From Leptolyngbyaceae cyanobacterium JSC-12 (GTDB lineage: Bacteria > Cyanobacteriota > Cyanobacteriia > Leptolyngbyales > Leptolyngbyaceae), in contig CM001633.1 of assembly GCA_000309945.1 (NCBI GenBank), positions 3,436,199-3,500,198 on the forward strand: DNA of 64,000 nucleotides, in the 5' to 3' direction. Below the pieces are notes generated by a model. That model worked only from the letters and a program-made list of their open reading frames with translations. It was not told the DNA's origin and did not search any database. Positions 1 through 64,000 of the stretch are shown one piece after another. A program made the position numbers and the translations under genes. Every line of letters starts with the position of its first letter. Position 1 is the stretch's first letter.

Positions 1-827
1 CGCTCAACTATGAACCCGAAACTTCTAGCGCAATGGGCTTTGGCTTCCGCTGTGGCTTCTTGGGTTTGCTTCATATGGAGATTGTGCAAGAACGGTTGGA
101 GCGGGAATACAACCTGGATTTGATCACGACTGCGCCTTCCGTAGTGTATCGAGTTACCACGATCAAAGGCGAGGTTCTCTACATCGACAACCCCAGCAAG
201 TTACCCGATCCACAATATCGGGAAAAAATGGAGGAACCCTATGTGCAGGTAGATATTATTACACCCGAAACCTACGTGGGGACGTTGATGGAACTGGCGC
301 AGAGTCGGCGCGGGGTATTTAAGGACATGAAATATCTGACCCCGGAACGGACAACCTTGATTTACGAGTTACCGTTGGCTGAGGTTGCTACGGACTTTTT
401 TGACCAGATGAAATCGAGATCGCGCGGCTATGCCAGTATGGAATATCAACTCATTGGCTACCGCGAAAATCCCCTTGTGAAGCTGGATATTATGATCAAT
501 GGGGATCCAGTTGATCCGCTGGCAACCATTGTGCATCGCGATAAAGCCTACAGTGTAGGACGGGCACTCACCGAAAAACTGAAGGAGTTGATTCCCAGAC
601 ATCAATTTAAGATTCCTATCCAGGCGGCGATCGGCGCAAAGGTAATTGCTAGCGAACATATTCCTGCCCTGCGCAAAGACGTCCTGGCGAAATGCTATGG
701 TGGCGACATTTCCCGAAAGAAAAAATTGTTGCAAAAACAAGCAAAAGGGAAGAAACGAATGAAGTCAATCGGGACAGTAGATGTACCGCAAGAAGCTTTT
801 ATGGCTGTGCTCAAGCTAGATTCATAA
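1..827 (+). CDS. lepA: Elongation factor 4 (LepA), C-terminal part
   Basis: The gene runs in from the left edge; the first whole codon is at 3. LepA/EF4 is a ribosome-binding translational GTPase that acts on stalled or mistranslocated ribosomes. The GTPase domain is outside the window. What remains is the EF-G-like domain III/V part ([18 protein letters not shown] near the start, conserved in LepA) and the LepA-specific C-terminal domain with its basic segment ([21 protein letters not shown] region) near the end. The gene stops at TAA 825-827, only 33 bp before an insertion sequence, so the IS did not break it. Family assignment is secure; only the start is missing. Confidence 0.96.
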
Positions 828-860
828 ATTCGGTTAAAAATTAACTTTAGGCAAAACATA

Positions 861-1911
861 CAGGAGTTACGCAGTTGAGAAAAAAGGGGAGGTGCGGTAG
901 AACCAAGAAATGAATCCACCCAAAGTCAACGAATACGACTACATCAACTTTCTGATTGCGGCGCAGAAGGCCTATAGCTGCACGGAAGCCGAACGAGTGC
1001 AACCGGAGTCTGATAATGCCGCTGCCCATGACGCAATTACTCGGTTGTTGCATCGACTGGAGCCATCGACTCAGCAGTTGTGGCAAGAAGTGCAGTCGCA
1101 AGTACGGTTGCACCAGGGAATTTTAGTGGTAGATGACTCAACGCTCGACAAGTGGTATGCCAAGAAGATGGAATTGGTGACTCGGCACTGGTCGGGCAAG
1201 CATGGACGGGTAGTGCAAGGCATCAACCTAATTACGCTGCTATGGAGTGAGGGAGACCGTCACCTTCCGTTGGACTATCGATTTTACGAAAAGGGTGTCG
1301 ATGGCTCAACCAAAAACGACCACTTCCGCTCGATGCTTGAAACTGCCAAGGAACGAGGGTTTGCGCCCCGATGTGTGGTGTTTGATAGTTGGTACAGTAG
1401 CTTGGAGAACCTTAAGTTGATTCGAGATTATGGTTGGATTTGGTTGACTCGACTCAAGCGCAATCGGCAGGTCAACCCGGACAATACAGGCAATCGCCCT
1501 CTGCATAAGGTCGTGCTTGCGGCGACTGGCACGGTGCTCCATCTCAAAGGTTATGGGTTCATCAAAGTGTTCAAGATGGTTGCCCCAAACGGTGACATTG
1601 ATTACTGGGCAACCAATGACCTGGGGATGGGTGAGCTACAACGGCTGCAATTTGCCGAGGTTGGTTGGGCAATTGAGGAGTACCATCGCGGACTCAAACA
1701 GTGCTGTGGCGTTGAACGGGCGCAGGTTCGCTCAAGTCGTGCCCAGCGCAATCATGTGGGTTTAGCCATTCGCGCTTTCCTGCGCTTAGAGGTGCACATG
1801 TGGACGACAGGTATCAGTTGGTACGAAGCGAAAGCGGCGATCGTCCGGGATGCCATTCGCTCCTTTTTAGCGGCTCCTCGTTTCATCCTCAATCCAACTG
1901 CGTAATCCCTG
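861..1911 (+). mobile_element. Complete insertion sequence, 1051 bp
   Basis: The ends are imperfect inverted repeats of about 17 bp: left CAGGAGTTACGCAGTTG at 861-877, and right, read inward, CAGGGATTACGCAGTTG ending at 1911. Both sides carry the same 5 bp, ACATA (856-860 and 1912-1916), which fits a target-site duplication. The single transposase ORF ends inside the right repeat. The element lies between lepA and the 3' side of ccmO and looks intact and recent, because the ends and the target duplication are clean. The family is uncertain: the transposase is IS4/IS701-like, but classical IS701 makes a 4-bp duplication. Confidence 0.88.
910..1905 (+). CDS. IS4/IS701-like DDE transposase
   Basis: This 331-residue DDE transposase would cut and join the element's ends. 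A plausible catalytic triad is visible: D75 or D76 in VVDDSTLDK, D159 in VVFDSWYSS, and E256/E257 in AIEEYHRGLKQ. The last resembles the Y-x2-R-x3-E-x6-K region of IS4-type enzymes. The reading frame is full length with no frameshift, and the stop overlaps the right inverted repeat, as in compact IS elements. Similar proteins are common in cyanobacteria. Whether it belongs to IS701 or another IS4-group family cannot be settled without ISfinder. Confidence 0.85.
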   Translation: MNPPKVNEYDYINFLIAAQKAYSCTEAERVQPESDNAAAHDAITRLLHRLEPSTQQLWQEVQSQVRLHQGILVVDDSTLDKWYAKKMELVTRHWSGKHGRVVQGINLITLLWSEGDRHLPLDYRFYEKGVDGSTKNDHFRSMLETAKERGFAPRCVVFDSWYSSLENLKLIRDYGWIWLTRLKRNRQVNPDNTGNRPLHKVVLAATGTVLHLKGYGFIKVFKMVAPNGDIDYWATNDLGMGELQRLQFAEVGWAIEEYHRGLKQCCGVERAQVRSSRAQRNHVGLAIRAFLRLEVHMWTTGISWYEAKAAIVRDAIRSFLAAPRFILNPTA

Positions 1912-2195
1912 ACATAAAGAGGTGGGCAGCAGATTACTGCCTTGCAGAGAAGTACTTATTGCAGAGAAGTACTTATTGATGACGGCTTAATGACGACGAT
2001 CGCGTCGTCTAGGATGATGCTGGGTTCTTTTCGGGGGGGGTGTTGCCATCGCTACATAAAGAGGTGGGCAGCAGATTACTGCCTTGCAGAGAAGTACTTA
2101 TTGCAGAGAAGTACTTATTGATGACGGCTTAATGACGGCGATCGCGTCGTCTAGGATGATGCTGGGTTCTTTTCGGGGGGGGTGTTGCCATCGCT
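1912..2195. repeat. 142-bp tandem duplication of the ccmO 3' end
   Basis: Two head-to-tail copies, 1912-2053 and 2054-2195, differ at one position that I can see (GACGACGATCG in the first, GACGGCGATCG in the second). The right copy is native: it holds the last codons and stop of ccmO. The left copy is an orphan fragment of that tail plus the downstream sequence. The left boundary of the first copy is exactly the right target duplication (ACATA) of the insertion sequence. Each copy contains the small hairpin GGCAG/CTGCC (1925-1941 and 2067-2083), which may end ccm transcription. Confidence 0.93.
1943..1976. repeat. 17-bp tandem repeat nested in the duplication
   Basis: TGCAGAGAAGTACTTAT occurs twice in a row at 1943-1959 and 1960-1976, and again twice at 2085-2101 and 2102-2118 in the second 142-bp copy. 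Since both large copies carry it, this small duplication came first. Confidence 0.92.
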
Positions 2196-3058
2196 GCATC
2201 CGAAGAAGCTATTGAGGAATCCCCTTCTGTTTCAACTGAAAGGGATTCTGTCAAAGATTGCTCTAACCGTTGCGGCTCCATTTCTGGGGGTTTCGCCTCT
2301 ATTTGAGCAGGTTCTGGCAGGGCGCGATCGCCATTGGGCACTGTCAGTTCCTTCATTTCCTGCGTTAATTCTGGCAGGGCAATCGTTTCTTTCTGAGTTT
2401 CCTTGACAGCCAGCGGAATCTTCAGCGGCTGCATTTCTTCAATCCAGCAACTTGCCAATGGCAAGGTTTGATCTAGATCATCCAGCGGACGAGGTACTAA
2501 CATTACCGCGTGCAGTTCCCCAATTCGTTCCGCTTCCACCATGCCCACATCCAGCGCCATCGCTACATTGGCTACCGAGCCACGCACGATCGCCGTGCAC
2601 AACCCTGCACCAATCGTCTCATAGGCTGCCAACACTACATCTGCTGCTTTTAACATGGCATCGGCAGCTCCTACCATTGCCGGAAATCCCCGCGTTTCTA
2701 GCAACCCAACTGCCTGATTACTCAGTTTGCTATGCCCCCGTCCAGTTGCTAGCTGCGCCAATCGATTGCCAATTGGCAACACCACTTCCAAGTTCGGCAT
2801 GGGGCGGGGAACCACCAGCGTTGACAACTTTTGCCCAAATTGCTCTGCCCGTTCAGCCCCCTCCTGCACTGCCAACCGCACATCTGCCACATTTCCCCGC
2901 ACGATCGCTGTACAATGCCCGCCCCCAATTTTTTCGTAGCCTACCAGCGTCACCCCTGAAGACTTCAGCATATGATCAGCAATCCCCACAATCGCGGGAA
3001 AACTTTGGGCAGATACCAAACCCAATGCCATGTCAGTAAAGTCTTCGCGTCGGCTCAT
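2129..3058 (-). CDS. ccmO: Carboxysome shell protein CcmO (tandem BMC domains)
   Basis: CcmO is a shell component of beta-carboxysomes. The 309-residue protein has two bacterial-microcompartment domains, about residues 11-95 and 117-200. Their pore-loop regions read KIGGGHC and TIGAGLC, not the KIGSG of CcmK, so the pore differs. After the second domain comes a tail of about 105 residues, first Pro/Glu-rich and then ending in a short His/Arg-rich stretch. It is the last gene of the leftward ccmK2-K1-L-M-N-O series, 89 bp after ccmN. Its 3' end is duplicated downstream, but the gene itself is complete. Tandem-BMC architecture and position make the call firm. Confidence 0.95.
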   Translation of the reverse strand: MSRREDFTDMALGLVSAQSFPAIVGIADHMLKSSGVTLVGYEKIGGGHCTAIVRGNVADVRLAVQEGAERAEQFGQKLSTLVVPRPMPNLEVVLPIGNRLAQLATGRGHSKLSNQAVGLLETRGFPAMVGAADAMLKAADVVLAAYETIGAGLCTAIVRGSVANVAMALDVGMVEAERIGELHAVMLVPRPLDDLDQTLPLASCWIEEMQPLKIPLAVKETQKETIALPELTQEMKELTVPNGDRALPEPAQIEAKPPEMEPQRLEQSLTESLSVETEGDSSIASSDAAMATPPPKRTQHHPRRRDRRH

Positions 3059-3106
3059 CGTTTAATCACGTCCGTTGGTACTCTTATCCTAACGGCTTTA
3101 ACAAGT

Positions 3107-3130
3107 AGGGACGCTGATATCAACGTCCCT
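3107..3130 (-). other. Hairpin between ccmN and ccmO
   Basis: AGGGACG and CGTCCCT (7-bp perfect stem, 10-nt loop) lie in the 89-bp gap between ccmN and ccmO. There is no strong T-run, so it is more likely a processing or attenuation element than a full terminator. Confidence 0.5.
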
Positions 3131-3147
3131 CTCACATTAATTAATCG

Positions 3148-3774
3148 TTAATCATCCCAGGGATCTTCTGGGTTAGAACCATTTTGATCCGGCAGACTAG
3201 ATAAACTTCGAGGATGATGGGGAAACATTTTGACAAACATTCGATTCACGTAGACTTGCCCATAAACATTCATCCGTGTCGATTTTTCTTCACGTTCGGA
3301 CACCACATCCGCAGTGCCTGTTTGTCCAGCATCAGTAAAGAAAGAGGATGAACCAGACTGATCTTTTGTATCGGCTGGGTAAATCACAGTATCCGTAGCT
3401 TGAAGTTCATTGAGTGGACGACTGGCATCTCCAATTAAGGAACCTGGAGGAACAAGTTGTCCTGGCTCAATCGTGCTATTAAGAATTGTTGTCCCTGCTC
3501 CAATGCAGGCGTTTGCACCGATCTGTACTTGCCCAATCAGCAAAACTTCCGCTCCAACATTTGCACCCTCGCCAATCTCCAACAACCCGCTATGAGCATG
3601 GAGAATCGCCCCAATCCCTATACAAGCCCCTGACTTAATGAGGATCTGGCTGTCGGGATCTGCTTGTAACAATACACCAGGTGCGATCGCAACCCCTGCT
3701 TGAATCGTCACATCGCCACTGACATAGTAGTGAGAGGTGCTGATGGGGCGTAGCTGTAAGGATCGCAAAGACAT
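3148..3774 (-). CDS. ccmN: Carboxysome assembly protein CcmN
   Basis: CcmN links the CcmM-Rubisco core to the shell. The N-terminal half has hexapeptide repeats forming a left-handed beta-helix related to CcmM (GDVTIQAGVAIAPGVLL, GEGANVGAEVLLIGQVQIG). A variable linker follows, and the C-terminus carries the amphipathic encapsulation peptide (VYGQVYVNRMFVKMF near the end) known to bind shell proteins. An upstream in-frame ATG at 3861 would add 29 residues, but the ATG at 3774 has a strong purine-rich ribosome-binding site (GAGAGGG) and starts where family members start. The gene lies between ccmM and ccmO in the operon. Confidence 0.93.
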   Translation of the reverse strand: MSLRSLQLRPISTSHYYVSGDVTIQAGVAIAPGVLLQADPDSQILIKSGACIGIGAILHAHSGLLEIGEGANVGAEVLLIGQVQIGANACIGAGTTILNSTIEPGQLVPPGSLIGDASRPLNELQATDTVIYPADTKDQSGSSSFFTDAGQTGTADVVSEREEKSTRMNVYGQVYVNRMFVKMFPHHPRSLSSLPDQNGSNPEDPWDD

Positions 3775-3931
3775 TAAACCCTCTCTAAGAAAGTAGAAGG
3801 CAGAAGAAAGATCAGGCTGATCTGGATCATCGGTAATTGGTAAAGGGTAATAGAAAAACAATTAACCAATAACCATCCCTAATTACCCATAACCAAACCC
3901 AAACTGATTGATTAGCCGTTTACCTTTTCTT

Positions 3932-5968
3932 CTACTTCTTGCTTGGCTTCTGGATAATGGTTTCAACTACGCGCCGCTTCGCTTTGGGATCAGTGCCAAC
4001 AAGCCGAACATAATCGCCAGCATGCTGATTCATAAATGCATTCAATGCCGCCATGACATCCGCATCTCGACTTGACTGGATGATTTCACCACTCTGCCAC
4101 GAACTTGTTCTAAATCGGCGCTCATCTGCATACTCAGTGCTGATGCGATATCCCTGTGCCAGCAACTGCCGCACCTGACTTGCCACATCCCCGTTCAATC
4201 GGCCACTGCCATTACTGGTCACAGATCCACTATAAGCAGGGGAACCAACACTCTGGGAAGAGACAGAGGCACTGACTGTCTTCGCACCTGAAGTCGTTCC
4301 ACTCTTACCATTGGGACGGTGAATGATAACTTCTGCCACCCGCCGTTTGCCCTTTGGATCTACCCCGACTAAGCGCACATAATCCCGACCATGTTCAGCT
4401 AGTAGTGATTGAATCGCTGCGATCGCGTCCGTATCCCGTCGCGCTTGAATTGCAGGGGCACTTGTCCAAGAGCTAGTCCGGAAACGGCGCTCATCCGCGT
4501 ATTCCACCCCAACTGTGTAGCCCTGAGCCATCAGTTGGCTCACCTGTTGTGCCCACTCGAAGCCAGCACCTACAGGTGTTGCATGACCGTGAGACACCTG
4601 GTTAGAAGTACTGTAAGAGGAAGCAAAACCACTTGCAGCGAACTGAGGCGACTTTCCATTAGGACGTTGAATGATCACTTCTGCCACTCGCCGTTTTGCC
4701 TTTGGATCAATTCCAATCAAGCGCACATACTCGCCCGGATGTTCTCGCATACAGGCATCTAAACCTGCCAGTACATCCGCTTCACGCGTTGACTGAATCG
4801 GTGCACAACTCGTCCAGGAGCTAGTTTGGAACCGACGAGCATCCGCATGTTCCATGCCAATTCGAGCACCTTGAGCTAATAACTGCCGCACTTGAGCAAC
4901 CAGATCAGAGACAGAAGCTCCACCGGACTGCCCATTTGGGTTATAGCCTGACGTTTTAGGCACCGAATAACTGTAAGAAGCCATTCCCCCACTGGGTGCC
5001 CCCTGACCTGGTTTATCACCCGGACGTTGAATAATCGTCTCCAGCACCCGTTTTTTCGCCTTCGTATCAATTCCAATCAACCGCACGTACTCGCCTGCAT
5101 GCTCATTTAGACAAGCATTTAACTCTGCTAATACTTGAGACTCGTTGCTTGCTTGAATCGGCGCACAACTTTTCCAGGAACTGGTCTGAAACCTGCGCTC
5201 ATCCGCATGCTCTGTCCCAATTCGATATCCCTGCGCCAACAATTGCCGTACATGGCTAATCACATTAGAATCCATACTCCCTCCCTTTGTGAGTTGGCGC
5301 TGAGACTCGCCCTCACCTGACAAATTTGCTGCTGTAGACCGACCAAACTCCTCAGAACCCACTGCAACTGGAGCAACCTCTTCAGTTCTGTAATGCCCCA
5401 GTCGCAGTGCATGATTCATCCCCGCCACATGAGCGGCAAATACCCTGTCCGCTTCCTGCACATCCGGCAAGCGATCAGCCTGCTGTTGGCTAGTAATCAC
5501 TGCACCAGATGGAACAAGCTTCCCAGGTGGAATTTCCACATCCTGAATCAATGTATGCATCATCACAACACAACCATGTCCAATCCGAGCATTGAACACG
5601 GTAGAGCGAAACCCAATAAAACAATCATCCCCAACGTAAGCAGGACCATGGATCAATGCCATATGAGTAATCGCCACATTACTCCCGATCCAAACAGAGT
5701 AGGACGAACCATCATCCCCAATCACATGACTTTGTTCAAGCCCGTGGATGACAACTCCATCCTGAACGTTGGAGCTATTGCCAATGTGAAACGGTCCTCC
5801 CTCATCAGCTCTAATGGAAGTTCCTGGTGCAATCAGGACATTAGAACCAATACGCACATCCCCAATCACGTTGGAAAAAGAATGGATGTAAGCGGTTTCG
5901 TGAATTTTTGGCTCGGTCAAACTCTTCGACCAAGGCGTTGGAGGAGCCGCGTGACTACGGACTGCCAT
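3932..5968 (-). CDS. ccmM: Carboxysome scaffold CcmM (gamma-CA domain + four RbcS-like domains)
   Basis: CcmM condenses Rubisco in the beta-carboxysome. The 678-residue protein begins with a gamma-carbonic-anhydrase hexapeptide domain (residues 1 to about 215) that keeps the histidine-containing segments [10 protein letters not shown] and [12 protein letters not shown]. Four Rubisco-small-subunit-like modules follow, each with a [15 protein letters not shown]-type segment and ending in a RVxExIIxRP motif; many relatives have three. The first two modules carry the Cys pair (SSWKSCAP...[12 protein letters not shown]...DACM), while modules three and four lack it. The start at 5968 is preferred over an upstream frame-open start at 6064, which would overlap ccmL. 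A second start inside the gene likely makes a short form. Confidence 0.96.
5273..5287 (-). promoter_or_regulatory. Internal ribosome-binding site and start for short CcmM
   Basis: On the minus strand AAGGGAGGGAGT is followed directly by ATG at 5275, in frame with ccmM at residue 232, exactly between the gamma-CA domain and the first RbcS-like module. Translation from here gives a 447-residue protein with only the four small-subunit-like modules. Synechococcus elongatus is known to make an equivalent short form (M35) by internal initiation. The site is stronger than the one at the main start. Confidence 0.75.
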
Positions 5969-5996
5969 AGAGTAAAAATCTCCAAAGGTCTGCTCA

Positions 5997-6299
5997 CTAG
6001 CGATCCTGATCCCGCTTGCTGTAAAGGAGCCGATTCTCAACACCAACCGTATCGATAATCGCAATTACGGCTGCATCTAGGGGGCGTTGTTCACTTCCTG
6101 GAACCTGACGAGCGGCACTGCCATGACTTACCAGTACCCACTCGCCAACTCCTGCACCGACATTGTCAGCAGCAACCTCATAACCAGAAAGCGGTTCCCC
6201 ATCATCATCAATAAACTGAACAACAAGGAACTTAGTACCCCTGAGACTTGGCTCCTTCTGTGTGCTGGTAACTGTGCCAAGAACTCTGGCAATCTGCAT
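5997..6299 (-). CDS. ccmL: Carboxysome vertex protein CcmL
   Basis: This 100-residue EutN/CcmL-family protein forms pentamers that cap the vertices of the icosahedral carboxysome. The sequence fits the family across its length: it starts [15 protein letters not shown], has the KFLVVQF strand, [17 protein letters not shown], and [11 protein letters not shown] near the C-terminus. Length is normal. It sits between ccmK1 (85 bp upstream) and ccmM (28 bp downstream). Confidence 0.96.
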
Positions 6300-6349
6300 T
6301 AGACTTTTCTGAGCAATGGATCATGAACTTGGATTGATCAAACGGTATT

Positions 6350-6368
6350 CCGAAAAACCAGGTTTCGG
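6350..6368 (-). other. Hairpin between ccmK1 and ccmL
   Basis: CCGAAA and TTTCGG pair across a 7-nt loop in the 85-bp gap after ccmK1. No T-run follows on the minus strand, so partial termination or mRNA stabilisation is likelier than complete termination. Its place behind the highly needed shell hexamer genes suggests a role in gene dosage. Confidence 0.45.
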
Positions 6369-6384
6369 AGGCTTCAATCATCCA

Positions 6385-6726
6385 TTAGGGGCGGTTCAGC
6401 GGACGAATACCGCTGACACTCTCGCGGAATGGTTCAACTGCCTCGGTGTAGCGGATGGGCAGCACGTACTCCAAGTTTTCGTGAGGACGGGCAATGATGT
6501 GAGTAGACAATACTTGCCCACCATTAACTCGCTTCACGCTTTCGATACCAGCAGCAACGGATGCTTGCACCTCAGAAACATCACCACGAACGATTACGGT
6601 CACACGACCACTCCCAATTTTCTCGTAGCCAACTAAGGTGACGCGAGCGGCTTTCACCATTGCATCAGCTGCTTCTACAACAGCGGGAAACCCTAAGGTT
6701 TCTACCATTCCTACTGCGATTGCCAT
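6385..6726 (-). CDS. ccmK1: Carboxysome shell hexamer protein CcmK1
   Basis: Single BMC-domain protein of 113 residues that tiles the carboxysome facets. The pore motif [18 protein letters not shown] is intact. The C-terminus extends about 10 residues further than its neighbour ([14 protein letters not shown]), which I remember as the feature separating CcmK1 from CcmK2 in Synechocystis. The ATG at 6726 ([13 protein letters not shown]) is chosen over the ATG 18 bp upstream because a GGAAGGGAG ribosome-binding site overlaps that upstream codon and is well spaced from 6726. It is the second gene of the operon; K1/K2 numbering rests on similarity only. Confidence 0.93.
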
Positions 6727-6785
6727 GTCAATACTCCCTTCCAATCAATAGTTAGACAAAACACAATAAACAGATGAGGTTATAC

Positions 6786-6823
6786 CAGCGCTTTAGATCT
6801 CCTAACTTGAGGAGCGATCGCTG
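6786..6823 (-). other. Two-tier hairpin between ccmK2 and ccmK1
   Basis: An outer stem CAGCG/CGCTG (6786-6790 with 6819-6823) encloses an inner stem CTCCT/AGGAG (6799-6803 with 6810-6814). It lies in the 102-bp ccmK2-ccmK1 gap and its right arm contains a HIP1 octamer. Confidence 0.45.
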
Positions 6824-6828
6824 CAAAA

Positions 6829-7137
6829 TCACGTTCGGAACTGATCGACCGCTTCGGTATATCGAATCGGCAATACATATTCGAGGTTTTCGTGAGGACG
6901 GGCAATGATATGAGTGGAAACCACTTCACCACCGTTGACCCGCTTTGCAGACTCAATACCAGCCGCCACCGATGCTTGCACTTCGGAGACATCGCCACGA
7001 ACGATAACCGTTACGCGACCACTTCCAATCTTTTCGTACCCAACTAAAGTGACACGAGCAGCTTTCACCATCGCATCCGCCGCTTCCACGACAGCGGGGA
7101 AACCTCTCGTTTCAATCATTCCGACTGCAATAGGCAT
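6829..7137 (-). CDS. ccmK2: Carboxysome shell hexamer protein CcmK2
   Basis: Major BMC-domain hexamer of the carboxysome facet, 102 residues, first gene of the ccm operon. It starts [23 protein letters not shown] and has the standard KIGSG pore loop and [22 protein letters not shown] end. It is nearly identical to the next gene except for a short C-terminus and a few positions, so the pair arose by duplication. An AGGAG ribosome-binding site lies 8 nt before the ATG. The promoter should be in the 490 bp upstream, shared with the divergent ndhF4 unit. Confidence 0.95.
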
Positions 7138-7628
7138 TCTAAGGCTCCTGATAAGTGAAACTAATAGTTATGAAAAGGGATGAAAAATCTGACGGAGACA
7201 CCCATTTTTCAAGCCTTATCAAGGTTTTCACTATGCTTAAACCAAGCATACGGGGGAGGCTGACAATTAATCAATATAAAGTCCAATGATAGTTACAAAT
7301 TTCGAGCATAAACTAGACTTATAAATTGCGCGAAATCTGGTGTTTGGGCTAGATATTCAGTCTCTCATGCAATTTTCTATGATCCGATCCCTTCAATAAC
7401 CCATTCGCAACGTAAGTTTAAGTTCTTGAGAGCCTGATCTGACAAGATCTTTAACTCTTATAAAGAAAATCTAACAAATAAGAATTTGACGAATTCAATA
7501 CACATTTTGAGTCTGAAAATTTCAGAGTTTTGCGCAGAAAAATTCAAAATAACAACTCTTAATCATAAGATCTATTTATATAGACAGGTATAGACTAGGT
7601 TCATAATCCTCTATCATTGTTTTTCTAG
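7138..7628. promoter_or_regulatory. Divergent intergenic region, ccm operon / ndhF4
   Basis: This AT-rich stretch of about 490 bp has no long ORF and must hold the ccmK2 promoter and probably the ndhF4 promoter. A TTGACG hexamer occurs near 7486 on the plus strand, and TATA-rich sequence with a short direct repeat (TATAGACAGGTATAGAC) near 7577-7593. I could not assign paired -35/-10 boxes or an activator site with confidence. Confidence 0.4.
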
Positions 7629-7703
7629 ATGAAACGTTTTATGGTTGAGGCATTACAAGAACGCATTAGAAATAACATTAGCCATTATCTAGCACGTAGC
7701 TGA
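7629..7703 (+). CDS. Possible 24-residue leader peptide upstream of ndhF4
   Basis: A short frame, MKRFMVEALQERIRNNIS and six more residues to TGA, opens at ATG 7629 in the leader of ndhF4. It is basic and could form one amphipathic helix. No good ribosome-binding site is visible, and the frame could be chance. I do not recognise it. It would deserve more weight if it is conserved upstream of ndhF4 in related genomes. Confidence 0.2.
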   Translation: MKRFMVEALQERIRNNISHYLARS

Positions 7704-7788
7704 AAGCAGGTCTCCGCACTCGTTAGAGTGATGGAGATGACTTCACGTATTTTGAATGGCGGCGATTTGAACGGGGAAAGGTGGTTGA

Positions 7789-9651
7789 ATGCAAGAGTTG
7801 TTGTTGGAAGCGAGCTGGTGGATTCCACTGTACGGACTCATTGGAGCAGTGTTAACGCTGCCATGGTCTACGGGCTATATCCGGCAAACGGGACCCCGCC
7901 CCGCAGCTTATTTCAATCTACTGATGACGATCGCGGCTCTGATTCATGGGGCGATAGCGTTTCGCGCTAGTCTTAGCTTAGCTCCAGATCCAATTGTGAT
8001 CCCTTGGTTCAGGGCAGCAGATTTAGATTTATCCTTTGTGATCGATATTTCTCCCGTCAGTTTGGGAGCCGCCGAGTTGGTCACAGGGTTGAGTATCCTG
8101 GCACAATTTTTCGCACTGGGCTACATGGAGAAAGACTGGGCACTGGCACGCTTCTTTGCCCTGATGGGGTTCTTTGAAGGAGCGATGACTGGTTTAGCGT
8201 TGAGTGATTCTCTGTTTTTATCCTACGCTCTGCTAGAAATGCTTACGCTCTCCACTTACTTGCTGGTAGGGTTTTGGTATGCTCAACCACTGGTTGTAAC
8301 TGCAGCGCGGGATGCGTTTTTAACCAAACGGGTGGGAGATGTGTTGCTGCTGATGGGGGTTGTGGCACTAGCAACACTTTCTGGCACTTTAAACTTTCAA
8401 GAACTATACGACTGGGCTGAAACGGCTACTCTTACGCCAACTGTATCTACCTTGCTAGGGTTAGCTTTGATTTCAGGACCAATTGGGAAATGTGCCCAGT
8501 TTCCTTTACACATGTGGTTGGATGAGGCGATGGAGGGCCCTAACCCAGCGTCGATTCTACGAAATTCGGTTGTGGTCGCTTGTGGTGCCTATATTCTGAT
8601 CAAACTTCAGCCAATTCTCATCCTGTCGCCTGTTGCGTCTATCGCACTGGTTGTCCTGGGAACCATGACTGCGATTGGGGCTTCCCTGGTGGCGATCGCG
8701 CAAATTGACATAAAGCGGGCACTGTCTCATTCAACCAGCGCCTATTTGGGCATTGTCTTCATTGCAGTGGGGATGCAATGGACAAACGTGGCGTTGCTCG
8801 TATTATTTGCTCACGCGATCGCCAAAGCCCTTTTGTTCATGAGTACTGGCTCTATTATCGTCACTACAAGTACTCAAGACATTACAGAAATGGGAGGCTT
8901 ATGGTCACGTATGCCTGCAACGACAACAGCCTTTATAGTAGGAGCCTGTGGACTGGTCGGCTTGCTCCCACTAGGTGGTTTCTGGGCCTTACGAGAAGGG
9001 GTAAATGCCTTCTGGTATGATGACGCCTGGCTGGTTGGGGTTTTGCTAACGGTGAATGCCCTGACCGCTTTCAATTTAACCCGTCTCTTTCGTCTAGTGT
9101 TTTTAGGGCAACCCAAGGTTAAAACTCGTCGTGCTCCAGAAGTCCCCTGGACAATGGCAGTTCCACTCGTATCTCTCACGATTATCACGTTGCTAGTTCC
9201 AACAATCCTCAGTCGTCTATATCTCTTACCAGACTGGGCATACATGAATCACTATGCTGTCATTTTGGTGATGATTTCTGGGTTAGTTGGATGTTTAATG
9301 GGAGCGTTGGCTCAGTTTAGCAGGGTTTGGACACGCTCCGTGCAGATGCCCTTCAAATTCCTGCAAGATATGCTTGCTTACGACTTCTACATCGATCAGC
9401 TTTATCGAGTAACCGTCGTTTGGTTTGTTAACCTTGTGTCTCAGTTAAGTGCCTGGTTTGATCGCTACGTTGTCGATGGAATCGTCAATTTTGTCGGGTT
9501 AGCATCCATCTTTGGAGGAGAAAGCCTGAAATACAGCATATCCGGACAATCCCAGCTATATTTGCTAACAATTTTACTGGGGGTTAGTTTGTTAGGAGCC
9601 TGGCTCACATATCCCATGTGGAATTATCTGTTGAACTATTGGATTGGCTAG
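7789..9651 (+). CDS. ndhF4: NDH-1 CO2-uptake subunit NdhF4 (NdhF3/F4 type)
   Basis: Subunit 5-like proton-pumping membrane protein of the NDH-1 form dedicated to CO2 uptake in the thylakoid membrane. The 620-residue protein is almost wholly transmembrane. It has the antiporter-like core with a conserved Lys/His-rich segment (GPIGKCAQFPLHMWLDEAMEGPNPAS) and IDIKRALSHST, and a C-terminal lateral-helix region (AYDFYIDQLYRVTVVWF). The ATG at 7789 follows a GGGGAAAGGTGG site. It is followed by ndhD and a CupB-like gene, the arrangement of a CO2-uptake NDH-1 module. F4 rather than F3 is inferred from the CupB-like partner and from the absence of cupS downstream. Confidence 0.85.
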   Translation: MQELLLEASWWIPLYGLIGAVLTLPWSTGYIRQTGPRPAAYFNLLMTIAALIHGAIAFRASLSLAPDPIVIPWFRAADLDLSFVIDISPVSLGAAELVTGLSILAQFFALGYMEKDWALARFFALMGFFEGAMTGLALSDSLFLSYALLEMLTLSTYLLVGFWYAQPLVVTAARDAFLTKRVGDVLLLMGVVALATLSGTLNFQELYDWAETATLTPTVSTLLGLALISGPIGKCAQFPLHMWLDEAMEGPNPASILRNSVVVACGAYILIKLQPILILSPVASIALVVLGTMTAIGASLVAIAQIDIKRALSHSTSAYLGIVFIAVGMQWTNVALLVLFAHAIAKALLFMSTGSIIVTTSTQDITEMGGLWSRMPATTTAFIVGACGLVGLLPLGGFWALREGVNAFWYDDAWLVGVLLTVNALTAFNLTRLFRLVFLGQPKVKTRRAPEVPWTMAVPLVSLTIITLLVPTILSRLYLLPDWAYMNHYAVILVMISGLVGCLMGALAQFSRVWTRSVQMPFKFLQDMLAYDFYIDQLYRVTVVWFVNLVSQLSAWFDRYVVDGIVNFVGLASIFGGESLKYSISGQSQLYLLTILLGVSLLGAWLTYPMWNYLLNYWIG

Positions 9652-9716
9652 CGTTTTGTTCGGGCGTATTGCCCATTAGCTAATCACAAATTTTTTTATT
9701 ATTCCAGTTCCAACCT

Positions 9717-11264
9717 ATGCTCAGTGTTTTAGTCTGGATTCCTATCGTTGCAGCTTTGCTAATTGGGATATTGCCTCGCTCCAGTTCATCTACTATGGTG
9801 CGTTGGGTAGCACTCATTGCTACGGCGACATCCTTCCTCTGGTCCATTGTGTTAGCGGTGAGGTTTGATGCGCTGGATACAAGTGCTCAGTTTCAAGAAC
9901 TTTTGCCCTGGATCGAATCGTTAGGCTTAAGCTATCAGCTTGGGTTGGATGGTTTATCACTGCCACTAGTAATCATTAACGGGCTACTCACCTGGATCGC
10001 CGTTTACAGTTCCGATGAAGCAATTCAACGTCCTCGCCTCTATTACGCATTAGTTCTGCTACTGAGTGGAGGCGTTGCTGGAGCGTTTTTGGCACAGAAC
10101 TTGCTGTTATTCTTTCTATTCTACGAACTTGAGCTAATTCCCCTCTATTTCTTAATTGCAATTTGGGGAGGTAGCCGTCGGGGATATGCTGCTACTAAAT
10201 TTCTAATCTACACCGCACTTTCAGGAATTCTGATTCTGGCAGCATTCTTAGGGGTTGTTTGGCTGAGCCATGCCACCAGTTTTGAGTATGGTGCCATTAA
10301 TACTCAGCTTTTGCCAATCGCCAGCCAATTGGTGTTGTTGAGCTTGTTGCTTGTTGGCTTTGGTATCAAAATTCCACTGGTTCCTCTGCATACCTGGTTG
10401 CCTGATGCTCATGTGGAGGCTTCCACACCAATTTCGGTATTGCTAGCAGGAGTATTGCTGAAGTTAGGAACGTATGGATTGTTGCGTTTTGGTTTACAGC
10501 TTTTCCCAGAAACCTGGGGAATTTTAGCACCCTATTTGGCAACTTGGGCAGTGGTAAGTGTGCTGTATGGAGCCTTTGCTGCGATCGCTCAAACCGACAT
10601 GAAAAAAATGGTGGCTTATAGTTCGATTGGGCACATGGGGTACATCCTACTCGCTGCTGCGGCTGCCACACCGTTGAGCATCTTGGGCACCGTGTTTCAA
10701 ATGGTCAGCCATGGTTTGATTTCAGCCATGTTGTTTTTGCTAGTGGGCGTAGTCTATAAGAAAACAGGAACTCGCGATATTAATATCTTGCGTGGACTCC
10801 TCAATCCCGAACGGGGAATGCCCATCGTCGGTACGTTGATGGTAACTGGTGTGATGGCAAGTGCTGGAATACCCGGTATGATGGGATTTATCTCAGAGTT
10901 CCTAGTCTTCCGGGGTAGTTTTCCAGTTTTTCCGGTGCAAACGCTGCTGTCGATGGTGGGAACAGGGCTAACTGCTGTGTACTTCCTGTTGCTCGTAAAC
11001 CGGACGTTCTTCGGGCGATTGCCGGAACAATTTTCCAACTTGCCGAAAGTTTATTGGTCCGAGCGATTACCAGCGTTCGGATTGGCTATTTTGATTGTGT
11101 TTTTGGGACTTCAACCAAGTTGGATGGGGCGTTGGAGTGAAACCACCACAACAGCCATGCTAGTACCGGAAGCAGCGATCGCAACGCTTGCTCCCACTAA
11201 ACCACCAGAAACCCTCAAAGCTCCCTCAACTGCTAATTCTTCAAGACCCATGAATACCCTGTAG
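9717..11264 (+). CDS. ndhD4: NDH-1 CO2-uptake subunit NdhD4 (NdhD3/D4 type)
   Basis: Subunit 4-like proton-pumping membrane protein, 515 residues with about 14 predicted helices. Typical segments are LSYQLGLDGLSLPLV, the glutamate-containing FFLFYELELIPLYFLIAIWGG, KIPLVPLHTWLPDAHVEASTPISVLLAGVLLKLGTYGLLRF, and AQTDMKKMVAYSSIGHMGY. The C-terminal tail after the last helix is short, Pro/Ala-rich and probably stromal/cytosolic. It lies 65 bp behind ndhF4 and 33 bp before the cupB-like gene, so one operon is likely. The D4 label follows the same reasoning as for ndhF4. Confidence 0.87.
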   Translation: MLSVLVWIPIVAALLIGILPRSSSSTMVRWVALIATATSFLWSIVLAVRFDALDTSAQFQELLPWIESLGLSYQLGLDGLSLPLVIINGLLTWIAVYSSDEAIQRPRLYYALVLLLSGGVAGAFLAQNLLLFFLFYELELIPLYFLIAIWGGSRRGYAATKFLIYTALSGILILAAFLGVVWLSHATSFEYGAINTQLLPIASQLVLLSLLLVGFGIKIPLVPLHTWLPDAHVEASTPISVLLAGVLLKLGTYGLLRFGLQLFPETWGILAPYLATWAVVSVLYGAFAAIAQTDMKKMVAYSSIGHMGYILLAAAAATPLSILGTVFQMVSHGLISAMLFLLVGVVYKKTGTRDINILRGLLNPERGMPIVGTLMVTGVMASAGIPGMMGFISEFLVFRGSFPVFPVQTLLSMVGTGLTAVYFLLLVNRTFFGRLPEQFSNLPKVYWSERLPAFGLAILIVFLGLQPSWMGRWSETTTTAMLVPEAAIATLAPTKPPETLKAPSTANSSRPMNTL

Positions 11265-11297
11265 GCTTTCCATCTGAATTTCTCATTCAACAAACCC

Positions 11298-12449
11298 ATG
11301 AACATGACTGGTTCTCGCGATCTGACAGCACCCAACCATCCTCTCGAAGAGATTATCTTGCGGCTTGAACAGGGAGGAGCACTGCTGCCTGATTCTCCTG
11401 AAAACGTGATGGAAGTGGTGGGTATTCTAAAAAGCTATGGTCATGTCCTGGATGCCTACTGGCGCAACTTAATTTACATCTCAGAAAGTCAATTTCTTGT
11501 CCTATTCCCATTCTTTAAGTATTTCAACGGCGAGGTGTCGTTTCGGAAACTACTGAAGCACTGGTGGCACGATCGCATTAATTATGAATTTTCCGAATAT
11601 TGCATGAAAGCCATGCTGTATCACGGGGGTGGCAAGTTAGATGCTTACCTGGATACCCCTGAATTTTGTGAGCGAGCACAGCAGGCGATCGCAGCAAAAC
11701 TGCGGAGCAATTTCGTCATGCAGGGAATTTCTAAAGTATTTCCTAACTTTCTGCTGGAACAAGTTCGCCAATTGGTTTATTACAGTGCATTAGGGCAATT
11801 TTGGCGAGTCATGAGTCCGATGTTTCTTAGCTTGAGCGATCGCTACGATCGGGGCGAGATTCACTCTATCTCGGATGTAGTGCAGCATGTCCTGAATGGG
11901 TTAGTTGAAGCTGCTGACAAGCCTATTACCTATGCAGTCAAAATTGCGGATCAAACCTACGAGATTATTCCAAAATCAGTTGGGTTAACCTTTTTGATGG
12001 ATGCCGCTGTACCTTACGTGGAAGCTGTATTTTTTCGCTCTTTTCCGTTTATGGGTACCGTTTCGTACAATGCGCAAGCCTGTCAGATTCCTCCAGATGT
12101 AGAACGGTTTTCTTACGGTGCCTTGTATGCAGACCCTTTACCAGTTGGAGGTGCGGGGATTCCGCCAACTCTACTGATGCAAGATATGCGCCATTTCTTA
12201 CCCGACTATCTACATAAATTCTACGAGCGATCGCTACGAGGCGAGGAAGATATTCGAGTCAACATTTGCGCAACCTTTCAAAAATCAATGTTTTGTGTAA
12301 CAACGGCTGCAATGCTGGGTCTCATGCCTCATCCACTCAATACAACCAACCCAGAGGAGCAACGACAAAACCGCGTCTATCTCGAATCCTGGATGGATCG
12401 CTTCGTAAGCTCGCGCTTACCCAGTGTTCAAACCTGCGAAGTCCCCTAA
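11298..12449 (+). CDS. cupB: CO2 hydration protein CupB (ChpX)
   Basis: Peripheral cytoplasmic subunit of the CO2-uptake NDH-1 complex that, coupled to electron transport, hydrates CO2 to bicarbonate like a vectorial carbonic anhydrase. The 383-residue sequence is of the CupA/CupB (ChpY/ChpX) family: YGHVLDAYWRNLIYISESQFLVLFPFFKYFNG, KLLKHWWHDRINYEFSEYCMKAMLYHGGGKLDAYLD. Conserved His and Cys residues in that second block are candidates for metal binding. The length is closer to CupB than to the longer CupA as I remember them, and no CupS gene follows. There are two nearby ATGs (11298, 11304); the first is used. Confidence 0.85.
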   Translation: MNMTGSRDLTAPNHPLEEIILRLEQGGALLPDSPENVMEVVGILKSYGHVLDAYWRNLIYISESQFLVLFPFFKYFNGEVSFRKLLKHWWHDRINYEFSEYCMKAMLYHGGGKLDAYLDTPEFCERAQQAIAAKLRSNFVMQGISKVFPNFLLEQVRQLVYYSALGQFWRVMSPMFLSLSDRYDRGEIHSISDVVQHVLNGLVEAADKPITYAVKIADQTYEIIPKSVGLTFLMDAAVPYVEAVFFRSFPFMGTVSYNAQACQIPPDVERFSYGALYADPLPVGGAGIPPTLLMQDMRHFLPDYLHKFYERSLRGEEDIRVNICATFQKSMFCVTTAAMLGLMPHPLNTTNPEEQRQNRVYLESWMDRFVSSRLPSVQTCEVP

Positions 12450-12580
12450 ACATTGGTCCTTTGATCGTCAAAGAACTTCAACACATCCTCCCATCGCACC
12501 ATCCTCTCAATTGCCTTCTTTTTAGGCAACATTTTGATGAAGGCGATAGCAATTTCAGCCGTAGCGTACAGAATAGACAT
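12446..12580 (-). CDS. Possible 44-residue small protein, convergent with cupB
   Basis: A small frame starting MSILYATAEIAIAFIKMLPK opens at 12580 and stops 4 bp inside the cupB end. It has a hydrophobic first half and a charged second half (KKKAIERMVRWEDVLKFF). Only a weak AGAGA precedes the ATG. I do not recognise a family. It is listed because composition looks protein-like and the 243-bp gap to the kinase gene holds nothing else clear. Confidence 0.22.
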   Translation of the reverse strand: MSILYATAEIAIAFIKMLPKKKAIERMVRWEDVLKFFDDQRTNV

Positions 12581-12692
12581 AGGCACTTATCTCTGTGATG
12601 CTGGAGTTGTGCCAGTGGAGGAAGGGGGCAATCTACTCTTGATTAAGACAAGATTGAAGCGTTAATACTAGTGGGGACTGACATTAAACACT

Positions 12693-15600
12693 ATGGACCC
12701 CAGACAACAGGACAGTACAACAAAAGGGGAGATGGAGGTAAGAGGGTTTGCCGAGGGCAAGGATTTGCACTGGGAAGACAATTATTCAGCAACTACAGGA
12801 CACTCAACTAGCAACACGAGTGCTTCTCCGCGATCGCAGCAGATCTACGAAACACTGATTCATTCAATTGACGGCATCGTTTGGGAAGCAGACGCCAAGA
12901 CGTTTCAGTTTAACTTTGTCAGCCCGCAAGCAGAACAATTGCTGGGCTATCCGATCGAGCAATGGCTAGAACCTGACTTTTGGGTAAGGCACGTTTATCC
13001 AGACGATTTGAGTGCTGCTATCGAAATTTGTCGGGCGGCAACTCAGGCAGGCTCTAATCATGAGCTTGAATACCGCATGGTAGCGGCAGATGGACGCATT
13101 ATATGGCTCAAAGACGTAGTAACCGTGGTTGTAGAAAATTCTCAACCTACGGTTTTGCGAGGAGTGATGTTAGATATTACTCGCCAGAAGCAAGCAGAAG
13201 CAGGGCTAAGTAATCAGCAAATTCAGATCGAAATGGCAATGGAAGTTGCTCAGTTAAGCACCTGGGACTGGGATATTACAACAAACACTGTGAAATATTC
13301 CAGAAACACTCAGATGCTATTTGGCTTGCCAGTGGATCAAACTCCCTCGTCCTGGCAGATCTTTATAGAGGTGATTCACCCTGACGATCGCCCGCTAGTG
13401 CAAACAGCCGTGCAGCGATCGCTCAACGAAGATGCTCCTTATAACGTCGAGTTTCGTATTCTGCGCCAATCAACCGAGCAGCGATGGGTTAAAAGCAGCG
13501 GACAAGTTTTTCGGGACAATCTGGGCAAACCAGTACGGATGCTGGGAGTTCTAATAGATATTACGGATCGAAAACAATCTGAGGAGTCCCTCCGCCAATC
13601 TCGCAATTTTCTCCAAACTGTTCTCGATCATCTACCCATTGCAGTAAATGTGAAAGATGGACGGGCTGAACACTTTGGCGTTTACACCTTCTGGAACAAA
13701 ACCTGTGAGCAAATGTTTGGTTTAAGCGCCGATCAAGTACTAGGCAAAACTGTATTTGACTGTTTTCCGCAAGCCCAAGCGGAGTTATTTCATCAAAGCG
13801 ATCGCGATACATTCGAACAAGGCATGATTGAGAATGTGATGGAAGTGCCTCAACTCAGGCAGGAATCTGGCGATCGCCTGTTGCATACAGTCAAGATCCC
13901 AATCTTTGATAACCAGCATAATCCTCAGTACCTGCTGTCAATTTCCGAGGATATTACCCAACAACGCCAAGCTGAAGAATCATTGCGTCAGCAAACAGAA
14001 CGAGAAGCACTTCTCGCCACCATCACCAACAATATTCGCCAGTCATTGGATCTTAAGCAAATTCTCAACACAACCGTTGCGCAAGTTCGCCAATTTCTGC
14101 AAACTGATCGAGTGTTCATTTTTCGATTTCGCCCCAGTTGGAATGGCATAGTTTTGGTGGAATCGCTCGAACCCGGATGGGAATCCATTCTGGGTAAAAT
14201 GTTTCACGATCCGTGTTTCTCAGACTCCTTTGTTAAATTGTATGAACAGGGACGTGTGCATGCGGTATCAGATGTTTTAACCGCCCAATTACCAGATTGC
14301 TATCTCAAACTCCTACAAGGAATGCAAGCCAGAGCCATACTGGTAGTACCTATCAAACAACACCAACGGTTGTGGGGGTTGCTCATTGCCCATCACTGCA
14401 AAGGTGCTCGGTTTTGGCACACCTTTGAAATTGACTTATTGGAACAACTAGCGGAACAGGTTGGGATTGGGATTGAACAGTCTGAGCTATACCAGCAGGT
14501 GCAACGTCTGAATTCCGAACTAGAGCGCCAGGTGCAAATTCGGACAGCGGAACTTCAGTTAGCATCGGAATTTGAAGCAACACTTAAACGGATTACAGAT
14601 CGAGTCCGGGATAGCCTGGATGAGGATCAAATTTTGCAAACTGCGGTTCGGGAATTGGCGATCGCGATCGGGGTTACAGGCTGTAATGCCGCCCTTTATA
14701 ACCTGGAAACCCGTACATCCAAAGTGTCTTATGAATATACTGATTCTCTGGTTCCTCTCCAGGGACGAGTAGTGCAAATGGACAATTTTCCAGAAGGTTA
14801 TCGCCAACTGATTCAAGGGCAATATTTCCAATTTTGCTCCTTGGTTCCTAATCCTCTGCGTGGGTATGTCGCCATGCTGGCATGCCCAATTCTCGACGAC
14901 CAAGGGGTTCTCGGTGATTTATGGCTCGTCACCCAGAAATATCGTGCTTTTAATGATCAAGATATTCGGTTAGTGCAGCAGGTTGCCAATCACTGTGCAA
15001 TTGCCATTCGTCAGGCACGTCTCTATCAAAAAGCTCAAGCCCAAGTCAAAGAACTGGAAAAGCTCAATCGTCTCAAAGACGATTTCCTCAGCGCTGTTTC
15101 CCATGAGTTGCGTAGCCCCATGGCCAACATCAAAATGGCAACTCAAATGCTAGAAGAAGTCATATTGTTCAATAACAAACCGAATCCCCTACAAATTACA
15201 AACACTGCCGTAGGGCTACCTGCCCAATCCGCTCCGATGCAGAAAGCCCTTCGATATTTCAAAATCCTTAAAGCTGAATGTCAGCGAGAAATTAATCTGA
15301 TCAACGATTTATTAGACCTTTCCCGGTTGGAGACTGGAGTTGACGTTCCCACATTAGAATCAATTGAGCCAACAAGCTGGCTCCAGCAGCTTGTGCAACC
15401 GTTTATGGAACGTACTCGCAATCAGCAGCAAATCCTACGACTAGAAATTCCCTCTCTTCCGATGATCATAACCGACCGATCCCGACTAGAGCGAATTTTA
15501 GGTGAACTGCTCAACAATGCCTGTAAATACACGCCTACTCAGGAAACAATTACTTTATCAGCAGAAATATCTCCCGCTCCCCTCTCCACAACCATAGAGA

Positions 15601-15851
15601 ATGCCCTATTGCAGATTAAAGTTTGTAATTCTGGTGTAGAAATTTCTTCTGAAGAGCTAGAACGTATTTTTGATAAATTTTACCGGATTCCTAATAATGA
15701 CCCCTGGAAACATGGAGGCACTGGATTAGGACTGGCATTAGTCAAAAAACTGTTAGAACCATTAAATGCTTCTATCCAACCAACGAGCGAAAATGGCTCA
15801 ACATGCTTCAGCATTACTGTGCCAGTAACTATCGCAAGCACCAGTGACTAG
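12693..15851 (+). CDS. Hybrid PAS/GAF sensor histidine kinase, candidate DXCF cyanobacteriochrome
   Basis: This 1052-residue cytosolic sensor kinase has three PAS domains (about 48-170, 180-295, 302-425), GAF-1 (about 440-595), GAF-2 (about 630-775), HisKA with phospho-acceptor H804 (AVSHELRSPM) and an HATPase domain (N-box ELLNNACKYTP, G-box GGTGLGLALV). GAF-1 resembles cyanobacteriochrome bilin domains: DPCF at 506-509, EQGRVHAVSDV, Cys536 in PDCYLKLL, ARAILVVPI and LWGLLIAHHC. The 28-residue spacing of Cys508 and Cys536 equals that of Cys494/Cys522 of TePixJ. The residue after Cys536 is Tyr, not the usual His. No transmembrane helix or neighbouring response regulator is present. GAF-2 lacks a bilin cysteine. 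Confidence 0.88.
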   Translation: MDPRQQDSTTKGEMEVRGFAEGKDLHWEDNYSATTGHSTSNTSASPRSQQIYETLIHSIDGIVWEADAKTFQFNFVSPQAEQLLGYPIEQWLEPDFWVRHVYPDDLSAAIEICRAATQAGSNHELEYRMVAADGRIIWLKDVVTVVVENSQPTVLRGVMLDITRQKQAEAGLSNQQIQIEMAMEVAQLSTWDWDITTNTVKYSRNTQMLFGLPVDQTPSSWQIFIEVIHPDDRPLVQTAVQRSLNEDAPYNVEFRILRQSTEQRWVKSSGQVFRDNLGKPVRMLGVLIDITDRKQSEESLRQSRNFLQTVLDHLPIAVNVKDGRAEHFGVYTFWNKTCEQMFGLSADQVLGKTVFDCFPQAQAELFHQSDRDTFEQGMIENVMEVPQLRQESGDRLLHTVKIPIFDNQHNPQYLLSISEDITQQRQAEESLRQQTEREALLATITNNIRQSLDLKQILNTTVAQVRQFLQTDRVFIFRFRPSWNGIVLVESLEPGWESILGKMFHDPCFSDSFVKLYEQGRVHAVSDVLTAQLPDCYLKLLQGMQARAILVVPIKQHQRLWGLLIAHHCKGARFWHTFEIDLLEQLAEQVGIGIEQSELYQQVQRLNSELERQVQIRTAELQLASEFEATLKRITDRVRDSLDEDQILQTAVRELAIAIGVTGCNAALYNLETRTSKVSYEYTDSLVPLQGRVVQMDNFPEGYRQLIQGQYFQFCSLVPNPLRGYVAMLACPILDDQGVLGDLWLVTQKYRAFNDQDIRLVQQVANHCAIAIRQARLYQKAQAQVKELEKLNRLKDDFLSAVSHELRSPMANIKMATQMLEEVILFNNKPNPLQITNTAVGLPAQSAPMQKALRYFKILKAECQREINLINDLLDLSRLETGVDVPTLESIEPTSWLQQLVQPFMERTRNQQQILRLEIPSLPMIITDRSRLERILGELLNNACKYTPTQETITLSAEISPAPLSTTIENALLQIKVCNSGVEISSEELERIFDKFYRIPNNDPWKHGGTGLGLALVKKLLEPLNASIQPTSENGSTCFSITVPVTIASTSD

Positions 15852-15853
15852 CG

Positions 15854-15881
15854 CAAGCAATAGTTTACAAGCAATAGTTTA
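15854..15881. repeat. 14-bp tandem repeat after the kinase gene
   Basis: CAAGCAATAGTTTA occurs twice in a row (15854-15867, 15868-15881) just after the kinase stop codon. A related CGCAAGCA also precedes the stop. Probably slippage; no function proposed. Confidence 0.85.
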
Positions 15882-16034
15882 TAAGAGAAACAGTTCCGCT
15901 AAGCTAAGGCAGATCTAAGATAGATCAATGCGTAATTTGAGTGTTGCTGATTCAGATAGAATGCGACTGAAGCCTAGAGCAAGTGACGTGATAGATATGA
16001 ATCGATCTTGTGAGCGTAGTGCAGTGTGAGTGTA

Positions 16035-16643
16035 ATGCAGTTGAATAGTCTCCCTACCCAGCCAGGTACACCCGTGATTTTGGGCAGTTTGCCCAATCCA
16101 CCGATTCAAGAGCAAACATGCCCCCGTCGGGCAACGATTGAGATTGATCTAGTGTTACTGGCGATCGAAGCTCTTGAACTCGAAGGTTCCGACGCAATTT
16201 TGCAAACTGCAAAAGATTTAGAACTGGATGAAATTATCAAGGATCGGGTGACGTTATGGCGTCTACGCAATACCAATCCACTGCGACGGCATAATCAACG
16301 CCGTGGATTGAGCTTGACTGAGGCAAAGGCGCTGGTTATTGTGGGTTGCTATCTGGCGCGACGCCTTACTGTGCTGATTCGGCAGTTACTCCTGGCATAT
16401 CAACAACTTCAGGAGCAAGGACTTTCGATGGAGCATCACTTCCGGTTGAACGACTACCTGGAACGATTTCGCGCTCATTTCAGATCGCGTATGAATCCAC
16501 GCCGTGCTGCTGTTGCCGAAAACTACTCGGATGAGAAATTGAACGAATTGGCGTTAAATCTATTAACTGAACTGTTGTTTTGCACAGGAACTTATGGCAC
16601 TCAGCGTTTCTGGTTTAGCTTGTTTGATGGAGAGGTGGCATGA
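16035..16643 (+). CDS. DUF3038 family protein
   Basis: Conserved cyanobacterial protein of 202 residues and unknown function. The body (ATIEIDLVLLAIEALELEGSDAILQ, then RRGLSLTEAKALVIVGCYLARRL) is mostly helical with no signal peptide or clear membrane segment; the C-terminus (LNELALNLLTELLFCTGTYG) is the conserved end of the family as I know it. ATG 16035 is used; a GTG three codons upstream (16026) is an alternative. The stop overlaps the start of the next gene (ATGA), so the two are translationally coupled. DUF3038 and DUF4335 genes travel together in cyanobacteria, implying a shared role. Confidence 0.85.
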   Translation: MQLNSLPTQPGTPVILGSLPNPPIQEQTCPRRATIEIDLVLLAIEALELEGSDAILQTAKDLELDEIIKDRVTLWRLRNTNPLRRHNQRRGLSLTEAKALVIVGCYLARRLTVLIRQLLLAYQQLQEQGLSMEHHFRLNDYLERFRAHFRSRMNPRRAAVAENYSDEKLNELALNLLTELLFCTGTYGTQRFWFSLFDGEVA

Positions 16644-18064
16644 CCATTCAACGCTTGTACAGTTTGCCAAACTGTAGCCTGTTGCTAGAAGGCTTGGGGG
16701 ATGTCATTTCCCTGGGGCAACCAGATGCCCGCTTGCCTATGTCAATGGTGATCAATGCAGAATGTCGTTTGGCGGGCTACGAAAAGCCGCTATCTGGTGG
16801 GCGAGAATTTTTAGACAGCCTGGTTAAAGCCGTCAGTCAGTATGCTCAAGATCTATTGAGTGGGCTGAACAGCACCCGTTCTACTCAGGATCCCTCGCAA
16901 TTAGTGCAACTTGAACGCATTAGCGAAACAATGCATCGTTTGAGTGTGCGATCGCAGGTGGAAGGCAGTACCACTCTCACTCCACCCATAGAAATTGACC
17001 TGAATACTGTCCAGCTTTTTGACCTGGTGGAAGCGGTGGATCAACTCCTGGCAGACACCCAAACCCTGCCAGATCTGACCCTAAATCTCAAACCCTTGTC
17101 CCGCCGCGAAATTGTGCGGCAGCAAACTGCTAGCAAGCAATTGGTTCCAGCTGCGATCGGGGTATCTGGGTTAGCTGCTGCGGCTGTGTTGCTGTCTTTA
17201 CTTCCAGTCCCCAAAGTAGAGCCACCTAAAGACTTGTATCCTGTCCGGGGACAAACTAGCTCAACAACTGGCAGTAATCCATCTCCTACCGTGCCACCGT
17301 CACCAACCACTTCTCCCGCCGCCAGTTCCCCAGCCGCAGCGACAAGCCCTAGCCCAACAGCAACGGCAAGTCCAGACTTGAAGCAACTGGAAGATACTCT
17401 AGTAAAAGCACCAGAGCTTACTGATGCAGCCCAACTAAATACTTTAGGCCAACAGCTTCGAGAACGGCTCAACCAAACCTGGACTTCTCGCTCTGCTGTT
17501 ACTCAAGATCTGACCTATCAAGTTGGTGTTAGCAAAGATGGTGCCATTTTAGGATACAAACCAGTTAACCCCGCTTCGCTGGAGAATGCCAATAAAACTC
17601 CACTGCTGGATCTAGTTCCTCGGCAACCGGGAGTAACCTCGACTCCACTGGCGTTATTTAAGGTTGTCTTTACCGGAAGCGGCAATGTGGAAGTAGCGCC
17701 CTGGAAGCAGGTGATGACCTCACCAATTAGTGGCATCAGTGAGATTACAGAAACTCGCCAACTGGAAGCAATTCTGCCAAAGCTAACCAGCCAGATTAAT
17801 CAAAATTGGGACAAAGACCCAACTTTCCAGGAAGACCTAATCTTTAAGGTTAGGGTGAAGCAGGATGGGACAATTGTAGACTACAGCCCTGAAAATGACG
17901 CTGCCGCACGATTTGCACAGGAAACGCCGTTAGCAAAGTTGGGTAAACCGATCGCGGATGGCAACACTGCACCAACCGCAGAACCTATTGCCTTGTTTAA
18001 GGTGGTGATGCGCCCTCCCAATGGAGCGTTAGAAGTTAGCCCGTGGCGAGGATGGCAAAACTAG
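16640..18064 (+). CDS. DUF4335 family membrane-anchored protein
   Basis: This 474-residue protein of unknown function begins with the DUF4335 domain (MTIQRLYSLPNCSLLLEGLG to about residue 150). One hydrophobic helix follows (about 168-191), then a Pro/Ser/Thr-rich linker (about 205-245), then two copies of an approximately 90-residue module, each with a DLxxxVxVxxDGxIxxYxP strand pair and ending in a xxxEVxPW motif. The layout suggests a cytosolic N-domain and a periplasmic or lumenal C-part. It is coupled to the DUF3038 gene by a 4-bp overlap. Nothing in the sequence indicates an enzyme. Confidence 0.83.
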   Translation: MTIQRLYSLPNCSLLLEGLGDVISLGQPDARLPMSMVINAECRLAGYEKPLSGGREFLDSLVKAVSQYAQDLLSGLNSTRSTQDPSQLVQLERISETMHRLSVRSQVEGSTTLTPPIEIDLNTVQLFDLVEAVDQLLADTQTLPDLTLNLKPLSRREIVRQQTASKQLVPAAIGVSGLAAAAVLLSLLPVPKVEPPKDLYPVRGQTSSTTGSNPSPTVPPSPTTSPAASSPAAATSPSPTATASPDLKQLEDTLVKAPELTDAAQLNTLGQQLRERLNQTWTSRSAVTQDLTYQVGVSKDGAILGYKPVNPASLENANKTPLLDLVPRQPGVTSTPLALFKVVFTGSGNVEVAPWKQVMTSPISGISEITETRQLEAILPKLTSQINQNWDKDPTFQEDLIFKVRVKQDGTIVDYSPENDAAARFAQETPLAKLGKPIADGNTAPTAEPIALFKVVMRPPNGALEVSPWRGWQN

Positions 18065-18078
18065 CTAGCTCAAGACGG

Positions 18079-18777
18079 TTATTGCTGGTTCTGCATTTGC
18101 GGTCCGGTCCAAATGCTGTTAATTGATTGACCATACAACATGGAGCGATCGCCCCGCGCCAGAGTTGTATGCCCATTCACATCAACAGCCCACTGTTGCC
18201 AGTGTTCATCTCCCATCATGCCCACCCGAAACAACACCTGCTCCGGATGATTCTGGCTCCAACCCAACAGCACAGCATTAGTATACCGAATTCGGGTTGG
18301 AGCAATCGTATACACCCGATTGCGGGATCGATCAGCAATCACAGCGTAATCCGAAGCAATATCAGAACCAAACAGCGACTCAAACTCTCGTGCCAGGAGG
18401 CGATCGCCTGATTCCGACCAGGACACTGGAATCACAATGGAAATTCTTCCCGCCAAATTAGCCCCCGTATTCAAGAATGGATTATCTGCCAGAGGTGATT
18501 TTGGAGTAATTGCTTGTAAATCACCAGTTCGCAGGTTCTCCAAAAATAAGACACTGGTTACATGGCTCCGAAAGTAGTCAGGCTCCACTTGCATTTGAAT
18601 TCGACTGTATGCCGCATACTCACGATCCGGTGAGATCAAAGACTGGCTGCGATAGCAATACGCTCCAGATAAGTTGCTGGAATGGCTTGCACTAAACGTC
18701 GCCAGTACCCAACCCCATGGAATTGGATGGGGACTATCTAGTGGATCGATTTGCACGGAGTGGGAGTGATAGGACAT
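18079..18777 (-). CDS. Conserved hypothetical protein, 232 aa
   Basis: I do not recognise a named domain. The sequence has beta-rich segments with TolB/WD-like flavour: SPDREYAAYSRIQM, NLRTGDLQAITP, VSWSESGDRLLAREFE, AVLLGWSQNHPEQVLF. These look like blades of a propeller reporting on values, but only two or three are present. No signal peptide or membrane helix is visible. It converges on the DUF4335 gene with a 14-bp gap. The start at 18777 follows an in-frame stop 12 bp upstream, so it cannot extend. Confidence 0.7.
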   Translation of the reverse strand: MSYHSHSVQIDPLDSPHPIPWGWVLATFSASHSSNLSGAYCYRSQSLISPDREYAAYSRIQMQVEPDYFRSHVTSVLFLENLRTGDLQAITPKSPLADNPFLNTGANLAGRISIVIPVSWSESGDRLLAREFESLFGSDIASDYAVIADRSRNRVYTIAPTRIRYTNAVLLGWSQNHPEQVLFRVGMMGDEHWQQWAVDVNGHTTLARGDRSMLYGQSINSIWTGPQMQNQQ

Positions 18778-19159
18778 AGCAAACCCTTAATTGTGCGAGG
18801 AACGGAATGCAAAGCAGCCTCTGGTAAGGTCAAGAACCAGAAGCACCGGGAACCACCAACGGAGTTAGCGAGAAAAAGCAAAAGCTACCGACTCGGGCTA
18901 CACTACTACAGCCCCAATAGCACAGTAGAGCGAGAATTTTAGCTCAAATAACGAGTCTTATGCTAAGAGCTAAACCGCAAACCTTTTTCTCAAAAGATGC
19001 TCACTTAGAACACTGGAGTTACCTTCATGTATAGCAGCCATTCTACGGAAAGGACGCTTTATTTAATTAAGTTTCCAGGAGATTTAACCTTTTTAGCAGT
19101 AGTGTAAATTCTCGGCTTGAGATTCATAGATTTTAGATTGAGAAACCTAACAGATTGGT
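18778..19159. other. Intergenic region upstream of fmt (382 bp)
   Basis: It separates two divergent genes. A short plus-strand frame covers part of it but has no start context or recognisable product. Near fmt the sequence turns AT-rich and must hold its promoter, but I could not assign boxes with confidence. Confidence 0.4.
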
Positions 19160-20194
19160 ATGAACATTGTTTTTTTTGGAACGCCTGAGTTTGCGGTGCC
19201 TAGCCTGGAACACTTGATCGCTCGATCAGAATTTAACGTTTTAGCCGTTGTGACCCAGCCAGACAAACGACGGGGACGCGGCAACCAGCTTATCGCATCT
19301 CCAGTGAAAGCAGCAGCACTGCGTCATCACATCCCCGTTTGGCAGCCTCAAAGCGTTAAAAAGGATGCTGCCACGCTCGAACAGTTGAAAACTGCTCAGG
19401 CAGACGCTTTTGTGGTAGTTGCTTATGGTCAAATTCTATCTCCAGCAATTTTGGCAATGCCGAGGTTGGGATGCATTAATGCGCATGGTTCCATTCTGCC
19501 CAAATATCGGGGGGCAGCGCCGATTCAGTGGAGTTTGTATCACGGCGATCGCGAAACTGGGATTACAACCATGCTAATGGATGCAGGCATGGATACTGGA
19601 CCGATGCTGCTAAAAGTTCGGACTCCAATCGCCTTGCTAGAGAATTTTGATGATTTAGCGGCTCGTCTGGCTCAGTTATCTGCGGATTTGTTAGTAGAAA
19701 CATTGCTCAAATTGGAACAGGGAATGATTCGACCCATACCGCAAGATCCAGAACAGGCAACCTATGCACCTCTGATTAAAAAATCGGATTACGAACTAGA
19801 TTGGTCACGAACTGCGATCGCCTTACACAATCAGGTACGGGGGTTCTATCCCAACTGTACCACCTCGTTTCGAGGAGAGGGAATCAAGTTGATGAAGACC
19901 GTGCCACTCGGTGAAGCTTACTGGGACGTTTTGCCCACCGAGTATCAGCAACTCGCTCAAGACTGGAACGAGCTTTGTGAGAAATTGGGAGAGCCTGGAG
20001 AAATTATTGCGATCGCCAAAGGCTTGGGACCGATTGTGCAAACTGGAGAGGGGCTGCTACTGCTGCGAGAGGTGCAATTAGCAGGCAAACGTCCACAATC
20101 AGGCGGAGATTTTGCCAATGGCTCTCGTCTTGCGATCGGTGAATGTTTCCTCTCAAGTTCGATCCCACCAGTTTCTATTCAATCTGAAATTTAG
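19160..20194 (+). CDS. fmt: Methionyl-tRNA formyltransferase
   Basis: Fmt transfers a formyl group from 10-formyl-tetrahydrofolate to initiator Met-tRNA. The 344-residue protein starts with the Rossmann motif [20 protein letters not shown] and has the catalytic region [19 protein letters not shown] (N107, H109) with the Asp near 145 in [12 protein letters not shown]-terminal OB-like tRNA-binding domain covers about 205-320. The C-terminal end has a short insert (about residues 250-270) compared with E. coli. It stands alone in a plus-strand unit. Confidence 0.95.
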
Positions 20195-20223
20195 GTCACT
20201 ATACCAATCTGAAATTTAGGTCA
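20180..20223. repeat. 19-bp direct repeat at the fmt 3' end
   Basis: CAATCTGAAATTTAGGTCA occurs at 20180-20198 and 20205-20223. The first copy contains the fmt stop codon; the second supplies the stop codon of the convergent DUF6464 gene. It looks like a small local duplication that brought the two 3' ends together. Confidence 0.85.
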
Positions 20224-20580
20224 AAGGCTTATTGCCTCGTAAAAACGACATCCACTACACGGTCCATCAGGATTAACAGCACACCGGATTAACTCCGAAC
20301 GGGCATTGAAGCGACAACGGCTATCTCCCAAAACCCAGCGCCCATCTATCTGACTTTTCTCAAAAGGGGGTTGGGCAGATTGGACATAGAGCGCCACTTT
20401 GTGCAGTCGATAATGTCCAGCCTTGAACTGATAGCAATGACGACGCTCTAAAATCGCATAGGTTTTTCCCTCTAAGTCCAGATAGGAACCGGGCTGGGGG
20501 ATCCAATCAAGTTGAATCTTGCCAAGTGAGCGTTCAGGGTGAGCCAGGATCACTTCTGTTAGCAGTGCAGGCGCTTCCAT
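20221..20580 (-). CDS. DUF6464 family protein
   Basis: Small cyanobacterial protein of 119 residues and unknown function. The N-terminal part is beta-rich (GSYLDLEGKTYAILERRHCYQ). The C-terminus carries a cysteine group (SRCRFNARSELIRCAVNPDGPCSGCRFYE region; C-x11-C-x7-C-x2-C pattern) that could bind zinc or an iron-sulfur centre. It reads toward fmt with a 26-bp gap. The family call rests on memory of the C-terminal signature. Confidence 0.75.
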   Translation of the reverse strand: MEAPALLTEVILAHPERSLGKIQLDWIPQPGSYLDLEGKTYAILERRHCYQFKAGHYRLHKVALYVQSAQPPFEKSQIDGRWVLGDSRCRFNARSELIRCAVNPDGPCSGCRFYEAISL

Positions 20581-20923
20581 AACCGTGTTGTTGCTGACAC
20601 TTTGTTTGATACTACCGCACTCGTGGGATCAACTCGGTTGCTCGCCGAGTTGTCGCTACAGGTTCCATATGTATGCCGATATACGATCCCCCAGAGTATG
20701 GTATACATAGTGAGGTTTTGTTGCGGTTTTTTAAGAGAAAACTTCATTGTTCGTTTGTCTCTAACCCACAAAACTTGCAGGCATCTCCCCACTCGCATGG
20801 TTCTCAGGTGGCGATCGCTGTCGCAGGCGTCACGTTCTTCAACGTGCCCATAGATTGACAGTCATTCATCTTTAACTATGTAGGGTCGTTGCCTCATCGC
20901 CTCCCTTTTATCCACGGATCTTC
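20581..20923. other. Intergenic region upstream of desA (343 bp)
   Basis: It separates the DUF6464 gene from divergent desA. Small overlapping frames here lack start context. It contains a HIP1-type octamer at about 20811-20820. Cyanobacterial desA genes are often cold-induced with a long leader; the leader here could be up to 300 nt, but no specific element was identified. Confidence 0.4.
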
Positions 20924-21967
20924 ATGACGCTGACTTTCCCCTCTCAACCAATAACCTCAACTCAGACAACTTCCGACTTTCACCTTAAAGACATCCTTAA
21001 AACACTGCCCAAAGAATGCTTTCAAAAAGATATGTGGAAAGCCTGGACAGGGTTGCTGACAAATGTCTGCATGGTTGCATTGGGATACCTGAGCATTGCT
21101 CATTCCCCCTGGTTTTTGCTGCCTATTGCCTGGGTTTTCACAGGAACCGCATTGACTGGTTTTTTTGTCATTGCTCATGATTGTGGTCACCGTTCTTTTG
21201 CCAAACGGCGCTGGGTCAATGATCTGATCGGTCATCTATTCATGCTGCCATTGATTTATCCCTTCCACTGTTGGCGGATTCTCCATAACCAGCATCATGC
21301 TCACACGAACAAGATGGAAATCGATAATGCCTGGCAACCGTTTAGACCCGAAACATTTGAGGCGTTTAATAGTTTGATGCGCGTTGCTTATAAAGGCATG
21401 CGCGGCTGGTTGTGGTGGTTAGCATCCATTGTTCACTGGGCAGGGTTGCACTTTAACCTGGCAAACTTTGCTGCAAAAGATCGGGGCAAAGTGAAATTGT
21501 CGATCGCGATCGTTGGAGTATTCGCTGCCATCTTCTTTCCCATCCTGATTGGGACACTGGGCATTTGGGGATTTGTTAAATTCTGGTTACTACCCTGGTT
21601 GGTGTATCACTTCTGGATGAGCACCTTTACCCTGGTGCATCACACTGCTCCGCATATTTCATTCAGCGAGCCAGAAGACTGGAACGCCGCCAAAGCTCAA
21701 CTTGCTGGCACCGTCCATTGTGAATATCCAGCTTGGGTAGAATTTTTGTGTCACCATATCAATGTACACATTCCGCACCATGTCTCCACAGCAATTCCGT
21801 CCTATAACCTGCGCATGGCGCACAACAGCCTGAAGCAAAATTGGGGAGCATATTTGACTGAATCTCAGTTTTCCTGGTCGTTGATGCAAACGATTGTGAC
21901 AGAGTGCCATCTGTATGACAAGCGGGGTGGCTATTTATCATTTCAAGATTTTCACCAAAAAGGTTAG
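20924..21967 (+). CDS. desA: Delta-12 acyl-lipid fatty acid desaturase DesA
   Basis: DesA adds the delta-12 double bond to oleoyl chains on membrane glycerolipids, using ferredoxin as electron donor. The 347-residue protein has the three diiron histidine boxes: HDCGH (85-89), HNQHH (121-125) and HIPHH (about 287-291). Membrane helix pairs lie around them. The stretch [28 protein letters not shown] and [23 protein letters not shown] match DesA better than DesB (omega-3) or DesC (delta-9). Length fits the family (about 350). It is likely monocistronic, with a long hairpin behind it. Confidence 0.93.
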
Positions 21968-21991
21968 ATGCCTGGAATCACTGTCACTTTG

Positions 21992-22059
21992 GTCAGCAAG
22001 CTTAGGACGAAACAATCAGCTTCGATGTTCTGTTCGGGTAGGCTTGCTGACTTTTCTTT
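21992..22059 (+). terminator. Long-armed hairpin terminator after desA
   Basis: GTCAGCAAGC (21992-22001) pairs perfectly with GCTTGCTGAC (22042-22051) around a 40-nt loop, followed by TTTTCTTT. It begins 25 bp after the desA stop. The loop is longer than usual for a simple terminator. Confidence 0.65.
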
Positions 22060-22249
22060 GCCTGGACTTGTGTGGTGATGCCGATAACCTATGCGCCTTT
22101 GACAAAACCGCAGACACCATACAAAAGGTGATTTCTTACTACAATCAGAAACTGCTGTCGTCACCTGTCAACCAAACATAAGTGCGCCACATTTGCAAAT
22201 CGAGGCTATCCTGGGTCTAGTCTGAAGGCACTAGGTAGGAGTTGCAACC

Positions 22250-22960
22250 ATGAAAGCGCAGTTGTGGCTTAGTTTTTTAGGAATTATCTTATCCCTTTTG
22301 GGATGTTCCAACGACTCTAGCAATACCTTGTCGCAGTCATCTGCGGTTGCACCAACTACTGGAAATATCCAGCCACAAGAGTTTGCGACTCCTCTCGTTC
22401 AGCAATCTGCCAGGGCAGCCACGACGAGACCTGTTCCGGGGCTATTACAACCAACGAATGCAAAAGCTCGGACGAATAGCATTGTCACCGGACGCCGCGA
22501 CCCATTTGCACCCATCTCTAGCTCAACTGTACCGATTGTGATGTCTTCTGGGCAAAAAGCGCCTAACGTTGCACCGTTACCCACGACCGTAGCGATCGCA
22601 CCAAAACAACCCCCGACAATTATTCTGCCACCAATCACTTCTACCCCACCAGTCTTGCCCTTGCCCAACCTGCCCACCAGTTCTGCCTTACCGCCTGTGG
22701 GTGTCACATCGGTTCCTGTCACACCGCCCTCTCCCACATCCCTGGCAGAATCAATTGAAGTCAGCGGGGTCGTGCAAGTTGCGGGCAAATGGAGTGTGAT
22801 TGTGAAAGAGCCAACTGCTTCCAGTAGTCGTCATGTAGCAGTAGGAGAATATTTAGAGAACGGCAAGGTGTTAGTGAAAAAGATTGTTTCGCCTGGCAGT
22901 ACAGATCCAATCGTAGTTTTACAACAGAATGGGGTTGAGATTCGCAAATCTCTGGTTTAG
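22250..22960 (+). CDS. PilP-like lipoprotein
   Basis: Lipoprotein of 236 residues with a type II signal peptide and lipobox (LSLLGC, Cys at about 19). A disordered region rich in Pro/Ser/Thr runs to about 165. Within it GRRDPFAPI resembles the RDPF motif of PilP, the type IV pilus inner-membrane lipoprotein. The C-terminal 70 residues (SIEVSGVVQVAGKWSVIVKEP, VAVGEYLENGKVLVKKI) form a small beta domain of the same type as the PilP C-domain. An AGGAG site precedes the ATG. No other pilus gene is near, so function is inference. Confidence 0.65.
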   Translation: MKAQLWLSFLGIILSLLGCSNDSSNTLSQSSAVAPTTGNIQPQEFATPLVQQSARAATTRPVPGLLQPTNAKARTNSIVTGRRDPFAPISSSTVPIVMSSGQKAPNVAPLPTTVAIAPKQPPTIILPPITSTPPVLPLPNLPTSSALPPVGVTSVPVTPPSPTSLAESIEVSGVVQVAGKWSVIVKEPTASSSRHVAVGEYLENGKVLVKKIVSPGSTDPIVVLQQNGVEIRKSLV

Positions 22961-23007
22961 GCTGGGTACAGTGAAGCGTGCCCTTAGACGATGGAGCTGA
23001 ACGTGCG

Positions 23008-23511
23008 ATGAGCACTCGCAAAACATCCTTCCGTGTAACTGAGCGTCGTTCTCTCAACTACGAAGAGACCTATCTGTGTCCAGTGTGTCGTCATGGGCAG
23101 ATTTCATCACTGGCTTTGATGGATGCTTTTTCCTGTAATTTTTGTCGTCATATCTTCACAGCCGATTTACGGGATCAATCCATTCGGGTAGAAGACAGTT
23201 CCCAACCGATGACCTGGCGCTGGAATGGGCATGGCTGGCAGGGCTTACATCGCACTAATGTGGATTTAACGGCAGTGATCTGGTTGATTGGCGCTGCCTT
23301 AGTAATTTTGCCACCTAGCCTGATTTGGATTTCATCACATACTTTCCCACCCGTTGAAGGGGAGAAATTATCCTGGTTTCCAACCGTTTGGGTCAGTCTG
23401 GCATTTTTGATACATCTTACCTTTGTTTCCTGGCTACTGGCAGAACATTACCAACTACCGCTGTATGTCACCTGTAAGGTGCGGCTGCAAATGTTGTTGG
23501 GCAGACGGTAA
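23008..23511 (+). CDS. Zinc-ribbon membrane protein, hypothetical
   Basis: Protein of about 167 residues with an N-terminal zinc-ribbon-like motif (CPVCRHG...CNFCRH, two CxxC pairs 20 residues apart) and two transmembrane helices (VDLTAVIWLIGAALVILPPSLIWI and WVSLAFLIHLTFVSWLLA). ATG 23008 is chosen; a GTG at 22978 would add ten residues. The last 57 bp overlap the 3' end of the convergent next gene. No named function; the ribbon may bind zinc structurally. Confidence 0.7.
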   Translation: MSTRKTSFRVTERRSLNYEETYLCPVCRHGQISSLALMDAFSCNFCRHIFTADLRDQSIRVEDSSQPMTWRWNGHGWQGLHRTNVDLTAVIWLIGAALVILPPSLIWISSHTFPPVEGEKLSWFPTVWVSLAFLIHLTFVSWLLAEHYQLPLYVTCKVRLQMLLGRR

Positions 23512-25014
23512 CAGCGAAAAGTTGGGATCTAGACGCTGGATCAGGATTTGGATGGACGCAATATCTTTTGTGGTTGTATGAGGTTGTTTTTTTAACCAGG
23601 CGATCGCAGCAGATCGTCCTTGTTGGGCAGCAATCAGTAACGTTCCCCAACTTTTCACTGCCAATTTATCAGGACTAACACGCAGAGATGCTTTAATGCG
23701 ATTTTCCAACCGCCCTTTATCGGTCTTTAATACTCCTAGTGTTTCCTGGCTTGCTTCTGCAGAAGATTCAAACACTGTAAGCGCGCGCTCCCAGCGCCCA
23801 TCAATCAGGTTGGCAAGAATTTGTTGACCGGGACTGGACCACGATCCTTCTGCCTGATTTTGGGTTGCCAGAGCATGCCATCGTATTAGATCCAGTTGAG
23901 CTTGAGTTGCCGCAGACCATTGTTGCGGCGATCGCTGCTGAAACGATTGCAACCACTTGAGGCTGGTAGACCACAACCGACTACGAGCCAGCAACAACGC
24001 ACTGCGGTAGTGAGAATCCTCTAGCACAGGTTCTGTCACCGAAATCGGCTCTAACTGTACTGGGCTATGGACAAAGTTGTGAGGCTTGACCTGATAAATC
24101 TCAAAGGAAGGCTCCATCCCAATTGTTTGATTCACAATCAGCTCGGGGGTGCCCCCCCCAGAAACCTCTTTCCAAACAGGTTCATCTTCTGAGGGACTGG
24201 TCCATTGCAGTTTCACGCTGAGATGGTAATGGGCAGGATGGTAGTAGAGGATTTGTCCATAGGCGATCGCATCATTCCCCCGTTTGTGAGTTCCACTCAA
24301 GTTCAGCCAAACTCCTTGCTTGGGAACAGTGCCTTCATACCGATCAATCTGAGTTAAGGGTAAAGCACGACTCGACCCTTGATTCTCGGAACTGGCTTCT
24401 ACCAGGGGAGCAATTGCAAAGGATTCTTCCAGTCCGGTAATTGCCAGTTGGCGAACAAGGTAGTAAGCATCTTTTGTGATCAGCGATCGGCGTTGATCAG
24501 TAGCAGTTTGATACACACGCAGTTCCACAATGCGATCGCAATTAAACATACAGTTCGCTTCTACCTGGCGCACAGGCAATAACCAATCGGCTGCAGGAGT
24601 TTTGCCGTCCCAAAAACTCAAACTTTTGCCTAACGAAATGAAGTCTCCAGGTAGCTTCCCTTGCTGATGCAGTTCACTTCTGATCTCCTGCAACGATTTG
24701 GCAGGTTGCTCTATCACGCGATCTGTAATCCACCCGGGGACAAACCGGTTCACCCATTTCACTGATTGTGGATTCACGATGAGTTGCACACTCAACCAGC
24801 TTATTCCAACCAGGCCACTCGCTAAACCTGCAATCAGCGCGATCGCCCACACAATTCCCCAATAGGACTTCCTGGTCAGAGGCGAAACAGTGGACAGTTG
24901 CTGAGCACATAGTTGAGGGGAGGCAACCCGCATCCCCTTCTGCAAAACTGATTTTCCAGCGTTAGTGCTGGGTTTAGAACGACCAGAAACCGATTTGGGA
25001 TGATTCGTTCCCAT
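23455..25014 (-). CDS. Conserved hypothetical protein with one membrane helix, 519 aa
   Basis: An N-terminal basic Ser-rich segment (about 45 residues) precedes one transmembrane helix (GIVWAIALIAGLASGLVGISWL). A large probably periplasmic region follows, with beta-rich blocks and an alpha-helical C-terminal part that looks TPR-like (SALLLARSRLWSTSLKWLQSF, LDLIRWHALATQNQAEG). No catalytic motif is visible. The start at 25014 (MGTNHPKSVSGRSK) is likelier than one six codons upstream. I recognise it only as a type of protein conserved in cyanobacteria. Confidence 0.7.
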   Translation of the reverse strand: MGTNHPKSVSGRSKPSTNAGKSVLQKGMRVASPQLCAQQLSTVSPLTRKSYWGIVWAIALIAGLASGLVGISWLSVQLIVNPQSVKWVNRFVPGWITDRVIEQPAKSLQEIRSELHQQGKLPGDFISLGKSLSFWDGKTPAADWLLPVRQVEANCMFNCDRIVELRVYQTATDQRRSLITKDAYYLVRQLAITGLEESFAIAPLVEASSENQGSSRALPLTQIDRYEGTVPKQGVWLNLSGTHKRGNDAIAYGQILYYHPAHYHLSVKLQWTSPSEDEPVWKEVSGGGTPELIVNQTIGMEPSFEIYQVKPHNFVHSPVQLEPISVTEPVLEDSHYRSALLLARSRLWSTSLKWLQSFQQRSPQQWSAATQAQLDLIRWHALATQNQAEGSWSSPGQQILANLIDGRWERALTVFESSAEASQETLGVLKTDKGRLENRIKASLRVSPDKLAVKSWGTLLIAAQQGRSAAIAWLKKQPHTTTKDIASIQILIQRLDPNFSLLPSAQQHLQPHLTGDIQR

Positions 25015-25174
25015 GCATAAAGTCAGTGACAATAGGAATGCGCCTTACTCTACCCGCAATTAGGGGAAATAACACAGGTATCACAAAACGTTAGAATCTC
25101 GCGATTTCGATTTAAAGTCTCGCCTTCTCGGCTGTAATCAGCAATCTACGACCTAAGCAATCGATTTAGGCAAT

Positions 25175-25603
25175 CTATGTTGACTCAGCCCGCAACTGCT
25201 CCATCTCTTTCTGTAGGTGCTGCCCCCATCGACCGGCAAGTACGGGATCTGTAAACGGAATACGAATGGAAGTTGAGCGATCGCGATCAACAAACTCCAA
25301 CTCTGCCCGCCCCTTCCCCGGTGGACGTTCCATCTCAACCAGTTGCCCATTCACTAATAATCGAACTGCATGCACTGTCTTCAACGAAAACGTCTGAAGC
25401 TGGATAGGACCTTGCCGGGTCGGTACTCCCCAGGTCAATTCATCCCCTTTTTGTCCGATTACTGAAAAAATATCGTATTTTGCACGGTCAAAGGATTCTG
25501 CCCATTTCTGATACGCTTCTACCTTCTGATATTCGCGCCAGCCTGTCCACGCTAGACCAATAAAAAATACCAACAACGGCAACCAGAGCAAACCACGTTC
25601 CAT
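25175..25603 (-). CDS. Hypothetical membrane-anchored protein, 142 aa
   Basis: One N-terminal membrane helix (LLWLPLLVFFIGLAWTGW) is followed by a short helix (YQKVEAYQKWAESFDRAKYDIF) and a beta-rich domain (LTWGVPTRQGPIQLQTFSL, VRLLVNGQLVEMERPPGKG). No family recognised. It lies upstream of the 519-aa protein in the same direction with a 160-bp gap and may be co-expressed. Confidence 0.65.
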   Translation of the reverse strand: MERGLLWLPLLVFFIGLAWTGWREYQKVEAYQKWAESFDRAKYDIFSVIGQKGDELTWGVPTRQGPIQLQTFSLKTVHAVRLLVNGQLVEMERPPGKGRAELEFVDRDRSTSIRIPFTDPVLAGRWGQHLQKEMEQLRAEST

Positions 25604-25860
25604 AAGTGCAGTTTCTTTTTGGAAAAGTTGGAAAAGGGCTAGGAGATAGGGACAGCCAATGCTTATACTGCTTCGTACTCCAACCTTAATCTTAAAGGCT
25701 TTGCTGCACTCCCGATTCCCGATTGACTGGGAAGCGACAAAGCTTTGCCCCTACAAGAACTGGTTCCTCATCGCATCCTTAACTATCTGCAACAAATCAC
25801 CACTCCACACTTTCCAGGCTCGTAGGTTATGGTGGTAAGCAACCTCGACCGTGGGCAGAT

Positions 25861-27648
25861 GTGATGAAAAGGTTTTTGCTGCTGGTGTTGTTTCTCGTAG
25901 GATTGGGCTGGGCACTGACCAATTATCAAGGTTTGGCAACGCAAGGAACTTACAACTCAATCATTCTGGACTTTCGCGAAGACGTGGGAGCTGCCCAAAT
26001 CGAGAGCCAGATTGAGGCGATCGCGAACGAGTTCAAAATCGCCCCTCGCTACAATAGTGAATTTTCATTGAGCGATCACATTTTTGTCGTGAGTGGTGAC
26101 CCGACGTTCTTAAACAAGTTGAAGCAATCTGAGCTGCGCAAATACACCGAATATATTGAGCCAAACTATATTTATTCCAACTATGCAATTCCTAACGATC
26201 CGGACTACGGCAAACAATGGAATATGCGTAGCATTAATGTTGAGCAAGCCTGGGATGAAACAAAAGGCAAAGATATTACCGTTGCCGTGATTGATACTGG
26301 CATTAGCCCAGTTCCAGATTTGCAAGACACGAAGTTTGTCGCAGGGTATGACTTTGTCAACGATCAGTCTGAAGCAAAAGACGACAATGGGCATGGAACT
26401 CATGTGGCAGGCACGATCGCTCAGGCGACTAATAATAACTTTGGAGTTGCCGGAATTGCTTATGAAGCTACTTTAATGCCGCTGAAAGTGCTCAGTGCTG
26501 ATGGAGGGGGAACGGTTGCAGACATTGCTGAAGCAATTCGGTTTGCCGCTGATCATGGAGCGGATGTGATCAACATGAGCCTGGGTGGCGGTGGTGAGAG
26601 TAACTTAATGAAAGAAGCGATCGCCTATGCCCACAGTAAAAACGTTGTTGTTGTAGCAGCCGCTGGCAACTCAGGGCGAAATGCAGCTGAGTATCCTGCC
26701 CGTTACCCCTATGTCATTGGGGTCTCGGCGCTGGATGCTGCCGGAACCAAAACTCCCTACTCCAACTATGGCGCAGGTATCGACATCTCTGCCCCAGGTG
26801 GATTAATCAATGGTGACGATAAACTCGGTGGCATTTTGCAAAACACTGTCAATCCTCAAACTGGGGAATCCGTGTTTGAAGCCTACCAAGGAACCAGCAT
26901 GGCATCTCCCCATGTAGCTGGGGTAGCAGCGCTGGTGAAGGCAATGGGTGTTGAGAACCCCGATGAAGTGGAAGATGTTTTGAAACAAGCATCGTTGCGT
27001 GTAGAAGATGACCCACTCAACCATTACGGTGCTGGTAAGCTGAATGCTGCCGAAGCTGTGAAATTAGCCGGAAAAGGGAAGTTTTCTTTCCGCGACTTCT
27101 TCCGCTGGCTACGAGACAACGGCTATCTCAATCCTCGCTTCTGGTTTGATGGCGGTGTGATTGCCCTGTGGCCGAAGCTCCTCATGGTATTAGGGTCTTA
27201 TCTGCTGGCATGGTTCCTCAAACACTACTTCCCCTTTGCCTGGACGTGGTCTCTCTCAACCGGGCTAGTGATGGGAAGTTCAGGGTTGTTCTTCTTGCGA
27301 GGACTGTATCTGTACGATGCGCCACAATGGCCCTTCCGGCTGATGGGTAGTTCCATTCCAGAGATGGGTAGCGCTGTGCAGGCAAACGGTTTACTCAATC
27401 CATTCTTTGCCAGTGTGTTGATCCCACTCGTTTTAGTCGTGTTATTCCTGGGGCACGCTTCCTGGAAGTGGTTTGCCGTCGGTACAACGATTGGGGTAGC
27501 AGTCTGTTTGGCAGTGAGTGCTGTAAATGCGCCGGGGTTGATGTGGTTGGGAGATGGCGCGATCGCGCGCATCTTTCTAGTTGTCAATGCTCTGCTGTGT
27601 TTTGCACTGGTTCGTCTTGTCCTTAAACCGGAAACCCGCACCTCATGA
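25861..27648 (+). CDS. Subtilisin-like serine protease with C-terminal membrane domain
   Basis: Peptidase of family S8. The first 20 residues form a signal peptide/anchor, followed by an inhibitor_I9-like prodomain (about 30-105). The catalytic domain (about 115-395) has D145 (VAVIDTGIS), H178 (NGHGTHVAG), oxyanion N270 (AAAGNSG) and S346 (GTSMASPHVAG), all intact. Unusually, the protein continues with about 180 residues holding four or five hydrophobic helices (from about 425 to 590), so the protease is membrane-embedded at its C-terminus. It overlaps the next small gene by ATGA. Substrate unknown. Confidence 0.9.
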   Translation: MMKRFLLLVLFLVGLGWALTNYQGLATQGTYNSIILDFREDVGAAQIESQIEAIANEFKIAPRYNSEFSLSDHIFVVSGDPTFLNKLKQSELRKYTEYIEPNYIYSNYAIPNDPDYGKQWNMRSINVEQAWDETKGKDITVAVIDTGISPVPDLQDTKFVAGYDFVNDQSEAKDDNGHGTHVAGTIAQATNNNFGVAGIAYEATLMPLKVLSADGGGTVADIAEAIRFAADHGADVINMSLGGGGESNLMKEAIAYAHSKNVVVVAAAGNSGRNAAEYPARYPYVIGVSALDAAGTKTPYSNYGAGIDISAPGGLINGDDKLGGILQNTVNPQTGESVFEAYQGTSMASPHVAGVAALVKAMGVENPDEVEDVLKQASLRVEDDPLNHYGAGKLNAAEAVKLAGKGKFSFRDFFRWLRDNGYLNPRFWFDGGVIALWPKLLMVLGSYLLAWFLKHYFPFAWTWSLSTGLVMGSSGLFFLRGLYLYDAPQWPFRLMGSSIPEMGSAVQANGLLNPFFASVLIPLVLVVLFLGHASWKWFAVGTTIGVAVCLAVSAVNAPGLMWLGDGAIARIFLVVNALLCFALVRLVLKPETRTS

Positions 27649-27872
27649 GTATTCAAGTCGAAGGCACAATTGAACGTAAAGGCTTTGGTTCAGGCACCTG
27701 GGCACTTGTTAGCAACAATGGCGAAACCTACGAGCTACGCAAAGCTCCGGCTGATTTACAACAAGTGGGATTGAAGGTGAAAGTAAACGGTCAAATCCGT
27801 GAGGATGTGATGACCATTGCCATGATTGGTCCTGTTTTAGAAGTAGACCAATTTGAAGTAATCAGTCGTTGA
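27645..27872 (+). CDS. Small beta-barrel-like protein coupled to the subtilase
   Basis: A 75-residue protein with alternating strands (IQVEGTIERKGFGSGTWALVS, LKVKVNGQIREDVMTIAMIGP, LEVDQFEVI) that would fit a small OB-fold or DUF5818-like barrel. No signal peptide. Its start overlaps the subtilase stop (ATGA), which implies translational coupling. It could regulate or bind the protease or a ligand, but nothing in the sequence shows which. Confidence 0.7.
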   Translation: MSIQVEGTIERKGFGSGTWALVSNNGETYELRKAPADLQQVGLKVKVNGQIREDVMTIAMIGPVLEVDQFEVISR

Positions 27873-27949
27873 AGCAAACTGACTGGTATCAATATCACTG
27901 ATATCAATATCCTGATATCAATATCAAATTAACCACCGATACCAACACA

Positions 27950-27971
27950 AAAGGGGGCGATCGCCCCCTTT
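27950..27971. terminator. Perfect 22-bp palindrome built around HIP1
   Basis: AAAGGGGGCGATCGCCCCCTTT is a perfect inverted repeat centred on a GCGATCGC octamer. It lies between two converging genes (stops at 27872 and 28015) and would act in both directions, though the T-runs are short. Three copies of a TGATATCAATATC-like unit lie just before it (about 27888-27926). Confidence 0.6.
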
Positions 27972-28014
27972 GATTGTTTGTGTGATTTTACAAGTTGTGT
28001 AATCTTACAAGCAA

Positions 28015-28380
28015 CTAAAACGGGCGGAAAATAAAGGGGTAACGGAACGGTTGATCAGGAACATTTAAGCAGTGCACAATCGCCCAAATCGTCAATCCCC
28101 AGTGCACCAACCACCAAATTCCGCCTGCCAATCCAAAGGTAATAAACGATAACGGAACTAAGATAATGCCGTAAAGCCAGACATTGAAGTGAAAATTAAT
28201 GGCTTCCTTCGCATTATCCTTAACTACTGAGTCTTCCGAAAGAAACAGCAGCGCAATTGGAATCCCGATGGAAACAAACAACCCACTGAAAAAAATCGAG
28301 GCATGAGCCAGAGAAGATAAAAACTTGCGCTTATCGCTTTCGTAAATTTCAGGTGTTTGCATCTCCACCTCGTGATCCAA
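28015..28380 (-). CDS. DUF4870 membrane protein
   Basis: Small integral membrane protein of 121 residues with three hydrophobic helices. The DUF4870 pattern is clear: LAHASIFFSGLFVSIGIPIALLF, then VKDNAKEAINFHFNVWLY, then ITFGLAGGIWWLVHWGLTIWAIVHCLN. The related Tic20-like group has a similar fold, but no transport role is shown here. Function unknown. Confidence 0.85.
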   Translation of the reverse strand: MDHEVEMQTPEIYESDKRKFLSSLAHASIFFSGLFVSIGIPIALLFLSEDSVVKDNAKEAINFHFNVWLYGIILVPLSFITFGLAGGIWWLVHWGLTIWAIVHCLNVPDQPFRYPFIFRPF

Positions 28381-28480
28381 CTAAAGCTTAACTACATTGA
28401 CACTATATCGTTAACTTACGAAAAAACTGTTAGGGAGAACATCCCTCGTAATACAGGGATTTCCGAATAGTAGAAGGCCT

Positions 28481-29404
28481 TTATCTGGCTATTTTGTGAG
28501 CAAACCAGCTTAAATCTCGCTGTAACTCATGACGCAGTGCCCGTGTCCATTCGCGGGTTGTCATGGGAAACAGTTGCTCATACGGGTGAAAAATCCTGGC
28601 TCCCGTTTTGGTCTGCAAATGTCGATAGATTGGGATTAAAGAAATTTCACGCTTTGCCGGATTTAGTGGATTAGGATCCAGTTTCAAACGCACTGAATTC
28701 ACCGCCCGCTGTAACGGATTCTTCACCTGAAACACGGGGTCCACATCAACCCACCAAGCGTTGAATCCATGATTTTCACAAAATGGAATACCGAAGATTT
28801 GAGCATACATCGGAATCCGATATTCTATAAATCCTAACTCCGGCTGTTCTATAATCGAGTATTGCTCTAGAAATGCTTTGGGAAAACAGATCACAATAAA
28901 CAAACACCCTAGAGGCTCATCACGATAGTTGTAGGTTTTGGTAACGTACTCAAGAAACTTAAGATATTGCTGTCTGCGCTCTGGAACTTTTGGCGCTACC
29001 CACTCCCAATCGTTTTCTATTTCCCGAATCGGCCTCAATCCGGATAGCAAAATCTGCTCAGGTTTAAGAGTGGGGAACAGATGCTCAACTGATTCAAAAA
29101 CTAACATATCCCACTGCACGATCGCGATCGTATCCCAGTCAAGACATTTTCCACGCTCCCGAAACCAATGAGTAATCATCAAGTCTCCCTGAAGCCATTT
29201 CCAGAGAGAATCCTTGTTCTCCTTGAACACATAGAAGTCATCAAGATACTCACCCAACAAAGCTTGGTATTGCTCAGCAGTGGCTGGATCTCCTCCATAC
29301 AACCCATAAATCGGCACATGAGGATTATATTGACGCAAAAGCTCGAGGCGATTTTTGCACACATTCGGCTGTTTATAGAACCAAAACAAAATCGCCAGCT
29401 TCAT
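28481..29404 (-). CDS. Unrecognised protein of the surface-polysaccharide cluster, 307 aa
   Basis: No family is recognised with confidence. The N-terminus (MKLAILFWFYKQPNVCKNRLELLRQYNPHVPIYGLYGG) and IAIVQWDMLVFES look like a nucleotide-diphospho-sugar transferase fold with a DxD-like position replaced by WDM. HPYEQLFP is near the C-terminus. There is no membrane segment. Its start codon overlaps the stop of the upstream GT4 gene by one base (TAATG), so it is coupled to it. A glycosyltransferase-like role is inference from fold impression and context. Confidence 0.6.
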   Translation of the reverse strand: MKLAILFWFYKQPNVCKNRLELLRQYNPHVPIYGLYGGDPATAEQYQALLGEYLDDFYVFKENKDSLWKWLQGDLMITHWFRERGKCLDWDTIAIVQWDMLVFESVEHLFPTLKPEQILLSGLRPIREIENDWEWVAPKVPERRQQYLKFLEYVTKTYNYRDEPLGCLFIVICFPKAFLEQYSIIEQPELGFIEYRIPMYAQIFGIPFCENHGFNAWWVDVDPVFQVKNPLQRAVNSVRLKLDPNPLNPAKREISLIPIYRHLQTKTGARIFHPYEQLFPMTTREWTRALRHELQRDLSWFAHKIAR

Positions 29405-30594
29405 TAGCAGATCCTCTCTGCGGTCACTGCGGGAATAGATGAGGCTAAACCTAAAACCTCAATGTACTGTTGGGTAACTGTTTCCAGCCTAAATTGATCC
29501 AACCATTGAGGCTCAACTTTTTTAGCCTGACCTGACAAAACCTCTAAGATCGCTTCTGCGATCGCCTGACTATCCCCAACAGGGGTTAACCAACCATACC
29601 GACCACCATCCAACACTTCTGATGGACCACTTCTACAATCTGTCGCAACAATTGGTGCTCCAGCCGCCATTGCCTCAATTAAAACATTCCCCAACCCTTC
29701 CCAAATTGAAGATAAAACAAATACAGACGCACGACTCATATACTTAAAGGGGTTTTGAGTATGCCCCAACAATGCTACGTGCTCGCCTAAACCCAGTTGC
29801 CCAATCAAGGCTTCTAACTTTGGTCTGTCAGGTCCCGTCCCTAAAATTACCAACCGAGCAGGAACCACTTTCTGTACTTGAGCGAACCCTCGAATCAGGG
29901 TTGGGAAATCATTTTGATCAATTAGCCGACCAACCGAAAGAATTACCGGGATCTCATTGTCTCTAAACCAGGGATGCTCCACAGTTTCATTAGCTTTCTC
30001 GACAAAATCAGGTGTGATCACCGGATTATAGATGACCTGAACCCGTTCTAACGGTAAATTAGCAACTCGCGCTAAATCTTCTGCCGCACCCCGCGAAACT
30101 GCAACAACTTCGTCAGCCCAGGGATAAAAGAGTCTCACTAATCGTGTTGGACGACCAGGCGACAATCCTAAAAACTCCAACGGACGTTGCAGCGGCGGAC
30201 GCACCTTCTCTAGAGGACCGAGAGCACCCTGCTCACAAACCACGACCCTAGCATTAGATCTCGCTAGGCGCTTCGCCACGATCGCAACCTCAGTACTAAA
30301 GTGCAAACTCGCAAGAATAGCATTTGGCTGCTTTTGGCGCAGATAGTTAACAAACGCGGGAACACTGGTTCGTAGCCGAGGAGCATTCAGATCAACAACC
30401 TTTGCTCCCTTTGGGATTTGATGTAAAAAAGGACCTTTGGCTTGCTGCAAAACAATATCTACTTCTAGACCTTGTTTCACAAAACCATACGCTAAATTTA
30501 TCAATGCCCGCTGAACACCGCCTTCCTCTAAATTGTCAAGCAACAAACTGACCCGAGGGGCAGGTTGAGAAGCCGTTGGAACTTGCTGAGTCAT
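29404..30594 (-). CDS. GT4-family glycosyltransferase
   Basis: GT-B fold retaining glycosyltransferase of about 396 residues, presumably adding a sugar to a lipid-linked EPS repeat unit on the cytosolic side. The N-domain starts RVSLLLDNLEEGGVQRALINLA; the C-domain has the donor-binding block SSIWEGLGNVLIEAMAAGAPIVATDC with the E-x7-E motif. VILSVGRLIDQNDFPTLIRGFA is typical of GT4. It is closely similar to two other GT4 genes in this cluster. The open frame reaches 30621 with TTG; ATG 30594 (MTQQVPTASQ) is used, but 30606 is possible. Confidence 0.87.
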   Translation of the reverse strand: MTQQVPTASQPAPRVSLLLDNLEEGGVQRALINLAYGFVKQGLEVDIVLQQAKGPFLHQIPKGAKVVDLNAPRLRTSVPAFVNYLRQKQPNAILASLHFSTEVAIVAKRLARSNARVVVCEQGALGPLEKVRPPLQRPLEFLGLSPGRPTRLVRLFYPWADEVVAVSRGAAEDLARVANLPLERVQVIYNPVITPDFVEKANETVEHPWFRDNEIPVILSVGRLIDQNDFPTLIRGFAQVQKVVPARLVILGTGPDRPKLEALIGQLGLGEHVALLGHTQNPFKYMSRASVFVLSSIWEGLGNVLIEAMAAGAPIVATDCRSGPSEVLDGGRYGWLTPVGDSQAIAEAILEVLSGQAKKVEPQWLDQFRLETVTQQYIEVLGLASSIPAVTAERIC

Positions 30595-30737
30595 GACTCG
30601 ATTCATCCAATACTTGATCAATATGCTTCGAATCCGGTATCTCTGCCTGTAGGGGCAATTTCATCGATATTCCTGTTACAAGCATCAAGTCAATGACAGG
30701 TGATGGAAACGCAACCGTCTGATTTGATCATCCAACA

Positions 30738-31667
30738 CTATTGCTGAATCTCAGCATAGCTAGTCCGTCTCATATCGTAATCGGGACCTTTTCCTCGGAT
30801 ATAGTTTGCGATCGCCCTTACGTAATGCATCACGTTACACCGATAGGTTTCAAACTCACTTCCCAAAATTGCGACACTCGGATTCACCGACCTTCTCACC
30901 GTTGGAGCCGCACTCGCATACATTGGCTTCAGATGAGCAGGATAATAGTGGGCTGTTAACGACTTCCGGCTAAACCGCGGATCCTGATTGTTGTACGCTC
31001 CATGAATCGTATAAGGGTGCCAAAAGAGTACATCACCTTTACTCAAAGGAAAGCTGCGATATTCATAGCCCCCTTCATTAATCAAAGCATTAATGGATTT
31101 TACAAAAGCATCATGATCTGAAAAATTAGCTGCATTATCCCGTTCAATCACTTTCCCTTTGTGGCTACCAGGAAGCACAAAAAAGCAACCTGCACTTTCA
31201 TGAATATCTTCCAGCGCATACCAAACGGCAACCATCTGTCCAGGAGGATCAGAATCTAAATAGTAGTGATCCTGGTGTTCAATAGTTCCGGTAGATTTAT
31301 CAAAAAACATGTTTTGCATCATGACATGGCCAGAAGCGCCTGAGAGAGAACCCAGCACATCAATTACTGCGTCATCAACTAAGCAATGCTCCACTGATTG
31401 AGAAAACCCTCGCCAAAGTTTCAAACTCGCAGGATTCAACATCGAATTCTCAATAAAGCCTTCTGGAGTCAGTTTAGGACGAATGGGAAGATGAGTATCC
31501 TGGCTGAAAAATACAAACAACCTGGACCGTTTGATTTGCTCATAAGCTGCGAGAAGCGTTTGAATTTTGGAGTGATTGAGCAATCCTTGAACCACGACAT
31601 AGCCATAAGAGTCGTAATAATTTTTGATTGCGTCCTTCTCACTTGCGGGGAACTTTGTTAGTGTCAT
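30738..31667 (-). CDS. Phytanoyl-CoA dioxygenase (PhyH)-like oxygenase
   Basis: Fe(II)/2-oxoglutarate-dependent oxygenase of the PhyH family, 309 residues. The metal site reads H131-x-D133 (EHQDHYYLD) with the distal His in HPYTIHGAYNN, and the 2-oxoglutarate Arg is probably in PRFSRKSLTAHY. The ATG at 31667 has GGAG 7 nt upstream; an earlier TTG is unlikely. It lies between two paralogous glycosyltransferases in one leftward unit, so it may hydroxylate a sugar, lipid or other part of the surface glycan. Substrate is unknown. Confidence 0.87.
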   Translation of the reverse strand: MTLTKFPASEKDAIKNYYDSYGYVVVQGLLNHSKIQTLLAAYEQIKRSRLFVFFSQDTHLPIRPKLTPEGFIENSMLNPASLKLWRGFSQSVEHCLVDDAVIDVLGSLSGASGHVMMQNMFFDKSTGTIEHQDHYYLDSDPPGQMVAVWYALEDIHESAGCFFVLPGSHKGKVIERDNAANFSDHDAFVKSINALINEGGYEYRSFPLSKGDVLFWHPYTIHGAYNNQDPRFSRKSLTAHYYPAHLKPMYASAAPTVRRSVNPSVAILGSEFETYRCNVMHYVRAIANYIRGKGPDYDMRRTSYAEIQQ

Positions 31668-31694
31668 TCTATGCTCCAAAAAAACTTTAATAAC

Positions 31695-32810
31695 TTAGAC
31701 AGGCGATGCGATGCCTAAAACGTCGAGATACTTCCGAGTTGCGGTCTCTAGTCCAAACTGATCCAGCCAAGTCAGATCAATTGGTTTGGGATTGCCTGAT
31801 AGCACCTGTAAGATGGCATCAGCAAGGGCGTCACTATCTCCAACAGGAGTTAAGTAACCGTATTTCCCCTCTGCAAGAATCTCCGCAGGACCGCTCTCAC
31901 AATCTGTTGAAACCACGGGAGTTCCTAGCGCCATCGCTTCAATTAACACAGTAGGCAATCCTTCCCAGGCAGATGACAAGACAAAAGTAGAAGCACGAGC
32001 CATATACGCATAGGGATTTTGTACATATCCTGGCAAGTCAACTTCATTTTGTAAGCCCAGTTCTTGCACAAGTGATTCAAGTTCTGGGCGGTCCGGTCCC
32101 CACCCTAAAATCACCAACCGAGATGGCTTGGTTTGACGCACCTTGGCAAATGCCCGAATCAGATTCGGAAAATCTTTTTGTGGCTCTAACTTGCCAACCC
32201 CCAGGATGACAGGAATATCGGATGACGAAAACCAGGGATGGTCAACTGGCTCGTTAGCGCTAGCTAGCATTTCAGGGTTAACCACTGGATTGTAGATAGT
32301 TTGAATGTGTTCCAGGGGAAGCGATGCTGTGTGTGCTAAGTCTTTAGCCACACCATGAGAAACAGCGACAATCCCATCTGCCCAAGGGTACAGTAAACGC
32401 GCAAAGATAGGAGCAACACGCCCCTTAAGCTTGTTAGCATTACGAGTGGTCTTAGAGAGCTGATTATGCTCAGCAACAATTGCCCGTGTAGAAACACCAG
32501 AAATGCGCTTTGCTAACAATGCGATTTCATTCAAATAATGATCGGCTGAAAGCATGGCAAATGGGCGCTCTTGGCGCAAATATTGAATCAGCCCAGGCAA
32601 ACTCATGGACAGGCGAGGAGCCTTTAGATCAATAATTCGAGTTTCTGCAGGCATCCGCCACAAGTGAGGACTGCCCCCCTTATCCAGCACTAAATCAATC
32701 TGGATGCCAAGTTTCACAAAGCTGTGGGCGAGGTGAGCTGTAATCCGCTCAATACCTCCGCCACCAAAACAGCCAATAAAAAACGCGATGCGAGGGCTTA
32801 ACTCTGACAT
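31695..32810 (-). CDS. GT4-family glycosyltransferase
   Basis: About 371 residues, closely related to the GT4 genes ending at 29404 and starting at 34436. It begins MSELSPRIAFFIGCFGGGGIERI, with the glycine-rich acceptor-side loop, and has VILGVGKLEPQKDFPNLIRAFA and SSAWEGLPTVLIEAMALGTPVVSTDC (E-x7-E). The ATG at 32810 has an AAGGA site five bases upstream; the open frame continues to 32900 but without support. First gene of the leftward unit GT4-PhyH-GT4-unknown. Confidence 0.88.
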   Translation of the reverse strand: MSELSPRIAFFIGCFGGGGIERITAHLAHSFVKLGIQIDLVLDKGGSPHLWRMPAETRIIDLKAPRLSMSLPGLIQYLRQERPFAMLSADHYLNEIALLAKRISGVSTRAIVAEHNQLSKTTRNANKLKGRVAPIFARLLYPWADGIVAVSHGVAKDLAHTASLPLEHIQTIYNPVVNPEMLASANEPVDHPWFSSSDIPVILGVGKLEPQKDFPNLIRAFAKVRQTKPSRLVILGWGPDRPELESLVQELGLQNEVDLPGYVQNPYAYMARASTFVLSSAWEGLPTVLIEAMALGTPVVSTDCESGPAEILAEGKYGYLTPVGDSDALADAILQVLSGNPKPIDLTWLDQFGLETATRKYLDVLGIASPV

Positions 32811-33246
32811 ATTCCTTCGCCATCTGTAAGGTCTAACGGAATCGCAATACTGACACAGGGAATACTGCACAAGCTCTACCCTGAAAACAACTGGATTCAA
32901 GACGATGCAGCATTCAAGGGCTTTTGTAACAAGAAGTGAAACTTTCTACAAGCAAAAATATCAGAACCTAGCCGAATCTCCGTAAATCCCCCCTCTGGAC
33001 TTTATCAAAACTTCATAATCCAAATAATGGAATGGGTTCTGTTAAGACTGAGCAACTTTACCTGGAGCGATCGCGCTTACCAGTAGCGCTCCCAACATGG
33101 CAAAGGAAACCCCCTAAGGTATTGTGAGTTTTCAGCAAAGACTTCGGAACAGAATCTCAGTTATTCCGCTGATGTCTTATTATCTGCGTAAGGATTTCTT
33201 AGGCTTGCCTAAATAGTGTTAACCATTAGAATGCTGCGTACTATCC
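32811..33246. promoter_or_regulatory. Divergent promoter region of the EPS cluster (436 bp)
   Basis: It separates the leftward GT4 unit from the rightward GT4-polymerase unit and must contain both promoters. A short inverted repeat GGAGCG/CGCTCC lies at about 33065-33092 with a HIP1-like core. No ORF or RNA gene is seen, and no promoter boxes could be assigned confidently. Confidence 0.4.
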
Positions 33247-34386
33247 ATGAGTGATCTTCGTATTGCATGGCTTCTGCCTGTGGCATGGTTTTACTGGCAG
33301 CCTGCTTTGAGCGAGTTTGCACGGTTATTTCCAGACACAACAGTCTACACTGGCTTGTTTCCTGGCTTTTCAAAAGGGTTAGAAGGAACGCTTCGAGTCG
33401 AGGTCATCGGACAGTTTCGAGTGATTGAAATTAATCGAAATGATGACAGCTATGGCGATAATTTCACGTACCTGTCGCCCAAAATTGTCGGGCATCTGCT
33501 GCAGCTCAGACCCCATGTCATTTTTGCTAGTTCGTTTGGCATTTGGACCATCCTGGCACTGTTGCTGAAGCCCTTGATGAGATGGAAGCTCGTTATTGCC
33601 TATGAAGGGAGTTCACCAGGGGTAGACTATCGCAACTCAGCATTGCGCCTCTTCATCCGGCGGTTGATGGTTAGGCTAGCAGATGCCTGTATTACGAACA
33701 GTCGAGCAGGAGAAAGGTATCTAATTGAGTGTCTCAACGCCAGGAAAGATCGGGTTTTTGTGCAGCCCTATGAAATCCCGGATGAAAGGACGCTGCCCGG
33801 TGGCTCTGGCGGCATCGAAGCAACATTTCCGGGGTTGCCGCGTCCCATCTTTTTGTTTGTTGGGCATGTGATTCCGCGAAAAGGGCTGCCGTTGCTGTTA
33901 GATGCCTGCACACTTTTGAAAGCACGAGGCTATGAGAACTATACCCTATTGGTTGTGGGGGATGGCACCCAGAGGGAGGAGTTGCAGCAGTTTTGTCAGC
34001 AGCAGGGATTGGGCGATCGCGTCCAATGGGCAGGGCGCATCGCTTATGACGAAATTGGCAACTATTTCCGTAGTGCCGATGTGTTTGTTTTCCCCACCTT
34101 AGAAGACACTTGGGGCGTTGTGACATTGGAAGCGATGCTGCTTGGTAAGCCCATTCTATGTTCCAAAGGCGCAGGCACTTCAGAGTTGATTATGGAAGGG
34201 CAAAATGGGTACGTCTTTGCTCCGGATGATGCCGAAACACTGGCAGATTTAATGCAAAAATTTCTGGATTATCCAAATGTGATCCCTCAAATGGGCGAAC
34301 AATCCCAACAGATCATGGCGCAATATACCCCAGTTGCAGCAGCTAAATGCCTGGCACATGTCACCGAACTGGTGATGACCTCGTAA
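33247..34386 (+). CDS. GT4-family glycosyltransferase
   Basis: 379 residues, GT-B fold. The C-terminal half shows FLFVGHVIPRKGLPLLLDAC, LLVVGDGTQREEL and VFVFPTLEDTWGVVTLEAMLLGKPILCSKGAGTSELI, with the E-x7-E motif (EDTWGVVTLE). The N-domain is unlike the three mutually similar GT4 proteins nearby, so it probably uses a different acceptor. First gene of the rightward EPS unit, 49 bp before the next. Confidence 0.88.
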   Translation: MSDLRIAWLLPVAWFYWQPALSEFARLFPDTTVYTGLFPGFSKGLEGTLRVEVIGQFRVIEINRNDDSYGDNFTYLSPKIVGHLLQLRPHVIFASSFGIWTILALLLKPLMRWKLVIAYEGSSPGVDYRNSALRLFIRRLMVRLADACITNSRAGERYLIECLNARKDRVFVQPYEIPDERTLPGGSGGIEATFPGLPRPIFLFVGHVIPRKGLPLLLDACTLLKARGYENYTLLVVGDGTQREELQQFCQQQGLGDRVQWAGRIAYDEIGNYFRSADVFVFPTLEDTWGVVTLEAMLLGKPILCSKGAGTSELIMEGQNGYVFAPDDAETLADLMQKFLDYPNVIPQMGEQSQQIMAQYTPVAAAKCLAHVTELVMTS

Positions 34387-34435
34387 TCCGAATCATTTTG
34401 CATTACTAATTTTTTTCACCACCTAACCTAAGTCC

Positions 34436-35587
34436 ATGAAAGCACCTAGAGTTTCTGTATTGACTCACGATATCAGCGGAGGAACATTCACTAATCTCTG
34501 CACTGCTTTGGTTCGCGGGTTTCAGGAGCTTGGGGCAGAGTGCAATTTAGTTGTCTTAGATGCTACTGAAGCAGAATTATCCAAGTTTCCAGATGTTCCC
34601 ATTGTGACGCTTAATGTAAAGCGAACGGCTTTTTCCTTACCGGCAACTGTTCGCTATTTACGCGAGTATCAACCGGATGTGTTATTACCCATGCCCTGGT
34701 ATTTCAATATTGTCGGTGTGTGGGCGCGGTTTTTAGCAGGAGTTAATACAAAAGTAGTGCTGGGTGAACACAATATTATTAGCCTGGAAGCCAGTATTGA
34801 ACATCGTGATAAAGTCCATCTTAGGTTTTTGCCGATTTTAATGCGATATACCTATCCACATGGGGATGGCTTAATTGGAGTGTCAAAAGATACGATTACA
34901 GATTTAGTTGACACCCTAAAAATCGCAGCTAATATTCCGATGAAAGTAGTGTTCAATCCAATCAATGTTGAGCGTGTTGAGCAGTTATCTCAAGAACCGA
35001 TTGAGCACCCCTGGTTTGAGAATTCGGAGATTCCAGTGATTGTGACTGCGGCTCGTCTTGCTAAGCAGAAACAACTGGATAGATTGCTGCGTGCCTTTGC
35101 TCAGGTGGTTCAAGACGTTCCAGCACGATTGTTGATTTTAGGAGAAGGTCCATTGCGGGGTGAATTGGAGGCGTTATGTCAAACGCTGGGAGTTGCAGCA
35201 TCCGTCTGGATGCCTGGGTATGATCCTAATCCTTACCGCTACATGGCAGCATGTGATGTATTTGTGCTGGCTTCGGCTTGGGAGGGCTGCCCGATCGCGC
35301 TGCAAGAAGCAATGGTCTGTGGGGCAGCTGTCGTGGTTACTGATGCACCAGGAGGAATGAAGGACATTATTGATCACGGCAAGTTTGGCATGCTGGTATC
35401 AACTGCAGACGTTAATGCGCTGGCAGCAGGAATTAAACAAGTTTTGACAAATCCAGACTTAAAACATTACTACCAGAAACAAGCCCGCCAGCGATCGCAG
35501 GATTTTCATTACTTGAACACTAGTCAACAGTATCTAGATTTTTGTCAACACATTATGTCCTCCCCTCAAACTCAGGAGGCATTCTAA
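34436..35587 (+). CDS. GT4-family glycosyltransferase
   Basis: 383 residues, third member of the paralogous set with the genes at 29404 and 31695. Shared signatures are SLPATVRYLREYQPDVLLPMPW, IVTAARLAKQKQLDRLLRAFAQV, ARLLILGEGPLRGELEAL and ASAWEGCPIALQEAMVCGAAVVVTDAPGG. The second Glu of E-x7-E is kept (EGCPIALQE). It is only 3 bp from the next gene, so co-translation is likely. Confidence 0.88.
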   Translation: MKAPRVSVLTHDISGGTFTNLCTALVRGFQELGAECNLVVLDATEAELSKFPDVPIVTLNVKRTAFSLPATVRYLREYQPDVLLPMPWYFNIVGVWARFLAGVNTKVVLGEHNIISLEASIEHRDKVHLRFLPILMRYTYPHGDGLIGVSKDTITDLVDTLKIAANIPMKVVFNPINVERVEQLSQEPIEHPWFENSEIPVIVTAARLAKQKQLDRLLRAFAQVVQDVPARLLILGEGPLRGELEALCQTLGVAASVWMPGYDPNPYRYMAACDVFVLASAWEGCPIALQEAMVCGAAVVVTDAPGGMKDIIDHGKFGMLVSTADVNALAAGIKQVLTNPDLKHYYQKQARQRSQDFHYLNTSQQYLDFCQHIMSSPQTQEAF

Positions 35588-35589
35588 CG

Positions 35590-36849
35590 ATGAAAGTGCT
35601 GCTATCAGCGTATGCGTGCGAACCAGGACGCGGAACCGAGTTAGGTGTTGGCTGGAATACAGTACGGGAAGTTGCCCGGTATCATGAAGTGTGGGTGCTG
35701 ACTCGTCCAGACGACGGACGGGAAGCGATTGAGGCAGAATTGGCGCAAAACCCAGTCCCAAACCTGCATTTTGTCTACTTTACGCTGCCCATTTGGGGAA
35801 GCGGTTGGAAATGGGGACAGGGTGCCTTTCAAATCCACTACTATCTCTGGCAAATCCAGGCTTATTTTGTTGCCCGAAGATTACATCGTGACATCGGGTT
35901 CGATCTGGCACATCACGTTACCTTCGTGAAATATTCCACCCCCAGTTTTCTCTCGTTATTGCCGATTCCGTTTATTTTTGGGCCAGTAGGCGGCGGTGAA
36001 GTCGCCCCCAAATCGTTCTATCGAGACTTCAGCCTGAAAGCAAAGATCTATGAGTTTTTGCGGGATCTAACGCGCTGGCTGGGTGAGATTGATCCCTTTA
36101 CCCAGTTAACGGTACACCGTAGCGCCTTAGCCTGGGCAACAACCGCAGACACAGCAAAGCGGCTGATCGCGATGGGCGGCAATAATGTTCAGGTGCTTTC
36201 CCAGGTGGGGCTGTTGCCCGAAGAAGTGAGCCAACTGGAGCAGTTTTCGGTATCTGATGAAGTGCCTTTGAGGTTTCTCAGCGTGGGTCGTTTCTTGCAC
36301 TGGAAAGGCTTTCACTTGGGGCTGCGGGCATTCGCCCAAGCAGAACTACCTCCTGAAGCGGAATACTGGCTGATCGGGAAAGGGCCAGAAGCAGCCAAAC
36401 TCCAGGCTTTAGCTGCAGAATTGGGGATCGCTGATCGCGTTAAGTTCTTTGATGAAATGCCCCGCACCGATTTAATGCATAAGCTGGGCACTTGTTTGGC
36501 GTTAGTTCACCCCAGTTTGCACGATTCAGGTGCGTTTGTATGCCTGGAAGCAATGGCGGCAGGTCGTCCTGTGGTTTGCTTAGATTTGGGCGGTCCTGCC
36601 GTGCAAGTAACCGCTGAAACTGGATTTAAGATTCCAGCCCATGATCCCGACCAGGCAATTCAGGGAATAGCAGCCGCTATGACTCAACTGGCACATGATC
36701 CTGTCTTGCGATCGCGCCTAGGTCAAGCAGGGCGACAACGAGTGAATGAACTCTTTAACTGGAAAACAAAGGGCAAGCTGTTAGTCGATGTATACGAAAC
36801 AATTTTGGTGCAGCAAGGAGGCATCGATGCGAGTCCTACTGGTTCATAA
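35590..36849 (+). CDS. GT4-family glycosyltransferase
   Basis: 419 residues starting MKVLLSAYACEPGRGTELGVGWN, an N-terminal signature common in bacterial EPS GT4 enzymes. The C-domain has LRFLSVGRFLHWKGFHLGLRAFA, YWLIGKGPEAAKLQAL and HPSLHDSGAFVCLEAMAAGRPVVCLDLGG (E-x7-E variant with D at the first position: HDSGAFVCLE). The ATG at 35590 is 3 bp after the previous stop. An upstream in-frame start at 35542 would overlap the previous gene by 46 bp and is rejected. Confidence 0.88.
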   Translation: MKVLLSAYACEPGRGTELGVGWNTVREVARYHEVWVLTRPDDGREAIEAELAQNPVPNLHFVYFTLPIWGSGWKWGQGAFQIHYYLWQIQAYFVARRLHRDIGFDLAHHVTFVKYSTPSFLSLLPIPFIFGPVGGGEVAPKSFYRDFSLKAKIYEFLRDLTRWLGEIDPFTQLTVHRSALAWATTADTAKRLIAMGGNNVQVLSQVGLLPEEVSQLEQFSVSDEVPLRFLSVGRFLHWKGFHLGLRAFAQAELPPEAEYWLIGKGPEAAKLQALAAELGIADRVKFFDEMPRTDLMHKLGTCLALVHPSLHDSGAFVCLEAMAAGRPVVCLDLGGPAVQVTAETGFKIPAHDPDQAIQGIAAAMTQLAHDPVLRSRLGQAGRQRVNELFNWKTKGKLLVDVYETILVQQGGIDASPTGS

Positions 36850-38017
36850 CTATTACCAGCAACCAGGCGGCGAAGAGCAAATTTTTGCCACCGAAGCGTC
36901 GCTGCTGGAGTCTCACGGGCATGATGTTTTGCGCTACACCGTGCACAATGATCAAATCCCCAATGCCAATCCATTACTGGTAGCAAAGAAAACCCTATGG
37001 AATAGTACAGTTTATCAAGATTTGCGATCGCTATTGCAGCGAGAAAAGCCTCAGATTGTTCATTTTCACAACACCTTTCCGCTCATCTCTCCGGCTGCCT
37101 ACTATGCCGTTCAGGATGAAGGCATTCCAGTTGTCCAAACGCTACACAATTATCGGTTGCTCTGCCCCAACGCACTCTTCTTCCGTAAGGGGAAGATTTG
37201 CGAAGACTGTTTAGGAAAGCCAATTCCACTCCCTGGCGTGATTCACGGTTGCTATCGCGGTAGCCGCGTAGCTAGCGCTGTCGTCGCTGCTAATATCAGT
37301 CTGCACACATGGCTTGGCACCTGGAGCAAAGCGGTGGATGTGTTTATTGCCTATAGCCGCTTCGCGATGGATAAGTTTATTCAAGGCGGTATCCCCGCCG
37401 AAAAACTCGCATTTAAGACGAATTTTCTGCATCCTGCACCTGAACCAGGTGAAGGTAAGGGCGGTTATGGGCTGTTTGTAGGGCGATTATCGATAGAAAA
37501 AGGCTTAGGCGTCATGCTGGATGCCTGGCGTAAATTGGACGGCAAAATTCCTCTGAAGATTTTGGGCGACGGTCCAATGGCAGGGTTAGTGACTGAAGCG
37601 ATGCAGGAAATGCCTGAAATTGAATGGCTAGGACGTAGACCGTTAGAGGAAGTGTATGAAGTCGTGGGCAATGCCGCCTTTCTGGTGTTTCCGTCGGAAT
37701 GGTACGAGACGTTTGGACGAGTAGCGATCGAAGCCTTTGCCAGAGGAACACCCGTTGTGGCATCCAAAATTGGTGCAATTACCGAATTAATCGATCATGA
37801 ACGGACTGGATTACACTTTCGTCCCAGTGATTCTGCCGATTTAGCTGCCAAGATCCAGTGGTTGTTAGACCATCCAGTAGAACTTAAACAGATGCGGCAG
37901 GCAGCCCGGACTGAATTTGAAGCGAAGTACACCGCAGAGGACAACTACCATAGACTGATGGAGATTTACACACAGGCTCAAACCTATAAACGTGAAGCTT
38001 CCATAAAGATTCAATGA
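36827..38017 (+). CDS. GT4-family glycosyltransferase
   Basis: 396 residues starting MRVLLVHNYYQQPGGEEQIFATEASLL. A cysteine-containing segment YRLLCPNALFFRKGKICEDCLG (about residues 108-129, four Cys with HGCY) is typical of one EPS GT4 subgroup. The C-domain has GLFVGRLSIEKGLGVMLDAWRKL and FPSEWYETFGRVAIEAFARGTPVVASKIG with E-x7-E (ETFGRVAIE). The start overlaps the end of the previous gene by 23 bp, again indicating one operon. Confidence 0.9.
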   Translation: MRVLLVHNYYQQPGGEEQIFATEASLLESHGHDVLRYTVHNDQIPNANPLLVAKKTLWNSTVYQDLRSLLQREKPQIVHFHNTFPLISPAAYYAVQDEGIPVVQTLHNYRLLCPNALFFRKGKICEDCLGKPIPLPGVIHGCYRGSRVASAVVAANISLHTWLGTWSKAVDVFIAYSRFAMDKFIQGGIPAEKLAFKTNFLHPAPEPGEGKGGYGLFVGRLSIEKGLGVMLDAWRKLDGKIPLKILGDGPMAGLVTEAMQEMPEIEWLGRRPLEEVYEVVGNAAFLVFPSEWYETFGRVAIEAFARGTPVVASKIGAITELIDHERTGLHFRPSDSADLAAKIQWLLDHPVELKQMRQAARTEFEAKYTAEDNYHRLMEIYTQAQTYKREASIKIQ

Positions 38018-38184
38018 AGAGACCAGCAAAACTTTAATTCTATTTTGTAGACTCTGAGTGAAAAATACAAATCAGTAGGTAGAAAAGTCAACATTCTCCA
38101 GGCATTGAGCCATTTCAAAGGGGAATTAAGTTCGAATTAAGCTCACCAAATCTGAGTCCATTCTTTCACTTGGAGAAATCGGAA

Positions 38185-40596
38185 ATGGGAAGTATTGACA
38201 CTTTTTTGCCTGCGAATGCTCTGTCTGCTGATTTCGATTGGTCTACACAGCAGTCCGTTGCGGGATTATCTACAGAGCCATCTCTCTATAGTTGGGGACC
38301 TTTGCTATTGCCCTCAAGTACTGCATTTTACCCAGGCTCTTCCAGCAAAGAAGAGGATTATGAGGACTACAGGGAAGATTCGTGGCGCGATCGCCCCATC
38401 CTTCGTGCCCCACTTGACACTACTCCACCCATAGCTAGCTTAAGTGCTGCTAACGTCACAGTTGGGGGCGGAACCGTTTACCAGTTTACGGTTACTTATT
38501 CAGATGATACGGCGATGAACCTAGCGACCCTTGATGGCGGTGATATTCGAGTAACTGGTCCAAATTGCTTTACTCAAATGGCTGCTTTAGTTAGCATTAG
38601 CACGCCTCAAAGTGGTAGTCCACCCACAGCAACCTACCAAATCAACGCGCCTGGAGGACGCTGGGATCTTGCCGATAATGGAATATACACGCTTATCTTG
38701 GAGCCGAATCAAGTTAGCGATACCAGTGGCAACTTCATCCCAACAGCAACCCTGGGAACGTTTTTGGTAGATGCGACAACCACTCGACCGTCGGTCGAAG
38801 CCAATATAGTTTTTCCGGCAGATGCAGGGGTATTGAATGTTAAAGACTTTGGTGCAAAAGGAGATGGTGTCACAGACGATACAGCCGCCATCCAAGCAGC
38901 ACTCAACGCCTTCCCCAATGGCAGACGAATTATCTATTTGCCCAATGGCACATACTTGGTTTCTAATACCTTGTCATGGTCCGCTGGGACTGGCATTGGC
39001 GATGATTACAAAAACACCATCTTGCAAGGGCAGAGCGAAAGCGGAGCAATCATTAAGCTGAAAGATAATGCTCCTGGCTTTACGAATGTGAATGCACCAA
39101 AATCTGTTATCTTTACCGGTCCCGCGCCTGCCCAGCGTTTTGGCAACTCAATTCGGAACTTGACCGTGGATACAGGGGCTGGCAATCTGGGCGCCATTGG
39201 GGTTCAGTTCAATGCCAGCAATCAGGGTTCAATACGCAACGTCACCATTCGCTCCGGGGATGGGCAGGGGGTGAATGGGTTGGATATGAATTTCACAGAT
39301 GAAATCGGACCGCTCTTGGTGAAAGATGTTACGGTCAATGGATTTCAATACGGGATTCGAACTGGGTTTACAGTCAATAGCCAAACCCTGGAAAATATTA
39401 CGCTCAATAATCAAAGCGTATATGGGCTGTATAACACTGGTCAAGTTATTAACATTCGTGGCTTAACCAGTAATAACGCAGTCACTGGAATTTATAACGC
39501 TGGTGGGCGAGTTACCGTGCTTGATTCATCATTCAATGGAATCGGTGAAAGTGCTGCCACCAGACCCGCCATTATCAACGACTTTCAGCTTGATCTGGTA
39601 GTTCGCAACATTACAACTTCAGGCTATCAATCAGCTATCCAAAGTGCAGGAACAACGCTGGCAGGTCCATCTGTTTCCGAGTTTATTTCGGGCGGTGTAA
39701 TCAGTCAGTTTTCTTCTCCAATGCGGACGCTGAATTTGCCCATTCAGGAAACTCCAGATGTTCCTTGGGATGATCCTGTCACCACTCCTTGGGCAAACGT
39801 GGTTTCTTTCGGGGCAATTCCTAACGATGGGCTGGATGATACTGCTGCAATTCAGGCTGCAATTGATTCAGGTAGCACGACTGTCTACTTTCCAGTAGGA
39901 ACTTATAACATCCAGAACACGATTCTAGTTCGCAACAATGTTCGCCGAGTGCTCGGAACAGAAGCAAACATTGAGATGCCCAATACCGTCAATCCTGGAT
40001 TCAAAGTAGTTGATGGCACAAGTCCTGTTGTGGTGATTGAACGACTTCAAGCTGGGTTTAACTTTACGCCAACATTTGAAAATGCATCTTCCCGAACACT
40101 CGTGATACGAGACTCTACTAATGTATCCGGTAATATGACAGGTCGCGGTGATGTATTCCTCGAAAATGTAGTCTCCAATCCTTTTCAAAATTGGACATTC
40201 AACGGGCAGAATGTTTGGGCGCGGCAATTTAATGTGGAAAATGAGGGGACTCATGTTATCAACAATGGTGCAAATCTCTGGATTTTTGGATTGAAAACTG
40301 AACGGGGCGGAACCTTGATTGACACTAGAGCAGGTGGAAAAACTGAGTTGCTTGGTGGTCTTGCCTATACAACGACGGCAGGTCCAAACGGCAATCAGAG
40401 CGACCCGATGTTCATCAATACTGAATCTTCAATTTCAATCACGCTGGGTGAGGTTAATTTTGGAATATTGGGCTACTCTACCTACGTCCAGGAGACAAGA
40501 GGAGGAGTGACTCGTAATTTGTCGAGTAGTAGCCTCCAGAATTACATTGGTGGAGGCAAGCATATTCCGCTCTATGTGGGATATTCAGGTAATTGA
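38185..40596 (+). CDS. Two-domain pectate-lyase-like beta-helix protein
   Basis: 803 residues. A low-complexity N-terminus with an acidic stretch (SSKEEDYEDYREDSWRDR, about 55-75) is followed by an Ig-like domain (DTTPPIASLSAANVTVGGG to about 200). Two Pectate_lyase_3 modules follow, each opened by the same signature: VLNVKDFGAKGDGVTDDTAAIQ (about 221) and WANVVSFGAIPNDGLDDTAAIQ (about 536). Right-handed beta-helix rungs with many Asn follow. No signal peptide is seen; cyanobacterial surface proteins of this kind often leave by type I secretion. It may cut or modify the polysaccharide of the cluster. ATG 38185 has GGAG upstream. Confidence 0.87.
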   Translation: MGSIDTFLPANALSADFDWSTQQSVAGLSTEPSLYSWGPLLLPSSTAFYPGSSSKEEDYEDYREDSWRDRPILRAPLDTTPPIASLSAANVTVGGGTVYQFTVTYSDDTAMNLATLDGGDIRVTGPNCFTQMAALVSISTPQSGSPPTATYQINAPGGRWDLADNGIYTLILEPNQVSDTSGNFIPTATLGTFLVDATTTRPSVEANIVFPADAGVLNVKDFGAKGDGVTDDTAAIQAALNAFPNGRRIIYLPNGTYLVSNTLSWSAGTGIGDDYKNTILQGQSESGAIIKLKDNAPGFTNVNAPKSVIFTGPAPAQRFGNSIRNLTVDTGAGNLGAIGVQFNASNQGSIRNVTIRSGDGQGVNGLDMNFTDEIGPLLVKDVTVNGFQYGIRTGFTVNSQTLENITLNNQSVYGLYNTGQVINIRGLTSNNAVTGIYNAGGRVTVLDSSFNGIGESAATRPAIINDFQLDLVVRNITTSGYQSAIQSAGTTLAGPSVSEFISGGVISQFSSPMRTLNLPIQETPDVPWDDPVTTPWANVVSFGAIPNDGLDDTAAIQAAIDSGSTTVYFPVGTYNIQNTILVRNNVRRVLGTEANIEMPNTVNPGFKVVDGTSPVVVIERLQAGFNFTPTFENASSRTLVIRDSTNVSGNMTGRGDVFLENVVSNPFQNWTFNGQNVWARQFNVENEGTHVINNGANLWIFGLKTERGGTLIDTRAGGKTELLGGLAYTTTAGPNGNQSDPMFINTESSISITLGEVNFGILGYSTYVQETRGGVTRNLSSSSLQNYIGGGKHIPLYVGYSGN

Positions 40597-40637
40597 AAGC
40601 CGGTTGTGGTTGTGCATACGTTGTGGTGAATAGGTGA

Positions 40638-41981
40638 ATGACTACGCAATTAGAGACGGTTACTAAACCAAAAGGATATGTTACAAATTCCAACCTGACT
40701 CTGTTTGCGGTCGCAACGGCTCTATTCCCTCGCGTTCTCATCCCATTAAAAATTCCTTCGGTTATTAATTTTCTGCACTTTGCAATGATTCCACTTGCTT
40801 GTGGATCAACGTTGTTAAATTCTCGCAGCAAAGATCCCAAGCAAGTTGCCCTTTCAAAACAACTTCTAGGTGGGTTATTTTTTTTCCTGATCGTAGTGTT
40901 TGCAAGTGCACTGTTGAATGATGCAGGTGTTGTTAATGCAGTCTTGAGCTATCTGCTGCTAGCAGAGCCTTTTATTCTCATCTTGACAATTGTCAGCTTG
41001 CCAATGGCACCAGATAACTATGAGCGGTTCCGAACCTGGATCTTGCAATGTGCCATGATCAACCTGATATTTGCTTACGTTCAGAAATATGTTTTTCGGT
41101 TGGATCGATTAATTGGACTGGAAGATAACGTGAAAGGCATCTTCATCGGGCAAGGAGCTGGCCACGTGATTGGTGGCTCCGTCGCGATGACCTTTGCTGT
41201 GTATTATTTCGTAACTGCTAAGAGCAAACCATTTTGGTTTCGGGTTGCGATCGTCTTAGCCTGTTTCAATCACTTGATTATTTCAGATACTAAGCAAGTA
41301 CTCTTATCCTTTATCGCTGCTTATGTCTTACTTTATTTGATTAATGTCAAAGATATTAGAAAAACACTCATGTACCTCGTGTTAGGGGTTATTGCTGGAA
41401 GTGCCTTCCTTTGGGCGATTTATAACATTGAATATCTTGAACCCTACACCGTATGGATTCGACCAGAAATTTATGGTCCGGATGGTGAAGCAACCCGCTT
41501 AAAGTTTGCCACATTCCGAATTGCTGTTGGACACTATCATTCTCCCCTCAATTGGTTGTTAGGGCTTGGACCAGGTCATACAGTAGGGCGGCTAGGGGGA
41601 TGGATGTTATACGCTTACTGGAACCTGCTTGGACCATTAGGAGCCACTATGCATATTGCAAGTGCTGAGGTCTGGATGGCAGTGGGAGCAAGCTGGTTAG
41701 GAGATCAATCTAGCTTGTTCTCCCCTTTGTTCGGTTGGGCAGGGATTTGGGGAGATTTAGGAATTCTTGGAATCGCAGCTTATTTCTACCTGGCATTTAT
41801 CGTATGGCAGAAAGTTTGTGTAATTGATCTTTCCAAGTATTTAATGCTAACGGTATTTGTTTTCGGTCTCATCTTTTCTCAACTTGAAGAACCAGGCTAC
41901 ACATTGTTTGTTGCCACGATGATTGGGTTGGGTTGGCAGGATTATCAAAACAACGTTAGGAACAAACTGGCACAGCAATGA
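40638..41981 (+). CDS. Wzy-like polysaccharide polymerase
   Basis: Polytopic membrane protein of 447 residues with about 10-12 helices. A large periplasmic loop (about 270-345) carries RPEIYGPDGEATRLKFATFRIAVGHYHSPLNWLLGLGPGHTVGRLGG, which resembles the loop of O-antigen ligase/polymerase proteins. It would link repeat units on the outer face of the membrane. It is the last gene of the rightward EPS unit, 41 bp after the beta-helix gene. Ligase versus polymerase cannot be separated from sequence alone; context favours a polymerase. Confidence 0.8.
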   Translation: MTTQLETVTKPKGYVTNSNLTLFAVATALFPRVLIPLKIPSVINFLHFAMIPLACGSTLLNSRSKDPKQVALSKQLLGGLFFFLIVVFASALLNDAGVVNAVLSYLLLAEPFILILTIVSLPMAPDNYERFRTWILQCAMINLIFAYVQKYVFRLDRLIGLEDNVKGIFIGQGAGHVIGGSVAMTFAVYYFVTAKSKPFWFRVAIVLACFNHLIISDTKQVLLSFIAAYVLLYLINVKDIRKTLMYLVLGVIAGSAFLWAIYNIEYLEPYTVWIRPEIYGPDGEATRLKFATFRIAVGHYHSPLNWLLGLGPGHTVGRLGGWMLYAYWNLLGPLGATMHIASAEVWMAVGASWLGDQSSLFSPLFGWAGIWGDLGILGIAAYFYLAFIVWQKVCVIDLSKYLMLTVFVFGLIFSQLEEPGYTLFVATMIGLGWQDYQNNVRNKLAQQ

Positions 41982-41987
41982 TCTGTG

Positions 41988-42197
41988 CTAAGGCAAGTCA
42001 AAATAGCTCAGGATCTTGAGCACAATGGCAGTAATCACAATTTGGACAATTACTTGTACAGGTGTTTGAAGAGGAGCGGAATCTGCCTGACCTGCTGCAG
42101 CTTGCGCTTGCGCAGCTATGGCGTGGGTTGTGCCTAGCAGGAAAAGTGTACAACCAAGGATTCTGAGAAATTTGAGACTGAGAAATTTGTGTGACAT
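41988..42197 (-). CDS. Small secreted or membrane protein, 69 aa
   Basis: An N-terminal signal peptide (FLRILGCTLFLLGTTHAIAAQA) leaves about 40 residues, including a second hydrophobic segment (PVQVIVQIVITAIVLKILSYF). A Cys lies within the signal sequence. It is 54 bp after the fusion gene on the same strand and converges with wzy at a 6-bp gap. No family recognised; it could be a small partner of the GT-C fusion protein. Confidence 0.6.
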   Translation of the reverse strand: MSHKFLSLKFLRILGCTLFLLGTTHAIAAQAQAAAGQADSAPLQTPVQVIVQIVITAIVLKILSYFDLP

Positions 42198-42251
42198 AGT
42201 ATGCAGCTTGTGGGGACTAAGAGGGTATAGAGGATAGGAGATAGGAAACTG

Positions 42252-45200
42252 CTAGGATGCTTTCTGCATCACTACTACATTAACCGGAACATTGGGCGGA
42301 AAAGCAGAGCCAAGCTGGACAGGAATCTTCTCGCCTTGAATTTGCACTGTTAATTGCTTGCCATCCCAATTCCAATTCACTAGATTTCCACCAACCGCAA
42401 GTCCTTTCACATTCAGGGGCTGGCTCAACCATTGCGGTTGAACTCCCGCACCAATAACCAAGGTGGGGATACTCTTTGCTTGATCAACATATGCCAACAT
42501 ATCTAATTGCAGCAATGCCATTTCAGCCGCAGTCCGGTAGTGAGGAGTGATGTTGGGAGGATTGACCCAACCGCGAAACCGATGCCAGTGAGAAAGGCTC
42601 TGAGGGGAAGCACTTGCTTCTGGACCATCATTATTTCCCCACCAGGTATACAGTCCGGGCGAAGCTTGATGTTCCCAGAACCATTTCAGGGTTGACCAAA
42701 CACGATCGCGATCGCCCAACAATAGCCACTGATGGGTTTCAGCCAAATTGAAAAAAGGATTAGCGGGTGGTTGGCGCAGTCGTCCCGTCTTGTCATGCTG
42801 AGCAGCCCAATGTGTTTGCAGCGATTGGTCAAACTCATTTTGGTTAATCGCTGCAATCCAACTGGGCCAGAGGCCGTTAGTGTATGAGGCATCTAATCTG
42901 GAGAACTTAGCCTGGAATCGTTTTTGCCAGACTGTTTGCATTTGGTTTGCTTGCTCACGCCAACGTTTAGCATCCGCTGGTTGATTCATACGATCGGCTA
43001 AGGCAGCCGCATCTTGCAGTGCACGGTAGCTCATGATACTGGCAGTCGTATCAAGACTAATCAATCCCTGTGCTCCATCCATTTTGCCTGAAACTGTGTC
43101 TGTCGTGAGAAAGTCTGGATGCTCTGAGAAGGGAATTTTAGACTGTTCAACTACCGGATATCCGGGTCGGTTAGTGGTTGCCATATCCATAATCAGTTCC
43201 GCCTTGCGACGAACGTGCGACCAAAGCCACTGATCGTAATCTGGCTGCTGCAACTGCTTGGCAACGGTTTCTAACGCCCAAATCCCCAATGCTGGAATAT
43301 CAGCTTCTGAGTGAGTACCGTTGAGAAAGTCGGTTTCGGCAAAGTAGGTGGATAGTTGCCTGGCAACTTCTAGCTGCCCCGACCGGGCAAGCGCAACCAA
43401 TTGATAAGCACCATCTCGAAAACGAGGTAAGGTATAACTGAGTGGATCACTGGGGCGTGTGCGATCGCCAACCAACCCCATTAAGAGGTGATTCACCTGC
43501 GCCTTGAGACTATCTACAAATTGCTGATCAGGCAAGTTCAGAGCGAACGTCTCTGGAGTTTCTGATACCTGCAAAACGGGTTTGGGCAATGTGGCAGAAT
43601 CTTCAATCACCAAGTTCCACGTAGTACCTTCACCCAACTCCACCCGAGCAAATCCCCAGCCCTTCTCATCGCTCCACTGAGTCGCATCTGATTTCTGCTG
43701 CATCCAGCCTGGTGATCGCTCGCTACCCAGATAAACCCTGGCTTGAGACGGAATGTTCTTAATCGACCAGCGATCGTTAATTAGCAAGCGTTGCTCATCC
43801 CAGTTCAACGAGGAGATAGCACCTCCGGCAGGTCCTACACTCCGAAACACGATCGCAGTCCGATGACTGGGCTGGGCTGGCACCTTTAAATTCAATTGCC
43901 ATGTTCCAACACTCAGAGGCGACCAGATTGCTTCATAGAATTCTGTATTTGCCCGAATTCCAGGCGTTTTGCTGCCAGGAATGTCCACGAATTGCTGCTG
44001 AATCTTATCCAGTGGAATCGCATCACTTGTGGTTTGCAAGTTGCCATCTTTATCAAGCAACCAGATTGTAACGCCAAAACTCCCCGCAACTGGACTGAAG
44101 CTACCACCAGGCTCATAGTAGGCTTTGTGGCTTTGATCAGTCCCAGGTATGGCTACAACGACATGCCCAACATTCCGCCCCCAGGGATCGGAGGGACGTA
44201 CCTGCATCTGTGCTTCAAGCCGTTGCTGTTGAGTTCCATAATCTAGCAAGGCAGTTGTGACCTGGTTGAACTGCGATCGGTTATTGATACCCGCACTCAC
44301 AACCAGCACCGCAGCAAACACCAATCCCACCAAACGCAAACGTGTCAGGGAACTGAAGGCCGCCAGTGTGATCAGCAAAGGGGCAAAGTGCAGTGAATAG
44401 ATAAACGTCTCTTCAGAACCGTAAATGCTGTGCATGAAGAGTTGTCCAAGAATCGTTAATCCCAGAACAATCCGCAGTTTGGGATATTGATTTGTAGAGA
44501 AAAAGCCCCAGATGCCTAAACCCAGAAGTCCAGTCCAAGCAATAACGGCGATCGTGCCCCAAAAACCGCCCGAACCAGGCGCTAGCGTATCAACCTGAAT
44601 CTCAGCCCATCCTGGTCTGTCGAGAGAGTCACTAAATTGGGATGCTGGCATCACAATGGTTTGATAGAAAAAGGAGCTAATCGCTGACAGCACACTACCG
44701 TGCTCTGGTTCAGCCATAAACTTCTTTTCCCCAATGAAGGTTCGTAAAGAAAAGGAGTAACCTGAATTGCGAAAAATGACTCGTTGGACGATCCAGAGCA
44801 CATTTGCCACGCCAAAACTAACTAGCATAATCTGCAGGAACTTTTTCCAACGCTGATTAACCAGCGTGGTCAAAATTCCTACCATCCAATTGGTAATCGT
44901 AACGCTGAGAGTGACAACATTTAATGCTACAAACCAGGCTGGAGACAACTTCTGATATTGAGTTAGCACCACAAACACAAGCGCAATCAGAATCGTTAAT
45001 GAACCGAATGGGAAGGACTCTGGGACAACAAACCAAAAGATTGCAGCAGCACTAACACCCCCAACCAAACTAAATAAGGTTGCATCTAACCGCCGCCCAC
45101 TCACCAAGCGAAACAGGACGAACAACAGCCCGGTCCAGATTGCAACAACCAACGCAAGCACAACTCTGGCAGCCAGGATTGGTTCAAGGCGAAATATTTT

Positions 45201-45470
45201 TCCTACTAAAAAGATTGGTGGAAATATAAAAAGTGGAAATAAGGGATGTTTATTGTTACGGCCAAAATCGCTTTGTACGCTGGTAATGTTGCCAAAGACA
45301 GTGGGAATATCACTACCAAACCAAGCATCTTGAGCATAAAAGTCTTGAATAATCGGATCGGGTACCTGTTGCGATGCCAGAAAAGACATCCCTGCGATCG
45401 CAACTGCCAGCGATAACACAATAAAGATGTCTATCCGATACTGTTGAATATATTTTCGAAGGGTAATCAT
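42252..45470 (-). CDS. GT-C-like membrane domain fused to an (alpha/alpha)6 glycosidase-like domain
   Basis: 1072 residues in three parts. Residues 1 to about 440 hold roughly ten transmembrane helices with a GT-C-like first loop (SDFGRNNKHPLFPLFIFPP, in the place of the D/HPPLY motif of lipid-sugar transferases). A beta-rich part follows (about 460-660). The last 400 residues are helical, with SYTLPRFRDGAYQLVALARSGQ, HSEADIPALGIWALETVAKQL and WWGNNDGPEASASPQSLSHWHRFRG, as in six-hairpin glycosidases. The C-part would lie outside the cytosol. It may transfer and also trim glycan. Catalytic acids cannot be assigned by eye. Confidence 0.75.
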   Translation of the reverse strand: MITLRKYIQQYRIDIFIVLSLAVAIAGMSFLASQQVPDPIIQDFYAQDAWFGSDIPTVFGNITSVQSDFGRNNKHPLFPLFIFPPIFLVGKIFRLEPILAARVVLALVVAIWTGLLFVLFRLVSGRRLDATLFSLVGGVSAAAIFWFVVPESFPFGSLTILIALVFVVLTQYQKLSPAWFVALNVVTLSVTITNWMVGILTTLVNQRWKKFLQIMLVSFGVANVLWIVQRVIFRNSGYSFSLRTFIGEKKFMAEPEHGSVLSAISSFFYQTIVMPASQFSDSLDRPGWAEIQVDTLAPGSGGFWGTIAVIAWTGLLGLGIWGFFSTNQYPKLRIVLGLTILGQLFMHSIYGSEETFIYSLHFAPLLITLAAFSSLTRLRLVGLVFAAVLVVSAGINNRSQFNQVTTALLDYGTQQQRLEAQMQVRPSDPWGRNVGHVVVAIPGTDQSHKAYYEPGGSFSPVAGSFGVTIWLLDKDGNLQTTSDAIPLDKIQQQFVDIPGSKTPGIRANTEFYEAIWSPLSVGTWQLNLKVPAQPSHRTAIVFRSVGPAGGAISSLNWDEQRLLINDRWSIKNIPSQARVYLGSERSPGWMQQKSDATQWSDEKGWGFARVELGEGTTWNLVIEDSATLPKPVLQVSETPETFALNLPDQQFVDSLKAQVNHLLMGLVGDRTRPSDPLSYTLPRFRDGAYQLVALARSGQLEVARQLSTYFAETDFLNGTHSEADIPALGIWALETVAKQLQQPDYDQWLWSHVRRKAELIMDMATTNRPGYPVVEQSKIPFSEHPDFLTTDTVSGKMDGAQGLISLDTTASIMSYRALQDAAALADRMNQPADAKRWREQANQMQTVWQKRFQAKFSRLDASYTNGLWPSWIAAINQNEFDQSLQTHWAAQHDKTGRLRQPPANPFFNLAETHQWLLLGDRDRVWSTLKWFWEHQASPGLYTWWGNNDGPEASASPQSLSHWHRFRGWVNPPNITPHYRTAAEMALLQLDMLAYVDQAKSIPTLVIGAGVQPQWLSQPLNVKGLAVGGNLVNWNWDGKQLTVQIQGEKIPVQLGSAFPPNVPVNVVVMQKAS

Positions 45471-45548
45471 CTACTTGTTTCAATCATTGAGTAAAGATTT
45501 ATCGCATTCAATTAGCAATGCTTTCTACGACATTTTTCGTTAGGAGCA

Positions 45549-46652
45549 TCAAACCCCAAACAAAAGGCGAGATAATACTTTTCGTCTCATCAACAATGCA
45601 GTAATTCCCCAAGCAAGCAACAAGATAACCATTGAAACTAAAAGAAATACGATAATACTTGGCTCGTTAACATAATTAGGATTCAGGCGAACAAAAATAG
45701 ATTGAAAGATCTCAACAAAAAAGAGATGCATCAAATAAATGCCAAAAGCACAAAGCCCCAAACTCTCGATTAGAGAAATGCCTTTCAAGGAGGCAGAGTT
45801 TAAGGAAGCAGAACAGGCGATCGCAGCAATTAAAGCAGCATAACCTCTTGAAACTTCATAGATAGCTTGCGGCAGCAGAAAAGCACCAACAGCATTAAGC
45901 ACAACAAAAGCGAGTATCCATATGAGGGCATGACGGCTTACTCGCCTTAAAAAATGTTGATTTAGAGCTGGATGAGTTAAAAAGGCAGCAACCATTACAT
46001 ACGGCAAGCACTTTAAAGCCCAAAAAATTTCAACTAAGAACAACCGTAACAATGGGTTAGAGTTGCCTGACGAAAAAATAGCAGCCAACAGAGACTCAAA
46101 AGCAACATTCTCTGGAGTTTTCAATCCATTCCCAGTCAGCAAAACTATTTCATAAATCCCAATGCTTACCAAAGTGAGAAATCCTAATCCCTTGAAAGAA
46201 AACCTTCTTCTAATCAAAATTTCTACCAACCTGATTAACAAGGTTCCAGTTGCTAGCAAGGGAAGAAAATATAAATGAAAGGCTGCTCCGCCAAAAAAGA
46301 CCAGAGAAAGCGGATCCTGAAAAAGCTGTGCTAGCTTGCCAGACTCTCCAGCAGCAATATACTTCGCAGATTTATAAACTAGGTAAAAAGCAGACCAAAT
46401 TCCATAGGGGATTAAAAGCCGAACTAAGCGCTGACGTAACGGATATGAATCCTTAGAGTGGTAAAGCTTATTAATTGCTAGATAGAAAGCTGTCGCGAGG
46501 AAAAAAGGAACTGCAAACATCGAAAAGTCAGTAACTTTTGACCAAGCAACAGGCACCGTTTGAATTCCTTCATCAATATGCAAGAGTATAACAGCGTATA
46601 TTGCCAAACCACGAAACAGGTCAATCCCAATTAAACGCTGTTGCCCTTTCAT
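45549..46652 (-). CDS. Acyltransferase-3 family membrane protein
   Basis: 367 residues with about ten transmembrane helices, typical of OafA/NodX-type acyltransferases that O-acetylate surface sugars. The diagnostic N-terminus is present: RLIGIDLFRGLAIYAVILLHIDEG, containing the conserved Asp-Arg-Gly stretch and His of the family, followed by VPFFLATAFYLAI. ATG 46652 is used; the preceding GTG is possible. It lies between the GT-C gene (66 bp) and the fusion gene (78 bp) in one leftward unit, so it likely decorates the same polymer. Confidence 0.88.
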   Translation of the reverse strand: MKGQQRLIGIDLFRGLAIYAVILLHIDEGIQTVPVAWSKVTDFSMFAVPFFLATAFYLAINKLYHSKDSYPLRQRLVRLLIPYGIWSAFYLVYKSAKYIAAGESGKLAQLFQDPLSLVFFGGAAFHLYFLPLLATGTLLIRLVEILIRRRFSFKGLGFLTLVSIGIYEIVLLTGNGLKTPENVAFESLLAAIFSSGNSNPLLRLFLVEIFWALKCLPYVMVAAFLTHPALNQHFLRRVSRHALIWILAFVVLNAVGAFLLPQAIYEVSRGYAALIAAIACSASLNSASLKGISLIESLGLCAFGIYLMHLFFVEIFQSIFVRLNPNYVNEPSIIVFLLVSMVILLLAWGITALLMRRKVLSRLLFGV

Positions 46653-46718
46653 CACTCACAGATCCTCTGAAGTAAATTTAATCAGTCAAACGTAAATTCA
46701 GGAGCTATTTAACTAATT

Positions 46719-48383
46719 TCAACTACTAACCTCTTCAAGCTTCCAAAGTTGAGTCGGTTCACCTGGAACTGGGCTAGAATCTGGCATTTCAACTAACTTC
46801 TCTAACCTATATTTTCGCTGTTTAATTTCTGCTTGCATTGCCTTTGTTGGGTTCAGCAGGAAAACATCTCCTTCATTGATAAACTTAAAGCTGCTCGAGT
46901 TTTTCTCATCAACAAACATTAACTTCACTTCCGGCTTCAAGTTATAGAAGAAAACTGTTCCTGGACGCTGTCGGTTGACGATAACTAGGGGATTTTCTGC
47001 CTGAGCGATGATCTGAGCAACCCTCAGAGTTCCTTCACCACCATATTTATTCCACCAAGTATTTGCTTGCAATATAATTGAGCAAAAGAAAATACCAGAA
47101 GTCAGCAAAACTGCTGTTACTGCCAGCCAAACATTACGCTTCCAATTTTTCTCAGCAAATTCTATTGATAAAGCTTTAGCTGACAGCAAATGGGCAACAC
47201 TAATTTGAACGCCTAAGAAACAAGGGATCAGATATCTAGGCCAGATTTGGCGATTACCCCCTAAAATAAGGTCAGCAATGACTAATGGTAAAGCCGTTGA
47301 TCCGATCAATAAAAATACAAATAGATGGACCTGTTTTGGAGTCTTTCGATACAGGTAATAGACGGAATATCCGACTAACACCAAGATGAGGGGAAGTAAA
47401 AAGTAGAATCCAAATTTTCCAAGCCCAAAGTATTCACTAGCTCGAGGATCAACAAATGAAAGACTAATATTTTCAGACCACAACCTGATGGCACCTGGAA
47501 GAGACAATGTATGTTGACTCATCCAAGCTGATGCGCCTTTAAAGTAAGAAAGGTGTAACAAGACTGCGATCGCCCAGGGCAAAAAGGCAATAAAACCTAA
47601 CAAGGTTGCGAAAAGAAACTGACGAAAAACTTTTGTGAATCGAAAAGACTCAATTGAAAACACATATATTCCATAGCCCAATACAACCAATACAAAGAAA
47701 TACTGAGAGTACAATCCTAAAATCAAAGATGCAATATAAGCAAACCAGGCAACTTTCTTGCGTGTTCTAAGTGCCCAAAGTAAACAAGCACCTGAAAAGA
47801 GAACGACCAAAGTTAATAAACTGTAGGGTCTAGCTTCTTGAGCATAAATAACCTGGATCGGGGATACGGCTAACAGGGCAGTTGCCATCCCACCAACTAA
47901 CGGAGAACTAAATAGTTCTAAGCACAACCAATACATACAAGGCAACGCTAGTATGCTAAAAACAGCCGATATGCTGCGCAACACAGAGACCGAGTGTCCA
48001 AGACTTTCAACCCAGAAACGCGTAGTTAAAAAGTAAAGAGGTGGATGAACATCTGTATAAAGCTTCTGAAGCGTGTCTGCTAAGGTCCTGTCTGAATTGG
48101 GATATTGATATCTCAAAAAGTCACTAACGCTAACTATCTTGTCTGTAGAAAGCTGATCAAGAACTTCCGACTCGGCATACCCTGAAATTACAGAGAATGA
48201 TGCATACCCAGAGACAACCGAGAATGTATGCGCTTCATCACCCCAGACAGGCTTAGTATCAAGATTAAGGATGCGACAAGCAACGCCGATCGCTAGTATT
48301 ACAACCAGCAAAATCAGCAGCCAGTTCTTAGTAAATGTACTAACTTCTGACAAACGCTTCCTTGTTCTCATGTTAAAAATCAT
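46719..48383 (-). CDS. GT-C family glycosyltransferase (ArnT/PMT-like)
   Basis: About 554 residues, 11-13 transmembrane helices. The first extracytoplasmic loop has the metal-binding DE of GT-C enzymes (KPVWGDEAHTFSVVSGYA) and VHPPLYFLTTRFWVESLGHSVSVLRSISAVFSILALP. FLAVSPIQVIYAQEARPYSLL-type sequence follows. It would use a polyprenyl-phosphate sugar on the outer face of the membrane. A short internal repeat (FSVVSGYAS/FSVISGYAE) lies just after the DE motif. The open frame reaches 48431 with TTG; ATG 48383 or 48371 is the likely start. Confidence 0.87.
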   Translation of the reverse strand: MIFNMRTRKRLSEVSTFTKNWLLILLVVILAIGVACRILNLDTKPVWGDEAHTFSVVSGYASFSVISGYAESEVLDQLSTDKIVSVSDFLRYQYPNSDRTLADTLQKLYTDVHPPLYFLTTRFWVESLGHSVSVLRSISAVFSILALPCMYWLCLELFSSPLVGGMATALLAVSPIQVIYAQEARPYSLLTLVVLFSGACLLWALRTRKKVAWFAYIASLILGLYSQYFFVLVVLGYGIYVFSIESFRFTKVFRQFLFATLLGFIAFLPWAIAVLLHLSYFKGASAWMSQHTLSLPGAIRLWSENISLSFVDPRASEYFGLGKFGFYFLLPLILVLVGYSVYYLYRKTPKQVHLFVFLLIGSTALPLVIADLILGGNRQIWPRYLIPCFLGVQISVAHLLSAKALSIEFAEKNWKRNVWLAVTAVLLTSGIFFCSIILQANTWWNKYGGEGTLRVAQIIAQAENPLVIVNRQRPGTVFFYNLKPEVKLMFVDEKNSSSFKFINEGDVFLLNPTKAMQAEIKQRKYRLEKLVEMPDSSPVPGEPTQLWKLEEVSS

Positions 48384-48827
48384 CCTCTCTTGAGTAGTTG
48401 CTGCAGATAAAAGCCTACGGAAGATGAACAACCTAAAATCCAGTGAATCCCATCAAACTAAACCTCATTTTTATTCTGCCAAGAATTTCAAAGATGAAAC
48501 TTGCGTGACCTGTTGAAGGTATTCTCTAAACTTCTCCGAGGCATACCACTCGTGGTGACGAGGGTCTCAAAATCTCGTCATATCAATAAATCTTGACTTT
48601 TCCCAAAACAACACCCATACAACAGGACAACCTTCTGCAACACGAGCAAAATCTATCCTGAAATTGTCTCTTAACTCAATGTAAATACTTATGCTTTATT
48701 GAAACTTCAAAGTTTTATTCATGCAACGCATAATGCTCTACGCAATGCAGCAGGTTGCGCAGGATAATTCGCAGCTTTTTGACTAAACTGCTCATTCTTT
48801 TTGTTTGTGGCTAGCAAGACTCTTTAG
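48384..48827. other. Intergenic region, GT-C gene / aldolase (444 bp)
   Basis: Both flanking genes read leftward, so this holds the 3' side of nothing and the leader of the GT-C operon on the left. No ORF, RNA gene or clear terminator is visible. A few imperfect hairpins (for example CACTCGTGGTGACGAGGGT near 48547) are weak. Confidence 0.4.
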
Positions 48828-49910
48828 CTAAGCGATCGCAACTTCAGGCGACAAATACACATCCTGAATTGCATGGAACAGTTTCACGCCTTCCTCAAAC
48901 GAACGTTGGAAGGTTTTGCGTCCAGAAATAAGCCCGCTGCCACCTGCCCGTTTGTTGATCACCGCTGTCCGCACAGCTTCTGCAAAATCATTTTTTCCAG
49001 AAGCTCCACCTGAATTAATTAACCCTGCTCGTCCTGCGTAGCAATTCAACACTTGATAGCGGGTCAGATCAATAGGATGGTCTGTAGTTAGGTCAGAATA
49101 GACTCGCTCATCGGTTTTGCCATAACTGTGCCCGATCGCTTGAGCCACTGCCCCATAGCCATTGTTATTCTCTGGCAATTTTTGCTTGATAATGTCAGCT
49201 TCAATAGTTACCCCCAAATGATTCGCTTGCCCAGTCAAGTCAGCAGCGAGGTGGTAATCTTTGTCTTGTTTGAAGGCAGAATTTCGCAAGTAACACCACA
49301 AAATTGTCACCATGCCTAGTTCATGAGCACGAGCAAATGCTTGCCGAATTTCCTGAATCTGGCGAGTTGATTCTGGAGAGCCAAAATAAATCGTCGCACC
49401 GATCGCCACAGCTCCCAAATTCCAGGCTTGCTCCACTGAGGCAAACAAAATCTGATCAAACTTGTTAGGACAGGTTAACAATTCATTGTGGTTGATTTTG
49501 ACAATGAAAGGAATTTTGTGGGCATACTTACGTGAAACGCTACCTAATACACCAAGCGTGGTGGCAACTGCATTACACTCCGCTGCGATCGCCAGCTTGA
49601 TAATATTTTCACTATCGAAATAAATAGGATTGGGTGCAAACGATGCGGCGGCCGAATGCTCAATCCCCTGATCTACCGGCAGGATGGAAAGATAGCCTGT
49701 GTTAGCTAATCGTCCGGTCGAGTATAGTTGTTGTAAGTTTCTAAGGACTTGCGGGTTGCGATCGCTCTGAACAAAGATGCGATCAACAAAATCAGGACCC
49801 GGCAAATGCAACAGGTCTTTGGAAACCTTCGCCTTGTAGGTCAGCAAATCCTCTGCTTCATCACCGAGCCATGCTTCAATCGATTGGGGTGCAGACAACA
49901 TTGCGGTCAT
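48828..49910 (-). CDS. fbaB: Class I fructose-bisphosphate aldolase (DhnA/FbaB type)
   Basis: Splits fructose-1,6-bisphosphate into dihydroxyacetone phosphate and glyceraldehyde-3-phosphate through a Schiff-base lysine; in cyanobacteria it serves glycolysis and the Calvin cycle beside a class II enzyme. The 360-residue protein has [44 protein letters not shown], and [23 protein letters not shown], as in the DhnA family. ATG 49910 has GAGGAAA upstream; earlier frame-open Met codons lack support. It has no operon partner. Confidence 0.9.
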
Positions 49911-50071
49911 AGTGGTTTCCTCAACAGGTTTGCTTGGATAATGCCGATCAACAAGCGCCATCATCCACCACAATTCTTAGAGAATTGCCCCTTCATTCTA
50001 AAAATTCCCTAAGAAAACACAGTTAGGAGTCAATAATTTGATAGTCGCCAATTGTGAGTAGTAGTTCTGAA

Positions 50072-50542
50072 TCACGACTCATTGGACGGTTGCCCCTGAG
50101 CAGACTTTGCCTTCAGGGCATAGGCACGAAATCGTTCCAAATCGGCATACAGCGTTGACTCTACTACTCGCCCAATAAACAGGTTATCCATTAGTTGAAA
50201 CAAGAACCCAGGCACTGAGTAGGCAACCGACATTTTGACAATGCTGCCTGCTTCGCCGCGATCATAAAAGCGAATGGCACCCCGGTTTGGTAACCCATCC
50301 ACTGATTCCCATTGCAAAATTTGATGAGGAACCACTTTTACCTCCCGTGATAACCAGCTAAACTCCAACCCACCTGTTGCCAGCTTCCATCGTGATAGCT
50401 TGGGATCGTGCTCCTGAATTTTGACTGAATCAATCCACTTCATCCAGCTAGGCATCTGTTCCAGGTCAGACCAAAGGCTCCAGACCAGATCAATAGGTGC
50501 ATCAATTTCGATTTGAACTGTGTGTTCGAGCCAGTTGGACAT
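50072..50542 (-). CDS. SRPBCC family protein (ligand-binding START-like fold)
   Basis: 156 residues in the polyketide-cyclase/CoxG-like group: VQIEIDAPIDLVWSLWSDLEQMPSWMKWIDSV at the N-terminus, WESVDGLPNRGAIRFYD, and a C-terminal helix. It lies 276 bp downstream of crtQ on the same strand, an arrangement I associate with cyanobacterial carotenoid genes, so it may bind a carotenoid or lipid. ATG 50542 gives a standard-length domain; the frame stays open upstream to 50665 but that extension is not domain-like. Confidence 0.82.
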   Translation of the reverse strand: MSNWLEHTVQIEIDAPIDLVWSLWSDLEQMPSWMKWIDSVKIQEHDPKLSRWKLATGGLEFSWLSREVKVVPHQILQWESVDGLPNRGAIRFYDRGEAGSIVKMSVAYSVPGFLFQLMDNLFIGRVVESTLYADLERFRAYALKAKSAQGQPSNES

Positions 50543-50818
50543 AGAGTAAGAAAGGGGCGAGGAACCTTTGATTTGGACGTATTGCAAATAGTATCTCGAT
50601 AAGGCTTTTGCATGTGCCTCTGCTAAGTTAACAGGAATTGACCAAAAGACTGCATCCGAAGTCAATATACTCCTCTCCTACACATTGGAGAGGGGTGTAG
50701 GGTCCAGGGGTTGGAGGTTGAGAGATTGGAAGAACATCCAATTACTGGAGTTATTAAATCCATGATCCTTTTGGTACCTCAACAGTTAAGTCTCAACTCT
50801 AGTCCCAGCCGCTAACTG

Positions 50819-52288
50819 CTAATACCGAAATAACCCCTCCCCCTTCACCTTGTACCCAGTTGGTTCCAAAATTGCCTGGGCAGCCTGCATTCCAGAAATG
50901 GTGGCACCTTCCATACTGTCGATGTAGTCTTGAGCAGTGTAGCTACCTGCCAGAAAGAAATTGGGAATGGGCGTTTTTTGCCTGGGACGATAGGGATCTT
51001 TGCCAGGTTCTTCGCGGTAGAGCGACTGAGCTAACTTTACAACACTCGACCAGGTGAGGCTAAGTTCGCGAGAGGAGGGAAACAGGTCATGAATTTGCTT
51101 AAGGGCGTGTTGCACGATCGCGTCGTTGCCCATCTTGATGAAGGGGTCTCCAGGAGTAAGCACTACCTGCATCAACGAACCTTGCCCTTCGCGGTAGTAG
51201 TCTTTCGGGCTGGTCAGAGCAAGATCGGCAAAGCATGAGAAGTCGGCATCAGCACTGTAGAGCAAATTATTCAACCCAACAGCGTGTTTCACCTGTTGGT
51301 ATTGCTCTGGGTCGTTCATCTCAGTTACCCAGCCATCAAACCGCAGTTGCACAGTGACAACGGGAACCGCTTCAAGTTGATAAATATTGTCAAATTCTTT
51401 CCATTTGCGCCATTCAGCGGGTAGGAGGCGCTGAATACCAGGAACATCACAGGCAGCCAGGTAAGCATCGGCTGTAATGATATCTTCGGTGTCGCCATTG
51501 GCGATCGCAATTCCCGTCACTTGCGTCTGCCCATCCCGCTCCTCAAACAAAATGCGGCGCGTTTGGCGACGAGTATGAATTCTTGTGCCCCGTGCTTCCA
51601 GGTAATTCAGAATCGGTTGGTGCAAGTATTCTGCTGGAGAACCCGCCAGCATATTGAGTCGAGAGGCTTCTGTTTTTGCGGCAAACATCATGAAGATGGT
51701 GAGCATACAGCGGGCAGAAATCTCTTCGGTATTAATGAAGCCGAGAGCAAGGGCAATCGGGTCCCACATCCGCTTGAGGCTGTTTTGAGAACCACCATGG
51801 CGGCGAAACCAATCGGCAAAGCTGACATCATCCAGAGCGCGAATCCACTTCATGGCAGCCTCGTAGTTCAGTAATCCTGGAACAATTGGGCTGGTTCCCA
51901 ATGCGATCGCGTTTTGAACCTTGTCTTTAATCGTAAGTTGCCCCGTAGTGAAGAATGCTTTTAACCCATGAAACGGCGCACCCAATAGAAATCGAAAATC
52001 CAGCTTGCCAATTTGCCCACCGCGATTCACAAAGGTGTGGACGTGCTCTTTGGGCAGCAGATTTTCAAAGGCACCCACCTTGCGCATTAAAGCAAAAAGA
52101 TTGGCATAGTTATTGAAGAAAACGTGCAGACCCATCTCAATGTGGTTGCCGTCCGCATCCACCCAGCTACCAACCTTACCACCTACAAACGATCGCGCCT
52201 CAAATATCTCAACCTCATGTCCAGCATCGGCGAGCTCCACTGCCGCCGCTAAACCAGCCAGCCCCGCACCAACGATCGCAACTCGCAT
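50819..52288 (-). CDS. crtQ: 9,9'-di-cis-zeta-carotene desaturase
   Basis: Plant-type zeta-carotene desaturase (CrtQ/ZDS) that converts zeta-carotene to prolycopene in the carotenoid pathway, at the membrane. The 489-residue flavoprotein begins with the FAD-binding dinucleotide motif [32 protein letters not shown] and has [31 protein letters not shown] and the C-terminal [26 protein letters not shown]. These match ZDS rather than phytoene desaturase (CrtP). Length is typical. Confidence 0.94.
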
Positions 52289-52452
52289 TTTTTTCTCGCC
52301 TATCCTGAATCTTCAACTACGGATCACGAGCCTGGCTGATAACTACACGATGACACATCTGATCTGAAACTAGCGCCCAAACGTAACCCAACCAGAGCTT
52401 CTTGATCGCTTCACATATTTTAAAGGAACAGGCGTACAGTTGCTCCGCCAAC

Positions 52453-52659
52453 TCATTCTTCTAACCAGTCAAAAATCCGTTCTAGCTGCTCAATGGATAC
52501 CAACCCGTACTGCCAGAGAATCATTGGCAAGGGACCAGAATCTTGCTGACTATGACGCAGGGCAAAGGCGATCGACGTTGCAGAAATATCTAGCTCTTCC
52601 TGCAAAAAGTGGATTAATTGTGTATTGCACCTGTTGGATTTCACACCAAAATTTTTCAT
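52453..52659 (-). CDS. DUF2949 family protein
   Basis: 68-residue cyanobacterial protein with the family pattern LIHFLQEELDISATSIAFALRHSQQDSGPLPMILWQYGLVSIEQLERIFDWLE. All-helical, no membrane segment, function unknown. It stands alone 164 bp upstream of crtQ on the same strand. The ATG at 52659 is the only good in-frame start. Confidence 0.85.
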   Translation of the reverse strand: MKNFGVKSNRCNTQLIHFLQEELDISATSIAFALRHSQQDSGPLPMILWQYGLVSIEQLERIFDWLEE

Positions 52660-52906
52660 TTGCGACGGTTTAAGCTTGCCAATAAAGACATCAGCAAAGC
52701 GCTGTTGTCTTTCCGTTAAACCACACCCTTCGAGAAATGACTCTAAAGTTTATTTACAAATTTCATTCGGTAGACATTAGTATTCCGTATCTAGCGGGTT
52801 AGCATTGTTGAATTCCTCTAAGCACCCTATATACAGAGCTTTAAGTTTATGTAAATTCACGAGGACTGGTTAGCCTTTGTAACAATGATGTTTCACTTAG
52901 AAACGA

Positions 52907-53872
52907 TTACTTATGCTTTCTAGGAGGAACGCCACTGAGCTTTAAGACATCCGCAAAAGAAGAACAATAGGTTAACAAACCATATGTGCTGGGGGTTACA
53001 GGATTTTTGTGGACGAAATGTCGATATTTCATCGCAAACCGATCCCATGCTTCAATCTTGATGCGAAGTAATCCAAAAATAAAGTCTAAAAGCCTTTGGG
53101 TAAGCGGGATGCGAAAGTAGATACGTTTATTGAGATAGGCGCAGGCATCTTCAATCGCTTGATCGGCTGTGATTGGGGAATTACCTAAAACCAGCTCTCG
53201 CGGCTCATCTTCTGATAAAGGATTATCTACCAGGTATCGAACAACCTGAGCCACATCTCTGGAATGGATGTAATGAAATGTGCCATCAATGCTCAGGAAA
53301 CGCAAAAGGTTAATCCATTTGTACTCCTTTGCAATTCCCGATGAAATATGTGACCAGGGCTTTTGAGCATCACCTCCCAACAGCAGTGTTGGAAAGAGCG
53401 TCGTCACCCTGGGGGCGATCGCCAATTTCGCAATTTGACGATGACAAACGTATTTAGAGCGAACATAATCCGTGCCAATTTCTCCCGCTTCTCGCAAAGG
53501 CTGATTATTTCGGTCAAGAATACTTGCTGTAGAAAAATAAATAACCTGCTGACACACATCTGGATCTAGCAGATTCAGCAATCGAATTGTTTTAACGACG
53601 TTTATATCAAAAACTTCCTGCGGTCCCCCCCAAGCAGTGGCCGCTAAAATTGCACAGTCGATTGTTTTCAACAGATCACTAAATTCCTCAATCCGCTGCA
53701 TATCCCCTTGCAGGATAGTGACACCCGGACGAGCAGAACAATCAACTTTCAGCTTATCTGGATTTCTGACCAGCAGGAATAAATCGTGGTCCGTTTCTTG
53801 AATTAAGGCTTCGACTAGATAGTGACCTACACAGCCACTTGCACCAGTCACAAAAATCCGTTTGGATGTCAT
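52907..53872 (-). CDS. NAD(P)-dependent epimerase/dehydratase (atypical SDR)
   Basis: 321-residue SDR with the nucleotide-binding motif GASGCVGHYLVEAL and a YxxxK pair in DYVRSKYVCHRQ. FSTASILD provides the active-site Ser/Thr region, and LHP-like substrate loop HYIHSRDVAQVV is typical of extended SDRs. A hydrophobic helix in RLLDFIFGLLRIKIEAW suggests membrane association. Substrate cannot be told; sugar-nucleotide or lipid-linked compounds are possible. No operon partner. Confidence 0.82.
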   Translation of the reverse strand: MTSKRIFVTGASGCVGHYLVEALIQETDHDLFLLVRNPDKLKVDCSARPGVTILQGDMQRIEEFSDLLKTIDCAILAATAWGGPQEVFDINVVKTIRLLNLLDPDVCQQVIYFSTASILDRNNQPLREAGEIGTDYVRSKYVCHRQIAKLAIAPRVTTLFPTLLLGGDAQKPWSHISSGIAKEYKWINLLRFLSIDGTFHYIHSRDVAQVVRYLVDNPLSEDEPRELVLGNSPITADQAIEDACAYLNKRIYFRIPLTQRLLDFIFGLLRIKIEAWDRFAMKYRHFVHKNPVTPSTYGLLTYCSSFADVLKLSGVPPRKHK

Positions 53873-54033
53873 CGGGAGCTTAGGGTGGATAGCAGATTGT
53901 GAGCCTCAAACTGATGGGGTCGCTGGGTGGAATCTGGCGAAAAAGGTATCGGCGTTGAGAGCCTTTCAAGCATAAACACCTGCACACTTTACAACACACC
54001 ACCCATAACCCATGACACCACTGCCAAACTCCA

Positions 54034-55098
54034 TTAAGCGTGAATGGCTAATAGCTGCTCGGCTTGCTTGGCAGTTTCAAAGAAGAACGCTGCATTCTCC
54101 TCGGGGGTGTTTGGCAGAATACCATGTCCGAGATTGAGAATATGCTTCCAACGACCCGCTTTGCGGATTGTATCGAGGATGCGATCGCGAATCAGTTCCT
54201 TTGACCCAAATAGTACACCTGGATCAACGTTTCCCTGTACCCCAATATTAGAACCAAGTCGTTGGCGAGCATCCGCCATATCGACCGTCCAATCAACGCT
54301 GACAATATCTATCCCAGATTGCCCCATGCGCTCTAGCACCCCAGCACTGCCGCTAATATAAAGGATAAGTGGAGTATCTGGATGAGTGGCTTTTACCTGT
54401 TGAATCACTCGCTGCTGATAAGGGAGAGCAAAGGTATCGTAGTCTTGAGGACTGAGATGCCCGGCCCAAGAATCAAACATTTGAATAATTTGAGCTCCGG
54501 AGTCAATCTGATAGAGAACGTAGGTCGCGATTGAATCCGCAATTTTGCCCAAAAATTCATGCAGCAGCGCAGGTTCATTAAACGCCATGCTTTTGATAAT
54601 GGTGTAGTCTTTAGAGCTTTTACCTTCAATCGCATATGCAGCCAGTGTCCACGGAGCACCGACAAATCCTAAAACAGTTGCCCGATTTCCAACTTCTTGC
54701 CTGAGCGCTTGTAAGATTTCTCGAATAAATGGCAATGATTCTTCCGGTTGTAGGGAGTGAACCTGCCTTACCTGCTCCCATGTGCGAATGGGTGGATCAA
54801 TAATGGGTCCTCGACTTTCGATAATATCGAATGGAATCCCCATGCCGGGTAGCGGTGTCAGAATGTCTGAAAACAAAATCACACCATCCGGCTGAAATGC
54901 CCGAAACGGTTGCAGCGAAATTTCAATGGCGAGGTCTGGCTTTTCAGAGCGATCGCGGAACGAAGGATACCGTTCCCGAAGTTCCCGGTAAACTTTCATA
55001 TACCGCCCCGCCTGCCTCATCATCCATACAGGTGGTCGCTCTAACACTTCACCACGCGCCGCTCTCAGCAAGAAAGGAACCTGGGTTGACCCGGTCAT
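54034..55098 (-). CDS. hemE: Uroporphyrinogen decarboxylase
   Basis: HemE removes four carboxyl groups from uroporphyrinogen III to give coproporphyrinogen III, feeding haem, chlorophyll and bilin synthesis. The 354-residue protein has the N-terminal signature [23 protein letters not shown] with the catalytic Arg, [33 protein letters not shown] and [13 protein letters not shown], and the C-terminal [17 protein letters not shown]. All are standard. Single gene. Confidence 0.95.
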
Positions 55099-55239
55099 CT
55101 AACTATCGTCCTACGTGTTCTCTTAGGTGCATTTGTTAGCTTACCATCCGAAGATAACCATTTTATGGCGTTTACTGGAATCTTCAACGGTTTTTATCCT
55201 TTTAGGAACGAGAACACTTACATGGCACTGTCGTCATTT

Positions 55240-56370
55240 CTATTTGACTAAACAAATTCCACCAATCGTTACAGTGCAATTTACAGGCTTGGTAGCAACA
55301 TCAAGTGTCCCTGTTTGCTTGTTGTAATTGTATTCACCTGCCCGAACTAGACGATTTGGGTTGGCACAATATTGGTAAATCTGGTTCCCTTCTGGAAAAT
55401 TCACCACTACAAAGGATGTTCGAGCAGCGGGGCAATTTTCCAGCACAGTTAGCCCATATTCGGTCTGCAATAACTGCCGTCTTGCATCCAGCGGAGCGGT
55501 TGGGGTCGTTGGGGTAACGGGGGTGGTTGGATTTTGGGTAACAACTGCCGGAGTCAACGTATCGGTCGTGGGATTGTAGCGATAAGCGCCCGCTTGTACG
55601 TAGCGACTGGGGGTCGCACAGTAGGTGTAATCTTTTCCATCTTGTGGATCGGTCAGGGTAATCTGGGCAACTGAGGTTGCAGGGGATGGACAACGGTCTA
55701 ACACGTTCAGTTGCAGCCTGCTGGCAAGTAAATCACGCCGTGTATCAACTAATTTAATGCTTTTAGAGGCTTCTTCGTAAGTATAGACTCCAGGTTCAAT
55801 GTCGCGGGTACAGCGTTCTTCTGTCCCGATTTTGATGCGGGCAACGTTTGGAACCCCACAACCGATGACTCTCAGTTTGAGGGTATTTTGCATGATCTGA
55901 TCGGCTGGGGCGATCGCCGTTGTAGATGAACTTAACCCATCAATTTCTAAGCTATACCGCCCCAGGGAATTATTTCTAGCAAGCACCACTAGCCTGTAAG
56001 CACCTGGTCGTACCACCTGATACTTAAAGAAATTGGGGTTCTCGCTATAAGCAACCTGTCTACCTGTAGGGTCAAACAATACCAGCGCAGGTCTGAGGGC
56101 ACTACCATCTTCAGGCATAATAGACACTTCAATCACATCACCCCGCTGGGCTGCAAAAGTGTGCTCCTGCCCACGCGCTGTTTGGGTAGGGGCACCCGGT
56201 CGGGCAGTGTTTCTAAACTGAAATCCAGGAGACGTTCTACCGACCAAGCCATTGATTTTGTCTCCATCTTTGAGGGGAACAGAAGATGCTAAGTCTGTGA
56301 TTACTCCCACAGTCAGCAAAGCGATCGCGCTTACTGCGGCAAACCAACGAGAACCAACGCGATTCATCAT
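55240..56370 (-). CDS. Secreted protein with PPC-like domain and three Cys-containing repeats
   Basis: 376 residues. A signal peptide (about 1-25, FAAVSAIALLTVGVITDLASS) precedes a PPC-like beta domain (about 50-150: EHTFAAQRGDVIEVSIM, LVLFDPTGRQVAYSENPNF, PGAYRLVVLARNNSLGRYSLEIDG). Three repeats of about 75 residues follow, each with an LRVIGCG/LDRCP/LENCP-type Cys, a second Cys (ERCTRD, YTYCATP, YQYCANP) and a GxYxYxxxT end. A Pro/Thr linker separates repeats two and three. Function unknown; disulfides are likely. ATG 56370 has AGGAG upstream. Confidence 0.72.
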   Translation of the reverse strand: MMNRVGSRWFAAVSAIALLTVGVITDLASSVPLKDGDKINGLVGRTSPGFQFRNTARPGAPTQTARGQEHTFAAQRGDVIEVSIMPEDGSALRPALVLFDPTGRQVAYSENPNFFKYQVVRPGAYRLVVLARNNSLGRYSLEIDGLSSSTTAIAPADQIMQNTLKLRVIGCGVPNVARIKIGTEERCTRDIEPGVYTYEEASKSIKLVDTRRDLLASRLQLNVLDRCPSPATSVAQITLTDPQDGKDYTYCATPSRYVQAGAYRYNPTTDTLTPAVVTQNPTTPVTPTTPTAPLDARRQLLQTEYGLTVLENCPAARTSFVVVNFPEGNQIYQYCANPNRLVRAGEYNYNKQTGTLDVATKPVNCTVTIGGICLVK

Positions 56371-56530
56371 GCAAATCCATCTCCTAGCGTGAAGAACTGC
56401 TATCAAGCGTGCCCAGACAACGATTGAGAATCAACAATCTTTCAGACAAACGCTGATAATTCGGATCTGCGAGACGATATACCGGGGACACAAAGTTCCC
56501 CAGTACTCGAATTTTTAAATTAAGCTTGAC

Positions 56531-57235
56531 TCAGTACGCGCCGTTATCTTTGGGAAAAATGACAACCCCAATCGTCTTCACAATAATCCAGAGATCCATC
56601 CAAAAGCTGCGGCAATTTACGTAATAAACATCAATCTGCACTCGCCTTGGGTAAGGAATATCGTTACGTCCAGAGACTTGCCATAGCCCAGTAATGCCGG
56701 GTCGAGCGGTTAATACTCGATCCATGTATTTGCCATATTTGGGTAATTCTTCTACAACCAGGGGTCGGGGACCTACTACGCTCATATCCCCTTTGAGGAC
56801 GTTCCAAAACTGCGGAAACTCATCCAAACTGGTAATTCGGAGAAAGCGACCAATCCACGTAATTCGAGGATCGCGTCTAAGTTTGAAATTTTCCTGGAAC
56901 TCTCGCCGTAATCGAGGCGATCGCTCCATCATCTGCTCGAGTACATTGTCGGCATTTTCTACCATTGTCCTGAACTTGATGCAATCAAACCGCCTGTACT
57001 TTTTGCCAACTCTTTCTTGCACATAAAAGATTGGACCGGGCGAGCTAACCGCAACCAGTAAACTGAGCAGAAGATATAGAGGGGAAAAAACAATTAAAAC
57101 CGTCAACGAGAAGACAATATCGAACATTCGCTTGGCAGTCTCTCCATGCAGAGAATCCAACAGATATGGGAAAACACCACGTCTGAGGATTGCACGAAGT
57201 GATTTGCCGGAGACGAGTTGACTTTCAGCAGTCAT
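56531..57235 (-). CDS. Sugar-phosphate transferase (EPS initiating phosphoglycosyltransferase)
   Basis: WbaP/WcaJ-type enzyme, 234 residues, that moves a hexose-1-phosphate from a nucleotide sugar to undecaprenyl phosphate, the first step of EPS repeat-unit synthesis. It has the single re-entrant membrane helix (RMFDIVFSLTVLIVFSPLYLLLSLLVAVSSPGPIFYVQERVG) and the conserved KFRTMVENAD, ITSLDEFPQFWNVLKGDMSVVGPRPL and GITGLWQVSGRN blocks. The AAGGAG site at the 57235 ATG is strong. Length is that of the short, catalytic-core form. It may begin the polymer made by the 28-48 kb cluster. Confidence 0.93.
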   Translation of the reverse strand: MTAESQLVSGKSLRAILRRGVFPYLLDSLHGETAKRMFDIVFSLTVLIVFSPLYLLLSLLVAVSSPGPIFYVQERVGKKYRRFDCIKFRTMVENADNVLEQMMERSPRLRREFQENFKLRRDPRITWIGRFLRITSLDEFPQFWNVLKGDMSVVGPRPLVVEELPKYGKYMDRVLTARPGITGLWQVSGRNDIPYPRRVQIDVYYVNCRSFWMDLWIIVKTIGVVIFPKDNGAY

Positions 57236-57334
57236 TTTACTCCTTGCGTATCCACACCACACACAGTCCTGATCATAAAGCCACTGACCACTTCTACGCT
57301 CTCTTTAGTTCCAATTCAGTGAAATTTTGATAGC

Positions 57335-58537
57335 TTAACCATGGTTTGTCAGGTTAGAGCGTGATTTTACCTGGAATTCTCGGTAGCAGTTTTCTAGAAA
57401 ATTCAAGTACTGTTGCTTGAAAATTTCAGCATCAAATTTTAAGGCATGGGATCGAATGACCTCTGGGTTAAAGTAGTGCTGATGCTCCTCAAAGGCGGCG
57501 ATTGCTGAGACCAAATCAGCAACCGTTTGCTGCGAGAACAAGACACCTGTTGCCTTTTCAGCATATTGATGCAAATCTTGAACCGTTTCTTGGGTTCCCC
57601 CTGCCCCAAAAGCAATTACTGGTGTTCCACAAGCCTGTGCCTCAACTGGAGCAATGCCAAAATCTTCATAGGCAGCGTAGACAAACGCTCTTGCTTGCGC
57701 CATGTAGCGTTCTACGACTTCATCGGGTTGCCAGCCCAACACCTTCACATTTGGTTTGGCAATTTGGCGAATTAATCCTATTTCAGGTCCTTCACCAATC
57801 ACCACTAGCGATCGCCCCAATTGATTAAATGCCTCAACAATCAACAGCACTTTCTTATAGCTAACAAGCCGCGAGACAGTCAGGTAGAAATCTTCTTTTT
57901 TAGGCTGGAACTGAAATCGCTGGGTCTCGACTGGTGGGTAAATCACTTCTGCTGAACGGCGATAGCAGCGCCAGATTCGACGAGCTGTACTTCGAGAATT
58001 CGCAATGAAATAATCAACCCGGTTCGCGGCAATTACATCCCATTGGCGTAGGCGATGTAACAAATAGCGAGTGAATATGCCCGGCAAGCCCTGCCCCATC
58101 CGGCTACTTTGTAAATAATCAAATGTTAAATCCCAGGCGTAACGCAACGGCGCATGACAGTAACAGACGTGTAACTGATGTGCCCCTGTAAGCACCCCCT
58201 TTGCAACGCAATGGGAGGAGGAAAGAATCACGTCGTATTGCTTAAGATCGAGCTGCTCGATCGCAAAGGGAAGAAAGGGTAGATACTTTTGAACTCCGTT
58301 GCGGGCTAGAGGGAAGTTCTGAAGAAAGGTTGTACCAATCCGGCGTTTGTAGAGATAACTTTTTGGATTGGTGGACTCAAAATCAATCAACGCATAAAGA
58401 TCTGCATCAATCCATTTCAATATTTCTTGAACTACTAATTCAGAACCACCTGTGGCTTTTGGCGTTAACCACTCATGAACTAGCGCAAATTTTACTCCCG
58501 ATAAAGATGGGCGATCGCTTAACACAGCATTAACCAC
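57335..58537 (-). CDS. GT4-family glycosyltransferase
   Basis: About 400 residues, GT-B fold. It begins VKFALVHEWLTPKATGGSELVVQEIL and has SRLVSYKKVLLIVEAFNQLG, KVLGWQPDEVVERYMAQARAFVYAAYEDFGIAPVEAQACGTPVIAFGAGG with E-x7-E (EDFGIAPVE), a type often called a mannosyltransferase. It is 99 bp upstream of the sugar-phosphate transferase on the same strand, so the two may act in sequence. The frame stays open to 58660 (TTG), but a terminator for the previous gene lies in that stretch, so GTG 58537 is preferred. Confidence 0.88.
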   Translation of the reverse strand: MVNAVLSDRPSLSGVKFALVHEWLTPKATGGSELVVQEILKWIDADLYALIDFESTNPKSYLYKRRIGTTFLQNFPLARNGVQKYLPFLPFAIEQLDLKQYDVILSSSHCVAKGVLTGAHQLHVCYCHAPLRYAWDLTFDYLQSSRMGQGLPGIFTRYLLHRLRQWDVIAANRVDYFIANSRSTARRIWRCYRRSAEVIYPPVETQRFQFQPKKEDFYLTVSRLVSYKKVLLIVEAFNQLGRSLVVIGEGPEIGLIRQIAKPNVKVLGWQPDEVVERYMAQARAFVYAAYEDFGIAPVEAQACGTPVIAFGAGGTQETVQDLHQYAEKATGVLFSQQTVADLVSAIAAFEEHQHYFNPEVIRSHALKFDAEIFKQQYLNFLENCYREFQVKSRSNLTNHG

Positions 58538-58621
58538 ATTGAACCTACACACCAGATGCCAGCAGTATACGTCTAAAGCGAATTTGTCGAGCTTACTTTG
58601 GCACAGATGTGCGATTGTCCC

Positions 58622-58656
58622 AAAAAAAGCGACCAGCCAGAAACTGGACTGATCGC
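58622..58656 (-). terminator. Rho-independent terminator downstream of rqcH
   Basis: On the minus strand a hairpin (58629-58656; GCGA/TCGC, CAG/CTG and CCAG/CTGG stems, AAA-type loop) is followed by seven T. It lies 128 bp after the rqcH stop. It also fixes the start of the next gene to a point further left. Confidence 0.8.
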
Positions 58657-58783
58657 TCAAATGGTTTTCTGCGTTGTTCTCTCAAATGGAGGAACCCAAT
58701 CTGCGCGTTCCCAAACTTGCAGCGGGTTATAGGATTATTAATCCCCTCTGGGTCTTATTGTAACAAGATACACAAATCTTTTT
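58657..58783 (-). other. Structured 3' region of rqcH, possible small RNA
   Basis: Between the rqcH stop and its terminator, AACCC (58693-58697) pairs with GGGTT (58724-58728), CTGC (58701-58704) with GCAG (58719-58722), and an outer GAGG/CCTC pair is possible (58689-58692 with 58745-58748). It matches no RNA family I recognise (not SRP, 6S or Yfr1). It may just be a long 3' UTR. Confidence 0.3.
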
Positions 58784-60559
58784 TCATAATTCTTCATGTT
58801 TTCCTGACATTTTGCCTGTCTTTTGAAAGAGGGCATCAGCAAACTGCTGAGGTTTACCCCAAATGACCTGTTCATGCTTGTAGATAATCATTCCTGGCTT
58901 TGCACCTTTTGGTTTGTAAACATTTTTGGGCTTGGTGTACACCACTGGCACCTGTTCACTTTGCCGCCCTCGGCTATGAAAAGCCGCGACATTAGCAACG
59001 TATTCCAAGTCAGGGGTGTCTGGAATGCTGCCTGGTTCTAACCGTAAGAGCACATGACTGCCTGGGATTTCCTGGGTATGAAACCAAAGATCATAATCTC
59101 CAGCCGTGCGAAAGGTCAGTTGGTCATTCTGGCGATTGTTGCGCCCAACTAATACTTCAAACCCGGCAGGTGTTTTATAGCGATAGGGTTGACTAGCACC
59201 GTCTTCACGATTGAGTGAGACGCTACTGTATTCCGGCTTCTCTAAGTACTGTTGCTGCACTAGCTCATCGCGAATTTCTTGCAGCGCGTCCAAATCTTCC
59301 TGGGTTTCATACTGTTTCAGTTCAGCAAGGGATGCTTCCACTTGTTCCAAATAATGGATTTCGTTGATGACATCTTCCAATAAGGGAGCGATCGCGCTGC
59401 GTGCTCGTTTCAACTTTTGGTGTCGTTTGTAAAGGGCTTGAGCGTTTTGCACCGCATTTTTTTCTGGATTGAGCGGAATTGTAATGGGGTTTCCGGTGGC
59501 AAAGTCGGCAAGGGAAATACTAGACATTCCAGGCTGCCATTTGTGTAGGTGCGCCATCAATAAATCTGCCTGTTGTCGATACTGATCAGCCTGGTCAGAT
59601 TGAGCCATCCGTGCATAAAAATCTTGCGCTTTCAGCCGCAATTTAGTTAGCAAATTGCTTAATTTCTGGCTGAGATGGTGGTGTAGTTGAGTAAATTCCT
59701 GGACATTCAGTTGGTCGCGGTAGTAGCGATCAATTAAATCGTGCACATTTTCTGATGGAGTAGTGGCGCCCCATCCTAGCACGGTATAACCAGTTGACAC
59801 CCAACCGGGGTGGAAATCCTCTTTGTCTAAGATTTGTAACCATTGTTGCCACTGCTGAAACAGCGATCGCCAATCTTCCAGAGAAAGCGATTCGGTTGAT
59901 TGGTTGGGGTCTAACTGAGCCGCTTGAATCAGCGACTGAACAATGGCAGAACTTAACCCTCGATAGGTTTTAAGTAACCTCTTTTTGAGTACGCCAGGAA
60001 CAAGGCTAACCCGTTCTTGCCAACGCTCAAACGATTCATGGAATGAGGGGCTTGGGTCAGAAGAAATTGGGGGAACTTCGTAAGACTGCCCTGTTTGAAT
60101 AGGACGCACGCTTGATTGTTGAACACTAACTTGATGGGCTGCGGTAATAATCTGGTTGTCCTGGTTTGCCAGAATCACATTACTGTACTTCCCCATGATT
60201 TCCACATAGAGATGCCACAAAGGTGGATCACCAGGTCGTCGAGCAAATTGTAAATCAAGCACCCGTTCCCAGGGAGCGATCGCCGCGATTGCCACCAATG
60301 CCAAATTTCCGATCTGGTGCCGCAACTGCTGACTGAAAGTAAAGGTATCCGGATGACGTGGAGGTGGATCGCTAATACATAAACGAGCAGCCTGTGGATG
60401 CCAGGAAACTAATAACCACCCTCGCTGGTCAAACGTCCGGAGTCCTAGAAACAGCGTGTAGCGATCGCGCTGATAAACCTGCTCCAGCCGTGCCGGTAGC
60501 CAAGTTGCTCGAAGGTCAGCAGCAATTGCTGTCAGGGTTGTAAAGTCTACGGGTTGCAC
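58784..60559 (-). CDS. rqcH: RqcH / NFACT ribosome quality control protein
   Basis: Homologue of Rqc2/NEMF. Bacterial RqcH binds 50S subunits carrying stuck peptidyl-tRNA and adds C-terminal alanine tails. The 591-residue protein has NFACT-N (1 to about 200), helix-hairpin-helix and coiled-coil parts (about 290-440, rich in charged Q/K/E), and the NFACT-R (DUF814) domain at the end (RYKTPAGFEVLVGRNNRQNDQLTFRTAGDYDLWFHTQEIPGSHVLL). The pair equivalent to D97-R98 of B. subtilis appears as E98-R99 (WERVLDLQF). Start is GTG 60559, in line with family N-termini (MQPVDFTTLTAI). Confidence 0.88.
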   Translation of the reverse strand: MQPVDFTTLTAIAADLRATWLPARLEQVYQRDRYTLFLGLRTFDQRGWLLVSWHPQAARLCISDPPPRHPDTFTFSQQLRHQIGNLALVAIAAIAPWERVLDLQFARRPGDPPLWHLYVEIMGKYSNVILANQDNQIITAAHQVSVQQSSVRPIQTGQSYEVPPISSDPSPSFHESFERWQERVSLVPGVLKKRLLKTYRGLSSAIVQSLIQAAQLDPNQSTESLSLEDWRSLFQQWQQWLQILDKEDFHPGWVSTGYTVLGWGATTPSENVHDLIDRYYRDQLNVQEFTQLHHHLSQKLSNLLTKLRLKAQDFYARMAQSDQADQYRQQADLLMAHLHKWQPGMSSISLADFATGNPITIPLNPEKNAVQNAQALYKRHQKLKRARSAIAPLLEDVINEIHYLEQVEASLAELKQYETQEDLDALQEIRDELVQQQYLEKPEYSSVSLNREDGASQPYRYKTPAGFEVLVGRNNRQNDQLTFRTAGDYDLWFHTQEIPGSHVLLRLEPGSIPDTPDLEYVANVAAFHSRGRQSEQVPVVYTKPKNVYKPKGAKPGMIIYKHEQVIWGKPQQFADALFQKTGKMSGKHEEL

Positions 60560-60655
60560 GGAGAAGAGATTTAACCTTGTGGCTCAATTTTTTTATAGAT
60601 ACGATCAATGGCATCAGAGCGTATGCTCCTCACTCCATCTTGCAGTCAGCCGAAT

Positions 60656-60922
60656 ATGGACATCAAGTTAATCAATATAGGCTTCGGGAACATTGTGTCC
60701 GCGAACCGGGTGATTGCGATTGTCAGTCCCGAATCTGCTCCCATCAAACGTATCATTACCGATGCCAGGGATAGCCGACAATTGATTGATGCAACCTATG
60801 GACGTCGCACAAGGGCTGTTATTATTACAGACTCAGGTCATGTTATTCTGTCTGCCATTCAACCGGAGACCGTTGCCAATCGGTTTATTTCCAGTAAAGA
60901 CAGTCATGCAGCAGATGATTAA
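60656..60922 (+). CDS. remA: RemA/DUF370 family protein
   Basis: 88-residue protein of the RemA (DUF370, ExtA-like) family. In Bacillus subtilis RemA is a DNA-binding regulator of biofilm matrix genes. The sequence [73 protein letters not shown] is full length and standard. ATG 60656 is used; an upstream start adds an unsupported 16 residues. It is 129 bp before gmk, a linkage seen in many bacteria. Given the EPS genes in the window, a role in their control is an obvious but untested idea. Confidence 0.9.
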
Positions 60923-61057
60923 TTCCTATCTCAAGATTAGAATTGGGAGCAAATTCAGAAAAAACACAATTAAACTGTTTCCTACTTGTCTAAATGAAGT
61001 AAACGTTAACAGAATATTAAAAAGTCCTTCTTCAAATTAGGGAACGCGAGCATGGGA

Positions 61058-61615
61058 ATGGGCAGATTGATTGTTTTAACTGGACCGAGCGGAGTCGGGA
61101 AGGGAACACTACTGCGATCGCTGATGAAACGGCATCCAGAGTTGTATCTTTCAGTGTCTGCTACAACCCGCGCGCCTCGCCCTGGCGAAGTTCATGGGAG
61201 TGATTACTTTTTTGTAACCCGCCCAACCTTCGAACGCATGATTGCTAATGGGGAACTATTGGAATGGGCTGAGTTCGCTGGTAATCTATATGGAACGCCC
61301 CGCGCTGTTGTAGAAGAGCAAATTCGCCAGGGGCATTGGGTGATTTTAGAAATTGAACTGGAAGGGGCACGACAAATTCGCAAAACCTTTCCCGATGCAT
61401 TAAGAATTTTTATCTTGCCACCCTCTATTCTGGAGTTAGAATGTCGAATTCGGAATCGAGGACAGGATACAGAAGATGCGATCGCCCGCAGGCTGCAACG
61501 TGCTCGGGAAGAGATAGATGCGGCCAACGAATTCGATCTTCAAATTGTCAACGATGATTTTGACAAAGCCCTTAGCCGTATTGAAGAAGCACTATTCGCA
61601 CCTGCTGTTTGCTAG
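61058..61615 (+). CDS. gmk: Guanylate kinase
   Basis: Phosphorylates GMP to GDP with ATP. The 185-residue protein has the P-loop [10 protein letters not shown] (about 8-17), the GMP-binding [20 protein letters not shown], and [28 protein letters not shown] with the lid region after it. Length and motifs are normal. ATG 61052 is equally possible and adds two residues. It is preceded by remA and followed 55 bp later by the cation antiporter. Confidence 0.94.
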
Positions 61616-61670
61616 ATAGGCTTCGCCTAATCACTTGGTTCCCTCAAATCCGAGGCATTGCTATAAAGTC

Positions 61671-62774
61671 ATGAACATTTTAGTCATCGGTATCTTGATT
61701 GCCGGGCTTGTTTTGCTGGTAGTCGGGGCGGAGTTGCTGGTGCGTGGAGCATCGAAACTTGCAGCATTACTGGGGATGTCTCCCCTGGTAATCGGGCTAA
61801 CAATCGTAGCATATGGCACCAGTTCCCCAGAAATGGCAGTCAGCGTTCAGTCTAGCCTGATAGGGCAGGCAAATATTACACTCGGCAATGTAATAGGAAG
61901 CAACATCTTCAATGTACTGTTTATCTTGGGAGTATCAGCGATCGCGGCTCCCCTCGTCGTTGCTCAACAACTGATTCGACTGGATGTCCCCATCATGATC
62001 GGGGTATCGGGGCTTATGCTGTTGTTTAGCTTAGACGGCAAAATTAGCCGCTCTGATGGCATTATTTTGTTTATTGGTGGCGTAATTTACACCCTTTTCT
62101 TGATTTACCAGAGTCGTCAGGAACAAAATCAGGCAATTCAGGAGGAATACGCTAAATATGGCGAGATCAATCAAACGCACACCTGGCAAAAGTGGGTTAT
62201 CAACCTGATTTTCATTGCAGCAGGGCTGGTGTTGCTGGTGTTGGGGTCTCGCTTTTTAGTTGACAGTTCAATCACCATTGCACGAGCTATCGGCGTTAGT
62301 GAACTGGTGATTGGGTTAACCATTGTGGCAGCCGGAACTTCGTTACCTGAACTCGCCACTTCACTGATTGCTAGCATTCGGGGCGAACGTGATATTGCAG
62401 TTGGCAATGTAGTCGGCAGCAACATTTTCAATATTCTGGCAGTGTTGGGCTTGTCGGCAGCCGTTTCACCCAACGGGATCACCGTATTGCAGGCAGCATT
62501 GCGATTTGATATCCCAGTCATGCTTTCAGTTTCAATAGCCTGCCTACCTATCTTCTTCACTGGCAACCTGATCACCCGTTGGGAAGGCTTTGTTTTCACT
62601 GCATACTACTGTATTTATACTCTCTACTTGCTTCTATCATCTGCGCAGCATAGTAGTTTACCTGCATTCAGCACAGTACTCATGTTCTTTATTTTGCCAA
62701 TTACTATTATCACCTTAGTAGTCATTACATTGAGAGAACTGCGCGATCGCCGGAAACGACGTGGAGAGCTTTAA
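61671..62774 (+). CDS. Calcium/sodium antiporter (CaCA family, YrbG-like)
   Basis: 367-residue inner-membrane exchanger with about ten helices in two homologous halves. Each half carries the alpha-repeat signature: VIGLTIVAYGTSSPEMAVSVQSSLIGQANITLGNVIGSNIFNV and VIGLTIVAAGTSLPELATSLIASIRGERDIAVGNVVGSNIFNI. The GTSxPE motifs hold the ion-binding Glu. ATG 61671 begins with the first helix; an upstream start at 61635 is not needed. Ca2+ is the usual ion but Na+/K+ exchange cannot be excluded. Confidence 0.9.
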   Translation: MNILVIGILIAGLVLLVVGAELLVRGASKLAALLGMSPLVIGLTIVAYGTSSPEMAVSVQSSLIGQANITLGNVIGSNIFNVLFILGVSAIAAPLVVAQQLIRLDVPIMIGVSGLMLLFSLDGKISRSDGIILFIGGVIYTLFLIYQSRQEQNQAIQEEYAKYGEINQTHTWQKWVINLIFIAAGLVLLVLGSRFLVDSSITIARAIGVSELVIGLTIVAAGTSLPELATSLIASIRGERDIAVGNVVGSNIFNILAVLGLSAAVSPNGITVLQAALRFDIPVMLSVSIACLPIFFTGNLITRWEGFVFTAYYCIYTLYLLLSSAQHSSLPAFSTVLMFFILPITIITLVVITLRELRDRRKRRGEL

Positions 62775-62835
62775 GCAAGCCATTCAAGGACATAGTATGG
62801 TACTCGTCGCGTGGCTTCATCCGCGTGACTCCATC

Positions 62836-62870
62836 AAAAAAGCCCCCAGCGAAGCAACTGAGAGCTTTTT
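62836..62870 (-). terminator. Terminator of the psaFJ unit
   Basis: AAAAAGC...CAG...CTG...GCTTTTT makes a stem with a T-run on either strand, between the antiporter stop (62774) and the psaJ stop (62890). It probably ends both converging units. Confidence 0.7.
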
Positions 62871-62889
62871 CCAAATTTACAGTTGAGTT

Positions 62890-63021
62890 TTACTTAACCA
62901 ACGGGTGGAAAAGGAGGTCAGGGAAAAACCGATTGAACTCAATCAAAATTCCCGCTGTGATGGTTAGCCAGATGGCAGCAATCACTGGAGCGGTAGAAAG
63001 ATATTTCATGAAATATTGCAT
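62890..63021 (-). CDS. psaJ: Photosystem I subunit IX, PsaJ
   Basis: 43-residue single-helix PSI subunit, next to PsaF in the complex. The translation starts [20 protein letters not shown] and ends in [12 protein letters not shown], with the family's conserved [14 protein letters not shown] stretch. Too short to stand out by ORF length, but unmistakable by sequence. It lies 38 bp after psaF on the same strand, the usual psaF-psaJ operon. The helix binds chlorophyll and helps hold PsaF. Confidence 0.95.
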
Positions 63022-63059
63022 GGTGAATTCTCCCAAACAAGACAAACAACAAAAAGCAA

Positions 63060-63545
63060 TTAGCGAGGAGAGATGGGAATCTCAGTATCTTTCGCGGTCA
63101 ACTCGCCTGTAGTCAACTCTTTCAGAGCTAACAGAGGCCAGCTGAACCCAGACAAAGAACATTTCAATGCTAGAGGTACATCGATAATGATTTCTTTCTC
63201 TTCGGCAGAACCGCTTTTCTTCGCTGCCTGGATGTAAGAGCGTCCAGCCCACCCGATCCAACCTGCAATGTAGAGGAAGAGGATACTGGGAATGAGGAAT
63301 TCACCCGCGTGATTCAGGCTACCATCCACAATCAGGTGGGGTAAGCCATCTTCACCGCACAACAAACCAGATTTGGCATAGAACTCGTAGCGCTGAGGAG
63401 CCGTTGAGCTAGTAGAAGATTTTGCCCGTTGAGCAAAGGCAGCACTTTCACTGCAGGGGGTCAGGTTAAATGCCTCAGCAGACTGGTCTGGGGCAAATCC
63501 AAACCAGAGGGTAACGGCAAGAATGAGAGCAAACAATCGTCGCAT
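63060..63545 (-). CDS. psaF: Photosystem I subunit III, PsaF
   Basis: 161-residue PSI subunit near the plastocyanin/cytochrome c6 docking site. A lumenal targeting signal ([17 protein letters not shown] to SAEA, cleaved about residue 25) precedes mature [65 protein letters not shown] is the conserved core, with two Cys likely disulfide-linked. ATG 63545 with AAGGGAA upstream is used, not the frame-open start at 63638. Operon with psaJ. Confidence 0.95.
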
Positions 63546-63711
63546 GGAATTGTTTCCCTTCGTTTCAAGAATGATGTCTGTTTTACAAATAAAGAGCGGA
63601 CATTTTTGGAATGCCAGGTTCGCTAAACTATTTAGCATTAAGCATTTGAGCTAGTCCATTCAGAATCTAAGCTCAGAAGGCAGCTCATTATCTTCATGAA
63701 GTTACCAGCAA
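63546..63711. promoter_or_regulatory. Divergent promoter region psaF / tsaD
   Basis: 166 bp between the psaF ATG and the tsaD ATG, reading apart. It must contain both promoters; no boxes could be assigned confidently by eye. Confidence 0.45.
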
Positions 63712-64000
63712 ATGGCAACCATTTTGGCAATTGAAACAAGTTGTGACGAAACCGCGGTAGCAATTGTAAACAATCGTGAAATTCTGAGTAGCATTGTTTC
63801 ATCCCAGATTGCAACCCATTGTCTTTACGGTGGAGTAGTACCAGAGGTGGCATCTCGTAAGCACGTAGAAATGCTGAATCCAGCGATTGCTCAAGCTCTG
63901 GAGAACGCCAACCTTACCTGGTCAAGCATTGATGCCATTGCTGCAACCTGTGCCCCTGGCTTAGTAGGAGCTTTGCTGGTAGGCTTAACCACCGCAAAAA
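63712..64000 (+). CDS. tsaD: tRNA N6-adenosine threonylcarbamoyltransferase TsaD, N-terminal part
   Basis: TsaD transfers the threonylcarbamoyl group onto A37 of ANN-decoding tRNAs with TsaB/TsaE. The first 96 residues are in the window: [19 protein letters not shown] (ATP-binding beta-hairpin of the actin-like fold), [18 protein letters not shown] with the family's conserved HVE, and [15 protein letters not shown]. The gene runs off the right edge; the metal-binding HxxxH motif is further on. Start codon ATG 63712. Confidence 0.95.

Follow-up and report, generated by a model that had tools for sequence, protein, structure and literature searches.

A cyanobacterial GT-C-like membrane protein fused to a glycosidase-like toroid, a candidate pentofuranosyltransferase of exopolysaccharide

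Results

Genes and features at the locus

The window, a stretch of 64,000 nucleotides from Leptolyngbyaceae cyanobacterium JSC-12, carries a gene for a 1072-residue protein in which a membrane part is followed by a beta-rich domain, a toroid and a short tail. The gene and its surroundings contain the following features, in window coordinates.

42252..45470, minus strand: whole fused gene, an ORF with an ATG start encoding 1072 aa
44199..45470, minus strand: membrane part, putative GT-C-like glycosyltransferase (residues 1-424), from 11 hydrophobic stretches and conserved residues
43533..44198, minus strand: beta-rich domain, sandwich-like by position (residues 425-646), from strands in a low-confidence model and Foldseek alignments
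42495..43532, minus strand: (alpha/alpha)6 six-hairpin glycosidase-like toroid (residues 647-992), from Pfam matches below cut-off, hhalign, profile search and Foldseek/VIA
42252..42494, minus strand: short beta tail (residues 993-1072 and stop), from predicted strands in a low-confidence model
45309..45311, minus strand: codon of D54, an invariant first-loop Asp and candidate catalytic or donor-binding residue by comparison with GT-C enzymes
45018..45020, minus strand: codon of E151, an invariant second-loop Glu with a putative role of the same basis
43410..43418, minus strand: R685-D686-G687, presumed GH15-type sugar-binding Arg-Asp motif
45549..46655, minus strand: Acyltransferase_3 (AT3) membrane protein (PF01757, 1.4e-21), upstream of the fused gene
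46719..48431, minus strand: second GT-C-like protein, PMT_2 (PF13231, 4.9e-7, over cut-off)
40638..41981, plus strand: polymerase-like membrane protein, convergent with the fused gene
38170..40596, plus strand: pectate-lyase-like beta-helix protein (PF12708, 3.4e-37)

The initial annotation had placed an acyltransferase and another GT-C alongside the fused gene, and both were found on the same strand, with gaps of 78 and 63 bases, respectively. Loci L012, L115, L116 and L119 likewise have an AT3 gene close to the fused gene, and in L012 the PMT_2 gene is retained nearby as well. The fused gene had also been described as lying opposite a polymerase; an ORF does converge on it across a 270-base gap, but this ORF has no Pfam or NCBIfam match. 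A homologue of the polymerase-like protein is encoded nearby and convergently in L117, L118, L119 and L120, in some of them with intervening genes, and the beta-helix gene is retained next to it in L117-L120.

The fused gene is the single real copy in the window's genome, the only other match having an E value of 0.58. Ten other distinct cyanobacterial copies were aligned with the 1072-residue protein (48-79% identity), confirming the reading frame; with the window's own, the alignment comprises 11 distinct full-length fused proteins. Fused copies are counted over these 11 and not over the 12 alignment rows, because two of the rows, L012 and L013, represent one protein. None of the nine fused copies from the order search or the three from the phylum search contained a stop codon inside the frame, the window's copy being in both sets. 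Viral contigs contained no relative. Structure prediction, with the window and L012 sequences as its only input, gave models of low confidence for both halves. The sequence comparisons and predicted models together support the three-part architecture that had been proposed.

The membrane part resembles GT-C proteins

Eleven hydrophobic stretches were counted in the window protein, every one of them within residues 13-396. A simple hydropathy count gave 10-12 stretches in all 12 aligned rows, two of which are the same protein, and no stretch starts past residue 470 in the aligned rows except one in L004. D54, H75, E151, N194, E354 and F356 do not vary among 19 sequences that share 15-82% identity, and the H75-P76 pair is invariant across 19 fused and membrane-only proteins. 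D54, H75 and E151 are retained also in an alphaproteobacterial (Haematobacter) relative, in which E354 is not. GT-C proteins typically show the residue order loop acid, His and second acid, and D54, H75 and E151 follow this order.

Profile comparison of the membrane part with the PMT_2 proteins of its own genome gave no signal (E 0.25-0.39), sequence searches of solved structures gave no match to it, and a further solved-structure search returned only two matches, to unrelated proteins (E 0.62 and 0.75). DUF6080 was matched below cut-off in one of the 12 fused rows and one of the nine relatives scanned. The "roughly ten-helix" membrane part of the initial annotation is borne out by the hydrophobic stretches, and the GT-C-like conserved residues suggest a GT-C fold; the low-confidence model of residues 1-424 has a pLDDT of 37.6. 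The charged loops suggest a sidedness in which the active site and the C-terminal 650 residues would face the periplasm.

The toroid is related to six-hairpin glycosidases

In the low-confidence model of residues 425-1072 (pLDDT 42), predicted strands span residues 436-647, followed by 14 predicted helices (one of four residues) over residues 648-991 and then by the beta tail. The strands agree with the beta-rich middle described for the chain, but this domain has no profile link to glycosidases, hhalign against the GH15 and GDE sets giving no signal (E 0.53 and 0.22).

The (alpha/alpha)6 assignment draws on profile and model comparisons. The window protein matched the Pfam families Bac_rhamnosid6H (5e-4) and GH15 (0.014), both below cut-off, and at E<=1 GH15 was matched by four and Bac_rhamnosid6H by two of the 12 rows. 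With hhalign, the toroid aligned to GH15-type proteins at a pairwise E of 1.4e-6, against control values of 0.12 with the profile reversed and 0.13 as the lowest among 25 block shuffles; a large protein set led by L031 gave no signal (E 0.64). Ten weak matches were obtained in a toroid profile search of 386 cyanobacterial genomes, six of them apparently outside known glycosidase genes, and a reciprocal search also tied residues 640-1072 to the (alpha/alpha)6 glycosidase superfamily. Foldseek with the 425-1072 model returned 21 matches at E<=0.001, all of the six-hairpin glycosidase kind by description, with TM scores of 0.15-0.24 from this pLDDT 42 model; just under them came unrelated helical proteins (HOPS complex, 1.3e-3; designed filament, 8.9e-3; kinesin light chain, 1.5e-2). 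Long alignments ran to GH63, GH52, GH94 and GH15 structures, and VIA Z reached 13.8, in a range for which the tool carries a warning for helical models. By its sequence, the toroid is related to the (alpha/alpha)6 glycosidase superfamily.

The toroid appears suited to binding

R685-D686, which we take to be the GH15-type sugar-binding Arg-Asp motif, is invariant together with G687 in all 11 distinct copies, and D686 aligns with the Asp of the GH15 RD motif in two profile alignments. Over these copies, 85 of the 346 toroid positions are invariant, including many Trp and Arg residues and the seven acids D686, D714, D724, D746, D826, E983 and D990, and the toroid and the membrane part are equally conserved, each having a mean pairwise identity of 0.588. 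The GH15 catalytic base maps in two separate distant GH15 alignments to W943 or to the variable S953, neither of them a carboxylate, and no position from 923 to 982 carries Asp or Glu in at least ten of the 11 rows. For the catalytic acid the distant alignments disagree, pointing either to D798 or to S805; residue 798 is Asp or Glu in ten of the 11 copies and Met in that of L018.

The strong conservation of the toroid, with its invariant Trp, Arg and acids and D/E798 in most copies, would suit a toroid with glycosidase or transglycosidase activity, which would trim or edit the polysaccharide to which the transferase adds and so unite transfer and cleavage in one chain, and such cleavage may proceed by a non-GH15 mechanism, for example with a GH116-like nucleophile at D686. 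However, hydrolysis is unsupported because no conserved carboxylate is found where the GH15 base should sit, and the acid falls on Asp or Ser according to the alignment and is Met in the L018 copy; we regard cleavage as unlikely. The initial annotation had offered transfer with either hydrolysis or binding, and it is the binding half that fares better. We infer that the toroid binds rather than cleaves and, by analogy, that its ligand is probably the acceptor polysaccharide.

A decaying remnant without its own function would also explain the missing GH15 base, and the tree fits one fusion followed by two losses (L005; L021/L026), which would make the module dispensable in some lineages. The toroid is nevertheless as conserved as the membrane part, keeps an invariant polar and aromatic set and is free of internal stops in the order-search and phylum-search copies, so decay appears very improbable.

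Genes for a putative pentofuranose donor adjoin relatives of the membrane part

Relatives of the membrane part are adjoined by a phosphoribosyltransferase (polyprenyl-phosphate-ribose) gene or a UbiA relative in 16 of 23 interrelated cyanobacterial loci, and in 11 of the 23 it is accompanied by genes for both a HAD phosphatase and an ArnE-like transporter. Five of the 11 fused copies lie beside all three genes, two beside the HAD and ArnE-like genes at a contig end, and four beside none. The phosphoribosyltransferase was present in all six membrane-only loci (all three genes in four), and it or a UbiA relative thereof in five of the six distant loci (all three genes in two). For the UbiA genes of L130-L132 the assignment follows from their resemblance to the L010 gene, whose own score is under the cut-off of its best model (209.5 vs 234). 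Marivivens, Ruegeria and Halostagnicola loci were left out of the counts.

The phosphoribosyltransferase passed NF008978 in all four fused loci scanned, and the NDxxDxxxD pattern was seen in all eight copies looked at. The YqeG HAD was over the TIGR01668 cut-off in the one copy scanned, with a DLDNT motif in three of three, and the transporter was over the PF00893 cut-off in both cyanobacterial copies scanned and below that of the ArnE model. Within the order, the phosphoribosyltransferase was found in 11 of the 12 genomes with the GT-C family, as against six of the 30 without it (Fisher 2.9e-5 by genome and 0.005 by genus, kinship uncorrected).

In the window's genome (G000), a phosphoribosyltransferase was found at 77% identity, and the donor set lies about 290 kb away from the fused gene (L125). 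Three other fused loci also have no donor genes nearby. G387 and G388 carry the phosphoribosyltransferase elsewhere in the genome, and G397 (same genus), a 99%-complete draft, had no match to it at E<=1e-15. G405 contains two fused copies and a single phosphoribosyltransferase match, which adjoins its membrane-only pair, and the contig ends of L116/L117 therefore may not hide another.

The separation of the fused gene from the phosphoribosyltransferase in the window's genome, the lack of a match in G397 and a protein of the L119 cluster that resembles AglJ and polyprenyl-phosphate hexose transferases, below cut-offs, would fit a GT-C enzyme that takes a polyprenyl-phosphate hexose from a GT2-type synthase, not a pentofuranose. 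This is doubtful, since the phosphoribosyltransferase gene recurs as a neighbour in relatives of all three sorts (fused, membrane-only and distant) and also in Haematobacter. The gene context points to pentofuranose as the donor sugar. PF04030, which we take to be a domain of DprE1, had no match in G000 at E<=0.01; arabinose is therefore disfavoured and ribose is the default.

The L125 locus also contains an SDR gene (9298-10257), which slightly overlaps the phosphoribosyltransferase gene and adjoins a GDP-mannose dehydratase gene. Its product is read as acting in fucose synthesis, although it may be a xylose-forming epimerase.

A relative on a Haematobacter plasmid

Among 72,556 plasmids searched (tblastn, E 1e-5), one carried a relative, that of Haematobacter, with a pairwise profile E of 4.6e-25 to the window's family. 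Its gene is directly preceded by HAD-UbiA and EamA genes, the latter over cut-off. On the Lactococcus plasmid pF27D, phosphoribosyltransferase, HAD and GtrA genes lie beside that of a 462-aa membrane protein, which was rejected as a relative since it showed no profile relation (E 0.26).

Discussion

The prototype three-component pentofuranose system, GT136, is ORF12/14/15 of Citrobacter youngae (PMC11127046, Kelly et al. 2024). The candidate system described here shares with it a UbiA-type phosphoribosyltransferase, a HAD phosphatase and a GT-C-like protein, along with a putative flippase. The window protein is laid out like the C. youngae GT-C, for which 11 membrane helices are predicted and whose C-terminal periplasmic domain is beta-rich and binds the polysaccharide (PMC11127046). 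The transporter is ArnE/EamA-like here and a MATE protein in the prototype; the cyanobacterial HAD is a protein of its own, whereas both the prototype and Haematobacter have it joined to UbiA; and where the prototype ends in a CBM of 150 residues, the window protein has a glycosidase-like assembly of 650 residues (PMC11127046). The mycobacterial arabinosyltransferases EmbA-C and AftD, described there as GT-C proteins with a CBM, likewise combine a lipid-linked pentofuranose donor, putative in our case, with an extracytoplasmic GT-C and a carbohydrate-binding domain on the chain (PMC11127046). Unlike them, the window protein has a module of another fold, and its genome has no DprE1-type match.

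Cyclic beta-1,2-glucan synthase (GT84 + GH94) also joins a glycosyltransferase and a GH94-kind domain in one membrane chain, but, according to the cited section of PMC10901819, its transferase is GT84 and not GT-C and all its soluble domains are cytoplasmic. The same section proposes the GH94-kind domain as a length-controlling phosphorylase and has the C-terminal part also form a glucan-binding surface. Six-hairpin glycosidases of GH15, GH63, GH94 and GH116 share with the window protein the order beta part to (alpha/alpha)6 and, in GH15, the Arg-Asp motif; the window protein differs from them in its unconserved GH15 base, in its membrane part and in a module that was not found standing alone in 386 cyanobacterial genomes.

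We propose, at slightly better than even odds (about 0.52), that the window protein is an inner-membrane GT-C that adds pentofuranose, by default D-ribofuranose, to exopolysaccharide, with the glycosidase-fold module as a binding domain. A UbiA-type enzyme would place phosphoribose from PRPP onto polyprenyl phosphate, a YqeG-type HAD phosphatase would remove the 5-phosphate, a small ArnE/EamA-like transporter would flip the lipid-linked product, and the GT-C would move the pentofuranose from the polyprenyl-phosphate carrier to its putative acceptor, the exopolysaccharide of the surrounding cluster. The beta-rich and (alpha/alpha)6 glycosidase-derived module would hold the acceptor polysaccharide, like the CBM of the GT-C in Kelly et al. 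2024 and that of EmbC/AftD. More speculatively, and with little confidence, one periplasm-facing chain might add pentofuranose branches and also read or edit the same polysaccharide through a non-GH15 toroid mechanism, coupling branching to trimming or spacing.

The fusion had been singled out as the likeliest place in the window for an undescribed step. The fused variant would be new, but conserved neighbours in related loci point to extracytoplasmic pentofuranose transfer, which was described in 2024 in other bacteria (PMC11127046). Ribofuranose branches are reported for Nostoc exopolysaccharide in the cited part of PMC5635763; our searches of open-licence papers listed no account of how cyanobacteria add them, and the 2024 paper on the pathway does not use the word "cyanobacteria" in its main text (PMC11127046). 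If the proposed pentofuranose transfer is true, a full candidate pathway and one candidate enzyme would be named for cyanobacterial ribofuranose branches, and pentofuranose systems, only recently described in other bacteria, would extend to cyanobacteria in a new version. The fusion suggests that a transferase with a lipid-linked donor has taken over a glycosidase fold; this would indicate how an enzyme of this type locates the polysaccharide it acts on.

Distribution and origin of the fused gene

The fused gene had an intact reading frame of 1072 residues:

42252-45470, minus strand, membrane part (residues 1-424), beta-rich middle (~425-646), six-hairpin glycosidase-like toroid (~647-992) and beta tail

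The fused family was single-copy in the 5.53-Mb genome, with one further match at E 0.58. The closest relative of the window protein (78-79% identity), from the Leptolyngbyaceae MAG locus L012, was identical to the fused protein of G397, a genome placed in the window's genus. Ten of 386 genomes sampled across the phylum contained matches: three full-length fused proteins (the window's counted), one close membrane-only relative and six weak matches to the membrane part. In the order Leptolyngbyales, 12 of 42 genomes matched, seven with the fused form only, four with the membrane-only form only and one (G405) with both, and the 42 genomes contained nine fused and seven membrane-only copies, two of each being in G405. 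The fused alignment comprised 11 distinct proteins.

On the membrane-part tree (23 rows), the fused state required two changes; two separate gains would take two steps, and a single fusion later lost twice (in L005, and in the pair L021/L026) would take three. By judgement, we prefer one fusion with losses, because the C-terminal parts share clear homology, and the C-terminal part alone was not found in the 386 phylum genomes by single-sequence or profile search, the strong matches being the three fused proteins only.

A GT-C-like membrane part

The initial annotation had proposed a GT-C fold of about ten helices. The membrane part was borne out by 11 hydrophobic stretches in residues 1-424, with none further downstream, and we infer the GT-C assignment from topology, conserved residues and context. 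Reading of the loops by the positive-inside rule suggests a cytoplasmic N terminus and a periplasmic C-terminal part. D54, H75, E151, N194, E354 and F356 were invariant among 19 sequences (15-82% identity); in a second alignment of eight sequences, including an alphaproteobacterial relative, F51, D54, H75, E151, T191, Q229, F233 and F356 were invariant and E354 varied. The usual order in GT-C proteins is an acid after the first helix, then a His and then a second acid further on. A catalytic Asp close to the first helix is noted in PMC11127046. The Pfam model DUF6080 matched the window protein under its cut-off (2e-5) and was seen in 1 of 12 fused rows and 1 of 9 relatives. Comparison of the membrane part with PMT_2 proteins and with solved structures found no link, and its structure model was unusable (pLDDT 37.6).

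Sequence evidence relates the toroid to the glycosidase superfamily

An AlphaFold model of the C-terminal part, built from two input sequences at low confidence (pLDDT 42), contained strands at 436-647, 14 helices (one very short) at 648-991 and strands to the end. Foldseek with this model returned 21 PDB matches at E <=0.001 over 466-578 columns, with TM-scores of just 0.15-0.24, and all 21 were beta-sandwich/(alpha/alpha)6 glycosidases and phosphorylases by their descriptions, GH63, GH52 and GH92 being named; unrelated helical proteins started at E 1.3e-3. Also among the matches were glucoamylase and glucodextranase, which we take to be GH15, and cellobiose and cellobionic acid phosphorylases, presumably GH94. 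VIA-align gave Z values up to 13.8, which helical models can reach by chance, and methylmannose polysaccharide hydrolase, cellobiose phosphorylase, glucoamylase and GH116 stood near the top amid a few designed helical proteins.

Sequence evidence, which is independent of the model and covers the toroid alone, pointed to the same superfamily. Pfam matches to GH15 and Bac_rhamnosid6H were all under cut-off. Pairwise hhalign gave E 1.4e-6 against a GH15-type set and 3.4e-4 and 4.4e-4 against two other sets; the reversed profiles and the best of the block shuffles gave 0.035-0.41. When the toroid profile was searched against the 386 genomes, the five top matches below threshold had E 0.0038-0.046, each computed per one genome, and four of them lay in genes also recovered independently with the GH15 or Bac_rhamnosid6H models. 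The beta-rich middle gave no signal against glycosidase profiles (E 0.53 and 0.22). Of the three-part chain originally described, the toroid stood, its profile alignment beating the controls, and the middle was seen as strands in the pLDDT-42 model. A relation of the toroid to the glycosidase superfamily is well supported; its exact family and the identity of the middle domain are not well supported.

Binding or hydrolysis

The Asp of the GH15 Arg-Asp motif aligned with D686 in both GH15 alignments and was invariant in 11/11 copies. The catalytic base fell on invariant W943 in one alignment and variable S953 in the other, and the catalytic acid on D798 (D/E in 10/11 copies; Met in L018) or S805; stricter or global settings left some of these positions unaligned. 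No column in residues 923-982 had Asp/Glu in at least 10 of the 11 copies. The proposal of transfer plus hydrolysis in one chain therefore loses ground, the base position lacking a carboxylate in both distant alignments. The plain reading is that a sugar-binding cavity would be retained and the GH15-type base absent; cleavage by a mechanism other than that of GH15 is possible. The toroid and the membrane part were equally conserved (mean pairwise identity 0.588 for both; 85/346 and 92/424 positions invariant), which argues that the toroid has a real function.

As described in PMC10901819, cyclic glucan synthase likewise joins a transferase to a glycosidase-superfamily domain (GT84 and GH94); both are cytoplasmic there, whereas the window protein is GT-C-like with a probably periplasmic module. 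EmbC/AftD and GT136 combine a GT-C with a carbohydrate-binding domain, according to PMC11127046. A GT-C fused to a six-hairpin glycosidase-like module was not found in the open-licence literature searched.

Putative pentofuranose donor genes near members of the family

Neighborhoods were compared for 11 fused copies, six membrane-only loci and six distant loci. Three gene types recurred: a UbiA-family phosphoribosyltransferase (NF008978 above cut-off in 4/4 fused loci scanned), a YqeG HAD phosphatase (above cut-off in the single copy scanned) and a small SMR/EamA ArnE-like transporter (PF00893 above cut-off in 2/2 scanned, the ArnE model below). All three adjoined five of 11 fused copies (L115, L118, L119, L120, L123). 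Beside two more, both in G405 (L116, L117), the HAD and transporter genes ran to the contig end, and the sole phosphoribosyltransferase match of that genome adjoined its membrane-only pair. The remaining four (window, L012, L138, L122) had none of the three nearby; in the window's genome they lay at a distance of ~290 kb, alongside two acyltransferases (L125). The phosphoribosyltransferase was present in 6/6 membrane-only loci (all three genes in 4/6), and it or a UbiA relative in 5/6 distant loci (all three in 2/6), the UbiA genes of L130-L132 being assigned by similarity to that of L010, itself below its model's cut-off. Altogether, 16 of 23 loci had a phosphoribosyltransferase or UbiA relative and 11 had all three genes, the loci being mutually related. 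Across the order, the phosphoribosyltransferase occurred in 11/12 genomes with the GT-C family versus 6/30 without (by genus, 5/5 versus 3/14), the one exception with the family being G397.

Among 72,556 plasmids, one relative was found at E <=1e-5, in Haematobacter massiliensis (27% identity, E 1e-9); its gene comes directly after genes for HAD-UbiA and EamA proteins, and it matched the window family by pairwise profile at E 4.6e-25.

Several other arrangements were observed. In L130, L131 and L132 (small genomes, 1.8-1.9 Mb, from a different family within the phylum), the distant GT-C relative is paired with the phosphoribosyltransferase-like UbiA gene, and no HAD or transporter homologue was seen within the stretch. 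L134 and L137 carry tandem membrane-only copies between an upstream MptE-like protein (PF01973 below cut-off in the scanned L020 homologue) and a downstream GT4 glycosyltransferase. A Lactococcus plasmid (L145, 4623-7742) encodes a phosphoribosyltransferase, a HAD protein, GtrA and a 462-aa hypothetical membrane protein; this is a candidate pentofuranose system whose transferase is either unrelated or very distant. In L120 (10857-13301; G409), the next gene after the fused one encodes an 814-aa protein that has AMP-binding and carrier (PP-binding) domains, and an 805-aa homologue lies ~3.5 kb from the fused gene in L115 (14706-17123; G346), an acyl- or amino-acid-activating carrier system within a polysaccharide cluster. 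Homologues of two window genes adjoin each other downstream of the fused gene in L115:

28481-29404, minus strand, PhyH dioxygenase
30738-31679, minus strand, conserved protein without a Pfam match

Elsewhere in the window's genome, L099 contains a long open frame of 994 aa that matches PMT_2 and has, in the part read, a charged, Pro/Ser-rich insert.

A proposed role in pentofuranose transfer

As shown by Kelly et al. 2024 (PMC11127046), the three-component set makes polyprenyl-phospho-ribofuranose, the prototype flippase being a MATE protein, and an 11-helix GT-C joins the pentose to the polysaccharide in the periplasm. The C-terminal CBM of that GT-C binds polysaccharide and was dispensable in their assays; the window protein differs from this GT136-type enzyme in carrying a much larger, glycosidase-derived module at that position, and by analogy it fits the same plan. 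Phosphoribosyltransferase residues N247, D248, D251 and D255 were required for full activity (PMC11127046). NDxxDxxxD, with the same spacing by pattern rather than alignment, was found in 8/8 copies here. PF04030, presumably the domain of DprE1, had no match in the window's genome (G000), so ribofuranose is the default sugar; an epimerase of another type is conceivable.

Following the plan of Kelly et al., the window protein would transfer periplasmic lipid-linked pentofuranose to the polysaccharide of its cluster. Polymerase-like and pectate-lyase-like genes remain near the fused gene in four other loci (L117-L120) as well, and the polysaccharide of the cluster to which they belong is the likely acceptor.
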